Below the pieces are notes generated by a model that was not told the DNA's origin, made no database searches, and saw only the letters and a list, made by a program, of their open reading frames with translations. From NCBI RefSeq assembly GCF_900108035.1, contig NZ_FNVS01000004.1, positions 62,001 through 126,000 of the forward strand: 64,000 nt of DNA, in the 5' to 3' direction. Below are positions 1 to 64,000 of the stretch, piece by piece. Source of the DNA: Parabacteroides chinchillae (GTDB lineage: Bacteria > Bacteroidota > Bacteroidia > Bacteroidales > Tannerellaceae). Numbering within the stretch: the first letter of the stretch is position 1; the number at the start of each line of letters is the position of its first letter. The translations under genes were made by a program, and so were the position numbers.

Positions 1-2803
1 CCGTCTTCAAGAAGAATGAACCTTCATTATCACGATCTGATTCCAAAATGAAGCGGAAGTTATTAATACCCGGAAGTATCTTACCTTGAGTTGCATCTTT
101 AGAAGTACCTGCAACCAAAGATACTGTATCCCTATCAGTATTAGTTACGAACAATGAATCTACACCATAACGTTCTGCCGGACGGAACATCAAACGAGCG
201 GCACCACTATATTTGTAAACTGGATTTTCGCTATTAAGCGAATCTTTTGCAGCCCACATATACATGCGTTCACCAGAAAGAACTTTTGTTTCAGATTCTG
301 TTGCAATTGCTTTTGATACATAATATGAAGCAGTTTCACCGGCTTTATAGTTTACAGTATCAAAATAGAATGTAAAGTCGTCTTTAGTAAAGCTTTCAGC
401 CTTTAGACTATTACCTTCCTGAGCAACCACAGCAACATTATTCTTACCGATTGCCAGCATATCGTTGCCGCTCTTAAGTACCTGATGGCCTTCAGCCTTG
501 AAGTTTACAGCAGGAGCAGCCATTTCTTTAAATACAAACGGAGCAACTTTTGATGAAGAAGCCAATGCTATTGTATCCAATGCAGGAGCAGCAGCCTGGG
601 CATCCAATATAGCTACCTTATAGCCATAATCAGCATTAGTTGCCACATAATCAGCAGCTTTAGCAACACCGGCTTTTGTATCGTTCTTCATTGCTACGAA
701 ACCAGCAGTATCAACCAACTGATATTGATCCTTTGCGCAAGCCTTGATCAAGAATACAGCAGCACTGTCTGTAGCTTTATAATCGGCAGATGTTGCTTTC
801 ATTGTATACTGACCATTTTCTACACGTACCAGATATTTTCCATCTTTATCTTTCATCTTATATGACTGACGATACAACTGAGGAACATCATCTGTCTTAG
901 CAGCACCGTAGGCAGCAGCATTTACTTTTTCAAGATACATTGCGCTCTCATCATCGGCAAGGATTACTTTGCCTTCCTTATTACCCTGAAGATACATATT
1001 ACCAAGATATTCGTAAGCAGAAGTTACCTGGAACATGATGTTAGGCAATTTAGCTGCTTCATAGAACAAATAACCGCTATAATCTTTATCACCGCTGAAT
1101 GATACTTTTGCATCAGTCAACTGAATTGTTCCGGCAGAGATTGTAAATGTATCGTCCTTACCTTCTACGGCACCTACGAATCCAGAGTGAATTTTATTAC
1201 CTGTTGCACGGTTAATAATTTCATAAATACCTTCACCCAATTTCTTAACAACAAACTGAGCATTTACATCTGTTTCTTCAACAGCATCTGCAACAACTGC
1301 AGCAGCAGAACCAGTCAAAGCAGCAGCAGTAAACGGAGCTACAGCATACTTGTCTTTATTGTCGCCATCAAGATATTTCAGTGTATATACCTTCTTAACA
1401 TCGATGTTTGCACCTACCGTAGAAGGAACATCGCCCGCTTTATACGGCTGAATCAACGGATAGAAAGAAGTATTATTATTAGCCGTATCCATTACCAGAT
1501 AAACAGAAGAACCTAATACTCTCAAAGCAGGAGCCGGTACTGTAAAGTTACCTGCTACCATCTTTGTTGCACCTTCTTGCATTGTAAAGTCGGCAACCAG
1601 GCTATCAGAGAATGCATTTGTCTGAGAATCAAACTTAGGCAAGTTGTATGGACGGATAGCAATAGAATCATTTGCAACGCTGACCTTTACAACGAACACA
1701 GCAGAACCGATAGGACGGTTTACTTTTCCACCAACTATTTGTTCGCCAGCCAACGGATTAACGCCAAATGTAGGAACCGTATCGGCCAAAGCCAATGTCC
1801 AAGCCGGCATTCTTACTGCTTCATCAATTACCATGTTTGTGTCTGCCGGAGCAAAAGAGCCTTTCAGGTAAGTAGTATCAACCACCAATGCTTTCTTGTC
1901 TGTAGCAGACCACAATACCAACAAAGAGTCTGCATCATCTACAGAAGGCACCAATTTGCCAAGACCAGAACCGGCAACGCCCCAAGATTTCTGACCTACA
2001 GCAGGAATAGAGTCTGCATTTGCAGTACTTTTTACGTTAGCCTGATAAGCTGTCCAAGTTTTTTCTGTCAGGATGTTCTTACCTTGATTTACATCCTGAG
2101 GAGCATCTTTCACTTCAGACTGGTTGAAATACATTTTACCACCAAATTTTTTCATGAAAGCATTAAAGTCTTTTGCCGTCAATGTTAACGATTCTTGCGG
2201 GTGACGAACGACTAAAGAAGCTGTTACACCAGAAAGTGCAGATGCGGATGTTCCTTTTACCGAATTAAGCACCAATTGATCTGATTCATAAGTCAAATAA
2301 AATACGGAGTCATTCTTAAATGCATAGAAACATTTACCATCGTAAGCCCATTCGTCAATACCAGAAGCTACAAATTTCACACCTGCTAATTTACCGTTAT
2401 TTCCGTCCTTAGAGTTTGTAACAGATGGAACGATCAGCTTTACACCTTGTGTGTTTTTCAATGTGTAAGAACGAGCCGTTCCCGATACTTTTACATTTAC
2501 TGTCCATAATGTAGAATCAACACCGGCATAGCTAGTAGTGTCAATATCTGCTGTCAAATCAAAACTAGTAGCTCTGCTATTCAGCTTTTTAGAAGCTAAA
2601 GTCAAACCATCATTCGACTCTACAACGAAAGCATTTGTGTATTCTTTGCTGCAAGAAGTAGGATCAGCCAACTGCACACGTGTGCCATCCTTCAAATCAT
2701 TCAGACTTGAATAATACAAACTCTGCGCATTTGCTGATAGTCCACCGGCTACCAGAGCGGTAGCCAAAAGAGTAGAAAATCTTTTGTTCATACTTTTTTT
2801 CAT
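1..2803 (-). CDS. Large secreted surface-type protein (DUF6383-like), C-terminus beyond window edge
   Basis: An open frame runs without a stop from the ATG at 2803 to the left edge, giving 934 visible residues. It starts MKKSMNKRFSTLLATALVAG and has a clear type I signal peptide ending near NAQS; a second in-frame ATG at 2791 (MNKRFSTLL) is an equally good start. The rest is rich in Ala, Val, Lys, Asp and Thr with many short beta-strand-like segments, no membrane helix and no enzyme motif I recognise. The N-terminus and style resemble the very large DUF6383-type secreted proteins of Parabacteroides, a genus known for phase-variable S-layer-like surface glycoproteins. That assignment is from memory, because the diagnostic C-terminus lies outside the window. 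No minus-strand promoter matching TAnnTTTG was seen between 2804 and 2867, whereas an invertible-promoter arrangement lies just upstream at 2869-3084. Confidence 0.7.
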   Translation of the reverse strand, partial: MKKSMNKRFSTLLATALVAGGLSANAQSLYYSSLNDLKDGTRVQLADPTSCSKEYTNAFVVESNDGLTLASKKLNSRATSFDLTADIDTTSYAGVDSTLWTVNVKVSGTARSYTLKNTQGVKLIVPSVTNSKDGNNGKLAGVKFVASGIDEWAYDGKCFYAFKNDSVFYLTYESDQLVLNSVKGTSASALSGVTASLVVRHPQESLTLTAKDFNAFMKKFGGKMYFNQSEVKDAPQDVNQGKNILTEKTWTAYQANVKSTANADSIPAVGQKSWGVAGSGLGKLVPSVDDADSLLVLWSATDKKALVVDTTYLKGSFAPADTNMVIDEAVRMPAWTLALADTVPTFGVNPLAGEQIVGGKVNRPIGSAVFVVKVSVANDSIAIRPYNLPKFDSQTNAFSDSLVADFTMQEGATKMVAGNFTVPAPALRVLGSSVYLVMDTANNNTSFYPLIQPYKAGDVPSTVGANIDVKKVYTLKYLDGDNKDKYAVAPFTAAALTGSAAAVVADAVEETDVNAQFVVKKLGEGIYEIINRATGNKIHSGFVGAVEGKDDTFTISAGTIQLTDAKVSFSGDKDYSGYLFYEAAKLPNIMFQVTSAYEYLGNMYLQGNKEGKVILADDESAMYLEKVNAAAYGAAKTDDVPQLYRQSYKMKDKDGKYLVRVENGQYTMKATSADYKATDSAAVFLIKACAKDQYQLVDTAGFVAMKNDTKAGVAKAADYVATNADYGYKVAILDAQAAAPALDTIALASSSKVAPFVFKEMAAPAVNFKAEGHQVLKSGNDMLAIGKNNVAVVAQEGNSLKAESFTKDDFTFYFDTVNYKAGETASYYVSKAIATESETKVLSGERMYMWAAKDSLNSENPVYKYSGAARLMFRPAERYGVDSLFVTNTDRDTVSLVAGTSKDATQGKILPGINNFRFILESDRDNEGSFFLKT

Positions 2804-2867
2804 TTAATATTAATAATAGTGTTTATAAAAATCTATGATTCAACCATTTTAAATATCAATACCGTAC

Positions 2868-2909
2868 AAAAATGACTAGTGAAAACGATCGTTTTCACTA
2901 GTCATTTTT
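2868..2909. repeat. Left repeat of putative invertible promoter (perfect 42-bp palindrome)
   Basis: A perfect palindrome centred between 2888 and 2889. Its core is GAAAACGATCGTTTTC, with outer arms AATGACTAGT/ACTAGTCATT. A second copy, centred at 3064/3065, matches it at 33 of 36 positions in inverted orientation. The pair brackets a promoter, as at site-specific inversion junctions. Confidence 0.75.
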
Positions 2910-3014
2910 TTGCCTGATTTCGGAGGTTTGTTTAAGAAAGGGATTGTTTTGTAACAGATAAGTTATAGTGTTGATAAGAAAGAAGATACAGAAGAAAAAA
3001 AATTAAGAAAAGGG

Positions 3015-3044
3015 TTGCACGATAAAAAGAAAGATGTACCTTTG
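3015..3044 (+). promoter_or_regulatory. Bacteroidales promoter inside the putative invertible segment
   Basis: TTG at 3015-3017, a 19-nt spacer, then TACCTTTG at 3037-3044: a textbook -33/-7 pair for the Bacteroidetes primary sigma factor. It reads rightward, into about 270 bp without a gene and then a minus-strand pseudogene. Inverting the segment between the two repeats would place the -7 at about 2909-2916 on the minus strand, roughly 100 nt upstream of the large surface-protein gene. Confidence 0.7.
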
Positions 3045-3046
3045 CA

Positions 3047-3082
3047 ATGACGAATGAAAACGATCGTTTTCCCTAGTCATTC
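3047..3082. repeat. Right repeat of putative invertible promoter
   Basis: An imperfect palindrome with the same GAAAACGATCGTTTTC core (3055-3070) and flanks AATGAC and CTAGTCATT. It sits exactly at the predicted transcription start of the promoter at 3015-3044. Compared as a reverse complement with the 2868-2909 copy there are three mismatches in 36 positions. Confidence 0.75.
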
Positions 3083-3322
3083 CATCACCAAGTTTACTTC
3101 CTGTTTCTCAAACACTTATATCAAATACCAATATACAATATACATGTATTTTGCAAGTACCCCTTAAAATTATGTACGCGCGTACATAATATATATATAA
3201 ATGATAAAAGGAAGCGATTTATTGCATTTGTTTATACCCGAAACCGGTTGCCTACCCGGTTTGGTTTGGTTGCCTATTTGTTTTCGATAAAATGACTACC
3301 AAAATAACATTAAATATGCAGT
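3083..3322. other. Gene-free stretch with a palindrome
   Basis: No coding region is supported here. It contains a perfect 22-bp palindrome at 3169-3190 (core GTACGCGCGTAC) and, near 3240-3280, two copies of GGTTGCCTA beside CCGGTTT motifs. No gene for the rightward promoter at 3015-3044 could be found. Confidence 0.5.
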
Positions 3323-4538
3323 CTAATAATAGGTCATATAAAAGTTCACTTTGTCACCTTCTTCGGGGGGTGTTCCAAATCGTGTAATTTCTTCGCCTTT
3401 CAAAGTTTTCTCGTAGTGACCGTTTCTATCTGAGGTAGTTAGACCTTTACGAAGAGACTTTTTAAGCAAACGATCCACACTACTCTCGCTCACATTTAAG
3501 CTCTCCACGAACACTATCATTTGTGCTCTTGTGAAGCATTTCGGCATGTCTGCAAACAGGTTTAACTGTACATACGAAAAAGTATAAGTTACCTCTTTTT
3601 TGCGATGTTCGAGCGACGTTCCTACCATATAGGCATGACGAAGGCAGGTCATGATTATACCAAATGCCGTTTCAAAATCTTCGTCCGCTACCGTCATGTT
3701 GCAAACCATCCAACCGGCTTCCGCTTTGCGCAGCGCAGTTAGTATCATACAGATACGGAAAGGGATATACGGTAACGCAATACCACGCTATCACGGTCTT
3801 CATTACTAATTTTCTTTATATTCCCGCCAACGATCCAGAATATGCACCATAGATGCCACACGTCCTTTGCCGGAGGCCGATTCGCCTACTATAGAACAAA
3901 AAACGGGCGTGAAATAGATAGTACCATTCAGCCTGCCCAATACTCCCGGCATAGCAAAGCTCAGAAGGGTCAGGACCGACAGCAAATCGAGGTCTTTATC
4001 CTCCTTTCTACAATCGTTTGGCATCAACTCCAAAAGTGTTCTCGGGAGGTGGTTATAAACGTCATCTGGGAAGCTGCCAAGGAGTCCAACTCACAGCATC
4101 GCAAACAGACTGGAAGTAGAAAGCATGACTGTCCGGACTGTCGTTATCACAACTCACCACCAGATGCACTCCTTCTCCGCTCACGCTCACATGTGCAAAA
4201 AGGACGTAAGGCAATTGCCTGCAACGGTCGATCAGCACGGCAGGCTACTGCCTTGCATGGTCGATGCCTACAAAGCACAATCCGGTGTAAGCGGTAGCCT
4301 TGTCGGACTTTCACTCGCCATCAAAACGTGCACAGACGGTGATGGCCGGCAGGCTTCGCTTAAGGCGGCCGGCTTCATCCGTACGACCTTCCTTGCGGAA
4401 TCAGCGGATCTCGAAGGTGTTCCGGCGCAAAACTCCATTGGTTATCAACTCCTTTATCTGATCTAAGGTTACTAACTTTTCTGCTTGCTTGACATAAACA
4501 TTGCAGAAAAACGAAAAGGATTTCTCTCCCATTTCCAT
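3323..4538 (-). pseudogene. Decayed VirE-N / DUF3987 primase-helicase-like gene of a mobile element
   Basis: Reading leftward from an ATG at 4538, the first fragment begins MEMGEKSFSFFCNVYVKQ and stops after about 40 residues. The next frame gives GRLKRSLPAITVCARFDG, a stop, then YTGLCFVGIDH. A later frame reads HVSVSGEGVHLVV. These are the successive signatures of the VirE N-terminal (BT4734-like) domain. Downstream (4033-3806) a DUF3987-like P-loop domain follows, with Walker A GESASGKG, then a stop and a frameshift into its C-terminal part (3748-3323). At least four frame breaks or stops separate the pieces, so no functional protein can be made. Intact relatives are fused VirE-N/DUF3987 proteins carried on Bacteroidales integrated elements. 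No integrase, relaxase or att site is visible nearby, so this is an isolated scar. Confidence 0.85.
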
Positions 4539-4560
4539 TTTATTACTTATTTAATACAAA

Positions 4561-4590
4561 AAAGGAGACAATTTTCAGATTGTCTCCTTT
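4561..4590 (-). terminator. Terminator downstream of secDF
   Basis: A perfect 12-bp stem (AAAGGAGACAAT at 4561-4572 with its complement at 4579-4590) and a 6-nt loop, flanked by A- and T-rich tracts. It lies just beyond the secDF stop and could work in both directions. Confidence 0.75.
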
Positions 4591-4619
4591 CACTTTATCT
4601 ATTAGCCTTTTAAAAACTT

Positions 4620-7616
4620 TTACTTCCCTGCAGCTTCTTTTACTGCTTTCTTATTGATTTTCTTCTTCTGTAATTCATATGCGATAGGGGTTGCAACGAA
4701 CAGAGTAGAATATGTACCGACAACAATACCTAACAAGATAGCAAACGTAAAGCTACGAATTGTGCTACCACCCAGGATGAAGATACACAACACAACCACC
4801 AACGTTGTTAATGATGTATTGAATGTACGGGATAATGTAGAATTCAACGCATCGTTGATTACCTGATAACGGTCACGTTTCGGGTATAAACCGATTGTTT
4901 CACGGATACGGTCGAATACAACCACCGTATCATTGATAGAGTAACCGATAATGGTAAGGATAGCAGCAATAAACGTCTGGTCTACTTCCATTGAGAACGG
5001 TAACAGTTTCCATAACAATGTATAGAATGAAATAATACACAATGTTGTTACGGCTACAGAAGCGAATGCTCCAACAGAGAATGATATGTCACGGAAACGA
5101 AGCAGGATATAAACAGCCATACAGAACATAGCGAATACTACCGCCAGGATAGCGCTGTTCTTAATGTCGTCTGCCATACTTGGACCTACTTTCTGTGAGC
5201 TCTGAATATATGTAGAAGTAAACTGGTCCAAGGTTGTCCCTTCCGGTAGCAAAGGCTTAACACCTTCAAACAATTTGGATTCAATTTCCTGATCTACCGC
5301 AGGATTTGCATCCGCAATCTTATAGTTTGTAGAGATACGCACCTGATTGGGTGTACCGATTGTAATAACACTTACCGCACCATCCAACTGGGCATCCAAC
5401 ATATTGCGTACTTCATCGGTCTTAACATTCTGGTCGAAACGGACAACATAGTTGCGTCCCCCCGTAAAGTCGATACCGTTATTCAAACCGATTGTTGCCA
5501 TTGAGATACCACCCAATACGATGATGACAAGCGGAATCAGGTAACCCACCTTACGTGCAGCAAGGAAGTTGATCTTCGGATTTGTCAACAAGTCTTTCGT
5601 GATAGAAGTAACAAATGTTACGTTCTTCAATTTATCTTTAGCCAACAGAGCTTCATATACAATACGTGTTAAGAATACTGCCGTAAGGAATGATGCAAAC
5701 AGACCGATAATCATTGTGGTAGCAAAACCACGGATAGGACCGGTACCGAAGTAGAACAATACCACACCTGTGATGATTGATGTCAAGTTTGAGTCGAAGA
5801 TGGCAGAAAATGCATTGCTATAACCATCGGCAATAGCTTTGCTTAACGATTTACCTGCACGAAGTTCTTCTTTTGTACGCTCATAAATCAACACGTTAGC
5901 ATCTACTGCCATACCCAACGTAAGCACCATACCGGCAATACCCGGCAAAGTAAGGACAGCCTGGAATGAAGCAAGAATACCCATCGTAAAGAAGATATTC
6001 AATATCAAAGCACCGTCGGCAATCAGACCCGGAATAATTCCGTAGAATGCACACATATAAATCATCAATAAAACAAGTGCCAATGCAAATGAAATAACAC
6101 CTGAATTGATAGCTTCCTGACCAAGAGACGGACCAACAACATCTTCCTGTACGATCTGCACAGAAGCAGCCATCTTACCTGATTTCAACACATTAGCTAA
6201 GTCCTTTGCTTCTTCCGGAGTAAAATTACCTGTAATTTGTGAACGTCCACCGGTAATTTCCACTTGTACATTCGGAGCTGAATAAACCATATCGTCAAGA
6301 ACGATAGCAACGGCTTTGCCGATATTATCTTTTGTCAAACGCGCCCAAGCCTTTGCGCCTTCGGCATTCATAGTCATACTAACTAGCTGTTCGTTACGGC
6401 CTGCCTCCTGAGAGAAATCGGCATTAGCATCCGTTACAACATCGCCACCCAAAGCAGGAGAACCGTCACGGTTAGTCTGTTTGATAGCATACAAATAGAA
6501 ATATTGTTCTTTTTCATCAATAGCCTTAACACCCCACTTCAAAGACAGGTTACGAGGTAACACATCTTTTACTTGTTTCATGTTCAGGTATTCGTTGATT
6601 TTGTCAATGTCTTTTACGTTAGCTATACCAACAATAGCGCTCGGAACAAGCTGTCCGTTATACTGGTTAACCTGCAAAAGGGCAAACAGCGGATGTTGTT
6701 TTGCGAACTCTTCCATATTGGCACTAGCTGCAGCGTCCGGTTTTTCCTGGTGAATCTGAGCCAAAAGAGAATCGGCATCACTTGTTGCAGCGTCTTCGGT
6801 TGCAACGGTAGCCGTTTCGGCAACTACTGCAGTAGAATCGGATGTTTCGCTACTTAATACGGTAGCCAATATATTATCGGCAGCAATTAACTGCTGGTAG
6901 ATTTCAGGCAACTGGTAAGTTTCCCAAAATTCCAAGTTTGCACTACCCTGAAGCAACTTACGTACACGTTCCGGTTCTTTAACACCCGGAAGTTCAACAA
7001 GGATACGTCCTGCCGTTTCAAGGCGCTGGATGTTTGGAGAAACCACACCGAATCGGTCTATACGGGTACGTAATACATTAAATGAGTTATCGATAGCACT
7101 CTGCAATTCATTTTTCAAAACAGCGATTACCTGAGCATCAGAACTCTGGGGTGTGATTTTATCTTTTAACTCGAAAGTACTGAAAATAGCAGACAGACGT
7201 GCACCGTTGTCCAACTTTTTATACTCTTCTGCGAATAAATCAATGAAGTCTTTCTGGCTGGTAGCCTGGTGAGCATATGCCAGATCCAACGCCTTATTGA
7301 AGTTTTCGTCCTGATTATTGTTTGAAAGCGACCGGATAACATCGGCAACATTCAACTCGAGAACGACGTTCATACCTCCCTTAAGGTCAAGACCTAAACT
7401 GATTTCCATTTCACGGCATTGCTTCAATGTATAGCCCAGCCATACCTTCTGAGTAGATAAAGAGTCCAGATAAGCAGTCTCTTTCGCAGGATCTCCACCT
7501 GCATACTCAGCGGCTTTATTGTTGTAATATCTTGTCACAAACGAGAATGACAAATAGAACAAGCAAACAAGCGTAAGTAACACCGCGAAGACCTTCACAA
7601 ATCCTTTGTTTTGCAT
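4620..7616 (-). CDS. secDF: Protein translocase SecDF fusion
   Basis: A 998-residue fusion of SecD and SecF, the usual arrangement in Bacteroidetes. These inner-membrane proteins use the proton motive force to help SecYEG complete protein export. The N-terminal half has one signal-anchor helix, a large periplasmic domain (the SecD pore-like motif LGLDLKGGMNVVLEL is near residues 75-90, and ELPGVKEPERVRKLLQGSAN follows later) and a helix cluster. The SecF half begins near residue 650 and includes IGLNNGIDFTGGRNYV, then VGPSMADDIKNSAI and further helices. An insert of low-complexity Ala/Thr/Asp residues near 245-290 sits within the SecD periplasmic region and looks lineage-specific. Monocistronic: the stem-loop at 4561-4590 follows it and a -7 element precedes it at 7671-7678. 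Confidence 0.97.
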   Translation of the reverse strand: MQNKGFVKVFAVLLTLVCLFYLSFSFVTRYYNNKAAEYAGGDPAKETAYLDSLSTQKVWLGYTLKQCREMEISLGLDLKGGMNVVLELNVADVIRSLSNNNQDENFNKALDLAYAHQATSQKDFIDLFAEEYKKLDNGARLSAIFSTFELKDKITPQSSDAQVIAVLKNELQSAIDNSFNVLRTRIDRFGVVSPNIQRLETAGRILVELPGVKEPERVRKLLQGSANLEFWETYQLPEIYQQLIAADNILATVLSSETSDSTAVVAETATVATEDAATSDADSLLAQIHQEKPDAAASANMEEFAKQHPLFALLQVNQYNGQLVPSAIVGIANVKDIDKINEYLNMKQVKDVLPRNLSLKWGVKAIDEKEQYFYLYAIKQTNRDGSPALGGDVVTDANADFSQEAGRNEQLVSMTMNAEGAKAWARLTKDNIGKAVAIVLDDMVYSAPNVQVEITGGRSQITGNFTPEEAKDLANVLKSGKMAASVQIVQEDVVGPSLGQEAINSGVISFALALVLLMIYMCAFYGIIPGLIADGALILNIFFTMGILASFQAVLTLPGIAGMVLTLGMAVDANVLIYERTKEELRAGKSLSKAIADGYSNAFSAIFDSNLTSIITGVVLFYFGTGPIRGFATTMIIGLFASFLTAVFLTRIVYEALLAKDKLKNVTFVTSITKDLLTNPKINFLAARKVGYLIPLVIIVLGGISMATIGLNNGIDFTGGRNYVVRFDQNVKTDEVRNMLDAQLDGAVSVITIGTPNQVRISTNYKIADANPAVDQEIESKLFEGVKPLLPEGTTLDQFTSTYIQSSQKVGPSMADDIKNSAILAVVFAMFCMAVYILLRFRDISFSVGAFASVAVTTLCIISFYTLLWKLLPFSMEVDQTFIAAILTIIGYSINDTVVVFDRIRETIGLYPKRDRYQVINDALNSTLSRTFNTSLTTLVVVLCIFILGGSTIRSFTFAILLGIVVGTYSTLFVATPIAYELQKKKINKKAVKEAAGK

Positions 7617-7670
7617 TTGAATCTTATGTTTATGTTATTACATTATTTATTTTTGTTTTTTCACAGGGTG

Positions 7671-7678
7671 CAAATATA
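7671..7678 (-). promoter_or_regulatory. Probable -7 element of secDF
   Basis: The minus strand reads TATATTTG, an exact TAnnTTTG match, about 55 nt upstream of the secDF start. No convincing -33 box at the usual spacing. Confidence 0.5.
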
Positions 7679-7753
7679 GACTTTTTTTCTTTGATAAAGA
7701 CCAATTAGATTAATTATTTGTCACTCTCATAGTTTATTTCGAACGCAAATGTA

Positions 7754-7761
7754 TATCTTTG
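7754..7761 (+). promoter_or_regulatory. Probable -7 element of the DUF4468 pair
   Basis: TATCTTTG, an exact TAnnTTTG match, 29 nt upstream of the ATG at 7790; divergent from the secDF -7 element. Confidence 0.5.
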
Positions 7762-7789
7762 TCTGTAAAATATAAAGAAAATTAGAACC

Positions 7790-8827
7790 ATGAAACGACT
7801 ATTATTGTTATTATTATTTATTCCGGCTTTATTATCAGCCCAGAAAGATCAACAATATCTGGCTGGTGCTGTTCCCGAAATAGACGGCAAAGTAGTATTC
7901 ACGAAAGAGTTTAACGCGCCTTCTCTGTCGCAAGACCAAATATATGACACTTTGTTAAAATGGGCACAAGAATATTTTAACAATGAAAAAGAACGGGTTG
8001 TTTATACCAATAAAGGAAAGGGAGAAATAGCTGCAATAGGCAATAATTACATTATTTTCACAAGTACAGCCATTTCGCTAGACCGTGCACTTATGTCTTT
8101 CCAAATGACTATCGAATGCAAAGGACATAATTGTATCATGAAAATAACTGCCATCCGATATACCTACGACGTTTCTTATCAACGGGAACCTGAGAAATAT
8201 ACTGCAGAAGAAATAATTACGGACAAAAATGCAATCAACAAGAAAGGTACGTTAGTACGGGGATTTGCCAAATTCCGCAAATCAACAATAGACTATGTAA
8301 ACAAAACAATGGACAGTGCATTGGCTGCACTCAATCTTCAGACAAACCCGCAACAGATAGCATCTGCAGTTACAACACCAGTAGCACCAACTGCGCCTAC
8401 CGCCTCCGTAGTTCCTGCAACCCCTCTTAGTCCGGCTATGACTGCAGAGCCAGCAACTGCCAGCAAACCTATGAAAGGCTTTATCTCCGTAAAACCGGAT
8501 CAAATACCAAGCACCATACTTCAGCTACTCCCAGACAGCAAAATAACTATCGTGCCGGAGAGTGCAACCGAATTGACCGAAACGAATGCCGCATGGAAAG
8601 GAATCAGCACGATATTTGGCAGAAAGGTGGCATCTTTCTCCATTGACCCTAACAGCCATGTTTATAAAGCAATCGGCAACGAAGGGATCTACAAGATATC
8701 TTTCCTTAACAAAGATGATGCCAGCGACAACGCATGGATGATAATAGAATGTAAAAAACAAGGAGAAACTCCGGATGGACAACAAGTTTCCATTTTAGGC
8801 GAAATTACAAATGTATGGATCAAATAA
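7790..8827 (+). CDS. Secreted DUF4468 domain protein
   Basis: 345 residues with a signal peptide (MKRLLLLLLFIPALLSAQ). Residues about 30-125 match the DUF4468 pattern, predicted to have a TBP-like fold: a strand-rich start (DGKVVFTKEFNAP), the helix IYDTLLKWAQEYFN, the turn NKGKGEIAAIG and the strands FQMTIECKGHNCIMKITAIR. A Pro/Ala/Thr linker at about 187-222 leads to a second domain of about 110 residues that I do not recognise. Likely periplasmic or outer-membrane associated; no function is known for the family. It is co-directional with the 182-residue paralogue 10 bp downstream, so the two are probably one transcript. Confidence 0.85.
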   Translation: MKRLLLLLLFIPALLSAQKDQQYLAGAVPEIDGKVVFTKEFNAPSLSQDQIYDTLLKWAQEYFNNEKERVVYTNKGKGEIAAIGNNYIIFTSTAISLDRALMSFQMTIECKGHNCIMKITAIRYTYDVSYQREPEKYTAEEIITDKNAINKKGTLVRGFAKFRKSTIDYVNKTMDSALAALNLQTNPQQIASAVTTPVAPTAPTASVVPATPLSPAMTAEPATASKPMKGFISVKPDQIPSTILQLLPDSKITIVPESATELTETNAAWKGISTIFGRKVASFSIDPNSHVYKAIGNEGIYKISFLNKDDASDNAWMIIECKKQGETPDGQQVSILGEITNVWIK

Positions 8828-8837
8828 ACAATAAAAG

Positions 8838-9386
8838 ATGAGAAAAGTATTATTATTTATATGTATGTTATTCCCTGTGTTATGTATGGCACAGGGACAT
8901 AAAGGTTCTGTAAGCGATTGCGCACCCATGAAAGATGGAAAAGTTGTCTACAGCGACAAAGTAGACATGCAAGGAATGAGCAAAGACGATTTGTTCAATG
9001 CCATAAACAAATGGGCCAAAAAGAGCTATGGAAAAGATGTGTTTTTATCCAACGTATCTTCCAATAAAGGCAAAGGCTCTATATCCGTAAGTTCTAAAGT
9101 AGAACTACTTCTGAACGATAACGATAAAACGGTACTGAAATACAGAATGCACATTAATTGCGAAGAAGAACAATACAAAATAGTGATATCTAACATCGTA
9201 TATCAATATGATCCCAAGAACGAGAAAAAATACAAGACGTATGTAGCAGAAGATGTAATTGCAAACAATGGCAAAAGCAATAAAATTGCAATTATAAAAG
9301 ATCCGTCATTATTCTGCAATGCGACATTCTTCTTTGTAGAGAACTTGTTCGGGGAAGTCTTTGATGCAGCAAAAGATGACGAATAA
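8838..9386 (+). CDS. Secreted DUF4468 domain protein, single-domain paralogue
   Basis: 182 residues with signal peptide MRKVLLFICMLFPVLCMAQG. The body repeats the features of the upstream gene (DGKVVYSDKVDMQGMSKDDL, helix FNAINKWAKKSYG, NKGKGSISV, MHINCEEEQYKIVISNIVYQ), so it is a tandem paralogue without the linker and second domain. Predicted periplasmic, function unknown. It is convergent with the next gene, leaving only 17 bp and no obvious terminator between them. Confidence 0.85.
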   Translation: MRKVLLFICMLFPVLCMAQGHKGSVSDCAPMKDGKVVYSDKVDMQGMSKDDLFNAINKWAKKSYGKDVFLSNVSSNKGKGSISVSSKVELLLNDNDKTVLKYRMHINCEEEQYKIVISNIVYQYDPKNEKKYKTYVAEDVIANNGKSNKIAIIKDPSLFCNATFFFVENLFGEVFDAAKDDE

Positions 9387-9403
9387 ATAATACGGTGTGG
9401 CTG

Positions 9404-10516
9404 TTATTTGTCAAGTTGCAGATAACACCACATCGGATAATGATCTGAATATTTCACTTTGTCAACCGTACAATTCATTGCCTTCATATTAGATGAATGA
9501 AGGATATTATCGATACGGAACCAGAAGAAATTTTGATTATAAGAAACACCTATACCTCTTCCCGATTCAGAAAAAGCATCTACCAAAGGCCCTTGAACAG
9601 TACGGTGAGCGTATGAAATAGGCGTATCATTAAAGTCTCCACACACAACAATGTAACCATTCTTAGCCTTTTCTACTTCACTTGCCACTGTTTTAGCCTG
9701 CTTAGCCCGAATAATAAATGCAGGGCCTAACTTTTGCTGAATAGCACCACGCAATTCGTCAAAAGTATCAGAGCCTATATTTTTAATAAAAGCAGAATAA
9801 CGGGAACGATCTTCAGAGGTAAGCTTAAATGATTCCAGGTGATTATTTATCAATGTGATATTTTTATCTTTAACCTTGACCTGATGCACAGAGGAGCCGT
9901 TGAAATTACTATCATATTTAATCCGCCGTGATTCCGAAATGGGGTATTTGGAAAAAACAGCAATACCGAACGTCATAAGCTTATTGCTACTCAAAGTAAA
10001 AACAGAACGGTACGGGTACATTTTTAATGCGCTGAAAATCTTATTACGAGTGAGATATTTCTCCGATTTATGCTCGGCATATTCCTGCAAACAGACAATA
10101 TCGGCATCCGAATTGGCTATGTACTCGATTATCTGATTAGGGCTATATTTGGTATGGTTTTTATACCCAAACCCCATTACATTATAAGTCAACACCTTTA
10201 ACACATTTTCCTGCGGAACAGGTTTCACCGGAGAGTGAAAAGGGAAATAATTTTTGACAGGAGTCCAACAAATAAGGAAAGATACCACACCTATCAATAA
10301 GAATTTCCATTCCCATAAGAATAACCAATATAATATAAAACAGATATTCAATGCACAGAGTACAGGAAATGCCAATCCCAAATAAGAAAACAATAAACTC
10401 TTCTCCGGAGAAAATCTATCCGAATAAGCCGCTAATATAAATAAAACAACCACTATGATATTAGCGATCACAAACAAAAATTGCAAAAACAATCGTAGCG
10501 TTTTCATCCGGTTCAT
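9404..10516 (-). CDS. Membrane-anchored endonuclease/exonuclease/phosphatase family protein
   Basis: 370 residues. Two or three N-terminal membrane helices (about 8-95) are followed by an endonuclease/exonuclease/phosphatase fold. Recognisable metal and catalytic motifs are LKVLTYNVMGFG, DADIVCLQEYAE (metal-binding Glu), LINNHLES, VCGDFNDTPISYAHR and KYSDHYPMWCYL (the terminal Asp-His). The family includes Mg-dependent nucleases and phosphodiesterases, and the substrate cannot be told from sequence. Its start overlaps the rhomboid stop by one base (TAATG), so the two are translationally coupled. Internal ATG at 10507 is an alternative start. Confidence 0.9.
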   Translation of the reverse strand: MNRMKTLRLFLQFLFVIANIIVVVLFILAAYSDRFSPEKSLLFSYLGLAFPVLCALNICFILYWLFLWEWKFLLIGVVSFLICWTPVKNYFPFHSPVKPVPQENVLKVLTYNVMGFGYKNHTKYSPNQIIEYIANSDADIVCLQEYAEHKSEKYLTRNKIFSALKMYPYRSVFTLSSNKLMTFGIAVFSKYPISESRRIKYDSNFNGSSVHQVKVKDKNITLINNHLESFKLTSEDRSRYSAFIKNIGSDTFDELRGAIQQKLGPAFIIRAKQAKTVASEVEKAKNGYIVVCGDFNDTPISYAHRTVQGPLVDAFSESGRGIGVSYNQNFFWFRIDNILHSSNMKAMNCTVDKVKYSDHYPMWCYLQLDK

Positions 10517-11403
10517 TATTTCTTACTGGCATCAAAAAGCTTTTTCTTTTCGTCTGCAGAAAGGCTTTCATACCCTGAACGTTTCAGTTTATCCAGTATA
10601 GCATCTATATCAACTGACTCCTGATGCTTACGGGCATTATATTCATAATCTGTCTCAGAACGTTTATAAGTCACATGCATTCTCGGTTTAGGTTTGCCAA
10701 GATTAACAACCCAGTCTATTACACGATTCATAGGAGCCGTCAAATCTTTCCCCACACGAATACGGGAAGCAAACCAAATACCAAACAAAGCTCCGCCAAT
10801 ATGAGCTATATGCCCTCCTGCATTATCAGACGTAATAGCCATAAAGTCTATTACCAATGTAAATATAGCTAAATAGATAAGACGTACACGACCTATTAAC
10901 AATAAATTTATCTCTAAATCTTTCCTGTAAAACGAAACGGCAAATACGATAGCCATAACCGATGCTGAAGCTCCCATCAGATAGCTGGTTGCAGCTACGG
11001 TTTGAAAATAAGGAAAAATATTATATGCTATCATAAAGAATATGGCTCCGGCTATACCTCCCAGGACATACAGCCCCCCCAATTGGCGTTCGCTAAAAAA
11101 ATTCAGGAATAATCCCCCAAACCAATATAGCCAAAGCATATTAAACAAGATATGCAGGAAATCGAAATGGGTAAACATGTATGTGATGATTGTCCACGGC
11201 CTATAAAGCAAAAGCTCCGGAGATGACGGCATCTGTAAATACTGCAGGAAAGAAGTATTTCCTATATTAAACAGCATAAACAACACACTGGCCAGCCGAA
11301 TAACGACAAACAATCCTATATTTATATATATAAGTTTCACCAGGATATTACCTGATTGAAACGTACGCTTCAAATTAGTAAAAATACCGTCCATTGTCTG
11401 CAT
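10516..11403 (-). CDS. Rhomboid family intramembrane serine protease, with C-terminal tail
   Basis: 295 residues with six predicted membrane helices and a soluble C-terminal tail of about 85 residues ending in a Lys-rich stretch. Rhomboid signatures present are HILFNMLWLYWFGG (loop and helix 2), the nucleophile in GASASV and the helix-6 histidine in GHIAHIGGALFG. The serine motif reads GASA rather than the usual GASG, a mild deviation. These enzymes cut membrane proteins within or next to the bilayer; the substrate is unknown. It overlaps the upstream rhomboid gene by 29 bp and couples to the downstream phosphatase-fold gene. Confidence 0.93.
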   Translation of the reverse strand: MQTMDGIFTNLKRTFQSGNILVKLIYINIGLFVVIRLASVLFMLFNIGNTSFLQYLQMPSSPELLLYRPWTIITYMFTHFDFLHILFNMLWLYWFGGLFLNFFSERQLGGLYVLGGIAGAIFFMIAYNIFPYFQTVAATSYLMGASASVMAIVFAVSFYRKDLEINLLLIGRVRLIYLAIFTLVIDFMAITSDNAGGHIAHIGGALFGIWFASRIRVGKDLTAPMNRVIDWVVNLGKPKPRMHVTYKRSETDYEYNARKHQESVDIDAILDKLKRSGYESLSADEKKKLFDASKK

Positions 11404-12097
11404 CTTTCTTCTTCCAATACCGAACTAATATATATCCGAACAACATACCTCCCAAATGGGCAAAATGGGCAACCGTATCACCACCAAAGCTGGCAACGCC
11501 CAGGAATAATTCGGCTAAACCATAAAATACAACAAAGTATTTAGCCTTGATTGGTATCGGGATAAACATCAAATATAATGGTACATTCGGGAATAACATG
11601 GCAAATGCAAGCAAGATACCAAACACTGCACCGGAAGCACCAATCGTTACAAAGAAATTCAGGAATTCACTCTTCGGTATGATTTGTGCGCCACCTATAT
11701 TTATCATATCCTGACTAGCAAACAGGACATCACGCAAATTATAGAACCATACTAGTTCCTGTATAAGGCCTGCACCAATTCCCGTAACTAAATAAAAGAC
11801 AAGAAAGCGTTTCGGTCCCCAAACATTTTCCAATATACGCCCGAACATATACACAGCAAACATATTGAAAAAGACATGTGCAAACGAATGAGTATCGTGC
11901 ATGAACATGTATGAAATAAACTGATAGGCTTTAAAGTCGGTTGCACCGGGAAAATGCAAGCCCAACAAATTAACTAAATCAATGCCAACCTTTGGCAAAA
12001 CAAGACTTGCTACCCAGAAAAGGAGGTTAATTATTATAATATTTTTAGTTACTGTCGGGATGCTGTTAAAAAATCCCGTTCCGTTTTGATTCATCAT
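11375..12097 (-). CDS. Rhomboid family intramembrane serine protease
   Basis: 240 residues with six predicted helices and the standard catalytic pair: Ser in TIGASGAVFG and His in HFAHLGGMLFGY. HVFFNMFAVYMFGRI carries the conserved Asn. First gene of a three-gene minus-strand operon, with its stop inside the second rhomboid gene. A TAnnTTTG-type element lies about 20 nt upstream at 12118-12125. Tandem rhomboids followed by a phosphatase-fold gene are a familiar arrangement in Bacteroidales, but the biological role is not established. Confidence 0.95.
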   Translation of the reverse strand: MMNQNGTGFFNSIPTVTKNIIIINLLFWVASLVLPKVGIDLVNLLGLHFPGATDFKAYQFISYMFMHDTHSFAHVFFNMFAVYMFGRILENVWGPKRFLVFYLVTGIGAGLIQELVWFYNLRDVLFASQDMINIGGAQIIPKSEFLNFFVTIGASGAVFGILLAFAMLFPNVPLYLMFIPIPIKAKYFVVFYGLAELFLGVASFGGDTVAHFAHLGGMLFGYILVRYWKKKDADNGRYFY

Positions 12098-12117
12098 AAA
12101 ATGTGTCTATTTAAAGG

Positions 12118-12125
12118 CAAAGGTA
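12118..12125 (-). promoter_or_regulatory. Probable -7 element of the rhomboid operon
   Basis: The minus strand reads TACCTTTG, an exact match to TAnnTTTG, 20 nt upstream of the ATG at 12097. Confidence 0.45.
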
Positions 12126-12198
12126 AATATATTTTACTTACATTTCGATGTCTTTGCGACTAAAACATAGTAAATCAATAAAAAAAACATTATTTTTC

Positions 12199-12229
12199 TT
12201 TGTTGTATATTAAATTAGAATTACATTTG
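12199..12229 (+). promoter_or_regulatory. Promoter of the HU gene
   Basis: TTTG at 12199-12202, a 19-nt spacer and TACATTTG at 12222-12229: a full match to the Bacteroidetes -33/-7 consensus. The start codon is at 12286, so the leader is about 50 nt. Confidence 0.7.
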
Positions 12230-12285
12230 GCAGCAAGTTTGGACTATTAGGAAGATTTGTTTAATATATTAACTATCAAACCATC

Positions 12286-12558
12286 ATGAACAAAACAGAA
12301 TTTATTAATGCTGTATCAGAAAAGTCTGGTTTAAGCAAAGTGGATGCAAAAAAAGCTGTAGAAGCTTTTGTAGAAACAGTATCTGGCGAATTGAAAGCCG
12401 GAGGTAAAGTAGCCCTTCTGGGATTCGGTGCATTCTCTGTAGGTGAAAAAGCTGCACGTAAAGGCGTTAACCCAAAAACAAAACAGCCAATTGACATTCC
12501 GGCACGCAAAACTGTGAAATTCAAAGCAGGTGCTGAACTTTCAGAACTTATTAAATAA
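12286..12558 (+). CDS. hup: HU family DNA-binding protein
   Basis: 90 residues, the usual HU length: MNKTEFINAVSEKSGLSKVD, the dimerisation helices, GFGAFSVGEKAARKGVNPKT with the DNA-binding arm, and IDIPARKTVKFKAGAEL near the end. A nucleoid-associated, DNA-bending homodimer found in the cytoplasm. It has its own strong promoter and a good terminator (12585-12620), so it is a stand-alone transcript. Confidence 0.96.
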   Translation: MNKTEFINAVSEKSGLSKVDAKKAVEAFVETVSGELKAGGKVALLGFGAFSVGEKAARKGVNPKTKQPIDIPARKTVKFKAGAELSELIK

Positions 12559-12584
12559 GAAAGAATAATCTCCTTTCTTATAGC

Positions 12585-12620
12585 AAAAAGCCGTACCCAA
12601 TAGCAGGGACGGCTTTTTTT
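12585..12620 (+). terminator. Intrinsic terminator of the HU gene
   Basis: The stem AAAAAGCCGTACCC pairs with GGGACGGCTTTTT (one bulged A at 12595) and is followed by a T-run. The argS -7 element begins 3 nt after the T-run. Confidence 0.85.
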
Positions 12621-12622
12621 TA

Positions 12623-12630
12623 TACCTTTG
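12623..12630 (+). promoter_or_regulatory. Probable -7 element of argS
   Basis: TACCTTTG, an exact TAnnTTTG match, 38 nt upstream of the argS ATG. Its -33 region would lie inside the HU terminator and has no clear TTTG. Confidence 0.5.
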
Positions 12631-12668
12631 CAAACAAAAACAAATCCGAACATACGTAATATACGATT

Positions 12669-14651
12669 ATGACTATCGAACAACAGATTACCGAGGCAGT
12701 TATAGCCGGCATTAAAGAGCTGTACGGTGTTGAAGTACCAACCAGCCAAGTGCAATTACAAAAGACAAAAAAAGAATTCAAAGGGCATCTTACCTTAGTA
12801 GTATTTCCATTTCTACGCATGTCTAAAAAATCTCCTGAACAAACAGCGCAGGAAATAGGTGAATATCTGGTAAAGAATGAAAAGGCCATAGATGAATTTA
12901 ATGTAATAAAAGGATTCCTTAATCTGACAATTGCCTGCTCATGCTGGATTGACCTGTTGAACACGATAAACGGACAACCTTCATACGGCATCGTTCCGGT
13001 TACAGAACAGTCTCCGTTGGTAATGATAGAATATTCTTCGCCAAACACAAACAAACCCCTTCACCTGGGACACGTTCGCAACAATCTGTTAGGTTTCAGC
13101 TTATCTGAAATTATGAAAGCAAACGGCAACAAGGTTGTAAAGACAAATATCGTAAACGACAGAGGTATCCATATCTGCAAATCAATGCTTGCCTGGCAAA
13201 AATGGGGCAATGGGGCAACACCCGAAAGCACCGGAAAGAAAGGCGACCACTTGATTGGCGATTTCTATGTATTATTTGCAAAAAAATGGAAACAACAAAT
13301 ACAAAAAAAAATTAACAATCTTAATAATTATATGCCTGGTGTTAAAACACTAGACATATATTCTCCTAGGACTATAAAAAACATATCCAACAAACTCTAC
13401 TTCTTTTTTAGAAGTTATAACATTGAAGAAAATCCTAATTTCAAACAAGCAATAACAATTTTTCTTGATCAAAATTTAAACAGCAATCATCATCTTTTAA
13501 AAACAAATATTATTAACACATTATCTAGATGGTTCGATAAATCTCTATTGTCTCAAGCCCGTAAAATGCTCCGTAAATGGGAAGCAGGAGACAAAGAAGT
13601 TCGTAACTTGTGGGAAATGATGAACAACTGGGTCTATGCAGGCTTCGATGAAACATATAAAATGATGGGAGTGAACTTCGACAAAATATACTACGAATCC
13701 CAAACCTATCTCGAAGGCAAAGGCAAAGTGATGGAAGGACTCGACAAAGGTATCTTCTATCGTCGTGAAGACGGATCAGTATGGGCCGATCTCACCAAAG
13801 ACGGACTAGACGAAAAATTATTACTTCGTGCAGACGGAACATCCGTATATATGACCCAGGATATTGGTACTGCCAAACTACGCTTTGACGACTACCCTAT
13901 CAACAAGATGATATATGTAGTAGGCAACGAACAAAATTATCACTTCCAGGTTCTTTCAATCTTATTGGATAAATTAGGATTTGAATTTGGAAAAGGCCTG
14001 GTTCATTTCTCTTATGGAATGGTAGAATTACCGGAAGGCAAAATGAAAAGTCGTGAAGGTACCGTTGTTGATGCCGATGATCTGATGGAGGAAATGATAA
14101 ATACAGCCCGCGAAATCTCAAAAGAGCTAGGCAAGCTGGATGAGATGACACCCGAAGAAGCTGAAAATATTGCCCGTATCGTAGGATTAGGTTCATTAAA
14201 ATATTTCATTCTGAAAGTTGATCCTCGTAAAAACATGACCTTCAATCCAAAGGAATCCATTGACTTCAATGGTAACACAGGTCCTTTTATCCAATATACT
14301 TACGCACGTATACGTTCCGTACTTCGTAAGGCAACAGAACAAGGTATCGTATTGCCGGCTCAACTGCCTACCAACATTACGATCTCCGAAAAAGAAGAGA
14401 ATCTGATCCAGATGATTGCAGACTTTGCAAACATCGTACAAGAAGCAGGAAAATTATATAGTCCGGCTTGTATCGCAAACTACACCTACGATTTAGTAAA
14501 AGAATACAACCAATTCTATCACGATTTCTCGATCCTTCGCGAAGAGAATGCGGAACTGAAAAACTTCCGCCTAATGCTTTCGGCCAATGTTGCAAAGATT
14601 GTAAAAGAAGGTATGTCATTACTAGGCATTGATGTTCCGGAAAGAATGTAA
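12669..14651 (+). CDS. argS: Arginyl-tRNA synthetase with an unusual in-frame AT-rich insertion
   Basis: 660 residues; class I enzyme that charges tRNA-Arg. The N-terminal Add-1 domain is followed by the HIGH-type motif HLGH at residues 132-135, then WEMMNNWVYAGFDETYKMMG, LLLRADGTSVYMTQDIGTAK, the KMSKS-type loop GKMKSREG, and a C-terminal anticodon-binding DALR domain ending SLLGIDVPERM. Bacteroidales ArgS is usually close to 600 residues. The excess maps to residues 206-296 (13284-13556), where relatives have only a short charged helix before the EAREMLRKWE segment (here QARKMLRKWE). The segment is visibly AT-rich with different codon use and no frame break. Downstream sequence is normal, so the enzyme is probably functional with an extra surface domain. 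Confidence 0.95.
   Translation: MTIEQQITEAVIAGIKELYGVEVPTSQVQLQKTKKEFKGHLTLVVFPFLRMSKKSPEQTAQEIGEYLVKNEKAIDEFNVIKGFLNLTIACSCWIDLLNTINGQPSYGIVPVTEQSPLVMIEYSSPNTNKPLHLGHVRNNLLGFSLSEIMKANGNKVVKTNIVNDRGIHICKSMLAWQKWGNGATPESTGKKGDHLIGDFYVLFAKKWKQQIQKKINNLNNYMPGVKTLDIYSPRTIKNISNKLYFFFRSYNIEENPNFKQAITIFLDQNLNSNHHLLKTNIINTLSRWFDKSLLSQARKMLRKWEAGDKEVRNLWEMMNNWVYAGFDETYKMMGVNFDKIYYESQTYLEGKGKVMEGLDKGIFYRREDGSVWADLTKDGLDEKLLLRADGTSVYMTQDIGTAKLRFDDYPINKMIYVVGNEQNYHFQVLSILLDKLGFEFGKGLVHFSYGMVELPEGKMKSREGTVVDADDLMEEMINTAREISKELGKLDEMTPEEAENIARIVGLGSLKYFILKVDPRKNMTFNPKESIDFNGNTGPFIQYTYARIRSVLRKATEQGIVLPAQLPTNITISEKEENLIQMIADFANIVQEAGKLYSPACIANYTYDLVKEYNQFYHDFSILREENAELKNFRLMLSANVAKIVKEGMSLLGIDVPERM
13284..13556 (+). 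other. AT-rich in-frame insertion/replacement within argS
   Basis: About 91 codons, rich in Asn, Ile, Lys, Phe and Leu, beginning KWKQQIQKKINNLNN and ending DKSLLSQ. They replace a charged helix of roughly 30 residues expected between the HIGH and KMSKS halves. No terminal inverted repeats, no intein splice motifs and no target-site duplication were seen. Origin unknown. Confidence 0.75.
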
Positions 14652-14661
14652 TTTCCGGACT

Positions 14662-15531
14662 ATGGAAATAGGCACACATACCAAACAAACACTTCTGCGG
14701 CTTCAGAAAAATGAAGCCACAGAAAGTATTGTTTATACCCGGCTGGCAGCTATAGAAAAAGATGCTGCAAACAAGAACATTCTCTTACGCATTGCTGCCG
14801 AAGAAAACGGACATTACAGCATTCTGAAAAAATATACGGAAACAGAAGTCAAACCAGACAAATGGAGAATCTTCAAATTTTATTGGCTGGCACGTATTCT
14901 GGGCATCACTTTTGCCATCAAGCTAATGGAGTTGGGAGAAGAAAATGCCAAAGACAATTATGCTGCTTTTCAGGATTACCCTGATCTCATACAAATATCA
15001 AAAGATGAAGATGAGCACGAGCAACAACTGATCGGGCTGATCAACGAAGAACGCCTGGAGTATATGGGATCTGTAGTACTGGGATTAAACGATGCTTTGG
15101 TTGAATTCACCGGCGCTTTAGCAGGCTTTACGCTGGCATTAAGTGACTCAAAATTGATAGCTTTGACCGGTAGTATCACAGGCATTGCCGCAGCCCTTTC
15201 AATGGCTTCATCCGAATACCTGTCCACCAAATCCGACGGAAACGGCAAACATCCGGTAAAAGCATCTGTTTATACCGGAATTGCATATATCTTCACTGTC
15301 GCAGCATTAGTAGCGCCTTTCATTTTTATCAGCCATGTTATTATAGCTTTGGGTATTATGTTAGCCATTGCATTAACCATCATAGCGTTGTTTAACTACT
15401 ACTATTCGGTAGCCCGAAGTGAAAGTTTCCGCAAACGTTTTACCGAAATGGCCGTCTTGAGTTTCAGTGTTGCCGCATTAAGCTTCCTGATAGGGTATGC
15501 ACTTAAAGAGTTTACGGGTATAGACGCATAA
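14662..15531 (+). CDS. VIT1/CCC1-family transporter with N-terminal ferritin-like domain
   Basis: 289 residues from the ATG at 14662. An upstream in-frame ATG at 14629 lies inside argS and would add an unlikely 11-residue tail. Residues about 1-130 form a ferritin-like (rubrerythrin-type) helical bundle with Glu/His iron ligands (AAEENGHYSILKKY, GEENAKDNY, KDEDEHEQQLI). Residues about 140-289 form the VIT1 membrane domain (GSVVLGLNDALVEFTGALAG, then SMASSEYLSTKSD, then three helices). The family moves Fe or Mn across membranes, and the ferritin-like domain is thought to collect the metal. It starts 10 bp after argS and is probably co-transcribed with it. Confidence 0.9.
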   Translation: MEIGTHTKQTLLRLQKNEATESIVYTRLAAIEKDAANKNILLRIAAEENGHYSILKKYTETEVKPDKWRIFKFYWLARILGITFAIKLMELGEENAKDNYAAFQDYPDLIQISKDEDEHEQQLIGLINEERLEYMGSVVLGLNDALVEFTGALAGFTLALSDSKLIALTGSITGIAAALSMASSEYLSTKSDGNGKHPVKASVYTGIAYIFTVAALVAPFIFISHVIIALGIMLAIALTIIALFNYYYSVARSESFRKRFTEMAVLSFSVAALSFLIGYALKEFTGIDA

Positions 15532-15557
15532 CACCGCGCCTATAACCCTATTTCAAT

Positions 15558-15968
15558 TTACATACTATCTCCTAACGGCTTTACCAGCGACCAATGGGTT
15601 TGTATTATTTTCCATTCATTGACAGAATTACGGCGATAAACCTCTGTACAATTCCATTTGTAAACTTTATCTCCCTCATACGAGTTAAGGTTAAATGTCA
15701 GGACAGCCATATCTTCTGTTGCCTGAACAACCGGGCAGATCATTTCATAACGGTCAACATGTACCATGCCTCTCGCCCGTTCATAATAAGCAGTCAACTG
15801 ATCCAGTCCTTCCATTTTCCGCTCCAACATCGGATCAAAATACACCACATCCGTATCAGAAAGTGCCAGATAAGCGTCAGGATTACCGTTATTCCAAATC
15901 TCTAAAGCCTGTTTCTCCAGAGAAATAATCAATTCTGCAATACCCTCTTTTTGTATTTCATTCTTCAT
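15558..15968 (-). CDS. SnoaL/DUF4440-like NTF2-fold protein
   Basis: 136 residues with the alpha+beta-barrel pattern of NTF2-like proteins: an N-terminal helix (IISLEKQALEIWNNGNPDAY), DVVYFDPM, GLDQLTAYYERA, then strands DMAVLTFNLNSYE and YKWNCTEVYRR, ending EWKIIQTHWSLVKP. Small cytoplasmic protein; members are often isomerase-like or of unknown function and the catalytic role cannot be assigned. It lies 14 bp downstream of an AraC-type regulator remnant, suggesting the original pair was a regulator and its target. Confidence 0.85.
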   Translation of the reverse strand: MKNEIQKEGIAELIISLEKQALEIWNNGNPDAYLALSDTDVVYFDPMLERKMEGLDQLTAYYERARGMVHVDRYEMICPVVQATEDMAVLTFNLNSYEGDKVYKWNCTEVYRRNSVNEWKIIQTHWSLVKPLGDSM

Positions 15969-15982
15969 AACTTTACATTTAT

Positions 15983-16252
15983 TTATAAGTTGATGAAGGC
16001 AAAAATAGAAAATACAAGGCGATTACTGACAACAAATAAAGGGAAAACCTCCCTGAATAGCATTTCTGTCCCATTTACGCAAAACACCCCTTCTCCCTTT
16101 GTTATTAAAGTAATATCAAAATATGTCAAGGTATGAGCAGGGTGCTCCACCATATATTTCTTTATAAAGTCCAAACGCACAACATCTATAAGCAATTCAT
16201 CACCATATTTATGCTTATAGAAGTTGTATTGCGGTATGGTAAGCTTTTTCAA
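15983..16252 (-). pseudogene. Truncated AraC-family regulator (sensor domain only)
   Basis: An 89-residue frame opened by TTG at 16252, whose bases overlap the topA stop (TTGA). It begins MKKLTIPQYNFYKHKYGDEL and continues with LTYFDITLITKGEGVFCVNG, typical of the cupin-like N-terminal domain of Bacteroidales AraC regulators. After about residue 68 it drifts into an unrelated hydrophobic tail (FPLFVVSNRLVFSIFAF) and stops. The two-helix-turn-helix DNA-binding domain, normally another 170 or so residues, is missing. The neighbouring NTF2-like gene starts 14 bp later, so a deletion has removed the 3' half. It cannot bind DNA as an AraC protein. Confidence 0.8.
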
Positions 16253-18597
16253 GACTTCTTCTTTGCCGTACGCCTTTTCGTCGTAGCAGGTTTATCGGCT
16301 GCTTCAGCAATAATTTTCTGACACTCTTCCAAAGTCAGCTCTTCGGGATGTTCAACCGATTTAGGAATCCTGTAATTAGAGCCTTTATAAGCGATATAAG
16401 GACCATAACGGCCATTTAATATTTCCAGATCAGGTTCTTCATCAAATTTCTTCATGAAGCGTTGTTCATCCTTACTGCGTTTGGCTTCTATCAACTCAAT
16501 CGATTCATCCATCGTAATCGTAAGAGGATTCAGATTTTTAGGAATAGATACAAACTTACCTTTAAAACGGATAAAAGGTCCGAAACGTCCCACTGCCGCA
16601 ACAACTTCTGCTCCTTCATATTCTCCTATCTTACGAGGAAGATCGAATAGTTTCAGTGCTTCTTCCAAAGTTATAGTCTCTATAGATTGCCCTTTCATCA
16701 AAGTAGCAAATTGAGGTTTAGGGGCATCTTTATCATCTGTACGGGCCTGTCCGATCTGAACCACCGGACCATAACGGCCAATCTTAACAAAGACAGGCTT
16801 ACCACTCTTCGGATCAATCCCCAACTCACGCTCTCCTACCTTATGTTCTGTTCTCACTGCCGAGGTAGATTCTACAATGGGATGGAACATTTTATAGAAT
16901 TTATCAATTGCTTTCGTCCAATCCAATTCGCCATCCGCAACAGCATCAAATTCCTTCTCAACGCTTGCCGTAAAGTTATAGTCGAGAACAGAGGGGAAAT
17001 ATTCCATCAGAAAATCATTCACTACAGTCCCTATATCCGTAGGCATCAGCTTATTGCGATCAGCCCCTACAGTTTCAACCTTATCAACTTCTTTGATTTT
17101 ATTATCGAACAGAGAGATGACACAGTAAGAACGTTGTGTACCTTCTTTGTCACCTTTCACTACATATTCGCGATTCAGAATCGTCTGGATTGTCGGAGCA
17201 TAAGTTGACGGACGGCCAATGCCCAATTCCTCCAAACGACGAACCAGGCTTGCTTCCGTATAACGGGGAGGACGCTGGGTAAAGCGTTCCGTAGCAACCA
17301 TATCTTTTAAGACCAATGACTCATGCAAAGAAACAGGAGGCAACAACCCGTTCTCTTGTTCTTTTTCGCCTTCGTCATCCGAACTCTCGCGATACACTTG
17401 CAAAAAACCATCAAATGCAATTACCTCGCCTACTGCAACAAACTTTTCCTTCTTATCCCCTATTCCTATAGATATAGTGGTACGTTCCAATTCTGCATCG
17501 GCCATCTGGCAAGCAATAGTCCGTTTACGGATCAATTCGTATAATTTCTTTTCCTGAGCTGTCCCGCTTATATCTTCATTACTGATATAAGTAGGCCGGA
17601 TAGCTTCGTGAGCTTCCTGTGCACCTTTACTCTTTGTATGATATTGGCGGAACTTATAATATTTTTCGCCATATGTATCAAAAATAGCTTCCTTTGTAGT
17701 ACCCAAAGCCAAGTCACTCAAATTCACGGAGTCGGTACGCATGTAAGTAATCAATCCCGATTCATACAAACGCTGTGCTATCATCATTGTCTGCGATACG
17801 GAGTATCCTAATTTACGGGCTGCTTCCTGTTGTAAAGTGGAAGTAGTAAACGGAGGCGCCGGCGATTTTTTTACCGGCTTGGTAGTTATATCATCTATAC
17901 TGAAAGAAGTACTCTTACAAGATTCCAGAAAAGCTTTCACTTCTTCTCTGTCTTTCAGGCGTTTATTAAGTTCAGCTTTAAGGATAGTAGTCCCGTCAGG
18001 CAAGATAAAGTTTGCTATTACGCGAAAAGCCGCTTCGGAAACAAAGTCGTTAATCTCGCGTTCACGCTCTACAATCAAACGGACAGCCACAGACTGTACA
18101 CGTCCGGCAGACAAAGCCGGTTTCACCTTTCTCCATAAAATCGGAGACAGTTCGAATCCTACAATACGGTCTAACACACGGCGTGCCTGTTGAGCATTTA
18201 CCAAATCTATATTTATATCGCGTGGTGTTTCAATAGCATGCAGAATAGCATTTTTGGTAATTTCATGAAAAACGATACGTTTGGTATTTTGTGGCTTTAG
18301 TCCCAACACCTCATATAAATGCCATGATATAGCTTCCCCCTCGCGGTCTTCATCGGACGCCAGCCATACTTGTGACGCTGATTTAGCCTCTGTCTTCAAT
18401 TCTGCTACCAGCTTTTTCTTATCAGCCGGAATAACATACTGAGGAGTGTAGTTATGTTCAATGTCAATACTAAATTCTTTTGTCTTCAAATCGCGGATAT
18501 GACCATAGCTAGACATGACCTTGTAATCCTTACCAAGGAACTTTTCAATGGTCTTTGCCTTAGCAGGTGACTCCACTATTACCAAATTTTTCTGCAT
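16249..18597 (-). CDS. topA: DNA topoisomerase I
   Basis: 782 residues from the ATG at 18597 (MQKNLVIVESPAKAKTIEKF); an in-frame ATG 33 nt upstream would add an atypical tail. Type IA topoisomerase that relaxes negative supercoils. Visible are the Toprim domain (VESPAKAK, then ASDEDREGEAISWHL), the catalytic Tyr region YMRTDSVNLS, and RPPRYTEASLVRRLEELGIG. Several C-terminal topoisomerase repeats follow (GRYGPVVQIG, GRFGPFIRF, GRYGPYIAYKG). The tail is Lys-rich (TKRRTAKKKS). It is transcribed divergently from the small TPR gene; a TATGTTTG -7 lies at 18628-18635 on the minus strand. Confidence 0.97.
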   Translation of the reverse strand: MQKNLVIVESPAKAKTIEKFLGKDYKVMSSYGHIRDLKTKEFSIDIEHNYTPQYVIPADKKKLVAELKTEAKSASQVWLASDEDREGEAISWHLYEVLGLKPQNTKRIVFHEITKNAILHAIETPRDINIDLVNAQQARRVLDRIVGFELSPILWRKVKPALSAGRVQSVAVRLIVEREREINDFVSEAAFRVIANFILPDGTTILKAELNKRLKDREEVKAFLESCKSTSFSIDDITTKPVKKSPAPPFTTSTLQQEAARKLGYSVSQTMMIAQRLYESGLITYMRTDSVNLSDLALGTTKEAIFDTYGEKYYKFRQYHTKSKGAQEAHEAIRPTYISNEDISGTAQEKKLYELIRKRTIACQMADAELERTTISIGIGDKKEKFVAVGEVIAFDGFLQVYRESSDDEGEKEQENGLLPPVSLHESLVLKDMVATERFTQRPPRYTEASLVRRLEELGIGRPSTYAPTIQTILNREYVVKGDKEGTQRSYCVISLFDNKIKEVDKVETVGADRNKLMPTDIGTVVNDFLMEYFPSVLDYNFTASVEKEFDAVADGELDWTKAIDKFYKMFHPIVESTSAVRTEHKVGERELGIDPKSGKPVFVKIGRYGPVVQIGQARTDDKDAPKPQFATLMKGQSIETITLEEALKLFDLPRKIGEYEGAEVVAAVGRFGPFIRFKGKFVSIPKNLNPLTITMDESIELIEAKRSKDEQRFMKKFDEEPDLEILNGRYGPYIAYKGSNYRIPKSVEHPEELTLEECQKIIAEAADKPATTKRRTAKKKS

Positions 18598-18627
18598 AAT
18601 ATCTTCACTTCTTTTGGAAATCGAGTG

Positions 18628-18635
18628 CAAACATA
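18628..18635 (-). promoter_or_regulatory. Probable -7 element of topA
   Basis: The minus strand reads TATGTTTG, an exact TAnnTTTG match, about 30 nt upstream of the topA ATG. Confidence 0.45.
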
Positions 18636-18677
18636 CATAAATAATTACAGTAAAAGTACATTACTAACAATTTTTCG

Positions 18678-18685
18678 TAGTTTTG
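18678..18685 (+). promoter_or_regulatory. Probable -7 element of the small TPR gene
   Basis: TAGTTTTG, an exact TAnnTTTG match, 30 nt upstream of the ATG at 18716. The TTG codon at 18683 lies within it, which argues against starting the protein there. Confidence 0.5.
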
Positions 18686-18715
18686 CAAACCCAACTATCA
18701 AGACTTAAAAAGAAG

Positions 18716-18979
18716 ATGAAAAAAATTAAAGAGCTTATATTCAATGGTGAAACAGATGATGCCCTTCGACTTTTGGATGAATTCATTGCAACAAACCCAA
18801 TGTCTGACGAGGCCTATTATCTTCGGGGAAACGCCTATCGCAAAAATGGAAATTTCCAACAAGCACTCAACAACTATTTATCAGCAATGGAATTAAACCC
18901 GGACAGCCCCGCTCATCAAGCTCACGATATGCTGATAGAGATTCTGAACTTTTACAATAAGGATATGTATAACCATTAA
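18716..18979 (+). CDS. Small TPR protein
   Basis: 87 residues from the ATG at 18716 (MKKIKELIFNGETDDALRLL). The protein is almost entirely two tetratricopeptide repeats: DDALRLLDEFIATNP with DEAYYLRGNAYRKNG, and FQQALNNYLSAMELNP. No signal peptide, so cytoplasmic. TPRs bind peptides or partner proteins; the partner is unknown. It is divergent from topA and convergent with the receiver-phosphatase operon, with about 100 bp of unassigned sequence between stops. Confidence 0.8.
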   Translation: MKKIKELIFNGETDDALRLLDEFIATNPMSDEAYYLRGNAYRKNGNFQQALNNYLSAMELNPDSPAHQAHDMLIEILNFYNKDMYNH

Positions 18980-19084
18980 CCCCCTAAAATAAGTATTAGC
19001 CCGATCCAATTCGCCGGAAAACCGTTTCAATCTCCGGGTTTACCAGTGCCTTTGATCTACGGCTGCCCTTGGAATGACAGGCAA

Positions 19085-20251
19085 CTATTCACCTTTATAC
19101 GTTAATGCCAGCATGGTTATATCGTCACTCTGTAAAGCTCCATTCACAAATTCGCAAACAGACTTGTTCATAGTTTCGACCATCTCTTTAGCCGACATAT
19201 TTTTCATAGAACGACATACCTTAATCAAACGTTCGTTGCCATATTGGTTATAATCGCCATCCATAGCCTCGCTTATGCCATCCGTATACAAAAACAGGCT
19301 GTCGTTGGCTTTCAGGCGGATCGTCTTCTCCTGATAGGTTGCATTCTCCATTACCCCCAAAGCCAAACCTCCGGTCAGCGGCAACATCGAAACGTCTCCT
19401 TCATGTTGAATATATACCGGACGGCTATGTCCTCCGTTGCAGAAAACAAGTTCGCCGGTATGAATATTAAGGATGGCATAAAATACAGTCACAAACATAT
19501 TGTTGACACTTTCCCTGCAAAGCAATTCATTCGATTGCTGCAATACCCTTGCCGGGGATAACTGGCGCAAAGCCGTAGCCCGTAAAACCGTACGGCTGAT
19601 AGCCATAAATATGGCAGCAGGAATGCCTTTATCGGAGACATCCGCTATGGAAAAGCCCAAATGATTGTCGTCTATCAGAAAGAAATCATAGAAATCCCCT
19701 CCTACGGCTTTCGCCGCATTCATCGTAGCATAAATATCAAACTGCGAATATTGTGGAAACGGAGGGAATTGTTTCGGTAAAATCGACTGCTGTATATCGC
19801 GCGCAACCGTCAGGTCATACTGTATAGCTTCCAGCTGATTATGCTCTTTCTGCGCCTCTTTTATAAAGGCGATTTGCTCTACGGCTTTCTCTATAGTACG
19901 TTCCAGGTCTTCCATATCGATAGGCTTCGTTGCAAAGTCAAACGCACCACGGTTCATTGCAGTACGGATATTTTCCATATCCCCGTAAGCTGAAACCATA
20001 ATACATTTCAAAGCCGGATTGCGCATTTCGTTAATCTTGGTCAACAGGGTCAAACCATCCATTTCCGGCATATTAATGTCACTTAATATAATATCGAAAT
20101 CCGGTTGGTCAAGCATCAACTTCAGTGCTTCCAATCCATTGTGGGCAAAAGCGAACTCATATTCGCCCTTCCGTATCTTACGCCGGAAATACTGGGTTAA
20201 CAAAACCTCCAGGTCCAGTTCGTCGTCTACACTTAATATCTTAATTGCCAT
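19085..20251 (-). CDS. Response regulator fused to a PP2C (SpoIIE/RsbU-type) phosphatase
   Basis: 388 residues. Residues 1-125 are a receiver domain with the acidic pair D9/D10, phospho-acceptor D58 (IILSDINMPEMDG), S87 and K109. A coiled-coil linker (about 125-155) precedes a SpoIIE/PP2C phosphatase domain with the metal-binding motifs VGGDFYDFFLI, FSIADVSDKGIPAA, LYTDGISEAMD and SDDITMLAL. In RsbU-type systems such enzymes dephosphorylate an anti-anti-sigma factor, but no STAS or anti-sigma gene is present here, so the target is unknown. It is the last gene of a six-gene operon, 8 bp behind the histidine kinase that most likely phosphorylates D58. Confidence 0.95.
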   Translation of the reverse strand: MAIKILSVDDELDLEVLLTQYFRRKIRKGEYEFAFAHNGLEALKLMLDQPDFDIILSDINMPEMDGLTLLTKINEMRNPALKCIMVSAYGDMENIRTAMNRGAFDFATKPIDMEDLERTIEKAVEQIAFIKEAQKEHNQLEAIQYDLTVARDIQQSILPKQFPPFPQYSQFDIYATMNAAKAVGGDFYDFFLIDDNHLGFSIADVSDKGIPAAIFMAISRTVLRATALRQLSPARVLQQSNELLCRESVNNMFVTVFYAILNIHTGELVFCNGGHSRPVYIQHEGDVSMLPLTGGLALGVMENATYQEKTIRLKANDSLFLYTDGISEAMDGDYNQYGNERLIKVCRSMKNMSAKEMVETMNKSVCEFVNGALQSDDITMLALTYKGE

Positions 20252-20259
20252 ACCGCAGT

Positions 20260-21114
20260 TTATTTATTCGTTAATGGGATAAGGAAGACAAAACGGGAAA
20301 ACTCGCCCTCTTTCGTTTCCAGTTGAATAGTTCCGTGATGTTTCTCTTCTATAATAGATTTGGTGATGGAAAGACCTAGCCCTGTCCCTTCACCGGCAGG
20401 TTTTGTTGTAAAAAAGGCTTCAAATACCGCATTGCGAATATTTTCGGGCACCCCTGTTCCATTATCTTCAATACTAAGGCGTACCTGATCTCCCACCTTC
20501 TTCAGGTCTATGGAAATAGTAGGTTGGTAATCCAACGAGGATATTTTAGACTTACTATATACAGCATAACAGGCATTATTCATTATATTAAGAACGGCCC
20601 GGCTGAAATCCTGCGGGATAAGGTTCATCATCGGAATAGATTCATCATACGACTCACGTATCGTTATATTAAATCCTTTATAGTTGGCACGCATCGAATG
20701 GTATGAGAGCCATACATACTCCTTCACCAACTGCTGGATATTGGTTGGCACATACTCATCTTCCTTCCCTCTTGAATAAAGCAATATGCCGCGTATAATA
20801 CTCGTAGCGCGATTACCGTGCTCTTCTATCTTATGGAGGTTTTCATGCAGATCATTCAATATGTCCGTAAACTCTTCATGAATAGAAGTCAACTTCCCCC
20901 ATATTTCGGGCGAAAGAATCTCTTTTTCTTCTTCCAGTATATCTTCCAGGTCATCTACAAGCTTGCCGGACAGTTTGCTGAAATTAATAACAAAATTAAG
21001 CGGATTCTGTATTTCATGGGCAATACCAGCGCTTAACATGCCTAAAGAAGATAGCTTCTCAAGGTTCTTTATCTGCAATCGCAGATGTTCTATTTCCTTA
21101 CTCTGATCTTCCAT
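20260..21114 (-). CDS. Soluble sensor histidine kinase
   Basis: 284 residues without membrane helices. A short coiled coil leads to a canonical HisKA box with H33 in SAGIAHEIQNPLNF. The HATPase_c domain has N, G1, F and G2 boxes: IMNNACYAVYSK, IEDNGTGVPE, FEAFFTTKPAGEG and GLGLSITKSI. It should autophosphorylate and pass phosphate to the receiver-PP2C protein encoded 8 bp downstream. It lies 6 bp after a paralogous kinase that lacks the histidine, so it is the only catalytically complete kinase in this operon and may form mixed complexes with the membrane paralogues. Confidence 0.93.
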   Translation of the reverse strand: MEDQSKEIEHLRLQIKNLEKLSSLGMLSAGIAHEIQNPLNFVINFSKLSGKLVDDLEDILEEEKEILSPEIWGKLTSIHEEFTDILNDLHENLHKIEEHGNRATSIIRGILLYSRGKEDEYVPTNIQQLVKEYVWLSYHSMRANYKGFNITIRESYDESIPMMNLIPQDFSRAVLNIMNNACYAVYSKSKISSLDYQPTISIDLKKVGDQVRLSIEDNGTGVPENIRNAVFEAFFTTKPAGEGTGLGLSITKSIIEEKHHGTIQLETKEGEFSRFVFLIPLTNK

Positions 21115-21120
21115 ATACTA

Positions 21121-22275
21121 TTATTCGTCTTCGTCGTTATCATGTGTGGCCGGACGAGGCTGATAAACCGGAATTGTTATCAAAAACTCAGTGTAATCGC
21201 CCTGTTCGCTTTTTACTTCTACCGTTCCTTTATGGTTCAGCACCACTTCTCGGCATATATAAAGTCCTATGCCAGCAGCCTCACTGGTAGGTTTGGTGGT
21301 AAAAAACGGCGAATAAATCCGTTCTTTTATATTATCTGCAATACCAATACCATTGTCACGTATGGTTATCTGCAATTTGTCTCCGTCGACCTTTAGTTTC
21401 AGAAGTATTTCCGGATTAAAAGCCACCTTTTCAGTTTTCTTTAACACGGCATATAAAGCATTCTGGAGTAAACCGAACAGCACATTGCTCATTTGCTCCA
21501 TATTAACCTCCATCATCAAAGACAAATTCAAACCGTCGAAAATAATATTGATTTTCTTTTCTTCTATTTCTTTTTCATATGATTTCTTCAGTTTATCCAG
21601 GGTAATACGGCATAAGTTGTTTATATCCGTTTGTGTTGTATTGCCACGGCGGTCTTTCAACAACTCTTCCATTGCCTTTACAATGCGTACTGTATTAAAG
21701 CCATGTTCCGATATTTTACCCAGATTGCCTTCCATCATATCCAGCAAATCCAAAGAGTCGTTATACGTATCTTTAGAAAGCCGTTCTTTCTCTTTTTCCA
21801 GGTTTTCCCTCAAATCCTTTATTAATGTAGAGGACAGGCTGGAGAAATTATTGATATAATTCAATGGATTCAGAATACGGTCTACCAATCCTTTTGTGAG
21901 CTGTCCCACAGTAGCCATCCGCTCCTGCTGCACCAGTTCATCCTGGACCTCAGCCAAAGCAGATAAGGCAGCCGCCAGCTTCTGGGATTCTTCCTGAACA
22001 GCATCACGTTCCGAGCGTATTTCCTGGGTACGTACCTCCACCTCTTTCGCCAACTGTTCTTTCTGCTTTAACTTCTTACGATAGTTCGATTTATATATCT
22101 GTATGATAACAAGCGCAATGGCAATAGCCGGCATGATGCCATGCCCTACCTCAAAAACACCGGCCGTCTCTGCAATCAGAATAGCTGCAAATACAACCAG
22201 TCCTGCAGTAGTCAAACGTTCCGACCGTTTGATCTTGCCTTGAAGTACCTTTATTTCATCATTTAAGCTTCCCAT
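21121..22275 (-). CDS. Membrane histidine-kinase-like protein lacking the phospho-acceptor histidine
   Basis: 384 residues. Two closely spaced N-terminal helices (about 24-40 and 47-63) are followed by a long coiled coil (65-118), a HisKA-like segment and a HATPase_c domain. The H-box reads GLVDRILNPLNYINNF, with Asp132 where the canonical sister kinase in this operon has His in GIAHEIQNPL. The ATP-binding side looks intact: LFGLLQNALYAV (N box), IRDNGIGIAD (G1), YSPFFTTKPTSE (F) and GIGLYICREVV (G2). By sequence it could bind ATP but not autophosphorylate on His. A regulatory or adaptor subunit for the soluble kinase is the likeliest role (inference). Confidence 0.88.
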   Translation of the reverse strand: MGSLNDEIKVLQGKIKRSERLTTAGLVVFAAILIAETAGVFEVGHGIMPAIAIALVIIQIYKSNYRKKLKQKEQLAKEVEVRTQEIRSERDAVQEESQKLAAALSALAEVQDELVQQERMATVGQLTKGLVDRILNPLNYINNFSSLSSTLIKDLRENLEKEKERLSKDTYNDSLDLLDMMEGNLGKISEHGFNTVRIVKAMEELLKDRRGNTTQTDINNLCRITLDKLKKSYEKEIEEKKINIIFDGLNLSLMMEVNMEQMSNVLFGLLQNALYAVLKKTEKVAFNPEILLKLKVDGDKLQITIRDNGIGIADNIKERIYSPFFTTKPTSEAAGIGLYICREVVLNHKGTVEVKSEQGDYTEFLITIPVYQPRPATHDNDEDE

Positions 22276-22293
22276 ACCATGCTCCCTCCTTTT

Positions 22294-23394
22294 TTACTGA
22301 TAAATAGGCATTGTGATGGTTACTTCCGTGAAACGATCTTTTTCTGAAGCAATTTCAATCTTACCCTTATGGTTCGATACAACTTCACGGGCGAGATATA
22401 ACCCCGTCCCGGCAGCTTCCGCCGTTGTTTTCGTTGTAAAAAACGGAGAAAAGACTTTTGGTTTGATATTGTCATCTATGCCTACTCCATTATCACGTAT
22501 AATTATTTGCAGATTATCGGCCTTAATACCCATAAATAACGAAACAGCCGGTATATATTCGGACGAACCGGATTTCTTCATTACAGCATACATACTATTA
22601 TTCAGAATATGTTGTAAAGATTTTCCTATCTGATCTATATTCAATTCCATAGTCAGCGGGGCAGACAGTTCCGAAAAATGAATAAGAATCTGGTTACGTT
22701 CTATTTCTTCTTTATAGTTTCGTTTTAATATATCCAGGTTAACTTTACAAAGTTCATTCACATCCACAGTCTTACGATTGCCTGAGCGATCTTTCAAAAG
22801 CTCTTCCATAGCCTTTACTATCCGTACAGTATTAGCTCCGTGTTTGTAAATTTTATCCAGGTTGCTACCTAATAAGACAAGTAGTTCAGCCGAATCATTA
22901 AAGTTGTCGTGGTTACCATTCTTCAGGTCATTTTCCATATTGGCCTTAATATCCTTTGCCAGATTTACGGAAAGGCTGGCAAAGTTATTAATATAGTTCA
23001 ACGGATTCAGAATACGGTCTACCAGCCCTTGTGTCAATTGTCCGATAGAAGCCATCCGCTCTTTTTGCAATAACTCGTCCTGTGCATCCGCTAAGGCTGT
23101 TAATGCTTGCGACAATTTCTGGGATTCTGCCTGTATCGTATCCCGCTGGGAACGGAGTTCATTTGTCCGGGCTTCCACAATATTGGAAAGAAATTCTTTT
23201 TTCCTCAAACTAACTCCCGTGAAATATTTATAAATATAAAGCGCTATAACAGCTCCTATCCAATAATAGGCAAGATCATACTTCTCCTTAAACACCAAAA
23301 CAGCAACTCCTGCCAATCCGATCATAGAAAGGATTTCGAGAACCCGTGTGCGTAACCGAAGATTTTCTATCTGTTTTATATTTATATCACCCAT
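22294..23394 (-). CDS. Second membrane histidine-kinase-like protein lacking the phospho-acceptor histidine
   Basis: 366 residues and a close paralogue of the following gene: two N-terminal helices (about 18-34 and 41-57), a coiled coil and GLVDRILNPLNYINNF with Asp126 at the histidine position. The HATPase_c boxes are kept (LQHILNNSMYAVM, IRDNGVGIDD, FSPFFTTKTTAEAAG, GLYLAREVV). The shared D-for-H change makes a sequencing error unlikely and points to selection for a non-phosphorylating form. It is 18 bp after the outer-membrane barrel gene and 18 bp before the paralogue. Confidence 0.88.
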   Translation of the reverse strand: MGDINIKQIENLRLRTRVLEILSMIGLAGVAVLVFKEKYDLAYYWIGAVIALYIYKYFTGVSLRKKEFLSNIVEARTNELRSQRDTIQAESQKLSQALTALADAQDELLQKERMASIGQLTQGLVDRILNPLNYINNFASLSVNLAKDIKANMENDLKNGNHDNFNDSAELLVLLGSNLDKIYKHGANTVRIVKAMEELLKDRSGNRKTVDVNELCKVNLDILKRNYKEEIERNQILIHFSELSAPLTMELNIDQIGKSLQHILNNSMYAVMKKSGSSEYIPAVSLFMGIKADNLQIIIRDNGVGIDDNIKPKVFSPFFTTKTTAEAAGTGLYLAREVVSNHKGKIEIASEKDRFTEVTITMPIYQ

Positions 23395-23412
23395 CCTGTT
23401 TTATCCCGTTTA

Positions 23413-25188
23413 CTAGAAATTAATATTTACGCCAGCCATAGCGCTAAAGCTTTGCAACGGATAGCCGTAAAGTACCTCATATTTCTGGAATAAAACGTTA
23501 TTCAACTTAACATACACACCAAAAGTATCATTAAAATTATATGTTCCCGTCAAATTAAGCTCATTAATATTATCCATCTTTACAGACTTGTATCCAAAAA
23601 GCTCTACATAACGTCCGGTAGCTAAATAATAGTCTAAGGCAATAGTCAACGGTTTGAACGGATGAATCGATACACCCGCATTAATCTCCATCTCCGGTTT
23701 ACCCCATGCATGTTCCAAATCTCCCGAAGCTCCATCCCAACTGCTGCCGTATTTGGCTTTCCAGTTATTATAAACGCCTTTCAATGAAACATCCAGCCAT
23801 TGATAGTTATATTTCAGGTTTGCTCCTGCAAAGAAATGTTTTGTGTCTATACCGCCCATCGGCTTCGTATAGTTGCCGAACTCACCCTCACGGTAAAGAC
23901 GGGAAGGCAGGAATAACACATCATCGCTTGTAATTTTATATCCGGCAAACACATCAAACCAAAATCCATTGGCAACACCACTCTTGATACCTAACGTTGC
24001 ATCCAGCCAGTTACGGGATGGAGTAACCTCTTCCGTAGGATCCATATAACGGTTAATCAACGACATATCATACATACTGTTAGAGTATAGCTTTCCGCCG
24101 GCTATGGCATATAATACGGTCTTATCCGCCACCTCCATATCAAAGGCGACGTCCGGGCTAACCATCATTTTACTGTCGCCGCCGGTCACAAACATGACAT
24201 TCACTCCCAATTTCAGGTTCCAATTGTCTCCTTCCACCTTATAGTAAGGAGAGACACGTCCTTCCGCATGATTTTCGAAGAATAAATATTCCTGTGTGCC
24301 ATTCGTGGGCAGGCTGTAATTAAAGTATTCAAAATTACCGCCTAATCCGATCTTCTGATTACCTCCAAAACCGGCATTCAGATCAAATTTCACGTCAAAC
24401 GTATTCTCTGTCGGACCTTTCTGGTCTTTGCTCAGTGCATATTTATGAGAAAAATTGGTATAACCCAGATCAAGCAGATAACCAAAAGGAGCATTTTCCT
24501 TCGATTCCACACCTGCATTAAACTGAATGGTCTGGTTTACCTGGTTGGTAGTACGATCGGGTTCATATCTTTCTATCGGCGCAATCGATTGAACAGGGTC
24601 AATCATAGGTAACCCGTAGTAGTTGAATGCCGAATAACCATACTTCGCACCTAACAGCAAAGACAGTTTTTCAAAATTATGCCTGAAGTTGATGCCTGCC
24701 AGGTTATCATTCAATTTGGCTTTTACTTTCTCATCTTCCTGAATATACTTTACTTTTCCGTTTGTCGAACGATGTGAGTACCAAACGTTCAGTTTGTCTT
24801 TATCCGTACTCAATATATGATAGCCTATATCTCCATTCAGATTCAAATACGTCCCGGCGCCAAAATTAAAATAGCCGCGACGTTTGTTGTAAGCCATTTG
24901 CGTCATAATATTACCCGAAGGCAACAAGCCTATTTCTTTAGCCGGATCGGCCGGGACCGTAAAGGTTGCATAATCAATAGGTATTTTACGGACAACAGGC
25001 TCTTTTACAACAGGCAATGTGTTTACCTTATTCGCATCCTGTACAGAAGGGTCGTATTCACGTTCCAATGTCATTTCACGGTTCAGATTTTTATCCTTAT
25101 CCGTTTTATTCTCTTGTGCGCCGACTGTGGTTACAGTACCCATTATAGCAAGCACACACAACGTTTTTACACTATATATCGTCTTCAT
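23413..25188 (-). CDS. Outer-membrane beta-barrel protein of a signalling operon
   Basis: 591 residues with signal peptide (MKTIYSVKTLCVLAIMGTVT, cleaved near GAQ). After a periplasmic segment of about 75 residues (REMTLEREYDPSVQDANKVN) the rest alternates aromatic and polar residues in long beta strands with Asn/Gly/Asp turns and ends in Phe (AGVNINF), as outer-membrane barrels do. No TonB plug domain and no enzyme motif was seen, so it is neither a classical TonB-dependent receptor nor a phospholipase. Its position between a large TPR protein and kinase-like proteins suggests an outer-membrane sensor or a machine component whose state is reported inward (inference). Confidence 0.8.
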   Translation of the reverse strand: MKTIYSVKTLCVLAIMGTVTTVGAQENKTDKDKNLNREMTLEREYDPSVQDANKVNTLPVVKEPVVRKIPIDYATFTVPADPAKEIGLLPSGNIMTQMAYNKRRGYFNFGAGTYLNLNGDIGYHILSTDKDKLNVWYSHRSTNGKVKYIQEDEKVKAKLNDNLAGINFRHNFEKLSLLLGAKYGYSAFNYYGLPMIDPVQSIAPIERYEPDRTTNQVNQTIQFNAGVESKENAPFGYLLDLGYTNFSHKYALSKDQKGPTENTFDVKFDLNAGFGGNQKIGLGGNFEYFNYSLPTNGTQEYLFFENHAEGRVSPYYKVEGDNWNLKLGVNVMFVTGGDSKMMVSPDVAFDMEVADKTVLYAIAGGKLYSNSMYDMSLINRYMDPTEEVTPSRNWLDATLGIKSGVANGFWFDVFAGYKITSDDVLFLPSRLYREGEFGNYTKPMGGIDTKHFFAGANLKYNYQWLDVSLKGVYNNWKAKYGSSWDGASGDLEHAWGKPEMEINAGVSIHPFKPLTIALDYYLATGRYVELFGYKSVKMDNINELNLTGTYNFNDTFGVYVKLNNVLFQKYEVLYGYPLQSFSAMAGVNINF

Positions 25189-25197
25189 CGTAATCTT

Positions 25198-28197
25198 TTA
25201 TTTCTTTAATTTACCCAATCTGTCTTCAATCATACCGGCAATATCGTCGTTACCTTTATAGTTGTTTTGCAAACTAGTCAGATACTGGCGTGCCTGTACA
25301 TCGTCTCCTTGGCGGATATAAATATCAGCCCACAAGATAAAGCCGCGTGCCAACCAATATTGATGCGGTGTCCCGTTCTTAGCAAAATCTTCAAGAACCT
25401 TTTCCGCATTCTTATCATCATTGGTATCATAATATAATTGAGCCAACAAATATTTAGCTTCCGCACCATGAACAGTACGTGTATCTTTACTAATCTCTTT
25501 CAGGTCGGCAAGCGCCTTACTGTCCTGCTTCAAAGAAATGTATGCTTTAGCACGGGCATAACGGGCTTCTGCGCTCACTTCCGGCGAAAGCTTGGTTTCT
25601 TTCAATAATTCTTCTGCAGCCAAAAGAACTTCTTTCGGTTGGCCGGTAAACTGGGCGGAGCGCATAACTCCAAGTTTTGCAGCCTGTTTATTTTCCGGAT
25701 TTTCAGCTATGCTCTGCAAACGTTTGAAAGTTTCCAGAGCAGCCGGATAATCTTTACTCAGATATTCTATCTCAGCCTTACGGGCAACCGATTCTTCCAT
25801 AAACTTCGTATCGCCACTCTCAACAACCAGGCCAAACAAGTGTTTTGCTTCGTCATATTCTTTCTTTGCAAATGCGATACTTGCCAGGTAGAAGTTTGCG
25901 TTTGAACTGAATGCGCCTTGCGGGAATGTTTGTAAATAGTTAGTAAGGCTTCTGCGTGCGCCTTCGTTATCACCACGCATAAACAACTTTTCTGCAGCCA
26001 GATAAGTCAATGAATCCTGCTCGCTTACTTCAAAACGGACATTACCTCCCAAAGAATTGGCATAATTGGCAAACGAATTAATGTCGTTTAATTCAATATA
26101 TACGGATTTCAAATCTTGCAAAGCAACTTTTGCTTCATCACTTCCGGGATAGTTACTTATAACCATCTTATAAGCCTGAGCTGCTTTCTCGGGTTGATTG
26201 TCATTAAAATAAATCAAACCTAACTGTACGCCTGCTTTGCGTGACAAGCTGCTCTGCGGAAACTTTTGAATCAAAGACTCGAACGTCTGTGCAGCTGCCT
26301 TATTGTTATCCAGCAATACATACGAACGTCCTTTTTCAAACAAAGCATCATCTATATATTGTGATTCCGGAAATTCACGTATCAAACGATCCAGAATACT
26401 AATCTTTCCCTGATAATCTTTCTGCAAACCCAATACGAAAGCCTTTTGATACATTGAATAATCTCCGGCAGAAGGTTCCAACTGGGCCGCACGGGAATAA
26501 TTGTCCTCGGCTAATGCAAATTGACGGTTATGGAATAAACAGTCTCCAATACGGTTATACGCATCAGCCAGTGAAGCCGTATTATTACTGTTTTCCATAT
26601 CTACATACTGACGGAAACGGCTCAATGCATTATCATATTCTTTTAATTTGAAATAGCTATATCCCAGGTTATAATAAGCCAAAGCATACATATCCGTATT
26701 ACGTTGGCCATTATTCAAATATGTCCTGTAATCAGATATGGCTTTTTCATATTCACCCTGGCGGTAATAGCATTCGCCACGCCAGAAATAAGCATCATTG
26801 CGAGCTTCCATATTATAAGCTCCCAATGTTATGGCACGGCTGAACAGATCTATTGCCTCATCCAATTTCACATTGGCGAAAGCCTGCGTTCCCAACTGGA
26901 ACAGAATATCCTGTTTTGCCTCTAATATTTTAATACTCGGATGTTTGATTTTATTAATCGAAGTAAGAGCCGCCTGGTAATTCTTAGTAGTAAGATAGAC
27001 TTCTACCAAATAGTCGTTCACTTTATCAGCATATCTTGAATTCGGAAAGTCGTTCAGAAAATCTTCAAAGATCGTAACCGATTCCCCAAAACCGGTAAAG
27101 GCTGTTTCATGGATCAGCAGTGCATAATTATACATGGCTGTTTCCTTAATCTGCTGATCATAAGAAGATGTGGCAGCTGCCTCAAACGCCATACGGGCAT
27201 TGTTCTTATCATTCAGTTTCAGATAAGACTGACCTAAATAAAGATAAGCATTCTGAGTCAGTGCATCATTCTCGCCAACCGTACGTCCCAAAGCATTAAC
27301 TGCACTACTATAGTTGCCTTTATCATAATAACATACTCCCAGGATATATAAGTCTCCGCGCAAAGGCACATCGGTTGATGAAACATATTTACTCAACATA
27401 GCGATGGCTTTGCTTTGGTCTCCCATATGGTAATAAGAGTTACCAAGCATGCGATATACTTCCGCATTATTCTTACTATCCGGATAAGAAGAGAGAAGTT
27501 GCTCCCCTTCTTTTACAACTCTTTCATATTTGCTTTGGATAAAATATATCTGTGTGATATAATACAACGATTGCTCACGATAGGCAGGAATTTCCTTCAA
27601 TCGTGAAAATTCGGCAAGCGCGGTATTGTATTTAGCCGTTGCATAATCGATATAAGCCATATAATACGCAGCTGCTTCGCGATACTTGGCCCCGACTTGT
27701 TCGATACGGGCAAAATAACCTCGCGCCTTTGCCATATCGCCCATTTGCAACAAGGAATAAGCTAAACGAAAACTATAAGTTTCCTGTTGTTCAGGATTTA
27801 ATACGTCTATATTGGATTCGCCAAACCAAAAAATGGCTTTCTGATACTCTCCGCGTCCGAAATGAACGGAAGCAATCAGATAATTGATTTCATCACTGTG
27901 ACGAGACGAAGGATAGGTCTCAAGATAGTCTTTTAATAATTCGTCGGCATTTGGCCGGCCCTGTTCGTAAGCGGCATACACTAACATATAATCGGCTTCC
28001 TGAATCAAATCGGCATCCGTCGAATGCTGTTTATAAGCCTCCAGCTTATCAATACAGCCAGGGTAGTTTTTTAAACTAAACAATTCTTTGCCTTCTACGA
28101 ATAAACGGTCGGGCACTTCGAACTGATACGACCGTTGCCCGTTTGCCACGTGACTTCCCAGTACCAGACATAGCGGAATAAGTATTCTCTTCATCAC
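25198..28197 (-). CDS. Large secreted tetratricopeptide-repeat protein
   Basis: 999 residues with a signal peptide (MMKRILIPLCLVLGSHVANG). The mature protein is a chain of TPR and Sel1-like repeats from about residue 30 to the C-terminus, for example YQKAIFWFGESN, ARGYFARIEQVG, KAIAMLSKYVSS, YEKAISDYRTYLNNG, YDEAKHLFGLVVE and SKALADLKEIS. It lacks a membrane anchor or lipobox, so is probably periplasmic. Such solenoids scaffold multi-protein envelope complexes. It is the first gene of the six-gene operon with the barrel protein 9 bp downstream; a TATATTTG element lies at 28248-28255 on the minus strand. Confidence 0.9.
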   Translation of the reverse strand: MMKRILIPLCLVLGSHVANGQRSYQFEVPDRLFVEGKELFSLKNYPGCIDKLEAYKQHSTDADLIQEADYMLVYAAYEQGRPNADELLKDYLETYPSSRHSDEINYLIASVHFGRGEYQKAIFWFGESNIDVLNPEQQETYSFRLAYSLLQMGDMAKARGYFARIEQVGAKYREAAAYYMAYIDYATAKYNTALAEFSRLKEIPAYREQSLYYITQIYFIQSKYERVVKEGEQLLSSYPDSKNNAEVYRMLGNSYYHMGDQSKAIAMLSKYVSSTDVPLRGDLYILGVCYYDKGNYSSAVNALGRTVGENDALTQNAYLYLGQSYLKLNDKNNARMAFEAAATSSYDQQIKETAMYNYALLIHETAFTGFGESVTIFEDFLNDFPNSRYADKVNDYLVEVYLTTKNYQAALTSINKIKHPSIKILEAKQDILFQLGTQAFANVKLDEAIDLFSRAITLGAYNMEARNDAYFWRGECYYRQGEYEKAISDYRTYLNNGQRNTDMYALAYYNLGYSYFKLKEYDNALSRFRQYVDMENSNNTASLADAYNRIGDCLFHNRQFALAEDNYSRAAQLEPSAGDYSMYQKAFVLGLQKDYQGKISILDRLIREFPESQYIDDALFEKGRSYVLLDNNKAAAQTFESLIQKFPQSSLSRKAGVQLGLIYFNDNQPEKAAQAYKMVISNYPGSDEAKVALQDLKSVYIELNDINSFANYANSLGGNVRFEVSEQDSLTYLAAEKLFMRGDNEGARRSLTNYLQTFPQGAFSSNANFYLASIAFAKKEYDEAKHLFGLVVESGDTKFMEESVARKAEIEYLSKDYPAALETFKRLQSIAENPENKQAAKLGVMRSAQFTGQPKEVLLAAEELLKETKLSPEVSAEARYARAKAYISLKQDSKALADLKEISKDTRTVHGAEAKYLLAQLYYDTNDDKNAEKVLEDFAKNGTPHQYWLARGFILWADIYIRQGDDVQARQYLTSLQNNYKGNDDIAGMIEDRLGKLKK

Positions 28198-28247
28198 TCA
28201 TTTGCTTTTAAGGACAGACACTTATAGTACCTGTTTGTTCTAAATTG

Positions 28248-28255
28248 CAAATATA
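28248..28255 (-). promoter_or_regulatory. Probable -7 element of the TPR/barrel/kinase operon
   Basis: The minus strand reads TATATTTG, an exact TAnnTTTG match, about 50 nt upstream of the first gene. The -33 region lies within the 3' end of the Nudix gene and is weak. Confidence 0.5.
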
Positions 28256-28282
28256 GAGAATAAGCTGCAAATAAGAAGCAAG

Positions 28283-28807
28283 TTATTTACAAAAATGAAT
28301 ATAACGATCCACACCTTTTTTTATAGAACACAGTCCAAAATCGTCCGGATTTAACTTCTCCGGGGAAAGTATAATAATCTCGGCAGCATCGTCTTCGGCA
28401 GAGGCCAATTCAAAATTATCGACATGACATTCAAAAAACATATCCACCGTATGCACATCGAAGCCACAATACGGATAAATATTCGGCAATGAAAACAAAT
28501 ACTTGCAATTGGTTATGGTCAATCCGGTTTCTTCTTTTACCTCGCGACAAGCAGCATCTTCGGCCGTTTCATGTAAGTCAACAAAACCTCCGGGCAAATC
28601 GAGTGTTCCTTTTGCAGGTTCTTTAGCGCGCCGTACTAATAACAACTCACCTTTTTTATTACGGATAAAACAGGCAACAGCAGCAGACGGATTGAAATAA
28701 TAAATAAAACCACAGGCCGTACATTTTTTCGCTTTTTCATTATGCTGCAGAAATGTTTTTGCTCCGCAAACCGGACAATAAGCAAATTTATCTAACGGAT
28801 GTTTCAT
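28283..28807 (-). CDS. Nudix hydrolase with N-terminal zinc ribbon
   Basis: 174 residues from the ATG at 28807 (MKHPLDKFAYCPVCGAKTFL); an in-frame ATG 30 nt further upstream is less likely. CPVCG and CTACG form a small zinc ribbon as in NudC/NADH pyrophosphatase-like enzymes. The Nudix box runs from about residue 71 (GGFVDLHETAEDAA, then REVKEETGL) with all the metal-binding glutamates. It hydrolyses a nucleoside diphosphate linked to another moiety; substrate not determinable. Cytoplasmic. A hairpin at 28828-28864 separates it from the glucokinase gene upstream. Confidence 0.92.
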   Translation of the reverse strand: MKHPLDKFAYCPVCGAKTFLQHNEKAKKCTACGFIYYFNPSAAVACFIRNKKGELLLVRRAKEPAKGTLDLPGGFVDLHETAEDAACREVKEETGLTITNCKYLFSLPNIYPYCGFDVHTVDMFFECHVDNFELASAEDDAAEIIILSPEKLNPDDFGLCSIKKGVDRYIHFCK

Positions 28808-28827
28808 ACTAAACGGATGATAAATAA

Positions 28828-28864
28828 CAAGCCGCACCCCTATATAAATACAAGATGCGGCTTG
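28828..28864 (-). terminator. Terminator downstream of the ROK glucokinase gene
   Basis: CAAGCCGCA (28828-28836) pairs with TGCGGCTTG (28856-28864) and is followed on the minus strand by a T-rich tract. Confidence 0.65.
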
Positions 28865-28903
28865 CTTTGTAATATCTGCGCAGTACGCAGATATAAATTA
28901 TTA

Positions 28904-29881
28904 TTATAATGAAGGATCCTGAGTTTTTACTTCCCAACCCAAAGCGCTGGCACCTAATACAGCAGCATCGCTTTCTTTCAACTGTGAGAATAATATTTTA
29001 GTTTTACCTTCAAATACTTTCAGCATATTTGCTTCCATAGCATGTTTGATTGGTTCCATAATCAGATCACCTGCTTTTGTAAGACCACCAAACAGGATAA
29101 TTGCTTCCGGACTAGAGAATGCAACAAAATTAGCAAATGCTTCGCCTAACATAGCGCCTGTTGTTTCGAAGATTTCAAGTACCAGTTTGTCATTCTTCAT
29201 TGCTGCATCATACACGTCTTTTGAAGTAATATCAGAAGGATCGAGTTCACGTAATAAACTTTCATCCTTGCGGATTTCCAGATATTCGCGTGCCGTACGG
29301 GCAACACCTGTTGCTGATGTATAAGCTTCAAGGCATCCCTGACGACCACAACCGCACTGACGACCATTACGACGTACAATGACATGGCCTAATTCACCGG
29401 CAAAACCATCATGGCCATATACCAGATTTCCGTTAACAACAATACCGCTACCTACACCAGTACCTAATGTAATCACGATAAAATCTTTCATACCACGGGC
29501 TGCACCATAAGTCATTTCTCCGATAGCAGCAGCATTAGCATCGTTTGTTAAAGCAACAGGTATACCGCCAACTTGTTCGCTGATTAACTGAGCCAAAGGA
29601 ATTTTGCCTTTCCAGGGAAGGTTCGGGGCAAACTCTATACAGCCATTAAAATAGTTACCATTAGGAGCACCTACACCAATACCTTTAATCTTTTCAGGAC
29701 CGCCGGCTTGTTCTATAACCTGCATAAGTCCCTGGCCTAAAGCTGCTACATAATCTTCAATATCAGCATATTTGCCAGTCTTTATTGAACTACTGTACAA
29801 AACTGTACCTCTCGCATCTACTACACCGAAAACTGTATTGGTACCACCTATATCAATACCTACTACATAAGGCTTCTCCAT
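28904..29881 (-). CDS. ROK-family glucokinase
   Basis: 325 residues from the ATG at 29881 (MEKPYVVGIDIGGTNTVFGV); the longer upstream frame starts in the promoter region and is rejected. Features are the phosphate-1 motif DIGGTNT, GVGAPNGNYFNG, the sugar-binding ALTNDANAAAIGE, LGTGVGSGIVVNG, the glucose-binding EXGH-like GELGHVIV and the ROK zinc motif CGCGRQGCLE. It phosphorylates glucose, or possibly another hexose, with ATP in the cytoplasm. It would serve glucose released by the starch locus of this window. It has a complete consensus promoter and its own terminator. Confidence 0.92.
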   Translation of the reverse strand: MEKPYVVGIDIGGTNTVFGVVDARGTVLYSSSIKTGKYADIEDYVAALGQGLMQVIEQAGGPEKIKGIGVGAPNGNYFNGCIEFAPNLPWKGKIPLAQLISEQVGGIPVALTNDANAAAIGEMTYGAARGMKDFIVITLGTGVGSGIVVNGNLVYGHDGFAGELGHVIVRRNGRQCGCGRQGCLEAYTSATGVARTAREYLEIRKDESLLRELDPSDITSKDVYDAAMKNDKLVLEIFETTGAMLGEAFANFVAFSSPEAIILFGGLTKAGDLIMEPIKHAMEANMLKVFEGKTKILFSQLKESDAAVLGASALGWEVKTQDPSL

Positions 29882-29926
29882 GATTTTATATTTACGATTA
29901 ATAATGATTTCTTTTTTTATTGGAAG

Positions 29927-29957
29927 CAAATATAAGAGGATTATGATAAGCTGCAAT
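29927..29957 (-). promoter_or_regulatory. Promoter of the ROK glucokinase gene
   Basis: On the minus strand TTG (29956-29954), a 19-nt spacer, then TATATTTG (29934-29927): an excellent Bacteroidetes consensus. The leader to the ATG at 29881 is about 40 nt. Confidence 0.65.
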
Positions 29958-30078
29958 ACGTTTTTCAAAAAAATTTACTCCAAATGTCATATTTGTCGTG
30001 TTTTATAGCAAACTTATGCTACGTAACATTGTTATATTATAATGGACAAATCCGTCATTTTTCTTCTCTGTATGTTTA

Positions 30079-30465
30079 TTATTTCAACGGAAGAATTTCA
30101 ATCCAATAGTCATCTGGGTCACAAATAAAATACAGTCCCATACTCGTATTTTCATAACATACGCAATCCATTTCTTTATGATATTTACGAACTTCATCAT
30201 AATTTCCGGCTACACGGAAACATAAATGGCTTTCATTATCTCCCAATTCATAAGGATCCGTACGGTCACGCAACCACGTCAATTCAAGCGAAAAACCTGT
30301 TTGCCCGTCGGTCATATAGACCAATACAAAAGAACCGTCTTCTGCCTCTTTGCGATGATGTTCTTTCAACCCCAATGCTTTACTATAAAATGAAATACTT
30401 CTGTCCAAATCCAGAACATTGATATTAAAATGATCAAATCTACCTTTTATTTCCATAATATCCAT
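30079..30465 (-). CDS. VOC-family (glyoxalase/lactoylglutathione lyase-like) protein
   Basis: 128 residues of paired beta-alpha-beta-beta-beta units: FDHFNINVLDLDRSISFY opens the first and SHLCFRVAGNYDEVRKYHKE the second, ending ICDPDDYWIEILPL. Likely metal ligands are the first His (FDHFN), a Glu in FSLELTW, the His in ESHLCF and the Glu in WIEIL, as in glyoxalase I. Detoxification of methylglyoxal is plausible but not certain. An ATG 9 nt later (MEIKGRF) is an alternative start. It follows the metallo-beta-lactamase-fold gene by 11 bp and is probably co-transcribed. Confidence 0.88.
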   Translation of the reverse strand: MDIMEIKGRFDHFNINVLDLDRSISFYSKALGLKEHHRKEAEDGSFVLVYMTDGQTGFSLELTWLRDRTDPYELGDNESHLCFRVAGNYDEVRKYHKEMDCVCYENTSMGLYFICDPDDYWIEILPLK

Positions 30466-30476
30466 ATTTTAAATAA

Positions 30477-31199
30477 CTAAAAATCGGTTCCTTCTCCACA
30501 AACGGATAACAGCACATAACGAACGCCTTTCGATTCGGCATAGGGAGCAAAAACTTCCACTTCGGCCGGGCGTTCCCAAAAATGCATCGGTACAAATACA
30601 TCCGTTTGTATACGGTCGATGAATTGCTGGGCTCCCCGCATAAAATCGGTACCTAAACGTGGATCAACCGGAAACATAACCAGATCCATCTTATCCGTAT
30701 CTTTTGCGATAATATCCAGTTCCTGCAAATAATATTTTTCGGCTTCTCCTGCCTCAACCGGCGTCGATTCATCTTTCCAATGCCAGTTATTCAAGTCGCC
30801 GGCATGAAAGATTATCCGCTCTTGCGCCTTAATCAAAAATGAAACACCAACATCTGTAGACCCAAAAGCTTTAATTGTCAAATTATCATCCTGATAAACT
30901 TCTCCTTTCCGGATATAGAAAGCATCCTCAGATTTCGCTCTCCTGCGTTTTAAAATATCTTTGGAAAAGATATATTGAATATCCTCTTTCTGTTCCTTCC
31001 ACTTCAGAACCTCCGGATTAAAGTGATCGGGATGAAAATGGGACGATAACACATATAATTTTCCGGGGCGATGCAACAAACAGTCATGAACATAGCCTTC
31101 ATCAGAATCATTTGATGTGTCACGGTAATAATCTATTACAATAGAAAATCCTTCTGCTAAAATAGCAAAGCCGCTATGATAAATATAAACGAGCCTCAT
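30477..31199 (-). CDS. Metallo-beta-lactamase-fold hydrolase
   Basis: 240 residues of the UlaG-like MBL type: MRLVYIYHSGFAILAEGFSI, FDYYRD-type strands, the zinc motif SSHFHPDHF (HxHxDH), AGDLNNWHW with the bridging Asp, and a C-terminal metal histidine in VFVPMHFWE. A cytoplasmic hydrolase of unknown substrate. It forms a pair with the VOC protein, which could suggest a shared detoxification role (inference). It is divergent from the efflux operon. Confidence 0.87.
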   Translation of the reverse strand: MRLVYIYHSGFAILAEGFSIVIDYYRDTSNDSDEGYVHDCLLHRPGKLYVLSSHFHPDHFNPEVLKWKEQKEDIQYIFSKDILKRRRAKSEDAFYIRKGEVYQDDNLTIKAFGSTDVGVSFLIKAQERIIFHAGDLNNWHWKDESTPVEAGEAEKYYLQELDIIAKDTDKMDLVMFPVDPRLGTDFMRGAQQFIDRIQTDVFVPMHFWERPAEVEVFAPYAESKGVRYVLLSVCGEGTDF

Positions 31200-31306
31200 T
31201 TCTTTTCGATCTTTTTCTATAGAAAACAGAACTACTTGTTTAGTTGTTGTTGCTTATCGCTACAAACTTAACTAAAATAAAAATTATATCTATAAACAGC
31301 TTTTCT

Positions 31307-31368
31307 AATTCATCGGGATGTTTTTATAAAATGATCGGGATGAAATAAAAAAAACATCCCGATGAATT
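31307..31368. repeat. Three-part ATCGGGAT hairpin repeat, copy 1
   Basis: 19-bp arms (31307-31325 and 31350-31368) pair perfectly around CATCGGGATG. The loop contains a further forward unit, GATCGGGATG (31333-31342), that could pair with the right arm instead. Related to the element at 61540-61601. Confidence 0.75.
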
Positions 31369-31423
31369 ATTTTATGTTTCTGAGACAAAGCAAAAAGCTT
31401 TGTTAATATTATATAATTAATAG

Positions 31424-31442
31424 TACCTTGCGATACAAGGTA
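31424..31442. promoter_or_regulatory. Operator-like dyad upstream of the efflux operon
   Basis: TACCTTG, a 5-nt spacer (CGATA), then CAAGGTA: a perfect 7-bp inverted repeat ending 13 bp before the TATATTTG element, where a repressor would cover the -33 region. The shape suits a dimeric winged-helix repressor such as a PadR- or TetR-type protein. No such regulator gene is in the window. Confidence 0.6.
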
Positions 31443-31455
31443 TTTTAAGGATTTC

Positions 31456-31463
31456 TATATTTG
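31456..31463 (+). promoter_or_regulatory. Probable -7 element of the MacAB/TolC-type operon
   Basis: TATATTTG, an exact TAnnTTTG match, 83 nt upstream of the first ATG. There is no TTTG at the standard -33 position, which instead overlaps the dyad at 31424-31442. Confidence 0.5.
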
Positions 31464-31546
31464 CTCACATAAATAAAAATATTTGCCTGGATATGTAACT
31501 TTTTCAGTCAACTGTACGTCTAATAAAAATAACTACATAACAAAAT

Positions 31547-32233
31547 ATGATGATCCAACTGAAAGGAATTAACAAAACGTATTTCAACGGAGCACCGTTG
31601 CACGTTTTGAAAGGAATCGACCTAGATATAGAAAAAGGAGAAATGGTGTCTATCATGGGAGCTTCCGGATCAGGCAAATCTACCCTGCTAAATATTCTTG
31701 GGATATTAGATACGTACGATAGCGGTACATATACCCTGAACGGTCAGTTAATCCAAAATCTAAGCGAGACACGCGCAGCCGAACTCCGCAACCAGATGAT
31801 AGGATTCATCTTTCAGTCGTTTAATCTTATATCTTTCAAAAATGCTATGGAAAACGTAGCATTGCCCCTATATTACCAAGGCATAAACAGAAAGAAAAGG
31901 AATGCAATGGCCATGGAGTATCTGGACATGGTAGGTTTGAAAGACTGGGCCGAACACATGCCTAATGAAATGTCGGGAGGGCAAAAACAACGTGTAGCCA
32001 TTGCCCGTGCTCTTATTGCCAAACCTCAGGTAATATTGGCCGACGAACCCACCGGAGCACTTGACAGTAAAACAACTGTAGAAGTTATGGAACTACTTCG
32101 CCAGGTTAATCTTTCGGGTATGACCATGATCATTGTCACCCATGAACAATCCGTAGCTGACGCTACAAACAAAATAATCCGCGTAAAAGACGGTTTAATA
32201 GAAACAATAGAAAAAGGTAAAGCCCATGTTTGA
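31547..32233 (+). CDS. ABC transporter ATP-binding protein, MacB/LolD type
   Basis: 228 residues with all nucleotide-binding motifs: Walker A GASGSGKST, Q-loop FIFQSFNL, signature MSGGQKQR, Walker B VILADEPTGALD and the H-loop VTHEQ. The family powers MacAB-type efflux or lipoprotein release. It overlaps the next gene by 8 bp. It is first in a five-gene operon (ATPase, two FtsX-type permeases, membrane fusion protein, TolC-like channel), which points to efflux across both membranes. Confidence 0.95.
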   Translation: MMIQLKGINKTYFNGAPLHVLKGIDLDIEKGEMVSIMGASGSGKSTLLNILGILDTYDSGTYTLNGQLIQNLSETRAAELRNQMIGFIFQSFNLISFKNAMENVALPLYYQGINRKKRNAMAMEYLDMVGLKDWAEHMPNEMSGGQKQRVAIARALIAKPQVILADEPTGALDSKTTVEVMELLRQVNLSGMTMIIVTHEQSVADATNKIIRVKDGLIETIEKGKAHV

Positions 32234-33491
32234 TTTCGACAATTTCAGGGAAATATTCGGAACTATCCAAAAGAATAAGCTGCGTACCTTCCTGACAGGA
32301 TTTTCCGTCGCCTGGGGTATTTTTATGCTTATCATCTTGCTGGGTGCCGGAAACGGGCTTCGGAACGGTATCTTACATAACTTCCGGAATATGTCTACCA
32401 ACAGAGTTTCGGTATGGCCAGGCTACACCACTATGCCCTATAAAGGCATGCCAACAAACCGGAGTATCAAATTCAAAGACGAAGACTTGATACAAATAAG
32501 GTATGATCATCCGGAAATAGACCTTGTCAGCGCTGTTGTTTACCATACAGACACCTTGTCGGTAGGCGAAGAATATGGGACATACTCCACGCGTGCTGTC
32601 TTCCCAGCGCATTCCATCATCGACAACATACAAATGCTAGCCGGCAACGGGCGTTTTATCAACGATATAGACATTAAGCAAAAACGGAAAGTGATCGTAA
32701 TCAGTCCTCGTATGAAAGAAGTTCTGTTTAAATCGGAAAATCCGCTGGGCAAACATATCAATGCCGGAAAGATTGTCTACCAAGTGGTAGGCGTTTATAA
32801 AGATGAAAATAACAGCAACGATTCGCCAGCTTATATCCCATTTTCCACCGGACAAACGTTATACAATTCCGGTTATGGAATCGGACAAATTTCTTTCTCT
32901 TTGAAAGGATTGAAAACAAAAGAGGAAAACGAGGCTTTCGAAACCCGCTTCCGTGAAAGCATGGGCAAGCGCCACCATTTTGACCCGAACGACAAAGGTT
33001 CGCTCTACATGTGGAATACAGCAGAAGAATTTCTGATGCTAAACGGTATGATGAACGGCATAACTCTTTTCCTATGGATTATAGGTATCGGAACATTAAC
33101 TGCCGGTATCGTAGGCGTAAGCAACATTATGCTGATTACCGTACGTGAAAGGACAAAAGAGTTCGGCATACGTAAAGCTATCGGAGCCACACCCTTTTCC
33201 ATATTGAAGCTTATCATCGTAGAGTCCATTCTGATCACAGCCCTATTCGGCTATATCGGCATGGTTCTTGGCATCGGTGTCACCGAAGGCATTAATTACG
33301 CAATGGAAGCAATGAATATAGGAGGATCCAGTTCGGGAGACGACATGAGTATATTCCGCAACCCCACCGTAAGCCTGAGTATCGCTTGCGCAGCAACCGG
33401 ATTGCTTGTGCTGGCAGGTGTACTGGCCGGATATTTCCCGGCGCGCAAAGCAGTTAAAATAACGGCTATCGAAGCCATGAGAACAGAATAA
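32226..33491 (+). CDS. ABC transporter permease, MacB/FtsX type (first)
   Basis: 421 residues. One N-terminal helix (about 20-42, after KNKLRTFLTGFSVAWGIFML) is followed by a periplasmic MacB-type core domain (about 50-270) and three C-terminal helices. These carry the FtsX signature ISVRERTKEFGIRKAIGA-like text, here LITVRERTKEFGIRKAIGAT. It probably pairs with the second permease as a heterodimer on the shared ATPase. Translationally coupled to the ATPase gene. Confidence 0.93.
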   Translation: MFDFDNFREIFGTIQKNKLRTFLTGFSVAWGIFMLIILLGAGNGLRNGILHNFRNMSTNRVSVWPGYTTMPYKGMPTNRSIKFKDEDLIQIRYDHPEIDLVSAVVYHTDTLSVGEEYGTYSTRAVFPAHSIIDNIQMLAGNGRFINDIDIKQKRKVIVISPRMKEVLFKSENPLGKHINAGKIVYQVVGVYKDENNSNDSPAYIPFSTGQTLYNSGYGIGQISFSLKGLKTKEENEAFETRFRESMGKRHHFDPNDKGSLYMWNTAEEFLMLNGMMNGITLFLWIIGIGTLTAGIVGVSNIMLITVRERTKEFGIRKAIGATPFSILKLIIVESILITALFGYIGMVLGIGVTEGINYAMEAMNIGGSSSGDDMSIFRNPTVSLSIACAATGLLVLAGVLAGYFPARKAVKITAIEAMRTE

Positions 33492-33520
33492 AGTAATTCA
33501 TCATTCAATACGAAAGAATC

Positions 33521-34780
33521 ATGTTTGATATAGACCGCTGGCAAGAGATATGGATCACCATCACCCGCAACAAAACAAGAAGTTTGCTTACCTGCTTCGG
33601 CGTCTTCTGGGGAATCCTTATGCTTGTATTACTATTAGGTTCAGGTAAAGGAATGCAAAATGGTATATTCAAAAACGTAAATGGTTTCGCTACCAATTCT
33701 TGTTTTTTTTACACAGACCGTACAGCCGAACCTTACAAAGGATACCGTAAAGGACGTAACTGGAGTATGCGCAACCGCGACCTCGAAGCCATCAAGCAAA
33801 AGGTACAAGGCATCAAATATATTTCCCCTATGCACTGGGGGCCTCAGGGAAACAATAATGTAGTGAAAGGCCAGAAAGCAGGAAGTTACAACGTACGCGG
33901 CGTATATCCGGATTACTTTAATATCGAAACACAACATATTTATTACGGACGTTTACTCAATGAAATAGACCTTCAGGAAAAACGCAAAGTCTGCCTGATA
34001 GGTACCCGCGTTTACGAAGTATTATTCAAGCCAGGCGAAGACCCGACCGGACAATATATCCGTGTAAACGGAATTTATTACCAGGTAGTAGGCGTGATAA
34101 AAGCCAAGCCACGTGCCAGTATCGGAGGCCGCACAGAAGAAAGTGTTATGCTTCCTTTCAGCACCTTGCAGCAAGTAACGAACAACGGAGACAAGTTCTG
34201 GTTTCTGTGTATCACCGGCGAAGACGGCTATTCATGCGACAAGATCATGGATGACGTAAAAACACTGCTAAAGGCTCAAAACGAAATCTCTCCTACCGAC
34301 CCGCAAGCCGTTGGTAGTTTCAGTATAGCCAAACAGGCGGAAACATTCAATATGTTGTTTCTGGGTATAGACATCCTTGTATGGCTGGTTGGTATGGGAA
34401 CCCTGCTTGCCGGTATCATCGGAGTAAGCAACATCATGATGGTAACGGTAAAAGAGCGGACAAAAGAAATCGGCGTGAGGCGTGCACTTGGAGCCAAACC
34501 AGCCAATATTATCACACAAGTAATGAGTGAAAGTCTTGTACTGACAGCTTTAGCAGGATTAATCGGGCTGGCACTGGGCGTGTTCCTGCTGGATGTGGTA
34601 AACCGGGTATTGGAATCGGGAGGCAGCAATAGCGATACATTCTTTACAAACCCGGAAATCAACATCAATACAGCAATAGCAGCAACAATTATCCTTTTAT
34701 TCAGCGGATTGCTGGCAGGACTGATTCCTGCATGGCGTGCAATGCAGATCAAAGCGATAGATGCTATACGGGAAGAATAA
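33521..34780 (+). CDS. ABC transporter permease, MacB/FtsX type (second)
   Basis: 419 residues with the same layout as the preceding permease: an N-terminal helix (TRSLLTCFGVFWGILMLVLL), a periplasmic core and three C-terminal helices with VTVKERTKEIGVRRALGA. The two share clear sequence similarity and so arose by duplication. Together they should form the inner-membrane channel of the efflux system. 29 bp separate it from the first permease gene. Confidence 0.93.
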   Translation: MFDIDRWQEIWITITRNKTRSLLTCFGVFWGILMLVLLLGSGKGMQNGIFKNVNGFATNSCFFYTDRTAEPYKGYRKGRNWSMRNRDLEAIKQKVQGIKYISPMHWGPQGNNNVVKGQKAGSYNVRGVYPDYFNIETQHIYYGRLLNEIDLQEKRKVCLIGTRVYEVLFKPGEDPTGQYIRVNGIYYQVVGVIKAKPRASIGGRTEESVMLPFSTLQQVTNNGDKFWFLCITGEDGYSCDKIMDDVKTLLKAQNEISPTDPQAVGSFSIAKQAETFNMLFLGIDILVWLVGMGTLLAGIIGVSNIMMVTVKERTKEIGVRRALGAKPANIITQVMSESLVLTALAGLIGLALGVFLLDVVNRVLESGGSNSDTFFTNPEININTAIAATIILLFSGLLAGLIPAWRAMQIKAIDAIREE

Positions 34781-34817
34781 ACTGAAAATAAATAAAACAA
34801 TAAAATAAAGAAATCAC

Positions 34818-35921
34818 ATGAAAAAGATTGTCAGAATCGTAGTCCTCGTACTGATTGGAGTAGCTGTTATCGGTACATTCTATTTCTTATGGCAGAAATC
34901 GCGGCCGGTTATCACCAAATACGAAATAGTAACCCCCCAAAGAGATACAGTCGAGACAAAAACCGTAGCCACCGGCAAGGTCGAACCACGTGACGAAGTC
35001 CTTATCAAGCCCCAGATGTCTGGTATCATTTCCGAAGTATTAAAGGAAGCCGGACAGATGGTAAAAGAAGGTGAGATTATTGCCAAGATCAAGGTTATCC
35101 CAGAAATGGTTCAGCTGAACAGTGCCGAATCACGCGTACGGGTTGCAAAGATCAGCATGGAGCAGATTAACGAAACTTACAAACGCGATAAACAACTATT
35201 TGACCAGGGAGTCATTTCCAAAGAAGATTATCAGACCTCTCTTGCCAACTACAAGAAAGCAGAAGAAGAAGTTGATAATGCACAGGATGCCCTGGACATT
35301 ATCCGCGAAGGTATTTCAAAGAAATTCGCCGCTTCCAGCACAACACAGGTACGATCCACTATCACGGGTATGATACTGGATGTTCCTATCAAGGTGGGAA
35401 ACTCCGTTATCCAGTCCAACACCTTTAACGATGGTACCACCATCGCATCTGTAGCCAACATGAATGATATGATCTTCAAAGGCAAGGTGGACGAAACCGA
35501 AGTAGGACGTATTCACGAGGGCATGCCTATCAAACTGACGGTCGGAGCATTGGAGAGCCGCAAGTTCGACGCTATGCTGGAATATGTGTCGCCTAAAGGA
35601 GTAGAAGAAAACGGAGCCATCATGTTCGAAATTAAAGCTGCGGCCGAAATCCCCGAAGACGCGTTTATACGTGCAGGCTACAGTGCCAATGCCGAGATCG
35701 TATTGAAGCGTGCCGAAAACGTTGTCACCGTACCGGAAAGTACCGTACAATTCAGAGGAGACTCTGCTTTCGTTCAAATCGTAAAGCAGGAACAGCCGGA
35801 ACAAATATTTAAAGAACAACCTGTCAAAGTAGGTCTTTCCGACGGTATCAAAATCGAGATTAAGGAGGGGCTGACTGAAAAGGATAAAATACGCGGTGCT
35901 GCTATAGAAGATAAAAAATAA
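34818..35921 (+). CDS. Periplasmic membrane fusion protein, MacA/HlyD type
   Basis: 367 residues: an N-terminal membrane anchor (about 4-26), lipoyl halves (GKVEPRDEVLIKPQMSGII and VRSTITGMILDVPIKVGNSV), an alpha-helical hairpin between them (about 95-165), a beta-barrel domain (FKGKVDETEVGRIHEGMP) and a membrane-proximal domain. Such adaptors bridge an inner-membrane transporter and an outer-membrane TolC channel. Fourth gene of the operon, 13 bp before the TolC-like gene. Confidence 0.93.
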   Translation: MKKIVRIVVLVLIGVAVIGTFYFLWQKSRPVITKYEIVTPQRDTVETKTVATGKVEPRDEVLIKPQMSGIISEVLKEAGQMVKEGEIIAKIKVIPEMVQLNSAESRVRVAKISMEQINETYKRDKQLFDQGVISKEDYQTSLANYKKAEEEVDNAQDALDIIREGISKKFAASSTTQVRSTITGMILDVPIKVGNSVIQSNTFNDGTTIASVANMNDMIFKGKVDETEVGRIHEGMPIKLTVGALESRKFDAMLEYVSPKGVEENGAIMFEIKAAAEIPEDAFIRAGYSANAEIVLKRAENVVTVPESTVQFRGDSAFVQIVKQEQPEQIFKEQPVKVGLSDGIKIEIKEGLTEKDKIRGAAIEDKK

Positions 35922-35934
35922 AACAGCTAAAGAC

Positions 35935-37287
35935 ATGAAACAAATAATACCCCTGGTTGCCGCATTATTCCTTTCTTCGGGAATACAAGCGCAAGAAACT
36001 AAAAAGCAATGGACACTGGAAGAATGCATCCAGTACGCCATAGAGCACAATATCGACCTGAAACAAAAGGAAGAAGAGCAGGAAGCCCGGAAGGTAGACC
36101 TGAACACCAGTAAATTCAGCTGGCTCCCGGCAGTAAACGCCAATATGGGACAAAGTTTCCAGTTTGGCCGTTCGAGTACAAAATCAGGATTGATCGTAGA
36201 CCAGAGTGCAGCCAATTCTTCTGTTGGGATCAACCTGGATATGCCGATCTTCGACGGATTGAAAATACCCAATGACATAGCAGCCCGCAAGCTGGATCTG
36301 AAAGCTGCCATAGAAGACCTCAACAAAGCCAAAGAGGACATCTCCATACAGGTGGCATCATATTACGTGCAAGTGCTCTATAATAAAGAACTGCTCAACA
36401 TAGCCCTGCTGCAGGTCGACCTGGACAAAGAACAGATCAATAAAACAGAAGCCATGGTAAATGCCGGGAAGGTACCCCTTTCGCAGCTATACGACATCAA
36501 AGCACAGCTTGCAAAAGATGAAGTAACGCTAACCGAAGCACGCAACAACGTAGCCCTGGCACTGCTCGATCTGGCACAAAGCCTGGAGCTGGAGCGCGAA
36601 GACAAAAGTTTCGACATCACCAATCCGTTAGTAGACGATGTGATCGAAGCAAACATGTCAAGCATTGTTCCACCGGAACAAATCTTTGCCAACGCCGTTA
36701 CCTTCAAGCCCCAGATCAAGCAACAGGAATTTTTACTGGAAAGCCAGAAAAAGATGCTCAACGTAGCCCGTGCGGGTTATTATCCGAAATTAAACTTTGG
36801 AGCCAGCTACAGCAATGGTTACTATCATACCAAAAGCGGAGGGGAAGAACAGATCGTCAATCCTTCTTTTGGCGATCAGATGAAGCAAAACGGACAGAAA
36901 GTAGTAGGCTTTACATTAAGTATTCCGCTATTCAACCGTTTTCAGGTGCGCAACAATGTGCGCTCGGCACGTATCAATATCCGCAACCGCGAGTTAATGA
37001 TGGAAAGCACCAAAAAGGTACTTTATAAAGAGATACAAAAGGCTTTCTATGACGCCACTGCCGCTCAGGAGAAATACCGTTCGTCGGACAAGTCGGTCCT
37101 GGCAACCCAGGAAGCATTCAAATATGCCTCAGAGCGCTACAATGCCGGAAAAAGTACCGTATTCGAATTCAACGAAGCAAAAACAAAGTATGCCCAAAGC
37201 CTTGCCGAACAGGCGCAGGCTAAGTACGACTTTATTTTCCGCACAAAAATTCTCGACTTCTACAACGGTACTCCAATTACGCTTTAG
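35935..37287 (+). CDS. TolC-family outer-membrane efflux protein
   Basis: 450 residues with signal peptide MKQIIPLVAALFLSSGIQAQ. Two outer-membrane-efflux repeats are visible: WTLEECIQYAIEHNIDLKQK opens the first and a second set of long amphipathic helices runs from about residue 240. Typical TolC features are LPAVNANMG, GLNLSIPLFN-type text (here GFTLSIPLFNRFQVRNNVR) and AAQEKYRSSDKSV. It forms the trimeric exit duct for the transporter. Last gene of the operon, followed by a strong terminator. Confidence 0.94.
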   Translation: MKQIIPLVAALFLSSGIQAQETKKQWTLEECIQYAIEHNIDLKQKEEEQEARKVDLNTSKFSWLPAVNANMGQSFQFGRSSTKSGLIVDQSAANSSVGINLDMPIFDGLKIPNDIAARKLDLKAAIEDLNKAKEDISIQVASYYVQVLYNKELLNIALLQVDLDKEQINKTEAMVNAGKVPLSQLYDIKAQLAKDEVTLTEARNNVALALLDLAQSLELEREDKSFDITNPLVDDVIEANMSSIVPPEQIFANAVTFKPQIKQQEFLLESQKKMLNVARAGYYPKLNFGASYSNGYYHTKSGGEEQIVNPSFGDQMKQNGQKVVGFTLSIPLFNRFQVRNNVRSARINIRNRELMMESTKKVLYKEIQKAFYDATAAQEKYRSSDKSVLATQEAFKYASERYNAGKSTVFEFNEAKTKYAQSLAEQAQAKYDFIFRTKILDFYNGTPITL

Positions 37288-37306
37288 TAAATATACATCG
37301 CAAGAA

Positions 37307-37351
37307 AAAAGAAGGGACTGCCCGGCCATTTGCCGGGCAGTCCCTTCTTTT
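37307..37351 (+). terminator. Strong intrinsic terminator after the efflux operon
   Basis: A perfect 20-bp stem (37307-37326 with 37332-37351), GC-rich in the middle, with a 5-nt loop and T-run. It probably also works for the minus strand. Confidence 0.9.
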
Positions 37352-37481
37352 GTATCTCCTCCAAAGCTTGTCGGATGAGTTACCTCCACAAACGGAGGGC
37401 CTTCTTCGTGTTCTGACGACTGTAAAACACGCGTTCCTTACCTCCTGCTTTTGGCACACCCCCTACGGGGTGCCCTGCGGG

Positions 37482-38513
37482 TTATTTTGCTATCAACCGG
37501 GCACTATAAACAGGCTTGCTAAAGTCCAGCACAATGGTATATGAACCGGCCGTCACGGTGATATTATCTCCACCTGCCACCAGATTATCGAACGAACCTC
37601 CGAAATTGTCTGCCCAGTCATCGTTTGCACGGAATTTGAGCGTACCGTCCTTCAGTTTGATGTCCAACTTCAAGGTCATATCGCCCGGATCATAAATAAG
37701 CTTCGTGTCGCTATCCCAACCTGTAGGAGTAGCATCGCCTATTACACCCCAGGCCATCGGCCTGAGAGAATACGTCAAGTCGTTGGTATTTACTTTAGCA
37801 AAATAATAAGCGGCCGGGACAGTGATATTGCCACCGGTTTCCGAAATCTGTCCGGCGGCTGCTCCGGCGCCATAATTGGTACCGTCCCAGTTAGACTGGC
37901 TGGTGAATTTAAACTCACCGTCCAGATATACATATCCGGAATAAATGCCATCGCTGTTCAAAGAGTACAAAGGAGCGGCCGATTCAGGTTTCCATCCCTG
38001 GTGGTTGCCCGGAGTATAAAGCATTGGATATACTTTTTCCCCGGAATAAGGCGTAACAGTCAGCTGTACCACATTGGACAGACCCGATTCGTAATTAGAC
38101 AATCCGGACAATGTTCCGATTGAAGAAACAACGCGGATTTCTACAGAGGCAGGTTCTCCGGCCGGCTGGTCGCGATTCAGCAGTTGCTTGTTGATATCGC
38201 TTGTTTTGATAGCCATACTTGTCTCATTGGTCGTACCCAACGAAACCATCTTTTCAAAATTATTGCCGGCCATATCCATCTGCACGTCGTAAGTGATAGC
38301 TACCTGAGCGCCAAAATCGGCTTTGTTCCAGGTTAACGTCGTCATCGTTTCATCCGCGTTTTCAAGTGCCAACACAAACTCGCTGGGCGAAGGAGCTACC
38401 AAAGTAGCCGGTGTCGTAGCTCCAATTACCGGATCTGTCGTATCTGAACAGGCAGTGAAAGCCAAGCTCCATATACTAAGAAACGCAATTAATGATATCT
38501 GAATCTTTTTCAT
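37482..38513 (-). CDS. susE: SusE-like starch-binding outer-membrane lipoprotein
   Basis: 343 residues with a lipoprotein signal peptide (lipobox TAC, Cys22) followed by SDTTDP, a short acidic run of the type that sends Bacteroidetes lipoproteins to the cell surface. An N-terminal SusE-type immunoglobulin-like domain (about 45-155: ETMTTLTWNKADFGAQVAIT) is followed by two starch-binding-like beta domains (NHQGWKPESAAPLYSLNSDG and WGVIGDATPTGWDSDTKLIY). It is the last gene of the starch operon, 34 bp after susD. SusF and SusG are not found after it; the efflux operon's terminator comes next. Confidence 0.9.
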   Translation of the reverse strand: MKKIQISLIAFLSIWSLAFTACSDTTDPVIGATTPATLVAPSPSEFVLALENADETMTTLTWNKADFGAQVAITYDVQMDMAGNNFEKMVSLGTTNETSMAIKTSDINKQLLNRDQPAGEPASVEIRVVSSIGTLSGLSNYESGLSNVVQLTVTPYSGEKVYPMLYTPGNHQGWKPESAAPLYSLNSDGIYSGYVYLDGEFKFTSQSNWDGTNYGAGAAAGQISETGGNITVPAAYYFAKVNTNDLTYSLRPMAWGVIGDATPTGWDSDTKLIYDPGDMTLKLDIKLKDGTLKFRANDDWADNFGGSFDNLVAGGDNITVTAGSYTIVLDFSKPVYSARLIAK

Positions 38514-38547
38514 TATAATCTGTATTTAAAGATTGAAAAACTGTGAA

Positions 38548-40170
38548 TTAATAACCGTCATTTTGTTTCAGATTTGTGTTAGAACCGATGTCGTCAGACG
38601 GAAGCGGGAATACTTTGTACATATCTTTCACGCTGGTTCCCTGAGCAACGCCTCCCTTCCAAGGCCATAAATAGTCGCTTCCCGTAAATTTGCCATAGCG
38701 TATCAAGTCGGTACGGCGATGAGCTTCATAGAAAAATTCACGTCCTTTTTCGTCTAACAAGAAGTCTAATGTCAATTGGGATTGTGTGATAGGAGCAACC
38801 GATTTGTCTTTGTAAGCCCGCTCACGGATGGCATTCACATATTTCAGGGCTGTAGCTTTGTCTCCTCCCGTACCGCCACGCAATACGGCTTCGGCGTAGT
38901 TCAGATAAATTTCGCCCAGACGGAACATCGGGAAGTCCACCCATGCCTCTTTACTTGGAGGCAGAGAACCGTCTTTATTGACGTTGTAGAATTTTACAGT
39001 TGGTATGCCATTGTCTTTAAATGAGAACGGATCTACAATTTCGTTGCTGCTTGTCAGTTCAGGATGCAGCAACGCTTTACGTGAATCCTGGTCAGAAGCT
39101 TTCTCTTTCTCAAAAGTTGCCAACAAAGAAGATTTGGCACGAACACCCTGCCAGGCGTCTTTTGCATTAATTTCGTCCATCAGTTCTTTTGGTTCGAGGC
39201 CACACAAAAGGAAGGTCATGCCACCCCAAGTCATCGTCTGGTCTCCCTCATAACGAAGCGGGAAAATCATTTCGGCAGAATGGTCGTTGTCAGCCTTGAA
39301 TATTTCCAGATAATCTGAGCCTAATGCATAACCGGCATTGATAACTTTGTTGCAATACTCGATACACTCCGTATATTTAGGCTGTCCGATATACACTTCG
39401 GCATTCAGATAAAGGCGTGAAAGAAGCGACCAGGCTGCCGCTTTATTGGCTTCGCCGTAAGTGGTGCTAAAACCAACCGTAGGTTCGGATAGTCCTTCTT
39501 GGCATTCTTTCAATTCCTTTTCGATATAATTAAAAAGATCGGCCGCCATAATTTGTTCGGGCAAGACATTGCCTATTTTACCTTCTTCCGTCACAAACGG
39601 AACATTGCGATAAAAGTCCAAAGTATAAGCATACGCTAAAGCCCGAAGAAAACGGGCTTGAGCACGATAACTCAATATTGAGTTAATTGTCTGATCGCTA
39701 CAGCCGCGTCCTCTAAGTTTATCTTCCGTCGTTTCACGTAAAAAAGCATTGGCGACATTGATCTGATAGTACAAACGGTAATAAGAACCTTTGATCCATG
39801 GATTGGAAGCCCCCCACGTCACATTATTGAAATCAGGAATGCCGGGATCGTTCCATGCACAATGGGCTTCATCCGTTGTCAGCTCCTGCATATTCCAGGT
39901 ACAACGAAGAAATGAAGCCTGGCTTCCGCCATCGATACCGGCAACGTCCTGATCAGCATCGCCCCCGGAATTACCGCCAATCACGAAACCGGCATAAATT
40001 TTAGCCAATGAACCGGTATAAGGTGCCAGGTCGCTGCCAAAGGTCGTTTCCGACACCAATTCATCCTTTGACAAAGGTATTGTATCCAAATCGTTTATAC
40101 AGGAATTTGTGCTCAGTGTCAAGCCCAATACCATTACGGGAAGAATATGTTTATATGTTAATGTTTTCAT
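38548..40170 (-). CDS. susD: SusD-like starch-binding outer-membrane lipoprotein
   Basis: 540 residues of the RagB/SusD family with lipobox Cys24 (LSTNSC). It binds starch or maltooligosaccharides at the cell surface and closes as a lid over SusC. Family features are an N-terminal TPR-like helical region (RYQAQARFLRALAYAYTLDF-type text, here YRAQARFLRALAYAYTLDFY) and C-terminal LGEIYLNYAEAVLR and REFFYEAHRRTDLIRYGKF. Directly downstream of susC (14 bp), the invariant pairing. Confidence 0.96.
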   Translation of the reverse strand: MKTLTYKHILPVMVLGLTLSTNSCINDLDTIPLSKDELVSETTFGSDLAPYTGSLAKIYAGFVIGGNSGGDADQDVAGIDGGSQASFLRCTWNMQELTTDEAHCAWNDPGIPDFNNVTWGASNPWIKGSYYRLYYQINVANAFLRETTEDKLRGRGCSDQTINSILSYRAQARFLRALAYAYTLDFYRNVPFVTEEGKIGNVLPEQIMAADLFNYIEKELKECQEGLSEPTVGFSTTYGEANKAAAWSLLSRLYLNAEVYIGQPKYTECIEYCNKVINAGYALGSDYLEIFKADNDHSAEMIFPLRYEGDQTMTWGGMTFLLCGLEPKELMDEINAKDAWQGVRAKSSLLATFEKEKASDQDSRKALLHPELTSSNEIVDPFSFKDNGIPTVKFYNVNKDGSLPPSKEAWVDFPMFRLGEIYLNYAEAVLRGGTGGDKATALKYVNAIRERAYKDKSVAPITQSQLTLDFLLDEKGREFFYEAHRRTDLIRYGKFTGSDYLWPWKGGVAQGTSVKDMYKVFPLPSDDIGSNTNLKQNDGY

Positions 40171-40184
40171 AGATGTCCTATATT

Positions 40185-43100
40185 TTAAAAGTTAACGTTT
40201 AAACCAATCATATATACGCGGGGTCTTGGATAGATGTTATTATCCATACCTGTATTATCCTCAGTAGTGCTTGTCTTGCCGATTTCAGGGTCCAGGCCGT
40301 CATACTTGGTGATCACGAACGGGTTCTGAACTGTTAAATAAACACGGGCTGTCTGGCCTGCTTTAAAGATTTTATCGAACGTATATCCCAATGTTATATT
40401 ATCCATCCTGAGGAAGGAGGCATTCTGTACATAATAACTTGACAAAGGCTGTGAAATCTGGAAGTTTGTCTTATCGGCACCTTTGATACGGTTCTTCAGG
40501 AAGCCGGTCTGATCGTACATCTGCGATCCGCCCCAAGCTTCACGGTTGGACTGGATATTGTTATAAACATAATTGCCGAAACTGGCACGTAAGCCAAAAC
40601 CTAAATCCCATTTCTTATAAGAGAGCTGTGAAGTCAAACCCAGAAATACATCGGGAGCAGCTTTTCTGAAACAGATCAAGTCTTTCTCATCGATCTTATT
40701 GTCATTGTTTTGATCCACATAAGCACCTTCGATCGGATTGCCTTCCGCATTGTAAACCTGTTCGTATACGTAGAAGGAGTTGAACGGACGACCTACCTGA
40801 TGAATCATCGCCGTATAACCGGTTGCACCGTCAATGCCCGAATGTTTAACGCCGACATAGTTCGGATCGTCGTTAATAGTCAGTTTCGTGATCTTGTTTT
40901 TGTTATAAGACAGGTTGAATCCCAAATCCCAGCTCCAGTCCTTCGTTACGATCGGATGTGTATTCAAGGTAATTTCAAAACCTTTATTTTCCAATTCACC
41001 TACGTTAGTCAGTAATTCGTTGCTAAAGTTAGCTCCTGCAGGAACAGCTACTTTATTCAGCAAATCTTTGGTCTTACGGAAATAAGTATCAAAACTACCC
41101 GTGACACGACCATTCAGGAAACCAAAGTCAAGACCAGCATTCCAAGTTGTTGTTTCTTCCCATCTCAAGTCTGCATCATAGGCTTGCGGAGCAAGCAAAT
41201 TTACTTTTGTATCGCCAAAGAAGTAGTTGGCACCGGCTTTGCTATATTGGTATCTGGCCATATAAGGATAATCGCCGTTACCCAGGTTTTGCTGTCCGGT
41301 AATACCCCAACCTAAACGAAGCTTCAAGTCAGAAAGTACGGAAACATTTTTCAGGAAAGTTTCATCCTTCATTTTCCAGGCTAAAGCAGCAGAAGGGAAA
41401 ACACCCCAACGATTATCCTGGCTGAAACGAGAAGAACCATCATCACGCAGCGTGAATGTCAACAAGTAACGACCTAGCAATGTATAATTCAATCGTCCGA
41501 AGAAGGATACCAGATAGCTTTCTGTTTCATAGCTTTTACTGTCTTTATAATCCGTCTTCCCCTCTTTTTCAGCCATTGCGGCAGAATAGGGATAAGCATT
41601 TTCAGTCTTCGAATAGAAATGCTGCCAGGAGTAACCGGCCATTACATCTATATTGTTAATGCCGAATTCTTTTGCATAATTCAAATAGAAATCCAACAGG
41701 TGCGTACGTTTCAACTGATAATAATGTTCATTTTCACCCCAGCCTGCTTTATAGTTGCCAGTGTTATAGCTGATAGAAGAGTTATCGAGGATTACCTTAT
41801 TGCCATCACTCTTAGATACATCATAAGCTACGTTCAAATTGGCTCTTAAGTCAGGGAGGAAGTGGAAGCGGTAATCTATCTGTGCATTACCAATGCTTCT
41901 GTATACGTCCGATTCATCAAATTTTTCTTCCAACTGCGATAATGGGTTAGGAATGGCAATACCGATCGGAGTGGTAGACATTGACCCGTCGGGATTCTCT
42001 ATTTCCGAATAATCCATGTAGTATCCATAGCCAAATGGAAGATTAGAAGTTGCATAAACCGGTTTCGTCGGGTTAAACTGAGTAGCAGAACCGATAGCTC
42101 CTGTATCTGCAAAGCGATTTTTATTATAGATACCTTTTACATTTAACTGAATATTCAACTTTTTATCGAAGAAGTTCGGATTCAGGTTAATGGCACCTGT
42201 TGTACGTTGCATGTTAGAAGTCTTCAAAATACCATTATCCGTAGTATACGAAACCGACACACGGTAAGGCATGTGAGGAACAGCTCCTGATACGCTAATG
42301 TTATGGTCTGTACTAAGGCTTGTTTGGAATATTTCATCCTGCCAATCCGTATTGTACTCACCCAAGGCAGCAGCCTGAGGGCTTGAAGTTCCGTATTTAC
42401 TGATCACAAAATCACGGAATTCGTCGGCACCCATCACATTCACTTTCCCGGCACGGGTATTGACAGAAAATGTCCCGTTATAGCCTACTTTTATTTTACC
42501 TTCTTTTCCGGTCTTTGTAGTAATCAAAATAACACCGTTAGAAGCACGAGAGCCATAAATAGCCGTTGCAGAAGCGTCTTTTAAGATCGTAAATGTAGCA
42601 ATATCGCTTGGGTGAACCGTTAACAACGGGTTGGACATACCGTCAATACCTGTATTATCCACTGGCACCCCATCAATTACGATCAACGGATCATTGCTGG
42701 CAGACATGGAAGAACCGCCACGAATACGAATCGTTGCTCCTGCACCCGGAGCACCGCCTGTGCTGACAACACTGACACCGGCAGCCTTACCAGTCAACAT
42801 ATCTGTTGCCGAAGAAGCTGCACCCTTTACCATTTTGTCAGCATCAAGAGCAATTACCGACCCCGTAACATCATTTTTCTTCACTTGTCCGTAGCCAATA
42901 ACAACTACATCCTGCAGTACTTGTGTATCATCCTTTAACGTAATGATCATCGAAGCTGTCGCCGGTAGTTCCTGCTGTTGATAACCAATGAAAGAGATGA
43001 CAAGGATATCGCCTTTCTTTGCGTTTAGCTGAAAGTTACCATCCATGTCGGTTGTGGTTCCGTTGGTCGTACCTTTCACTACAATGTTGGCACCAATAAC

Positions 43101-43211
43101 CGGTTCGCCGGTTGCGTCTTTCACAATCCCCTTAATAAATGTTTGCTGGGCAAACATGCTTACGGAAAAGAGCAGACTCATGATTAGCATGAATAGAATT
43201 TTACTTTTCAT
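40185..43211 (-). CDS. susC: SusC-like TonB-dependent outer-membrane transporter
   Basis: 1008 residues from the ATG at 43211 (MKSKILFMLIMSLLFSVSMF); an upstream in-frame ATG adds 8 residues outside the signal peptide. Order: signal peptide, carboxypeptidase-like regulatory domain (about 25-95, VKDATGEPVIGANIVVKGTT), a TonB box region, the plug domain (VVIGYGQVKKNDVTGSVIAL to ASATAIYGSRASNGVILITT) and a 22-strand barrel ending YMIGLNVNF. It imports maltooligosaccharides with TonB energy. It lies in the order susB-susC-susD-susE on the minus strand. Confidence 0.97.
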   Translation of the reverse strand: MKSKILFMLIMSLLFSVSMFAQQTFIKGIVKDATGEPVIGANIVVKGTTNGTTTDMDGNFQLNAKKGDILVISFIGYQQQELPATASMIITLKDDTQVLQDVVVIGYGQVKKNDVTGSVIALDADKMVKGAASSATDMLTGKAAGVSVVSTGGAPGAGATIRIRGGSSMSASNDPLIVIDGVPVDNTGIDGMSNPLLTVHPSDIATFTILKDASATAIYGSRASNGVILITTKTGKEGKIKVGYNGTFSVNTRAGKVNVMGADEFRDFVISKYGTSSPQAAALGEYNTDWQDEIFQTSLSTDHNISVSGAVPHMPYRVSVSYTTDNGILKTSNMQRTTGAINLNPNFFDKKLNIQLNVKGIYNKNRFADTGAIGSATQFNPTKPVYATSNLPFGYGYYMDYSEIENPDGSMSTTPIGIAIPNPLSQLEEKFDESDVYRSIGNAQIDYRFHFLPDLRANLNVAYDVSKSDGNKVILDNSSISYNTGNYKAGWGENEHYYQLKRTHLLDFYLNYAKEFGINNIDVMAGYSWQHFYSKTENAYPYSAAMAEKEGKTDYKDSKSYETESYLVSFFGRLNYTLLGRYLLTFTLRDDGSSRFSQDNRWGVFPSAALAWKMKDETFLKNVSVLSDLKLRLGWGITGQQNLGNGDYPYMARYQYSKAGANYFFGDTKVNLLAPQAYDADLRWEETTTWNAGLDFGFLNGRVTGSFDTYFRKTKDLLNKVAVPAGANFSNELLTNVGELENKGFEITLNTHPIVTKDWSWDLGFNLSYNKNKITKLTINDDPNYVGVKHSGIDGATGYTAMIHQVGRPFNSFYVYEQVYNAEGNPIEGAYVDQNNDNKIDEKDLICFRKAAPDVFLGLTSQLSYKKWDLGFGLRASFGNYVYNNIQSNREAWGGSQMYDQTGFLKNRIKGADKTNFQISQPLSSYYVQNASFLRMDNITLGYTFDKIFKAGQTARVYLTVQNPFVITKYDGLDPEIGKTSTTEDNTGMDNNIYPRPRVYMIGLNVNF

Positions 43212-43253
43212 GTTTATGAATTTAAAGTTAAACATATTATTTCAGATCTCCGA

Positions 43254-45434
<2,181 letters not shown>

Positions 45435-45624
45435 TTATTGTATTAAACTAATTAGCCAACAACTACTAATCTTTTTTCTCTCTAATTTTATAAATGTAAT
45501 TGCTTAATTATTTATTACTAGAGACAAGAATAAAAATATAAATGGGCCATCATCACATCTTGCTATTTAACAATCAATTATATCAAATCAAGATTTCAAT
45601 AAATATAAGTTTCTATGAAATAAT

Positions 45625-47550
<1,926 letters not shown>

Positions 47551-47688
47551 TTAAAAAAAATATATAAATCAAAATAGCATTTATACATCTGGCATTCAAT
47601 ATAAAACAGTAAACAAAACCAATAAAAAATATAAACACAAATGAAAAAAAATATGTATAAAATATTTCATTTTAATTACATAAACCTA

Positions 47689-47696
47689 TATATTTG
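47689..47696 (+). promoter_or_regulatory. Possible -7 element of the susR-like gene
   Basis: TATATTTG, an exact TAnnTTTG match, 30 nt upstream of the ATG at 47727. Confidence 0.45.
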
Positions 47697-47726
47697 TATA
47701 GTAGTGTTATTATAAACAAACGCCGT

Positions 47727-49322
47727 ATGAAAAACTCAATCTATTACCTTATTTTTCTGTTCTGCTCATTTCCAATTTCAGTTTTTTCCATAGTGGATGA
47801 AAATGAACCGATTTTAAGATGTATGGACAGCGTTATTATCCATAAATCATCCTATCATATTCAAAAAGAAAAAGAGATTCAGGATTTAAAAGAACGTCTT
47901 TTCCGTTCTTCCGATAACATGGAAAAATACAATCTATACGGTACTTTATTCAATGCATACTTACATTATCAGGCAGACTCAGCTTTATGTTACGTAGAAA
48001 AAAAAGCAAATATATTGCCCTTTTTAAACCATCCCGAATTGGAAAATGAAATCATCATTAACAAAGCAGAAGTTATGGGAGTTATGGGAATGTACAACGA
48101 AGCTTTTGCACAATTAAACCAGATAAAACCATTACAGCTAGATACCACTCAGTTGATTTATTATTATCATACATCAAGAGCTTGTTACGGTTGGATGGCA
48201 GATTATACAACCAGTCAGCAAGAGAAAATAAAGTATTTACAAAAAACCGATTTATACCGGGATTCCATTATAGCCACAGTCAAGCCCGGTGTAGACAGGG
48301 ATATTGTAAGAGCGGAGAAAATGATTATAAACGGAAATCCTGATTCCGCCATTATCGTATTGGAACGTGCATTGCATACAGCTTCCGACAATCGCCAAAA
48401 AGGATTTATATATTATACGCTGGCCGAAGCCTTTGAAGTAAAAAAAGATACGAAAAAAACAATTCAGTTTCTTGCACAAACAGCCATAATAGATTTACAG
48501 TCGTCCGTCAAAGAATATGCATCTTTGCAGAAACTGGCATTACAAGTATATGAACAAAATAATACCAGTCGCGCATACAAATACCTCACTTGTTCAATGG
48601 AAGATGCCGTAACATGCAACGCACGTTTAAGATTCATTGAAGTCACTAAATTTTTCCCTATTATTGACAAAGCCTACAAATTACAAGAAGAAAAAAAACG
48701 TGCCATATCACGTGCATTACTCATTTCTGTGAGTTTGTTATCACTTTTCCTGATTGCCGCCATTTTTTATCTATACCGTTGGATGAAAAAGCTGTCGGCC
48801 ATGCGTCGGGACCTAAGTATTGCCAACAAACAAATGCGAACTGTTAATAAAGAATTAGAACAAACCGGAAAAATCAAAGAAATGTACATCGCCCGATATT
48901 TAGACCGTTGCGTTATTTATTTAGATAAGTTGGAATCTTACCGCCGTTCCCTAGCCAAACTGGCAATGGCATCAAAAATAGAAGACTTGTTTAAAGCCAT
49001 CAAATCAGAACAGTTCCTGCGGGATGAACGTAAGGCTTTTTATATGGAGTTTGACAAGTCGTTTCTTGAATTATTCCCTCATTTCATATCGGCCTTTAAT
49101 CAACTGCTGGAAAAAGACGCACATATATACCCTAAGTCAGGAGAATTGCTCACAACCGAACTTCGCATTTTTGCATTAATCCGCCTTGGTATAACCGATA
49201 GTAATCAAATCGCTCACTTTCTTGGTTACTCACTCGCCACCATCTATAATTACCGTAGTAAATTGCGTAACAAAGCTCTGAATAACAAAGAAACATTCGA
49301 ACGTGATGTAATGAGATTATAA
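47727..49322 (+). CDS. susR: SusR-like membrane transcriptional regulator (DUF6377 type)
   Basis: 531 residues from the ATG at 47727 ([20 protein letters not shown]). A signal peptide or first helix is followed by a periplasmic TPR-like region (about 25-325: [40 protein letters not shown]), one membrane helix (about 330-352, [20 protein letters not shown]), a coiled coil and a cytoplasmic DUF6377 region. A LuxR-like helix-turn-helix sits near the C-terminus ([20 protein letters not shown] and [20 protein letters not shown]). It should sense maltose-type sugars in the periplasm and activate the divergent sus genes, as SusR does in Bacteroides thetaiotaomicron. Assigned by context and architecture. 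Confidence 0.88.
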
Positions 49323-49544
49323 AAATTCAGGAAATAAACTATTATCATATATCTGTAAAATACCATCATTAAAAAAGTCCAAACAGGCTATGTAATCTCC
49401 AACTACAGCTATATCATAAAAAACATTTAAATTTTCTTTTGAAGATAATATTACAGCACCTTTTAACTTCCCCTGAGGCTGATACAAAATATATTGATCC
49501 CGCATTTGAGTACAGCCAATACAAATCAGAATAAATAGAAACAC
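49317..49544 (-). pseudogene. N-terminal fragment of a 6-bladed beta-propeller lipoprotein
   Basis: 75 residues opened by GTG at 49544; no in-frame ATG is available before an upstream stop. It contains a lipoprotein-style segment (FLFILICIGCTQ), then KLKGAVILSSKENL and YDIAVVGDYIACLDFFNDG, the usual first propeller strands of BF3164-like lipoproteins, and stops after PEFL. Intact relatives are about 330-380 residues. An ATG at 49567 would join this frame only with a one-base shift. Its 3' end runs into the convergent susR-like gene (6 bp overlap), so the rest was probably lost at that junction. Confidence 0.65.
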
Positions 49545-49723
49545 AATATTTTTTCTAAAAGAATCATAGTTTTACTTTCATACCTGAATAATGCTGTTCA
49601 ATATAAGAATTATTATAACATTATTACTCTTACAGTTTCGAAATATTCGTATTATTTTAACTATTATAAATACACACAAAAAAGAGACTCCTTTTTAAGA
49701 GCTATAAACATTCTATATTTTAC

Positions 49724-51646
49724 TTAAAGATAGAACTTTTGTTCCCCGTCTTTATAAATAAATAATTTTTCTTCTTGTCCCCGCGTTAAATCCCTTAACC
49801 AAAGAACAGCGTTTCGAGGAACATTATACAACAAATAATTCGTTTCCGCTATTTGTTTTCCCAATGAAGTCCAGCCTTTATCACCATTAAAAAAAAATAA
49901 CTCATATTCATCTCCTATGCGGATAAAGTTGTCATCATTCCGGGGAATAAACATGAGTTTCTTTGCCGTGACCTCTTTTGAGAAATCGAGCAACAGCGAA
50001 CTGCCTGTTTCCTCTGCCGTATAAAATGTCAGCGGGTCGTTGTCTTTTATGTTCTTAACCTCAGCGGGGAGCTTCTTATCCGGGAAGAGATAAGGCAACT
50101 CGTGCTCCATCTTATCGTCGGCATAAAACGCCAGCTCGGCAAACTCCAGTTTCTTGCCTGGAGAAGCCGTGCAGCGTACATACCTGAACTTCATGTCTGG
50201 AATCTGCACGACATTATAATTCGTCCGGATGGTATCCGTTATTTTATGAAGCAGGAGAGAAGGCTCAAACGCTGCATTCCTTGCACACACCATAGAGACA
50301 TCGAGCACATTATCCAGATGAGCCGTTATCCGGGTTGCCAAAGGTGTTTTGCGAATGAGTCTGACGGTCTGCATCTGCGAAGTGTCCGGCGTATAATAAT
50401 GCAAAGCGCGTCCGTTGAAGAAGAAAGGGTTGCCTGTGGTTTTCAGGCCCTCCTTCGTATATGTTGCCGAAAAATACAACAAACCGGTTCCCATATTCTT
50501 AAATACGGCTTTTCCCTTCTCTATAGGAGCAACCGCCTGCGGAACCCAACCTTTACGCCCAAAAGCACATAAATAAAGATTCTGTTCGCCTTCCATATGA
50601 GGAATTTCTATTGACAGCGTATTTTCTCCATAATATTCAGCCGTTACATCCTGAATCAAATTATTCTCTATAATCTTATGTAGTCCTCGGAATCCGATTC
50701 CTTTTGCAGAACTAGCAGATTGTTCTTCATAACACTGCCTGTATATTTTCCGTTTGGGGCGAATATCATCATCATTTCTTCCTCGTTTTATGCCTTTAAT
50801 ATCAAAATCAGTTGTAACTAATTGGCCGGTCGTATCCTTAACAGACACCCAATAATGAGTAAAAGACAAATCATAATAGAAATAAAGCATGTCTAGATTT
50901 GCAGGTATTCCTAATGAGCGTAAAACATAAATAGCAAAGTCGACAACTTCCTTACAACCACCCAACCGTTCTCGTAGTAAAAAAGAAGCTCGGTAACGAG
51001 GCAACTCAAAAGGCATCAACAGGTTATTAGGAAGCCATTCTTTCCCAAGAAAAGCAGAAAGTGCATTACTTGCCTCTATCACATCTGTGCCCTGGTACAA
51101 AGAATCCAGTACAGGCGAAAAACGTTCATAATACTCTTTCTTCCACGATGCCAATGGTTCATGCTCTATACGGTAAGGCAAAATCATTCGACAAAAATCA
51201 TCGAATGAATAATATTTAGCCCAAGGACGTTCCTGCCAGACTTTGAAAGAAAAGTCTATGTTTTCAATCAGATAGTCGGCTTTAATAACCTGGCAATCGT
51301 ATACTTTGCGCGCTTTTGACAATTTATTCTGTATCTCTACTATGCGATAGGCATCACCCTGGTCCAGCTTGTTTTCTCTAACTGTTTTTATTTTCAGCTG
51401 TTCCAACTCATCAGCATGCAGAATCTCCAGGCTATAGTGCTGCGGCATGTTTTCGATAAGGAAACGGGCAGCTTTCAACTTTAAAGTATCATCTTTATAG
51501 TGTGTCAACACCTTTTCTAACTCTATGTGATTATCACCTGCAAACTTCAACGCTGCTACCAAACGCTTGTCTTCTTCAGAAGAACAAGACAACAAACCCG
51601 CAATAATGATAAAAATGAAGTATCTGTATATATTACTAATTTGCAT
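49724..51646 (-). CDS. Transglutaminase-like surface lipoprotein
   Basis: 640 residues from the ATG at 51646 (MQISNIYRYFIFIIIAGLLS). Lipobox Cys21 is followed by SSEED, an acidic surface-export-type signal. A helical region (about 30-205) precedes a transglutaminase-like fold with the full triad: C231 (LGGCKEVVDF), H264 (FTHYWVSV) and D280 (VTTDFD). The C-terminal half (about 290-640) is beta-rich, with a segment like a discoidin or carbohydrate-binding domain (DPLTFYTAEETGSSLLLDFS). It may be a cysteine protease or peptide-crosslinking enzyme; the substrate is unknown. Its neighbours are propeller lipoproteins and NVEALA peptides, so those peptides are candidate substrates (inference). Confidence 0.85.
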   Translation of the reverse strand: MQISNIYRYFIFIIIAGLLSCSSEEDKRLVAALKFAGDNHIELEKVLTHYKDDTLKLKAARFLIENMPQHYSLEILHADELEQLKIKTVRENKLDQGDAYRIVEIQNKLSKARKVYDCQVIKADYLIENIDFSFKVWQERPWAKYYSFDDFCRMILPYRIEHEPLASWKKEYYERFSPVLDSLYQGTDVIEASNALSAFLGKEWLPNNLLMPFELPRYRASFLLRERLGGCKEVVDFAIYVLRSLGIPANLDMLYFYYDLSFTHYWVSVKDTTGQLVTTDFDIKGIKRGRNDDDIRPKRKIYRQCYEEQSASSAKGIGFRGLHKIIENNLIQDVTAEYYGENTLSIEIPHMEGEQNLYLCAFGRKGWVPQAVAPIEKGKAVFKNMGTGLLYFSATYTKEGLKTTGNPFFFNGRALHYYTPDTSQMQTVRLIRKTPLATRITAHLDNVLDVSMVCARNAAFEPSLLLHKITDTIRTNYNVVQIPDMKFRYVRCTASPGKKLEFAELAFYADDKMEHELPYLFPDKKLPAEVKNIKDNDPLTFYTAEETGSSLLLDFSKEVTAKKLMFIPRNDDNFIRIGDEYELFFFNGDKGWTSLGKQIAETNYLLYNVPRNAVLWLRDLTRGQEEKLFIYKDGEQKFYL

Positions 51647-51796
51647 ACTTTTCGAACCTTTCTTAATTATAATCACAGGTTAAAGATAAACAAAAATCGC
51701 TATTCCAAGAGTGCACCCATGTCGAGAATAATCTTATGTTCAATATCCAAAGTTTGTATATATTATCTAGAATATATTTTTCCGGAAGATATAATT

Positions 51797-52879
51797 CTAA
51801 TTAAAGAATTCAAGGATATAAGGATTGTCTTCTGTTTGAGAATCAATCTTACTTCCTAACCTATTTATGAAACCTGTTGTATTATCTGAGATCTGATCAG
51901 GAGTTATATATAATAAAATGCTATCATCACTATCACCTGTTGTTATTGTTGAGAGAACAGAACCATAAGAAAATACGGTTGAAACAATTTGATCCTTAGT
52001 TACCTTTGTTATGTAATTTTCTCCATTCTGGGATGTTTGTATCCAGACTACATCATTTAACGACAAGATATTATTGATATAAGAGCCTTTGTTTGCTTCC
52101 ATGATAAAATCTATTCCAAATCTGTTAAACAGATCCAATAATTGCTTCTCCGAAAGATAGGACTTTTCTTCTGTCAGGATGCACTTCCGGAAAGTCTCCG
52201 TTTGAGGATTAAATAGAACAAATGAGTTAGAAATACCTAGCTGAAAAAGATATTTATTCTTGTAAGCAACAAACTGAACGGGGCGAAACATGATAAATGG
52301 AATTTCTTTTTTGAGGTATTCCGAAATTATATTGCCATCCTTATCTGTCAGAGTGAGAATATTTTCATTTTGTCCGGTAATCAAAAGAATGTGAGAGTTC
52401 TCAAGCCTTCTGAACTTGTGAATGATAAACGGATAAGCTATTTTATATTTGAATGTAAAGTCAGAAGCATCATATACTTTCAGGCTTGTATTATCGGAAA
52501 CCCAAACTTCCATTTGTCCATCTATCTCATAAACATCAAAATCTTCTATATGATGATATTCTTCCGGGCCTTGCCCCATTTTATTTAATGAAGAAACAAA
52601 TTTTCCTTGCTCATTAAAATGAAATATCGACTGACCATTGGAGGACAATATATAATAGTGTCGATTCAGTTTTTTTATTTTGTCTATTTGTCCAATGAGG
52701 CAATCAGCTTTTGTTTCCAACGGTGTGACGGAATACTTCTCGGTGAACAGTGTTTCCCATTCAGGATGCATCTCTTTAGCCGTTGTAAACTGCCCTAACA
52801 AGACGCTCTGTTGTTGTTTATTGTTATCACATGAAATAAGCAAAAACGAAACGAACGCTAATAAGATAATTGTTTTCAT
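51797..52879 (-). CDS. 6-bladed beta-propeller lipoprotein
   Basis: 360 residues with lipobox Cys17 (LLISC). The body has repeated four-stranded blade signatures: IDKIKKLNRHYYILSSNGQS, IFHFNEQGKFVSSLN followed by GQGPEEYHHIEDF (the typical G-x-GPxEY blade link), WVSDNTSLKVYD and FLFQLGISNSFVLF. These match the BF3164-like/DUF4934-type propellers common in Bacteroides. Outer membrane or periplasm; ligand unknown. It shares an ATGA overlap with the upstream gene, so the two are translationally coupled. Confidence 0.85.
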   Translation of the reverse strand: MKTIILLAFVSFLLISCDNNKQQQSVLLGQFTTAKEMHPEWETLFTEKYSVTPLETKADCLIGQIDKIKKLNRHYYILSSNGQSIFHFNEQGKFVSSLNKMGQGPEEYHHIEDFDVYEIDGQMEVWVSDNTSLKVYDASDFTFKYKIAYPFIIHKFRRLENSHILLITGQNENILTLTDKDGNIISEYLKKEIPFIMFRPVQFVAYKNKYLFQLGISNSFVLFNPQTETFRKCILTEEKSYLSEKQLLDLFNRFGIDFIMEANKGSYINNILSLNDVVWIQTSQNGENYITKVTKDQIVSTVFSYGSVLSTITTGDSDDSILLYITPDQISDNTTGFINRLGSKIDSQTEDNPYILEFFN

Positions 52880-54015
52880 AAGCTGTTTTTTATTTTAATT
52901 GAGAGCATTATCCAATTGCTTTTATTTTCGGACAAGAAGGGCAATAGCCTTTTGATATTCGGATACGTGCACTTGTTTTTTTGATAATGCTTTACCAGGT
53001 CTTTTTCTTTAATAATAAAATACAGGCATTGTCCATCTGATCCAATAAACGGATTATAAGTTGTTGGCAGATATCCGTCAAATAGGCTATTGAACAACTG
53101 CATCGTATTGTTTGCTAATTTTATAGTACAAAAATCATCTTGTTTCCCGGCAAGTTTAAAAAACAGTCTGCCGGATGCTTGATAGAAGCAATATTGACTG
53201 TATATGTACTTACGCTTTGTTATAATATCAGACATCTCTTTATCGGAAAAACCGCCGTCGGGATACATGTCTCTTGTTAGAAAATCTCCATGAAAATCGA
53301 GATAATAATATGGTTTTATCTCTTCCTTTTTAGCGTTGTATAAATAAATCGTGTCTGTACAATCCGGGAAAATAAACAGATTACTGTTATTTACATCGGG
53401 AGCAAACATATTCTGTGGAAAAAAAGGCCGTTTCTTCTTATTGATACTCTTTAGAAACACATTATGTATTGACTTAAAATCAGTCAAAGCAATGTGATGA
53501 TTTTCTATATTATTGGGGCCTCCTCCATCATAGACCAGAAAATTCTGATTATCGGCAGCTACTAAATCCACAATCGGAAAAGGCAAACTAAATCTGCCTA
53601 TCAATGTACCATCCAGCTTGAACTTATTCAGTATTTTTAGTCGACTGACAACCCATAGTTGTTGCAGACTTGGAACTATCGCCAATGAGCTCACTAAAAG
53701 GGCATCCGAAAATGTAATTTCTTTTACAAACTCTCCTGTATTTTTATAAATAACGACTTTATTTCCAGCTATGGTCCTAACCATTAAGTAAAGGTAATCG
53801 TTGTATCGAGCCATTTTGATACAACTATCAAAAGAAGACCTATTTCCCGATTTTAAACAGATACAGGAAATATCGTCAACCAGACTATTAAAATCAGACA
53901 CTTTTGCTTCTTTTATATCAATCCTGATTATATCTTCATTCAAACAAGACGAACTTCCTTTTGAATACAGAGGAGGACATATTACAAGCAAAATGATTAG
54001 TATAGCTGTTTTCAT
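52876..54015 (-). CDS. Secreted 6-bladed beta-propeller protein
   Basis: 379 residues when started at the internal ATG at 54015 (MKTAILIILLVICPPLYSKG), which gives a proper signal peptide. Propeller features include DDISCICLKSG, ARYNDYLYLMVRTIAGNKVV, IYKNTGEFVKEITF and LVYDGGGPNN. The frame stays open another 73 codons upstream, but that extension carries a second, unrelated signal peptide and propeller start (annotated separately), so the shorter protein is preferred. No standard lipobox is seen near the predicted cleavage site. Translationally coupled to the following propeller lipoprotein gene. Confidence 0.75.
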   Translation of the reverse strand: MKTAILIILLVICPPLYSKGSSSCLNEDIIRIDIKEAKVSDFNSLVDDISCICLKSGNRSSFDSCIKMARYNDYLYLMVRTIAGNKVVIYKNTGEFVKEITFSDALLVSSLAIVPSLQQLWVVSRLKILNKFKLDGTLIGRFSLPFPIVDLVAADNQNFLVYDGGGPNNIENHHIALTDFKSIHNVFLKSINKKKRPFFPQNMFAPDVNNSNLFIFPDCTDTIYLYNAKKEEIKPYYYLDFHGDFLTRDMYPDGGFSDKEMSDIITKRKYIYSQYCFYQASGRLFFKLAGKQDDFCTIKLANNTMQLFNSLFDGYLPTTYNPFIGSDGQCLYFIIKEKDLVKHYQKNKCTYPNIKRLLPFLSENKSNWIMLSIKIKNSL

Positions 54016-54234
54016 AATCGATGGATAGTCATTGAGAATATTGAGCTGAGAAATGCCTCCGATCAGGACATCCTTAATTACTATCTCTTTTACTTTCTGC
54101 CGGGCATCAATGACATTGTCACGCTTGCCCTGATATTTTTCTGTTACACAGCCTTGCTTGCAACCGGAACAAAGTAACAGAAGCATAGAGCAACTTACCT
54201 GAAAAAGTAAAATAAAGTTATCGCATTTTCTCAT
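54016..54234 (-). pseudogene. 5' fragment of another propeller lipoprotein, fused in frame to the next gene
   Basis: 73 codons from the ATG at 54234: a lipoprotein signal peptide (SMLLLLCSGCKQGC), then VKEIVIKDVLIGGISQLNIL, matching the first strand after the leader in BF3164-like lipoproteins (compare GQLIRTENFILWTD in the upstream gene). It breaks off at NDYPSI and runs directly into the start codon of the next gene. A deletion has removed the remaining 300 or so residues and left the two frames joined without a stop. Confidence 0.65.
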
Positions 54235-54318
54235 TTAGAACAGATTTAATACTGCAATGTATGAATTATTATTACATAGCCTTCTCTTTTATCTTCTTTA
54301 AATTCATATTCAGCGCAA

Positions 54319-55323
54319 TTACAACTCGCAGGTTATAAGTACAAAATCAGGATTAAGGCCAATCGCATAGAGTTGGTTGTTTTGAGGAGAGGCTGCCAAA
54401 CGCAGGATGGGCATACCCAGATCCAGAATCTTAACCAAATTGAGGTCGTAGTCATATAAGAATACGGTATGGGGAAGCTTTGTAAAATCGCGCCCTACGG
54501 TCTGCTCATCCGTTTGATCCACCTTTCTATCCCGTTCCAATGTTACAATGTAATCGGAAGTCAAAGCCAAATCGCCGGCTCCCCTCTCCTTCTTATTATA
54601 AGATAGTTTCCCCTGCGACACTGAACATTCATCGGTAGCCAACAACTCTTTATACAAATCAAATCTGTTCTTCTTTTTCTGATATACTGCGACATAAGGG
54701 AACATAAATGTTGTATATACCAAGCATTCCCTTTTAGGGTGATACATAACCTGGCCTTGAAAACAAGCATAAGAATCATCTACCTCTTCCAGAAAAGGGA
54801 GCTTCCCGAAAGCGTCGTTTTGTCCTTTAGATACAAAAGTAAAAGGTTGCTTTTGTGCCGGATTAAAATAAATGAACTGTTGTTCATTCAGCGGAATGAT
54901 GCTTGTGATATTTTTTAAAGATTGCGTTGTGGCCTTTAATATACCCGGTTTGTTTTGCACAACGCTATCAAGAGAGAAAACAATTTGTTTATCCGCATTT
55001 AGATCATATACGTAAAGACAGTTATCCGGATAACTCATTAGTTGAGGTGTAGAAAACTCGTACGGGCCTCCCCCTACAGAAACAAATTGTTTAATATCAT
55101 CCCCATTAACCGGATCCAATACGTGTACTACGTTCTCTGCATTAAACGGGTCTGTCCATAAGATAAAGTTTTCAGTTCGTATCAACTGCCCGGGCATTGC
55201 AGATTCAAGATCCCGGCTTACAATATCTACTGCTATTGTGCTTCGTTCTATCTCTGTTGTTTTATTTTTTGAACATGCGGTTAAAAGTATAAACACAAGA
55301 AGCAAGGCTTTATATATTTTCAT
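54319..55323 (-). CDS. BF3164-like 6-bladed beta-propeller lipoprotein
   Basis: 334 residues with lipobox Cys17 (LLTAC). After the leader come the propeller blades: MPGQLIRTENFILWTDPFNA, HVLDPVNGDDIKQFVSVGGG with PYEFSTPQLMSYP (the G-x-GPxEF-type link), LYVYDLNADKQIVFSLDSV, and at the end LYDYDLNLVKILDLGMPI and LYAIGLNPDFVL. Full length for the family, so it looks intact. It lies directly downstream of the second NVEALA peptide gene (168 bp gap). Confidence 0.87.
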   Translation of the reverse strand: MKIYKALLLVFILLTACSKNKTTEIERSTIAVDIVSRDLESAMPGQLIRTENFILWTDPFNAENVVHVLDPVNGDDIKQFVSVGGGPYEFSTPQLMSYPDNCLYVYDLNADKQIVFSLDSVVQNKPGILKATTQSLKNITSIIPLNEQQFIYFNPAQKQPFTFVSKGQNDAFGKLPFLEEVDDSYACFQGQVMYHPKRECLVYTTFMFPYVAVYQKKKNRFDLYKELLATDECSVSQGKLSYNKKERGAGDLALTSDYIVTLERDRKVDQTDEQTVGRDFTKLPHTVFLYDYDLNLVKILDLGMPILRLAASPQNNQLYAIGLNPDFVLITCEL

Positions 55324-55491
55324 TTTGTTTTTAGTTTTAATAGGGTGATTTGAAATAGCTTTTCAGAACCACCCTTTTATTAATTTACATCATTACAGAG
55401 CAATTCGCTCTCTTCGTAAATATATATAACTAACACGTTGATATTTGCTAGATTTTAAATTAACCTTCACATCACTTCGCTGATTTACATA

Positions 55492-55734
55492 TTATTGACG
55501 AATTGCATATGAATGGTTTTGACCATCTTTACCATAACAAGATGCAGAATACCAAACAGCAATACAACCTGTTGTTGCTGTAAAATCACCACTACTCTCT
55601 CCTGAAGCCAACGCTTCCACATTATCCAAAGTCATATCAGACAACGTTACATTACTCTTACTTGCATTTATATTCCAAGCTGCAGCAACAGCAACTATCA
55701 CTACAATACTTATTCCTATTATTTTTTTTCTCAT
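55492..55734 (-). CDS. NVEALA family peptide
   Basis: 80 residues: an N-terminal hydrophobic leader (MRKKIIGISIVVIVAVAAAW), the family signature LDNVEALASGE (about 41-51), and a short tail with two cysteines (TTGCIAVWYSASCYGKDGQN). The NVEALA family is restricted to Bacteroidetes, occurs in multi-gene clusters and has no known function. The layout (leader, conserved motif followed by a small-residue stretch, variable Cys-containing tail) resembles processed and exported peptides, which is inference. Confidence 0.88.
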   Translation of the reverse strand: MRKKIIGISIVVIVAVAAAWNINASKSNVTLSDMTLDNVEALASGESSGDFTATTGCIAVWYSASCYGKDGQNHSYAIRQ

Positions 55735-55924
55735 AACAGATTAATTTATATTTTATTTATTACTCATCGTCTCTAAATCTACTATTCTTCGAAAGAGAGA
55801 GTTATATATTTCTCCAATTCTTCATTACTTTCGTTCCATCACCTCCTTTCTATTTTTGGTAGAGACAATCGGGGAAGTTTGCTTTAGCGTTCACAAATCT
55901 GCAGGCATTCTTCCCTTTTTCTCA
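55735..55924. other. Unassigned spacer with a perfect anti-SD match
   Basis: No supported gene. The minus strand reads AAAGGAGGTGAT at 55849-55838, an exact complement of the 16S rRNA 3' tail, which is rare in this phylum. The only frame behind it encodes a four-residue peptide (MERK). Confidence 0.4.
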
Positions 55925-56074
55925 TTATAGAGCCTGTCCCCTTATTTTCAACTGTGTCGGTTGTTCCGTATTACATTTTATCATAATGGTTTCGTCGAAC
56001 ATGCCGAACGCTTTAGGTGGCATATCAGCAAGTAAACTTATTCCTAAAATAACCAATAAACTATCTTTTGAATT
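55925..56074 (-). pseudogene. C-terminal remnant of a DUF1573 protein
   Basis: Directly after the stop of the second NVEALA gene and in the same frame, the minus strand reads DSLLVILG, then DMPPKAFGMFDETIMIKCNT and PTQLKIRGQAL before TAA. The run of Phe-Asp-Glu-Thr, a strand with Cys and the ending LKIRGxAL is how DUF1573 domains close. DUF1573 lipoproteins often accompany NVEALA and propeller genes. No start or leader is present, so only a tail survives. Confidence 0.5.
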
Positions 56075-56311
56075 TTACTCGTAATCCAAACTAAAATAGT
56101 CAATCCTTTCAACTTTAAATCCATAACAATCCAAAGAACCGGTTCCTAAACAATATGCCGTACCTCCACCTTCTCCTGCTGCCAGCGCTTCTACATTATT
56201 TACAGTAATATCTTTAATTACTCTATACTTTTGAATAAAAATATAGGAGATTAAAATAAAACCAATAATACTCGCAGTTAACAATGTGTGTTTTACAATA
56301 TTCGTTCTCAT
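56075..56311 (-). CDS. NVEALA family peptide, divergent second copy
   Basis: 78 residues: a hydrophobic leader (about 10-27, LLTASIIGFILISYIFIQKY), NNVEALAAGEGGG (about 39-51), then TAYCLGTGSLDCYGFKVERI with two cysteines. The tail shares the xxCYG end of the first copy but is otherwise different, as expected for a variable mature peptide behind a conserved leader. It is the first gene downstream of the regulator's divergent promoter region. Confidence 0.85.
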   Translation of the reverse strand: MRTNIVKHTLLTASIIGFILISYIFIQKYRVIKDITVNNVEALAAGEGGGTAYCLGTGSLDCYGFKVERIDYFSLDYE

Positions 56312-56431
56312 ATCAAAATTAGATTTATTGTATAAATAAACAAACTCCCTTTTATAATAGCAAAAAATATCAAAAACATATAAATGACAAATACCAAAAA
56401 CCTTTTTAACAATATGTCATTTTCTTGTCAT

Positions 56432-56439
56432 TATATTTG
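56432..56439 (+). promoter_or_regulatory. -7 element of the membrane regulator with flanking TGTCAT repeats
   Basis: TATATTTG, an exact TAnnTTTG match, 54 nt upstream of the ATG. Immediately upstream are direct repeats of TGTCATT (56415-56421 and 56426-56432) with an 11-bp period, plus an inverted copy (AAATGACAAA) near 56382. An 11-bp direct repeat is the usual operator layout of OmpR/PhoB-type winged-helix proteins, hinting at autoregulation. Confidence 0.5.
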
Positions 56440-56493
56440 TATCTCTTTGATTAAAAATTATTTATATTTACATTATAATTAATTTATATTTCT

Positions 56494-57549
56494 ATGAAAA
56501 TTCCAAACAAGACTAACATTCAATATATTGCAATCATTATTTGTATAAGTTTAATTGGTGGATTTTTAACTTGCATGAATTACTCTATAGACAAAAAGCA
56601 CATTCTAGGCAATACAAACCGGTTATTCAATAAAGCAATTCACCTAGACAAAGATATAAGAGAAAATGAAACACCTTTTTTTGGGATTTCCATTCCTATT
56701 GCTAAAGACTCCACTCCTTCAGGTTTGACACAGAAGGTTTGGAATAAACATGCATCACATGTCATTACGCGCACGAATGACAATACTATTCTAACCCAAA
56801 AGACAGAAGATTCAGGGTCGATAACAAAAAATGAAAAAAAATATCTTTGTGAACAAATGTACTTAGTTAAGAAAAACCCTATTGATCCTGCCCGTTTAGA
56901 CAGTATTTTTGCAGAAGAACTACATCAAAATCATATTTTAGCTCAAACAGCAGTCATTTATGAATGCGATGGCATTAAGCATTATAGCAATGCAGACTCT
57001 TCATTCTATGCTTCTGCTTACAAACTGGACGATATTGTACTTGAACTGGATCATAAAATTAGACTTCAAGGCTATATAAAGCTACCATTCACACACATAA
57101 TACAACAATCCCGTTCGCTTTATTTCCTGACAATTTTAATATGGTTATTATTAACAGGTGGAGCTACCTGGTTATTACTAAAAAAGAAAAAAGAAGAAGT
57201 TCCGGCTATTATTATTCCGAAAGGCTATATTGCAATTTCGGAGAAACTACTTTTCAACGAAAAAGAAGGTATTTTAAAATACTTGGATAGAAAAGATGTT
57301 GTATTATCCGGCTATAAGCTAAAACTATTCATTTCTTTACTAAACGAAAACGGACATTTTATTCCTATAGAAACTATAAAAGATATAGTCTGGGCGGACG
57401 GAATGTCTACCAGGGTCGCACTTACTCAAACTGTTAAACGCTTGCGGGAAGACCTGAGGTTCATACCTGACCTAAAGATAGAAAACAGTAGGGAGAAAGG
57501 CTATCGGCTACAAATTAAAAATAAAACAAAAAAGGATGCCCGTAAATGA
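56494..57549 (+). CDS. Membrane-anchored winged-helix transcriptional regulator
   Basis: 351 residues with reversed CadC-like logic. An N-terminal helix (about 9-29, YIAIIICISLIGGFLTCMNY) precedes a periplasmic domain (about 30-206) without a recognised fold. A second helix (about 207-227, LYFLTILIWLLLTGGATWLL) leads to a cytoplasmic OmpR/PhoB-type winged helix (about 240-345: LLFNEKEGILKYLDRKDVVL, then GYKLKLFISLLNENGH, IKDIVWADGM, VALTQTVKRLREDLRF and REKGYRLQI). No receiver domain, so signals must come through the membrane. It is divergent from the NVEALA/propeller genes and is the obvious candidate regulator of that island. Confidence 0.88.
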   Translation: MKIPNKTNIQYIAIIICISLIGGFLTCMNYSIDKKHILGNTNRLFNKAIHLDKDIRENETPFFGISIPIAKDSTPSGLTQKVWNKHASHVITRTNDNTILTQKTEDSGSITKNEKKYLCEQMYLVKKNPIDPARLDSIFAEELHQNHILAQTAVIYECDGIKHYSNADSSFYASAYKLDDIVLELDHKIRLQGYIKLPFTHIIQQSRSLYFLTILIWLLLTGGATWLLLKKKKEEVPAIIIPKGYIAISEKLLFNEKEGILKYLDRKDVVLSGYKLKLFISLLNENGHFIPIETIKDIVWADGMSTRVALTQTVKRLREDLRFIPDLKIENSREKGYRLQIKNKTKKDARK

Positions 57550-57557
57550 GCATCCTT
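57532..57557. terminator. Possible bidirectional terminator overlapping the regulator stop
   Basis: AAGGATGC (57532-57539) pairs with GCATCCTT (57550-57557), with an A-run before it. It covers the last codons of the regulator and lies beyond the nagB stop. Confidence 0.5.
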
Positions 57558-57586
57558 CCATATCCAACTAATTTATTAGCAACTAA

Positions 57587-58399
57587 TTATTTCAATAAAG
57601 AACAAGGACAAAGGTTGTCTTTTTCAATGTCTTTGAAATAGTTATAAGTACCTACTTTTATTTCGGCACAAGCAGCTTCGTCGGCTACAATAATGCCTTT
57701 AGGATGTAATTGTAAGGCTGTGATTGTCCACATCTGGTTTACAGAGCCTTCAACAGCTTGCTGCAAAGCGCGGGCTTTGTTGTGCCCGTTTACCATGATA
57801 AGCACTTCCTTTGCATCCAGCACTGTGCCTACGCCTACTGTTACAGAAGTCTTCGGAACCTTATTCACGTCGTTGTCGAAGAAACGGGAATTGGCAATAA
57901 TCGTATCGGTTGTCAACGATTTGACACGTGTACGTGAAGCCAGGGAAGAACCCGGTTCGTTAAATGCGATATGTCCGTCCGGTCCGATACCGCCCAAGAA
58001 TAAATCTATACCGCCAACAGCTTTCATCTTGGCTTCATAAGCTTCACATTCGGCTTCCAGATTGGCTGCATTACCATTCAGAATATTTACATTTTCAGGT
58101 TTGATGTCAATATGGCTGAAGAAGTTATTCCACATAAAAGAATGATAGCTTTCAGGGTGGTCTTTAGGCAAACCTACATATTCATCCATATTGAAAGTGA
58201 TTACATTCTGAAATGAAATAACACCTTGTTTGTTCAATTCGATCAGGTTCTTATACATACCCAGCGGAGAAGATCCGGTAGGCAGGCCAAGTACAAATGG
58301 TTTTTCAGCTGTAGGATTTGCTTTCTTAATCTTTGCAGCAACATAATTAGCAGCCCACTTTGAGAGTTGCTCGTAATTAGGTTCGATAATCAGTCTCAT
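57587..58399 (-). CDS. nagB: Glucosamine-6-phosphate deaminase
   Basis: 270 residues, close to the E. coli enzyme. It converts glucosamine 6-phosphate to fructose 6-phosphate and ammonia. Conserved segments are [13 protein letters not shown], the catalytic [20 protein letters not shown] (general base Asp and the His/Glu pair), [17 protein letters not shown] and [20 protein letters not shown]. Cytoplasmic. It lies 22 bp after the flavodiiron gene and may be on the same transcript; converging with the membrane regulator. Confidence 0.96.
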
Positions 58400-58421
58400 A
58401 ACGATGTATTTAAATCGGTTA

Positions 58422-59615
58422 TTAAATAGTTTTCAGTTTAGATGCCATTGCTTCGCCTAAAGCAATGCAGCCGTTGTATTTATCGGCACTCAAAGCCTGT
58501 TTCTGCTCAACCGGAGCAGCTACTGTCTCCCATTTCATTTTTTCACCAAATGCAGTCAGTTTCTTCACCGCTGCACCCGCCCAGGTAAATGAGCCGAAAT
58601 AAGCATAATAACGGTTCTTTACCTCACGCGCTTCTATCTTACTCAAGATCGATTCCACCTCAGGAAACAACTGGTTACAGTAAGTAGGACTTCCTATAAT
58701 GACTCCTTTATACTTAAAGATATCTTTCAAAATATATGAAGCCGGGCTCTTGCTAACATTGTGCATTACTATATTACGAATTCCATTAGCCGCCAGCGAA
58801 GATGCTATTGCTTCAGCCATCTGTTCAGTATTACCATACATGCTGCCATAAACAATAACTACACCTTCTTCTCCTTCATAACGGCTCATACGGTCGTAAA
58901 TATCGATTGCTTTCGCAATGTGTTCACGCCATACCGGACCATGAGTCGAGCAAATAGTTTTAATTTCCAAAGCCGAGAGCTTCTGTAAAGCTTTTTGTAC
59001 CGGACTACCATATTTACCCACAATATTAGAATAATAGCGGATCATCTCGTCCCAGTAGTGCTCTACATTCATTTCAGAATCAATTACGCCACCATCCAAA
59101 GTGCCATATGTACCGAATGCGTCGGCAGAAAACAGAATCTTGTCCGTAGCATCATAAGTAACCATCACTTCAGGCCAGTGTACCATCGGAGCCATATAGA
59201 ATGTCAGCTTATGGTGTCCCAGACTCAACGTATCGCCCTCTTTTACTTCGTGTAATCCTTCATTGATGCCATGGTAACCGTCAAGCATACCAAAAGTTTT
59301 ACTGTTTCCTATGATCTTTACATTCGGATATTGCTGACGTAACAGGCGGATACTTCCGGCATGATCGGGTTCCATGTGATCTACAATCAGGTAGTCCAGT
59401 TCGCGTCCGTTTAAAGCATCAGCTATTTTTTTCAGAAAAATGTCGGAATAACATACATCTACCGTATCAATCAATACAGTCTTTTCGTCCACTATCAGAT
59501 AGGAGTTATAAGAAACACCGTACGGTAAAGGCCACATATTCTCAAAGAGAGCCTTCTGACGGTCATTTACTCCAACATAATAAACTTTATCAGCTATTTC
59601 TTTTAACTTATACAT
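58422..59615 (-). CDS. Flavodiiron protein (A-type flavoprotein, FprA family)
   Basis: 397 residues: an N-terminal metallo-beta-lactamase-like di-iron domain with [11 protein letters not shown] (H-x-E-x-D-H ligands), [20 protein letters not shown] and [13 protein letters not shown]-terminal flavodoxin domain has the FMN loop [12 protein letters not shown] and [13 protein letters not shown]. These proteins reduce oxygen to water, or nitric oxide to nitrous oxide, protecting anaerobes from oxidative or nitrosative stress. No rubredoxin domain is attached, so a separate donor is needed. Confidence 0.95.
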
Positions 59616-59701
59616 CTTTTATCAGTTGACAAATTACAGTTGACAAGTGACAGATACGACAAGCGGTATTTTGCTGTCGATTGTGAATTATCAATTGTCA
59701 G
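59616..59701. repeat. Short direct and inverted repeats between lgt and the flavodiiron gene
   Basis: CAGTTGACAA occurs at 59623-59632 and 59637-59646, a partial third copy (AGTGACAG) follows, and the reverse pattern (ATTGTCAGTT) ends the spacer at about 59694-59703. No hairpin with a T-run is obvious. Confidence 0.45.
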
Positions 59702-60526
59702 TTAGTTTTGTTTATTCTTAGTAAGCGCCCTCCATACGAAGTAGCAACCGGCCAATACAAACGGAATGCTGAGCAATTGCCCCATATTCAGAATCATATC
59801 GGCTTCAAAATCTTCCTGGTTATTTTTCAGGAATTCTATAAAAAAACGTGAACCAAACACACATATCATGAAAACACCAAAGATAAGCCCTTCTTTCTTC
59901 CAAGCCTCTTTCTTAAAGTACAACCACATACAAATGCCAAAAGTAAGTAAATAACAAATAGCTTCATATAGTTGTGTAGGATGGCTCGGGACACTGAAGA
60001 CCGGCTCGGCTCCCATTCTCCATGCATGCAGGTTTTCTATAAAACGGAATCCCCACGACGCATCCGTAGGATGTCCGTACACCTCGTGGTTCATCAGGTT
60101 TCCCAGACGTATCATAGCAGCAACCAAACCGGTGGGAACAACCAATTTATCGAACGTCCACAACATGCTTTTATGTGTCACACGTTTTGAATAAAAATAG
60201 ATAGCAATAACTATACCCAACGTACCGCCATGACTTGCCAGACCGCCTTCCCAGACTTTTAATATTTCAATCGGATTGGCCAGATAATAACCCGGAGCAT
60301 AAAATAAACAATGTCCTAAACGGGCACCGATCACTGTTCCCAATACAGTATAAATAAGCAACGAATCGATCCATGCAGGAGGCAACTTTTCATCCTTCCA
60401 CATCCGGTTCACAATCGTATAACCTATCCAGAAACCAATAGCAAACGCAAGTCCGTACCAGCGTATTTCACGGGATCCAATAGAAAAAATGGCGGGATCA
60501 GCCGTCCAGGTAATAAAATCCAGCAT
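59702..60526 (-). CDS. lgt: Prolipoprotein diacylglyceryl transferase
   Basis: 274 residues with seven predicted helices. Inner-membrane enzyme that transfers diacylglycerol from phosphatidylglycerol to the lipobox cysteine, the first step in maturing the many lipoproteins of this window. Family motifs are WYGLAFAIGFWIGY, GARLGHCLFY, GGLASHGGTLG (catalytic His) and IRLGNLMNHEVYGHPT (signature), then PVFSVPSHPTQLYEA. It follows the ddh gene by 2 bp, so the two form an operon. Confidence 0.96.
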   Translation of the reverse strand: MLDFITWTADPAIFSIGSREIRWYGLAFAIGFWIGYTIVNRMWKDEKLPPAWIDSLLIYTVLGTVIGARLGHCLFYAPGYYLANPIEILKVWEGGLASHGGTLGIVIAIYFYSKRVTHKSMLWTFDKLVVPTGLVAAMIRLGNLMNHEVYGHPTDASWGFRFIENLHAWRMGAEPVFSVPSHPTQLYEAICYLLTFGICMWLYFKKEAWKKEGLIFGVFMICVFGSRFFIEFLKNNQEDFEADMILNMGQLLSIPFVLAGCYFVWRALTKNKQN

Positions 60527-60528
60527 AA

Positions 60529-61425
60529 TTAAACGAGTCTTTTTATTAAGTCTTCTCTTTCGCCGTATAACATATCAATTACCGGCAATTCTATCATGGT
60601 ATAAGCACCCGGCTTCTGTTTGAAGCTTGCACGAGCTACAGACACAAGGATTTGTGCTGTCAGTGCAGGATTATTAATTTTCATATCAAATTCGATCAAC
60701 TGGTTCTGTGTTTTTCCGGAAACACCTTTACGAACCAGATTGACTCCGTGCCCCATATCCAGTAAATTGTCTACAGACTCTACCTGCATAACATGTGTTT
60801 CGTCATGGGCAAAATATTCGTCTGATTTAATGGCGGCAGCTACCTGCTTGAAATCATAACCGTCTTTTACCTCTATATATACCATACGACGATGAACACC
60901 GGTGCCCAAAGGTATAGTCATACTCAAAGCAGCTTTTACGCCATCAATTGCTTTTACAGCCACCGTATGTCCCATACTCATACCAGGGCCGAAATTGGTG
61001 TAAGTAATTCCTTTCGGAACCATAGCTTCCAACAGCGCACGAACCACAGAATCACTTCCCGGATCCCAGCCGGCTGAAATGACAGCTACCGTATTATGTG
61101 CCTTTGCCACTGCATCCAATGAACGGCGCAGGTCTGCAATCCCACCATGAATATCATAGCTATCCACCGTATTAATTCCAAGCGACAAAATTTCTTTGGC
61201 AAACTCTTCCACCTTACGTGTAGGAGTAGCTAATACGGCTACATCCACCTTATCTAACTTCGTAATGCTATCTACAACGGCATAAGCCTTCAATTCGTCA
61301 GGTATATCTTCGGGGTTACGACGTACAACACCTGCCACTTCAAAATCGGAAGCAGCTTCCAGGGCCTCTAATACATACTTTCCTATGTTGCCATATCCAA
61401 CAATGGCGGCTCTAATCTTCTTCAT
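60529..61425 (-). CDS. ddh: meso-Diaminopimelate D-dehydrogenase
   Basis: 298 residues. NADPH-dependent enzyme giving meso-diaminopimelate for peptidoglycan and lysine in one step from tetrahydrodipicolinate. Visible are the dinucleotide fold (RAAIVGYGNIGKYVLEALEA), AVLATPTRKVEEFAKEIL, NTVDSYDIHGGIADLRRSLD, SAGWDPGSDSVVRALLEAM, and the substrate region NFGPGMSMGHTVAVKAIDGV. It overlaps an operon with lgt, and a minus-strand TAACTTTG lies at 61453-61460. Confidence 0.95.
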   Translation of the reverse strand: MKKIRAAIVGYGNIGKYVLEALEAASDFEVAGVVRRNPEDIPDELKAYAVVDSITKLDKVDVAVLATPTRKVEEFAKEILSLGINTVDSYDIHGGIADLRRSLDAVAKAHNTVAVISAGWDPGSDSVVRALLEAMVPKGITYTNFGPGMSMGHTVAVKAIDGVKAALSMTIPLGTGVHRRMVYIEVKDGYDFKQVAAAIKSDEYFAHDETHVMQVESVDNLLDMGHGVNLVRKGVSGKTQNQLIEFDMKINNPALTAQILVSVARASFKQKPGAYTMIELPVIDMLYGEREDLIKRLV

Positions 61426-61452
61426 ACTTTGTTTTTACTTTTCAATCAGCTG

Positions 61453-61460
61453 CAAAGTTA
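61453..61460 (-). promoter_or_regulatory. Probable -7 element of the ddh-lgt operon
   Basis: The minus strand reads TAACTTTG, an exact TAnnTTTG match, 28 nt upstream of the ddh start. Confidence 0.45.
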
Positions 61461-61539
61461 ATCATTATTAAGCACTAAAAGTAAGGCAAGATGTTGTTTT
61501 TGTTTAAAAAGGGAAGAGGCAACAATCCAACCATTAAAA

Positions 61540-61601
61540 AAAAGATCCCGATCATTTTACAAAACCATCGGGATGATTTGAAAAAATGATCGGGATCTTT
61601 T
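61540..61601. repeat. Three-part ATCGGGAT hairpin repeat, copy 2, probable terminator
   Basis: Perfect 19-bp arms (61540-61558 and 61583-61601) around GATCCCGATC, with a third unit, CATCGGGATG, in the loop (61566-61575). It lies beyond the phosphoesterase stop with a T-run on the minus strand. Same building block as at 31307-31368. Confidence 0.75.
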
Positions 61602-61626
61602 CAAAAAGGGTTAAATATATATCCGC

Positions 61627-62622
61627 TTATTTTCTTACAAAGTCATTTGGGAAAGTTGTCTCCTGCTCTACTCCTGCTTTAGTACGAATCCATGAACGGA
61701 AGGAACGTTCGCCTTCTTTCATTTCAATAACACGGGCACCATTCGGCACATGGTTGTATTCTGTATTACCTCCTGTGAAACGTCCGTAAGCCAACAAAAT
61801 CCCTTTCCAGTAAACAGCATAATCATCATCATGATCATGGCCTACAAATACCCCCATGACATCCTTACTTTGTTTCATAGCCGTAAAAAGACCTGAATTC
61901 AACGGAGAACAGCAAACTACTTCCTTGCGAATGCCATACATACAAGAAGCCATGTCCGAAGCAGCCTGGGCATATTCGGGCAATGCTATATGGAAGAACG
62001 CCAAAGCAGGAAGAACCTCACCTCCATTGTTTTTTGTAAAACCCGCACTGCGGTTCAGATACCAGTTTATCTGATCAAATTTGATATAATCATATCCATC
62101 TACACCTTCCAGACCACTATAAGCATTAGAGTCAAAACAATACAGAACTGCAGCCGTTTTATTTCCATCCGAAGATTTAACCGGCAAAGCACAATTTCCT
62201 GTGCCGGATATTTCGGGGACCTCATCTACAGTGATATTATAAGGCATATCCGCAACAGCAGCAAACAATTGATCGTTCGTCATCCCCTGTTCATGATCAT
62301 GATTACCAAAAGTAATAGCAAAAGGTATTTTACGGTCGGACACGGTCTTCAGCACATTCCGCAAATTCTGGTCAGCAGGTTTGCTGTAAATTATATCACC
62401 GGTAAAAACTACCAGATCCGGTTTTTCGACATCCAGCACTTGGTTCATACGTTCAAACGCAATGTCGGAACGTTGATCCTGCCACACAACATGCAAATCA
62501 GTAAATTGTACGATTTTAAACGTTTTATCTTTGTTGAATTTCAGTTCCGGCTTCTGGGCATATCCCAGAGAACAAACGCCCAGGCACAATAAGCCTAATG
62601 CAACAATTTTCTTTAAATCCAT
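61627..62622 (-). CDS. Secreted metallophosphoesterase
   Basis: 331 residues with a signal peptide (KKIVALGLLCLGVCSLGYAQ). Calcineurin-like fold with the metal motifs QFTDLHV, VVFTGDIIY, TFGNHDHEQG, FFHIALPEY and GVFVGHDHDDDYA. Periplasmic or outer-membrane-associated phosphohydrolase resembling the Icc/PhoD-like group; the substrate (phosphodiester, nucleotide or sugar phosphate) is not determinable. 32 bp after the oxidoreductase gene and probably co-transcribed with it. Confidence 0.92.
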   Translation of the reverse strand: MDLKKIVALGLLCLGVCSLGYAQKPELKFNKDKTFKIVQFTDLHVVWQDQRSDIAFERMNQVLDVEKPDLVVFTGDIIYSKPADQNLRNVLKTVSDRKIPFAITFGNHDHEQGMTNDQLFAAVADMPYNITVDEVPEISGTGNCALPVKSSDGNKTAAVLYCFDSNAYSGLEGVDGYDYIKFDQINWYLNRSAGFTKNNGGEVLPALAFFHIALPEYAQAASDMASCMYGIRKEVVCCSPLNSGLFTAMKQSKDVMGVFVGHDHDDDYAVYWKGILLAYGRFTGGNTEYNHVPNGARVIEMKEGERSFRSWIRTKAGVEQETTFPNDFVRK

Positions 62623-62654
62623 TTCCTACGTATTTTATATAAGTTTGTAATATG

Positions 62655-63809
62655 TTACTCTATCATTTTCACCCATTTCTCCCCACTCGAACCTGCAGCA
62701 ACCATTGTCTCAATAAATTGCATGCCGCGTACGCCTTCCTCCACTGAAGGGAAATCCGAATATTCCAACTTTGGGACTTCTCCTTTTTGTAAAGATCGCA
62801 ATGCCAAAGAAAAATTCCGGTATATATTGGCAAAAGCTTCCAAATAACCTTCGGGATGCCCGCCTGGAACCCGTGAATTATGAGCGGCAATAGCCGACAT
62901 ATACAAGTTTGATGTACGGACCATCTCTGCCGGACGACCGGGATAACGAAGAATCATAGTATTCGGTTCTTCCTGACGCCATTCCAAACCGCCTTTTTCA
63001 CCATATATCCGTATTGTCAAATCGTTTTCTACTCCTGCCGCAATCTGGGTGGCTGTTAACACGCCGGCAGCTCCGCCTTCATAATGAATAAAGGCGGCAC
63101 CGTCATCATCAAGACGGCGGCCAGGCACAAACGTATTCAATTCCGCACATATTTCAATTGCTTTCAATCCGGTTATATATTCCGCCAGGTTAAAAGCATG
63201 CGTACCGATATCACCCATACAACCGGCTTTTCCGGAACGCTTCGGATCTACACGCCAAGAGGCCTGCTTATTGCTTCCGGCACAATCATCATAAAGCCAC
63301 CCCTGTATGTAAGAGACATAAATACGGCGAATTTTACCTAAATCGCCCCGCCGTACCCGCAACCGGGCTTCTTTAACCATCGGATAGCCGGTATAAGTAT
63401 GGGTCAGGGCAAACAACAGGCCTGTATCTTTAACCTTTTGTTGCAACGATTTAGCTTCTTCCAAAGTAAAAGTCACCGGTTTATCCAACACCACATGGAA
63501 ACCATGTTCCAATGCCAACATTGCCGGGTCAAAATGAAGATGATTAGGCGTAACAACCGATATAAAATCCATACGTTCACCTACAGGAAGAGAGGCTTCC
63601 TTTTCTATCATCTCTTTATATGTATTGTAAATACGATTTTCTGGCAAGAACAAAGAAATACCTGTACGTCTGGAGTTTTCGGGATCGGAACTAAAACATC
63701 CGCAGACCAATTCTATCTGTCCGTCCAGGTTAGCCGCCATGCGATGAACAGCTCCAATAAAAGAGCCTTCGCCCCCACCTATCATTCCCATCCTAAGTTT
63801 GCGATTCAT
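62655..63809 (-). CDS. Gfo/Idh/MocA family oxidoreductase
   Basis: 384 residues without a signal peptide. N-terminal Rossmann fold (RMGMIGGGEGSFIGAVHRMA), DFISVVTPNHLHFDPAMLAL and the catalytic-type segment VVLDKPVTFTLEEAKSL (Lys of the EKP-like motif). The C-terminal substrate domain has GDIGTHAFNLAEYITGL (conserved Asp/His pair). NAD(P)-dependent oxidoreductase of sugars or inositols. A minus-strand TAGTTTTG lies at 63851-63858 upstream, divergent from the gene entering at the right edge. Confidence 0.9.
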   Translation of the reverse strand: MNRKLRMGMIGGGEGSFIGAVHRMAANLDGQIELVCGCFSSDPENSRRTGISLFLPENRIYNTYKEMIEKEASLPVGERMDFISVVTPNHLHFDPAMLALEHGFHVVLDKPVTFTLEEAKSLQQKVKDTGLLFALTHTYTGYPMVKEARLRVRRGDLGKIRRIYVSYIQGWLYDDCAGSNKQASWRVDPKRSGKAGCMGDIGTHAFNLAEYITGLKAIEICAELNTFVPGRRLDDDGAAFIHYEGGAAGVLTATQIAAGVENDLTIRIYGEKGGLEWRQEEPNTMILRYPGRPAEMVRTSNLYMSAIAAHNSRVPGGHPEGYLEAFANIYRNFSLALRSLQKGEVPKLEYSDFPSVEEGVRGMQFIETMVAAGSSGEKWVKMIE

Positions 63810-63850
63810 GGTATTAACACTTTACACTACGATTAATTTCACGAGGTAAG

Positions 63851-63858
63851 CAAAACTA
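63851..63858 (-). promoter_or_regulatory. Probable -7 element of the oxidoreductase gene
   Basis: The minus strand reads TAGTTTTG, an exact TAnnTTTG match, 42 nt upstream of the ATG at 63809. Confidence 0.4.
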
Positions 63859-63959
63859 GATAAAAACAAAAGACCACTCTAATTTTCCGGCTTAATATTT
63901 TTTAAATACAGAAATATATGCTTCTTTTGTAAGCATATTTATATTAATCATTCCAAACT

Positions 63960-64000
63960 ATGAAAAAGAGAACGTTACTGGCTTTGGCCGGTATTTTTTA
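63960..64000 (+). CDS. Start of a divergent secreted protein, cut by the window edge
   Basis: ATG at 63960 opens MKKRTLLALAGIF, the charged and hydrophobic start of a signal peptide. Only 13 residues are visible, so the function cannot be judged. Confidence 0.55.
   Translation, partial: MKKRTLLALAGIF

Follow-up and report, generated by a model that had tools for sequence, protein, structure and literature searches.

The window analyzed here, 64,000 nucleotides of Parabacteroides chinchillae, corresponds to C20:62001–126000 of a 3.57-Mb assembly of 38 contigs (G000, hereafter the own genome). Close to its left end begins a gene for a large secreted protein, the target gene (table 1), whose product has the N-terminus MKKSMNKRFSTLLA and, at full length, a C-terminal DUF6383 domain (PF19910; 87.3 bits). 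The same domain ends all six family proteins of the own genome that were scanned; NCBIfam gave no model for these surface proteins, and none of the six was named. The conserved family start, MNKRF, lies four codons into the ORF (2791), and the target protein is probably located on the cell surface. Upstream of the gene, the remains of a broken gene are seen at 3326–4090 on the reverse strand, one piece of which is weakly DUF3987-like (20.2 bits, below the 27-bit cut-off). No Rfam family matched in positions 1–9500 of the window.

Two 36-bp inverted repeats separate the target gene from these remains. They are complementary at 33 of 36 positions (92%), as the original prediction had counted, with 139 nt in between; this was the top score for 36-mers in positions 2401–3600, far above the values (24 at most) obtained in 40 dinucleotide-preserving shuffles. 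The centre of the first repeat stands at 2888/2889 as proposed, that of the second had to be moved from 3064/3065 to 3063.5, and the spacing is 175 bp instead of 176. The palindromic nature of each repeat had been regarded as uncommon; however, sites of serine recombinases are bound by a dimer and are hence palindromic, so that palindromes are to be expected. Between the repeats we again found the Bacteroidetes promoter on the forward strand, directed away from the surface-protein gene (TTG at 3015–3017, a 19-nt spacer and TACCTTTG at 3037–3044). The stretch that it faces is nearly as free of genes as had been thought, its nearest feature being the broken DUF3987-like gene on the opposite strand. 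The −7 box agrees with the consensus TAnnTTTG given in the accessible text of PMC4747536. After inversion about the site centres, this box would fall at 2908–2915, and not at about 2909–2916 as first calculated. Assuming that transcription starts ~5 nt past it, and with the family start at 2791, the ON-state leader would measure ~100–112 nt.

Table 1. Features of the locus and of related loci (positions without prefix are those of the window)
Feature	Position	Strand	Remarks
Target gene, large secreted protein	2..2803	−	cut by window edge; 1040 aa in contig
Left repeat arm	2871–2906		36 bp
Right repeat arm	3046–3081		36 bp
Gene-proximal recombination site (predicted)	2868–2909	none	perfect 42-bp palindrome, contains left repeat; core ACGATCGT 2885–2892; crossover bases AT 2888–2889
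Gene-distal recombination site (predicted)	3046–3081	none	imperfect palindrome, 82%; core ACGATCGT 3060–3067; crossover bases AT 3063–3064
Putative invertible segment	2889–3063		175 bp, separating site centres 2888.5 and 3063.5
Promoter TTG-N19-TACCTTTG	3015–3044	+	points away from gene (OFF)
Distal palindrome ATGTACGCGCGTACAT	3172–3187	none	alternating purines/pyrimidines
Other palindrome copies	C20:61426, C21:157000, C30:49826, C30:114534, C30:191937		2–6 spacer bases
Own-genome segment copies	C20:64860, C20:61133, C21:156720, C30:114623, C30:50031		the first is the window's
Sixth family gene	L072:6225–9002		contig C30; consensus promoter at L072:6091 directed toward gene
Mpi gene	L074:6324–6932		contig C16
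Serine-less Mpi paralogue	L075:242–844	−	contig C5
Serine-less Mpi paralogue	L076:5490–6089	−	contig C19
Collinear pair	L092 (G011) / L117 (G014)		OFF / ON; segment 86% alike
Collinear pair	L087 / L088 (both G017)		OFF / ON; segment 96–98% alike
Collinear pair	L013 (own genome) / L082 (G002)		OFF / ON; segment 70–76% alike

In the own genome, DNA similarity searches identified at least five full-length segment copies (matches at C25, within coding sequence, and at C11 look like chance). The distance from each of these five switches to the start of its family gene is 80–95 nt, and every promoter is OFF. The anatomy of the window locus and these family copies fit the original prediction that the gene for a large secreted protein is preceded by an invertible promoter in the OFF state, and its suggestion to look for further core copies before such genes was borne out by the five switches. 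In the P. distasonis S-layer family, large secreted proteins occur as several paralogues with an invertible promoter before each, a trait that recurs here with five putative members. The sixth family gene differs in its upstream region, where the best site score was 13, that is, background, versus 28 and 30 for the two window sites; we call its promoter fixed ON and devoid of inversion sites. In G002, a family gene (L083, starting at 5625 on the reverse strand) is arranged similarly: its promoter faces the coding sequence, and no site rises above background. Three family loci also have short ATCATCCCGAT-type repeats, running in either direction, nearby (L012 ~7075–7145, L013 ~7400–7450, and L072 ~5860–5930).

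Our survey covered 38 Parabacteroides genomes, one per species and including the own genome, and the segment was matched at E ≤ 0.01 in 30 of them, own included. The switches examined were a subset of the matches listed, mainly top-ranked and long ones; among these, 61 switch pairs adjoining a family gene were found in 14 genomes, 56 of them OFF and 5 ON, after exclusion of a pair with a promoter next to which no family gene was found (L190). All seven family switches examined in G003 are OFF. Of the five ON copies, two stand in tandem in G002 (L080) and are nearly identical, one having a gene of 63 aa, and a third ON gene (L082) encodes 478 aa only. Because palindromic sites let either orientation match the probe, the similarity search should not favor OFF copies. 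Such a predominance of the OFF state could mean that flipping is infrequent or that part of the copies are relics. Within G002, L077 and L080 carry near-identical tandem copies of a whole switch together with its gene start, which suggests duplication of such loci. Similar paired sites, 142–177 bp apart, also occur beside other genes in G008, G012, G013, and G037 (L174–L179). Seven seemingly lone sites in relatives were considered as deletion scars and rejected as such, since all have a partner site 142–177 bp away, including L180, whose core is altered.

Evidence for inversion came from three pairs of loci with collinear flanks, in which the segment lies on opposite strands and the breaks fall at the sites (table 1); within G002, L077, L078, and L081 show the same inverted-segment pattern when compared with L082. 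The family therefore inverts. This bears on an alternative in which the promoter has a fixed direction and the repeats insulate the gene as hairpin terminators or operators. In its favor, the left palindrome shows no mismatch and has T-runs next to it on both strands, and the predicted hairpin of the window is much stronger in the OFF than in the ON state (−20.4 vs −11.0 kcal/mol). However, related loci carry the segment both ways with breaks at the sites, and the crossover bases match in 58/58 pairs, which makes a fixed direction barely credible. Terminator activity of the OFF-state site was also considered as an additional role and discarded as a family rule: the hairpin is strong in the window and in four of five own copies, and over 45 distinct arm sets the OFF form was stronger in 15, equal in 18, and weaker than the ON form in 12.

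For the window locus itself, the assembly contains a single orientation of the segment. A stretch of its distal flank is shared with L081 of G002 (83% over 929 bp), which is likely its counterpart, and both are OFF. Since only the OFF form is observed in these two loci, the switch might be a relic, formerly invertible and now locked OFF in its own lineage. We consider this quite unlikely: both sites retain intact cores of identical sequence, their arms agree at 33/36 positions, the promoter is consensus, the gene is open, and Mpi is intact. An inverting switch, the window copy of which probably still flips, thus remains our preferred reading.

The sites share a core frame, ACG-NN-CGT. In all 58 distinct pairs (the 61 minus duplicates and one pair with an N), its central dinucleotide is identical in both sites in inverted register, although it is of four kinds (AT in 24 pairs, TT in 16, TA in 16, and AA in 2), three of which (AT, AA, and TT) are present already within the own genome. 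At most 33 matched centres were obtained in 10,000 re-pairings, against 58 observed; the pairs are related, so that independent changes number fewer than 58. The remaining core positions are mismatched in 3 to 8 of the 58 pairs, and one flanking position is also invariant, but there the same base is present in all 116 sites, whereas the centre varies. The first 48 pairs were picked partly on mutual likeness (at least 21/32 bases), which introduces a small bias; among later pairs, picked by likeness to the consensus, the centre matched in 14/14 with a promoter versus 2/6 chance pairs without one. Serine recombinases are marked by a two-base overlap at the crossover, so that a matched 2-bp centre of four kinds argues for a serine invertase exchanging strands across 2 bp. 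Tyrosine recombinases exchange ~6–8 matched bases, a requirement at odds with the bases on either side of the central two, which are mismatched in 5 and 8 of the 58 pairs. Judged by its sites, operation of the same switch by a tyrosine recombinase (Tsr type), the gene of which is often linked to the inverton, is accordingly very improbable, even though this type is reported for several capsule and S-layer loci of Bacteroidales. Invertons of this order, with a tyrosine-type recombinase gene at P. distasonis capsule loci, are described in the accessible parts of PMC12118408 and PMC8400631. Moreover, the repeats that the available text of PMC12118408 prints for capsule loci of P. distasonis and B. 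xylanisolvens are different from the sites found here.

Four Resolvase-domain proteins are encoded in the own genome. One of them is an intact Mpi, the master DNA invertase (NCBIfam NF009949; 325.5 bits vs a cut-off of 272), and its location on another contig fits the earlier proposal of a recombinase acting in trans. Mpi probably performs these inversions. The Mpi site consensus of B. fragilis is reportedly ARACGTWCGT, although this consensus was not found in print in the literature searched. The window core AAACGATCGT fits its ACG-NN-CGT frame but not its centre, which is AT here, and paralogous sites with a TT or TA centre fit it. The serine invertases Hin and Gin likewise use a palindromic dimer site and a 2-bp crossover; their crossover bases are asymmetric, whereas symmetric centres (AT or TA) are found here in 40/58 distinct pairs. 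Because such centres are symmetric, the bases alone cannot separate inversion from deletion. The seven seemingly lone sites of relatives nonetheless all proved to be paired, and another factor must impose inversion, or selection must remove deletions.

Taken together, we give a probability of roughly 0.9 to the reading that an Mpi-type invertible promoter makes expression of the large secreted surface protein phase-variable. One dimer of the serine invertase Mpi, supplied from another contig, would bind each palindromic site; the enzyme would pair both sites, cut them at the central dinucleotide, and rejoin the ends after rotation. The 175-bp promoter segment would thereby be flipped, and the promoter, with its −7 box in the new position, would read into the gene through the ~100-nt leader. 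In the sequenced form the promoter is directed away, which would leave the gene OFF, an orientation that presumably means a silent gene.

The own genome also encodes two Mpi paralogues without the catalytic serine, one from each of two clades conserved in the genus, A and B (contigs C5 and C19). The serine is missing in all 27 proteins of these clades: its position is occupied by a tyrosine in 13/13 proteins of clade A and by glycine, alanine, or threonine in 14/14 of clade B, where the residue letter is alignment-dependent. Of 17 Mpi sequences, 15 align at this position, and all 15 have the serine (two Mpi-group loci without an ORF passing the filter and one partial A gene were left out). In a tree of 42 rows, each clade was monophyletic with 99–100% support. 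Clades A and B seem to be kept by selection, because dN/dS within them was 0.02–0.18 in 8/9 pairs tried, the ninth being saturated. Genomes with paralogue A (n = 14, one of which, G021, has a partial A gene only) show a median of 15.5 segment matches, versus 1 in those without it (n = 24; p ~7e-6), a correlation of little weight since relatedness, genome size, and a probe taken from the own genome may contribute to it. No report of such paralogues was returned by literature searches combining inactive serine recombinases with DNA inversion, or Mpi with Parabacteroides, which covered titles and the openings of abstracts, most subscription papers lying outside.

A second recurrent element is the distal palindrome (table 1). 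The own genome contains six occurrences of the pattern ATGTAC-N(0-10)-GTACAT, one next to every one of the six family genes and none elsewhere, versus four of the backward control pattern. Because it is present before the fixed-ON gene too, the role of the palindrome cannot be limited to inversion. Among the 61 switches, its exact form (spacer 2, 4, or 6) was found 32 times on the distal side and never on the gene side; with up to two mismatches, the numbers were 39 and 4. Purines and pyrimidines alternate in 36 of those 39 spacers, whereas 16 are palindromic, so that alternation is better kept than symmetry, a feature that would resemble Z-forming DNA. Exact copies are unevenly distributed among genomes (7/7 in G003, 3/3 in G017, and 0/4 in G001). 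The idea that the palindrome is a binding site of the serine-less paralogues was abandoned, as it is unsupported by genome-by-genome co-occurrence: G017 and G020 (3/3 and 1/4 exact) show one Mpi-like match each, whereas G008, G012, and G037 have both paralogues, yet only 3/13 of their copies together are exact. None of the papers found on Z-DNA, phase variation, and Bacteroides reports this palindrome, as far as titles and abstract openings go, with most subscription papers outside the search.

A joint and rather speculative reading, which we hold to be doubtful, is that the serine-less Mpi paralogues and the alternating palindrome control the switch family beyond Mpi. If so, clades A and B would be non-cutting regulators or accessory subunits setting the frequency and direction of flipping, and the palindrome, located upstream of family genes, would exert control through sensitivity to supercoiling or through a bound protein. 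This would explain why sites with symmetric centres invert instead of deleting, as well as the OFF state of nearly all copies.

The Mpi-type switch proposed here forms part of a surface-switching system that spans a gut-bacterial genus and can be pictured at the sequence level. Many surface genes are kept OFF, probably on one invertase, next to a fixed-ON member here and a similar one in G002, and the matched two-base centre pinpoints the crossover. Removal of the distal palindrome or of the serine-less Mpi paralogues would offer a concrete way to probe silencing and the avoided deletion of promoters.

Among known systems, a phase-variable S-layer glycoprotein family of Parabacteroides distasonis (Fletcher et al. 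2007, PNAS 104:2413) and Mpi-controlled promoter inversions in Bacteroides fragilis (Coyne et al. 2003) have reportedly been described. The switches found here resemble the latter in relying, as proposed, on one small serine invertase that serves many promoters in trans and in the ACG-NN-CGT core of the Mpi consensus, and differ from them in their DUF6383 surface-protein targets and in the presence of AT and AA centres besides TT and TA. In B. fragilis, Mpi inverts 13 regions, according to the available text of PMC4747536. The capsule switches of Bacteroides intestinalis, as far as they are described in the accessible part of PMC12118408, have segments of 183–186 bp and a repeat, GTTCGTTTAA, that closely resembles half of the TT-type core found here, but they drive capsule operons, in contrast to the single surface-protein genes of the present family. 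The BT1927 S-layer switch of B. thetaiotaomicron is similar in that it governs a surface-layer protein (~100 kDa) from a promoter that is OFF in most cells, and differs in its repeat sequence and in its location near a site-specific integrase (PMC12578637 and PMC12118408, in the parts available). For P. distasonis, the accessible text of PMC8400631 describes a promoter-inversion mechanism for an S-layer glycoprotein, in line with the statement of the original prediction that surface glycoproteins of this species are switched by invertible promoters; by this description, the two families share the genus, large secreted surface proteins, and promoter inversion. The locus described here adds a new member to the Mpi-type, phase-variable switches of surface proteins that are already known.
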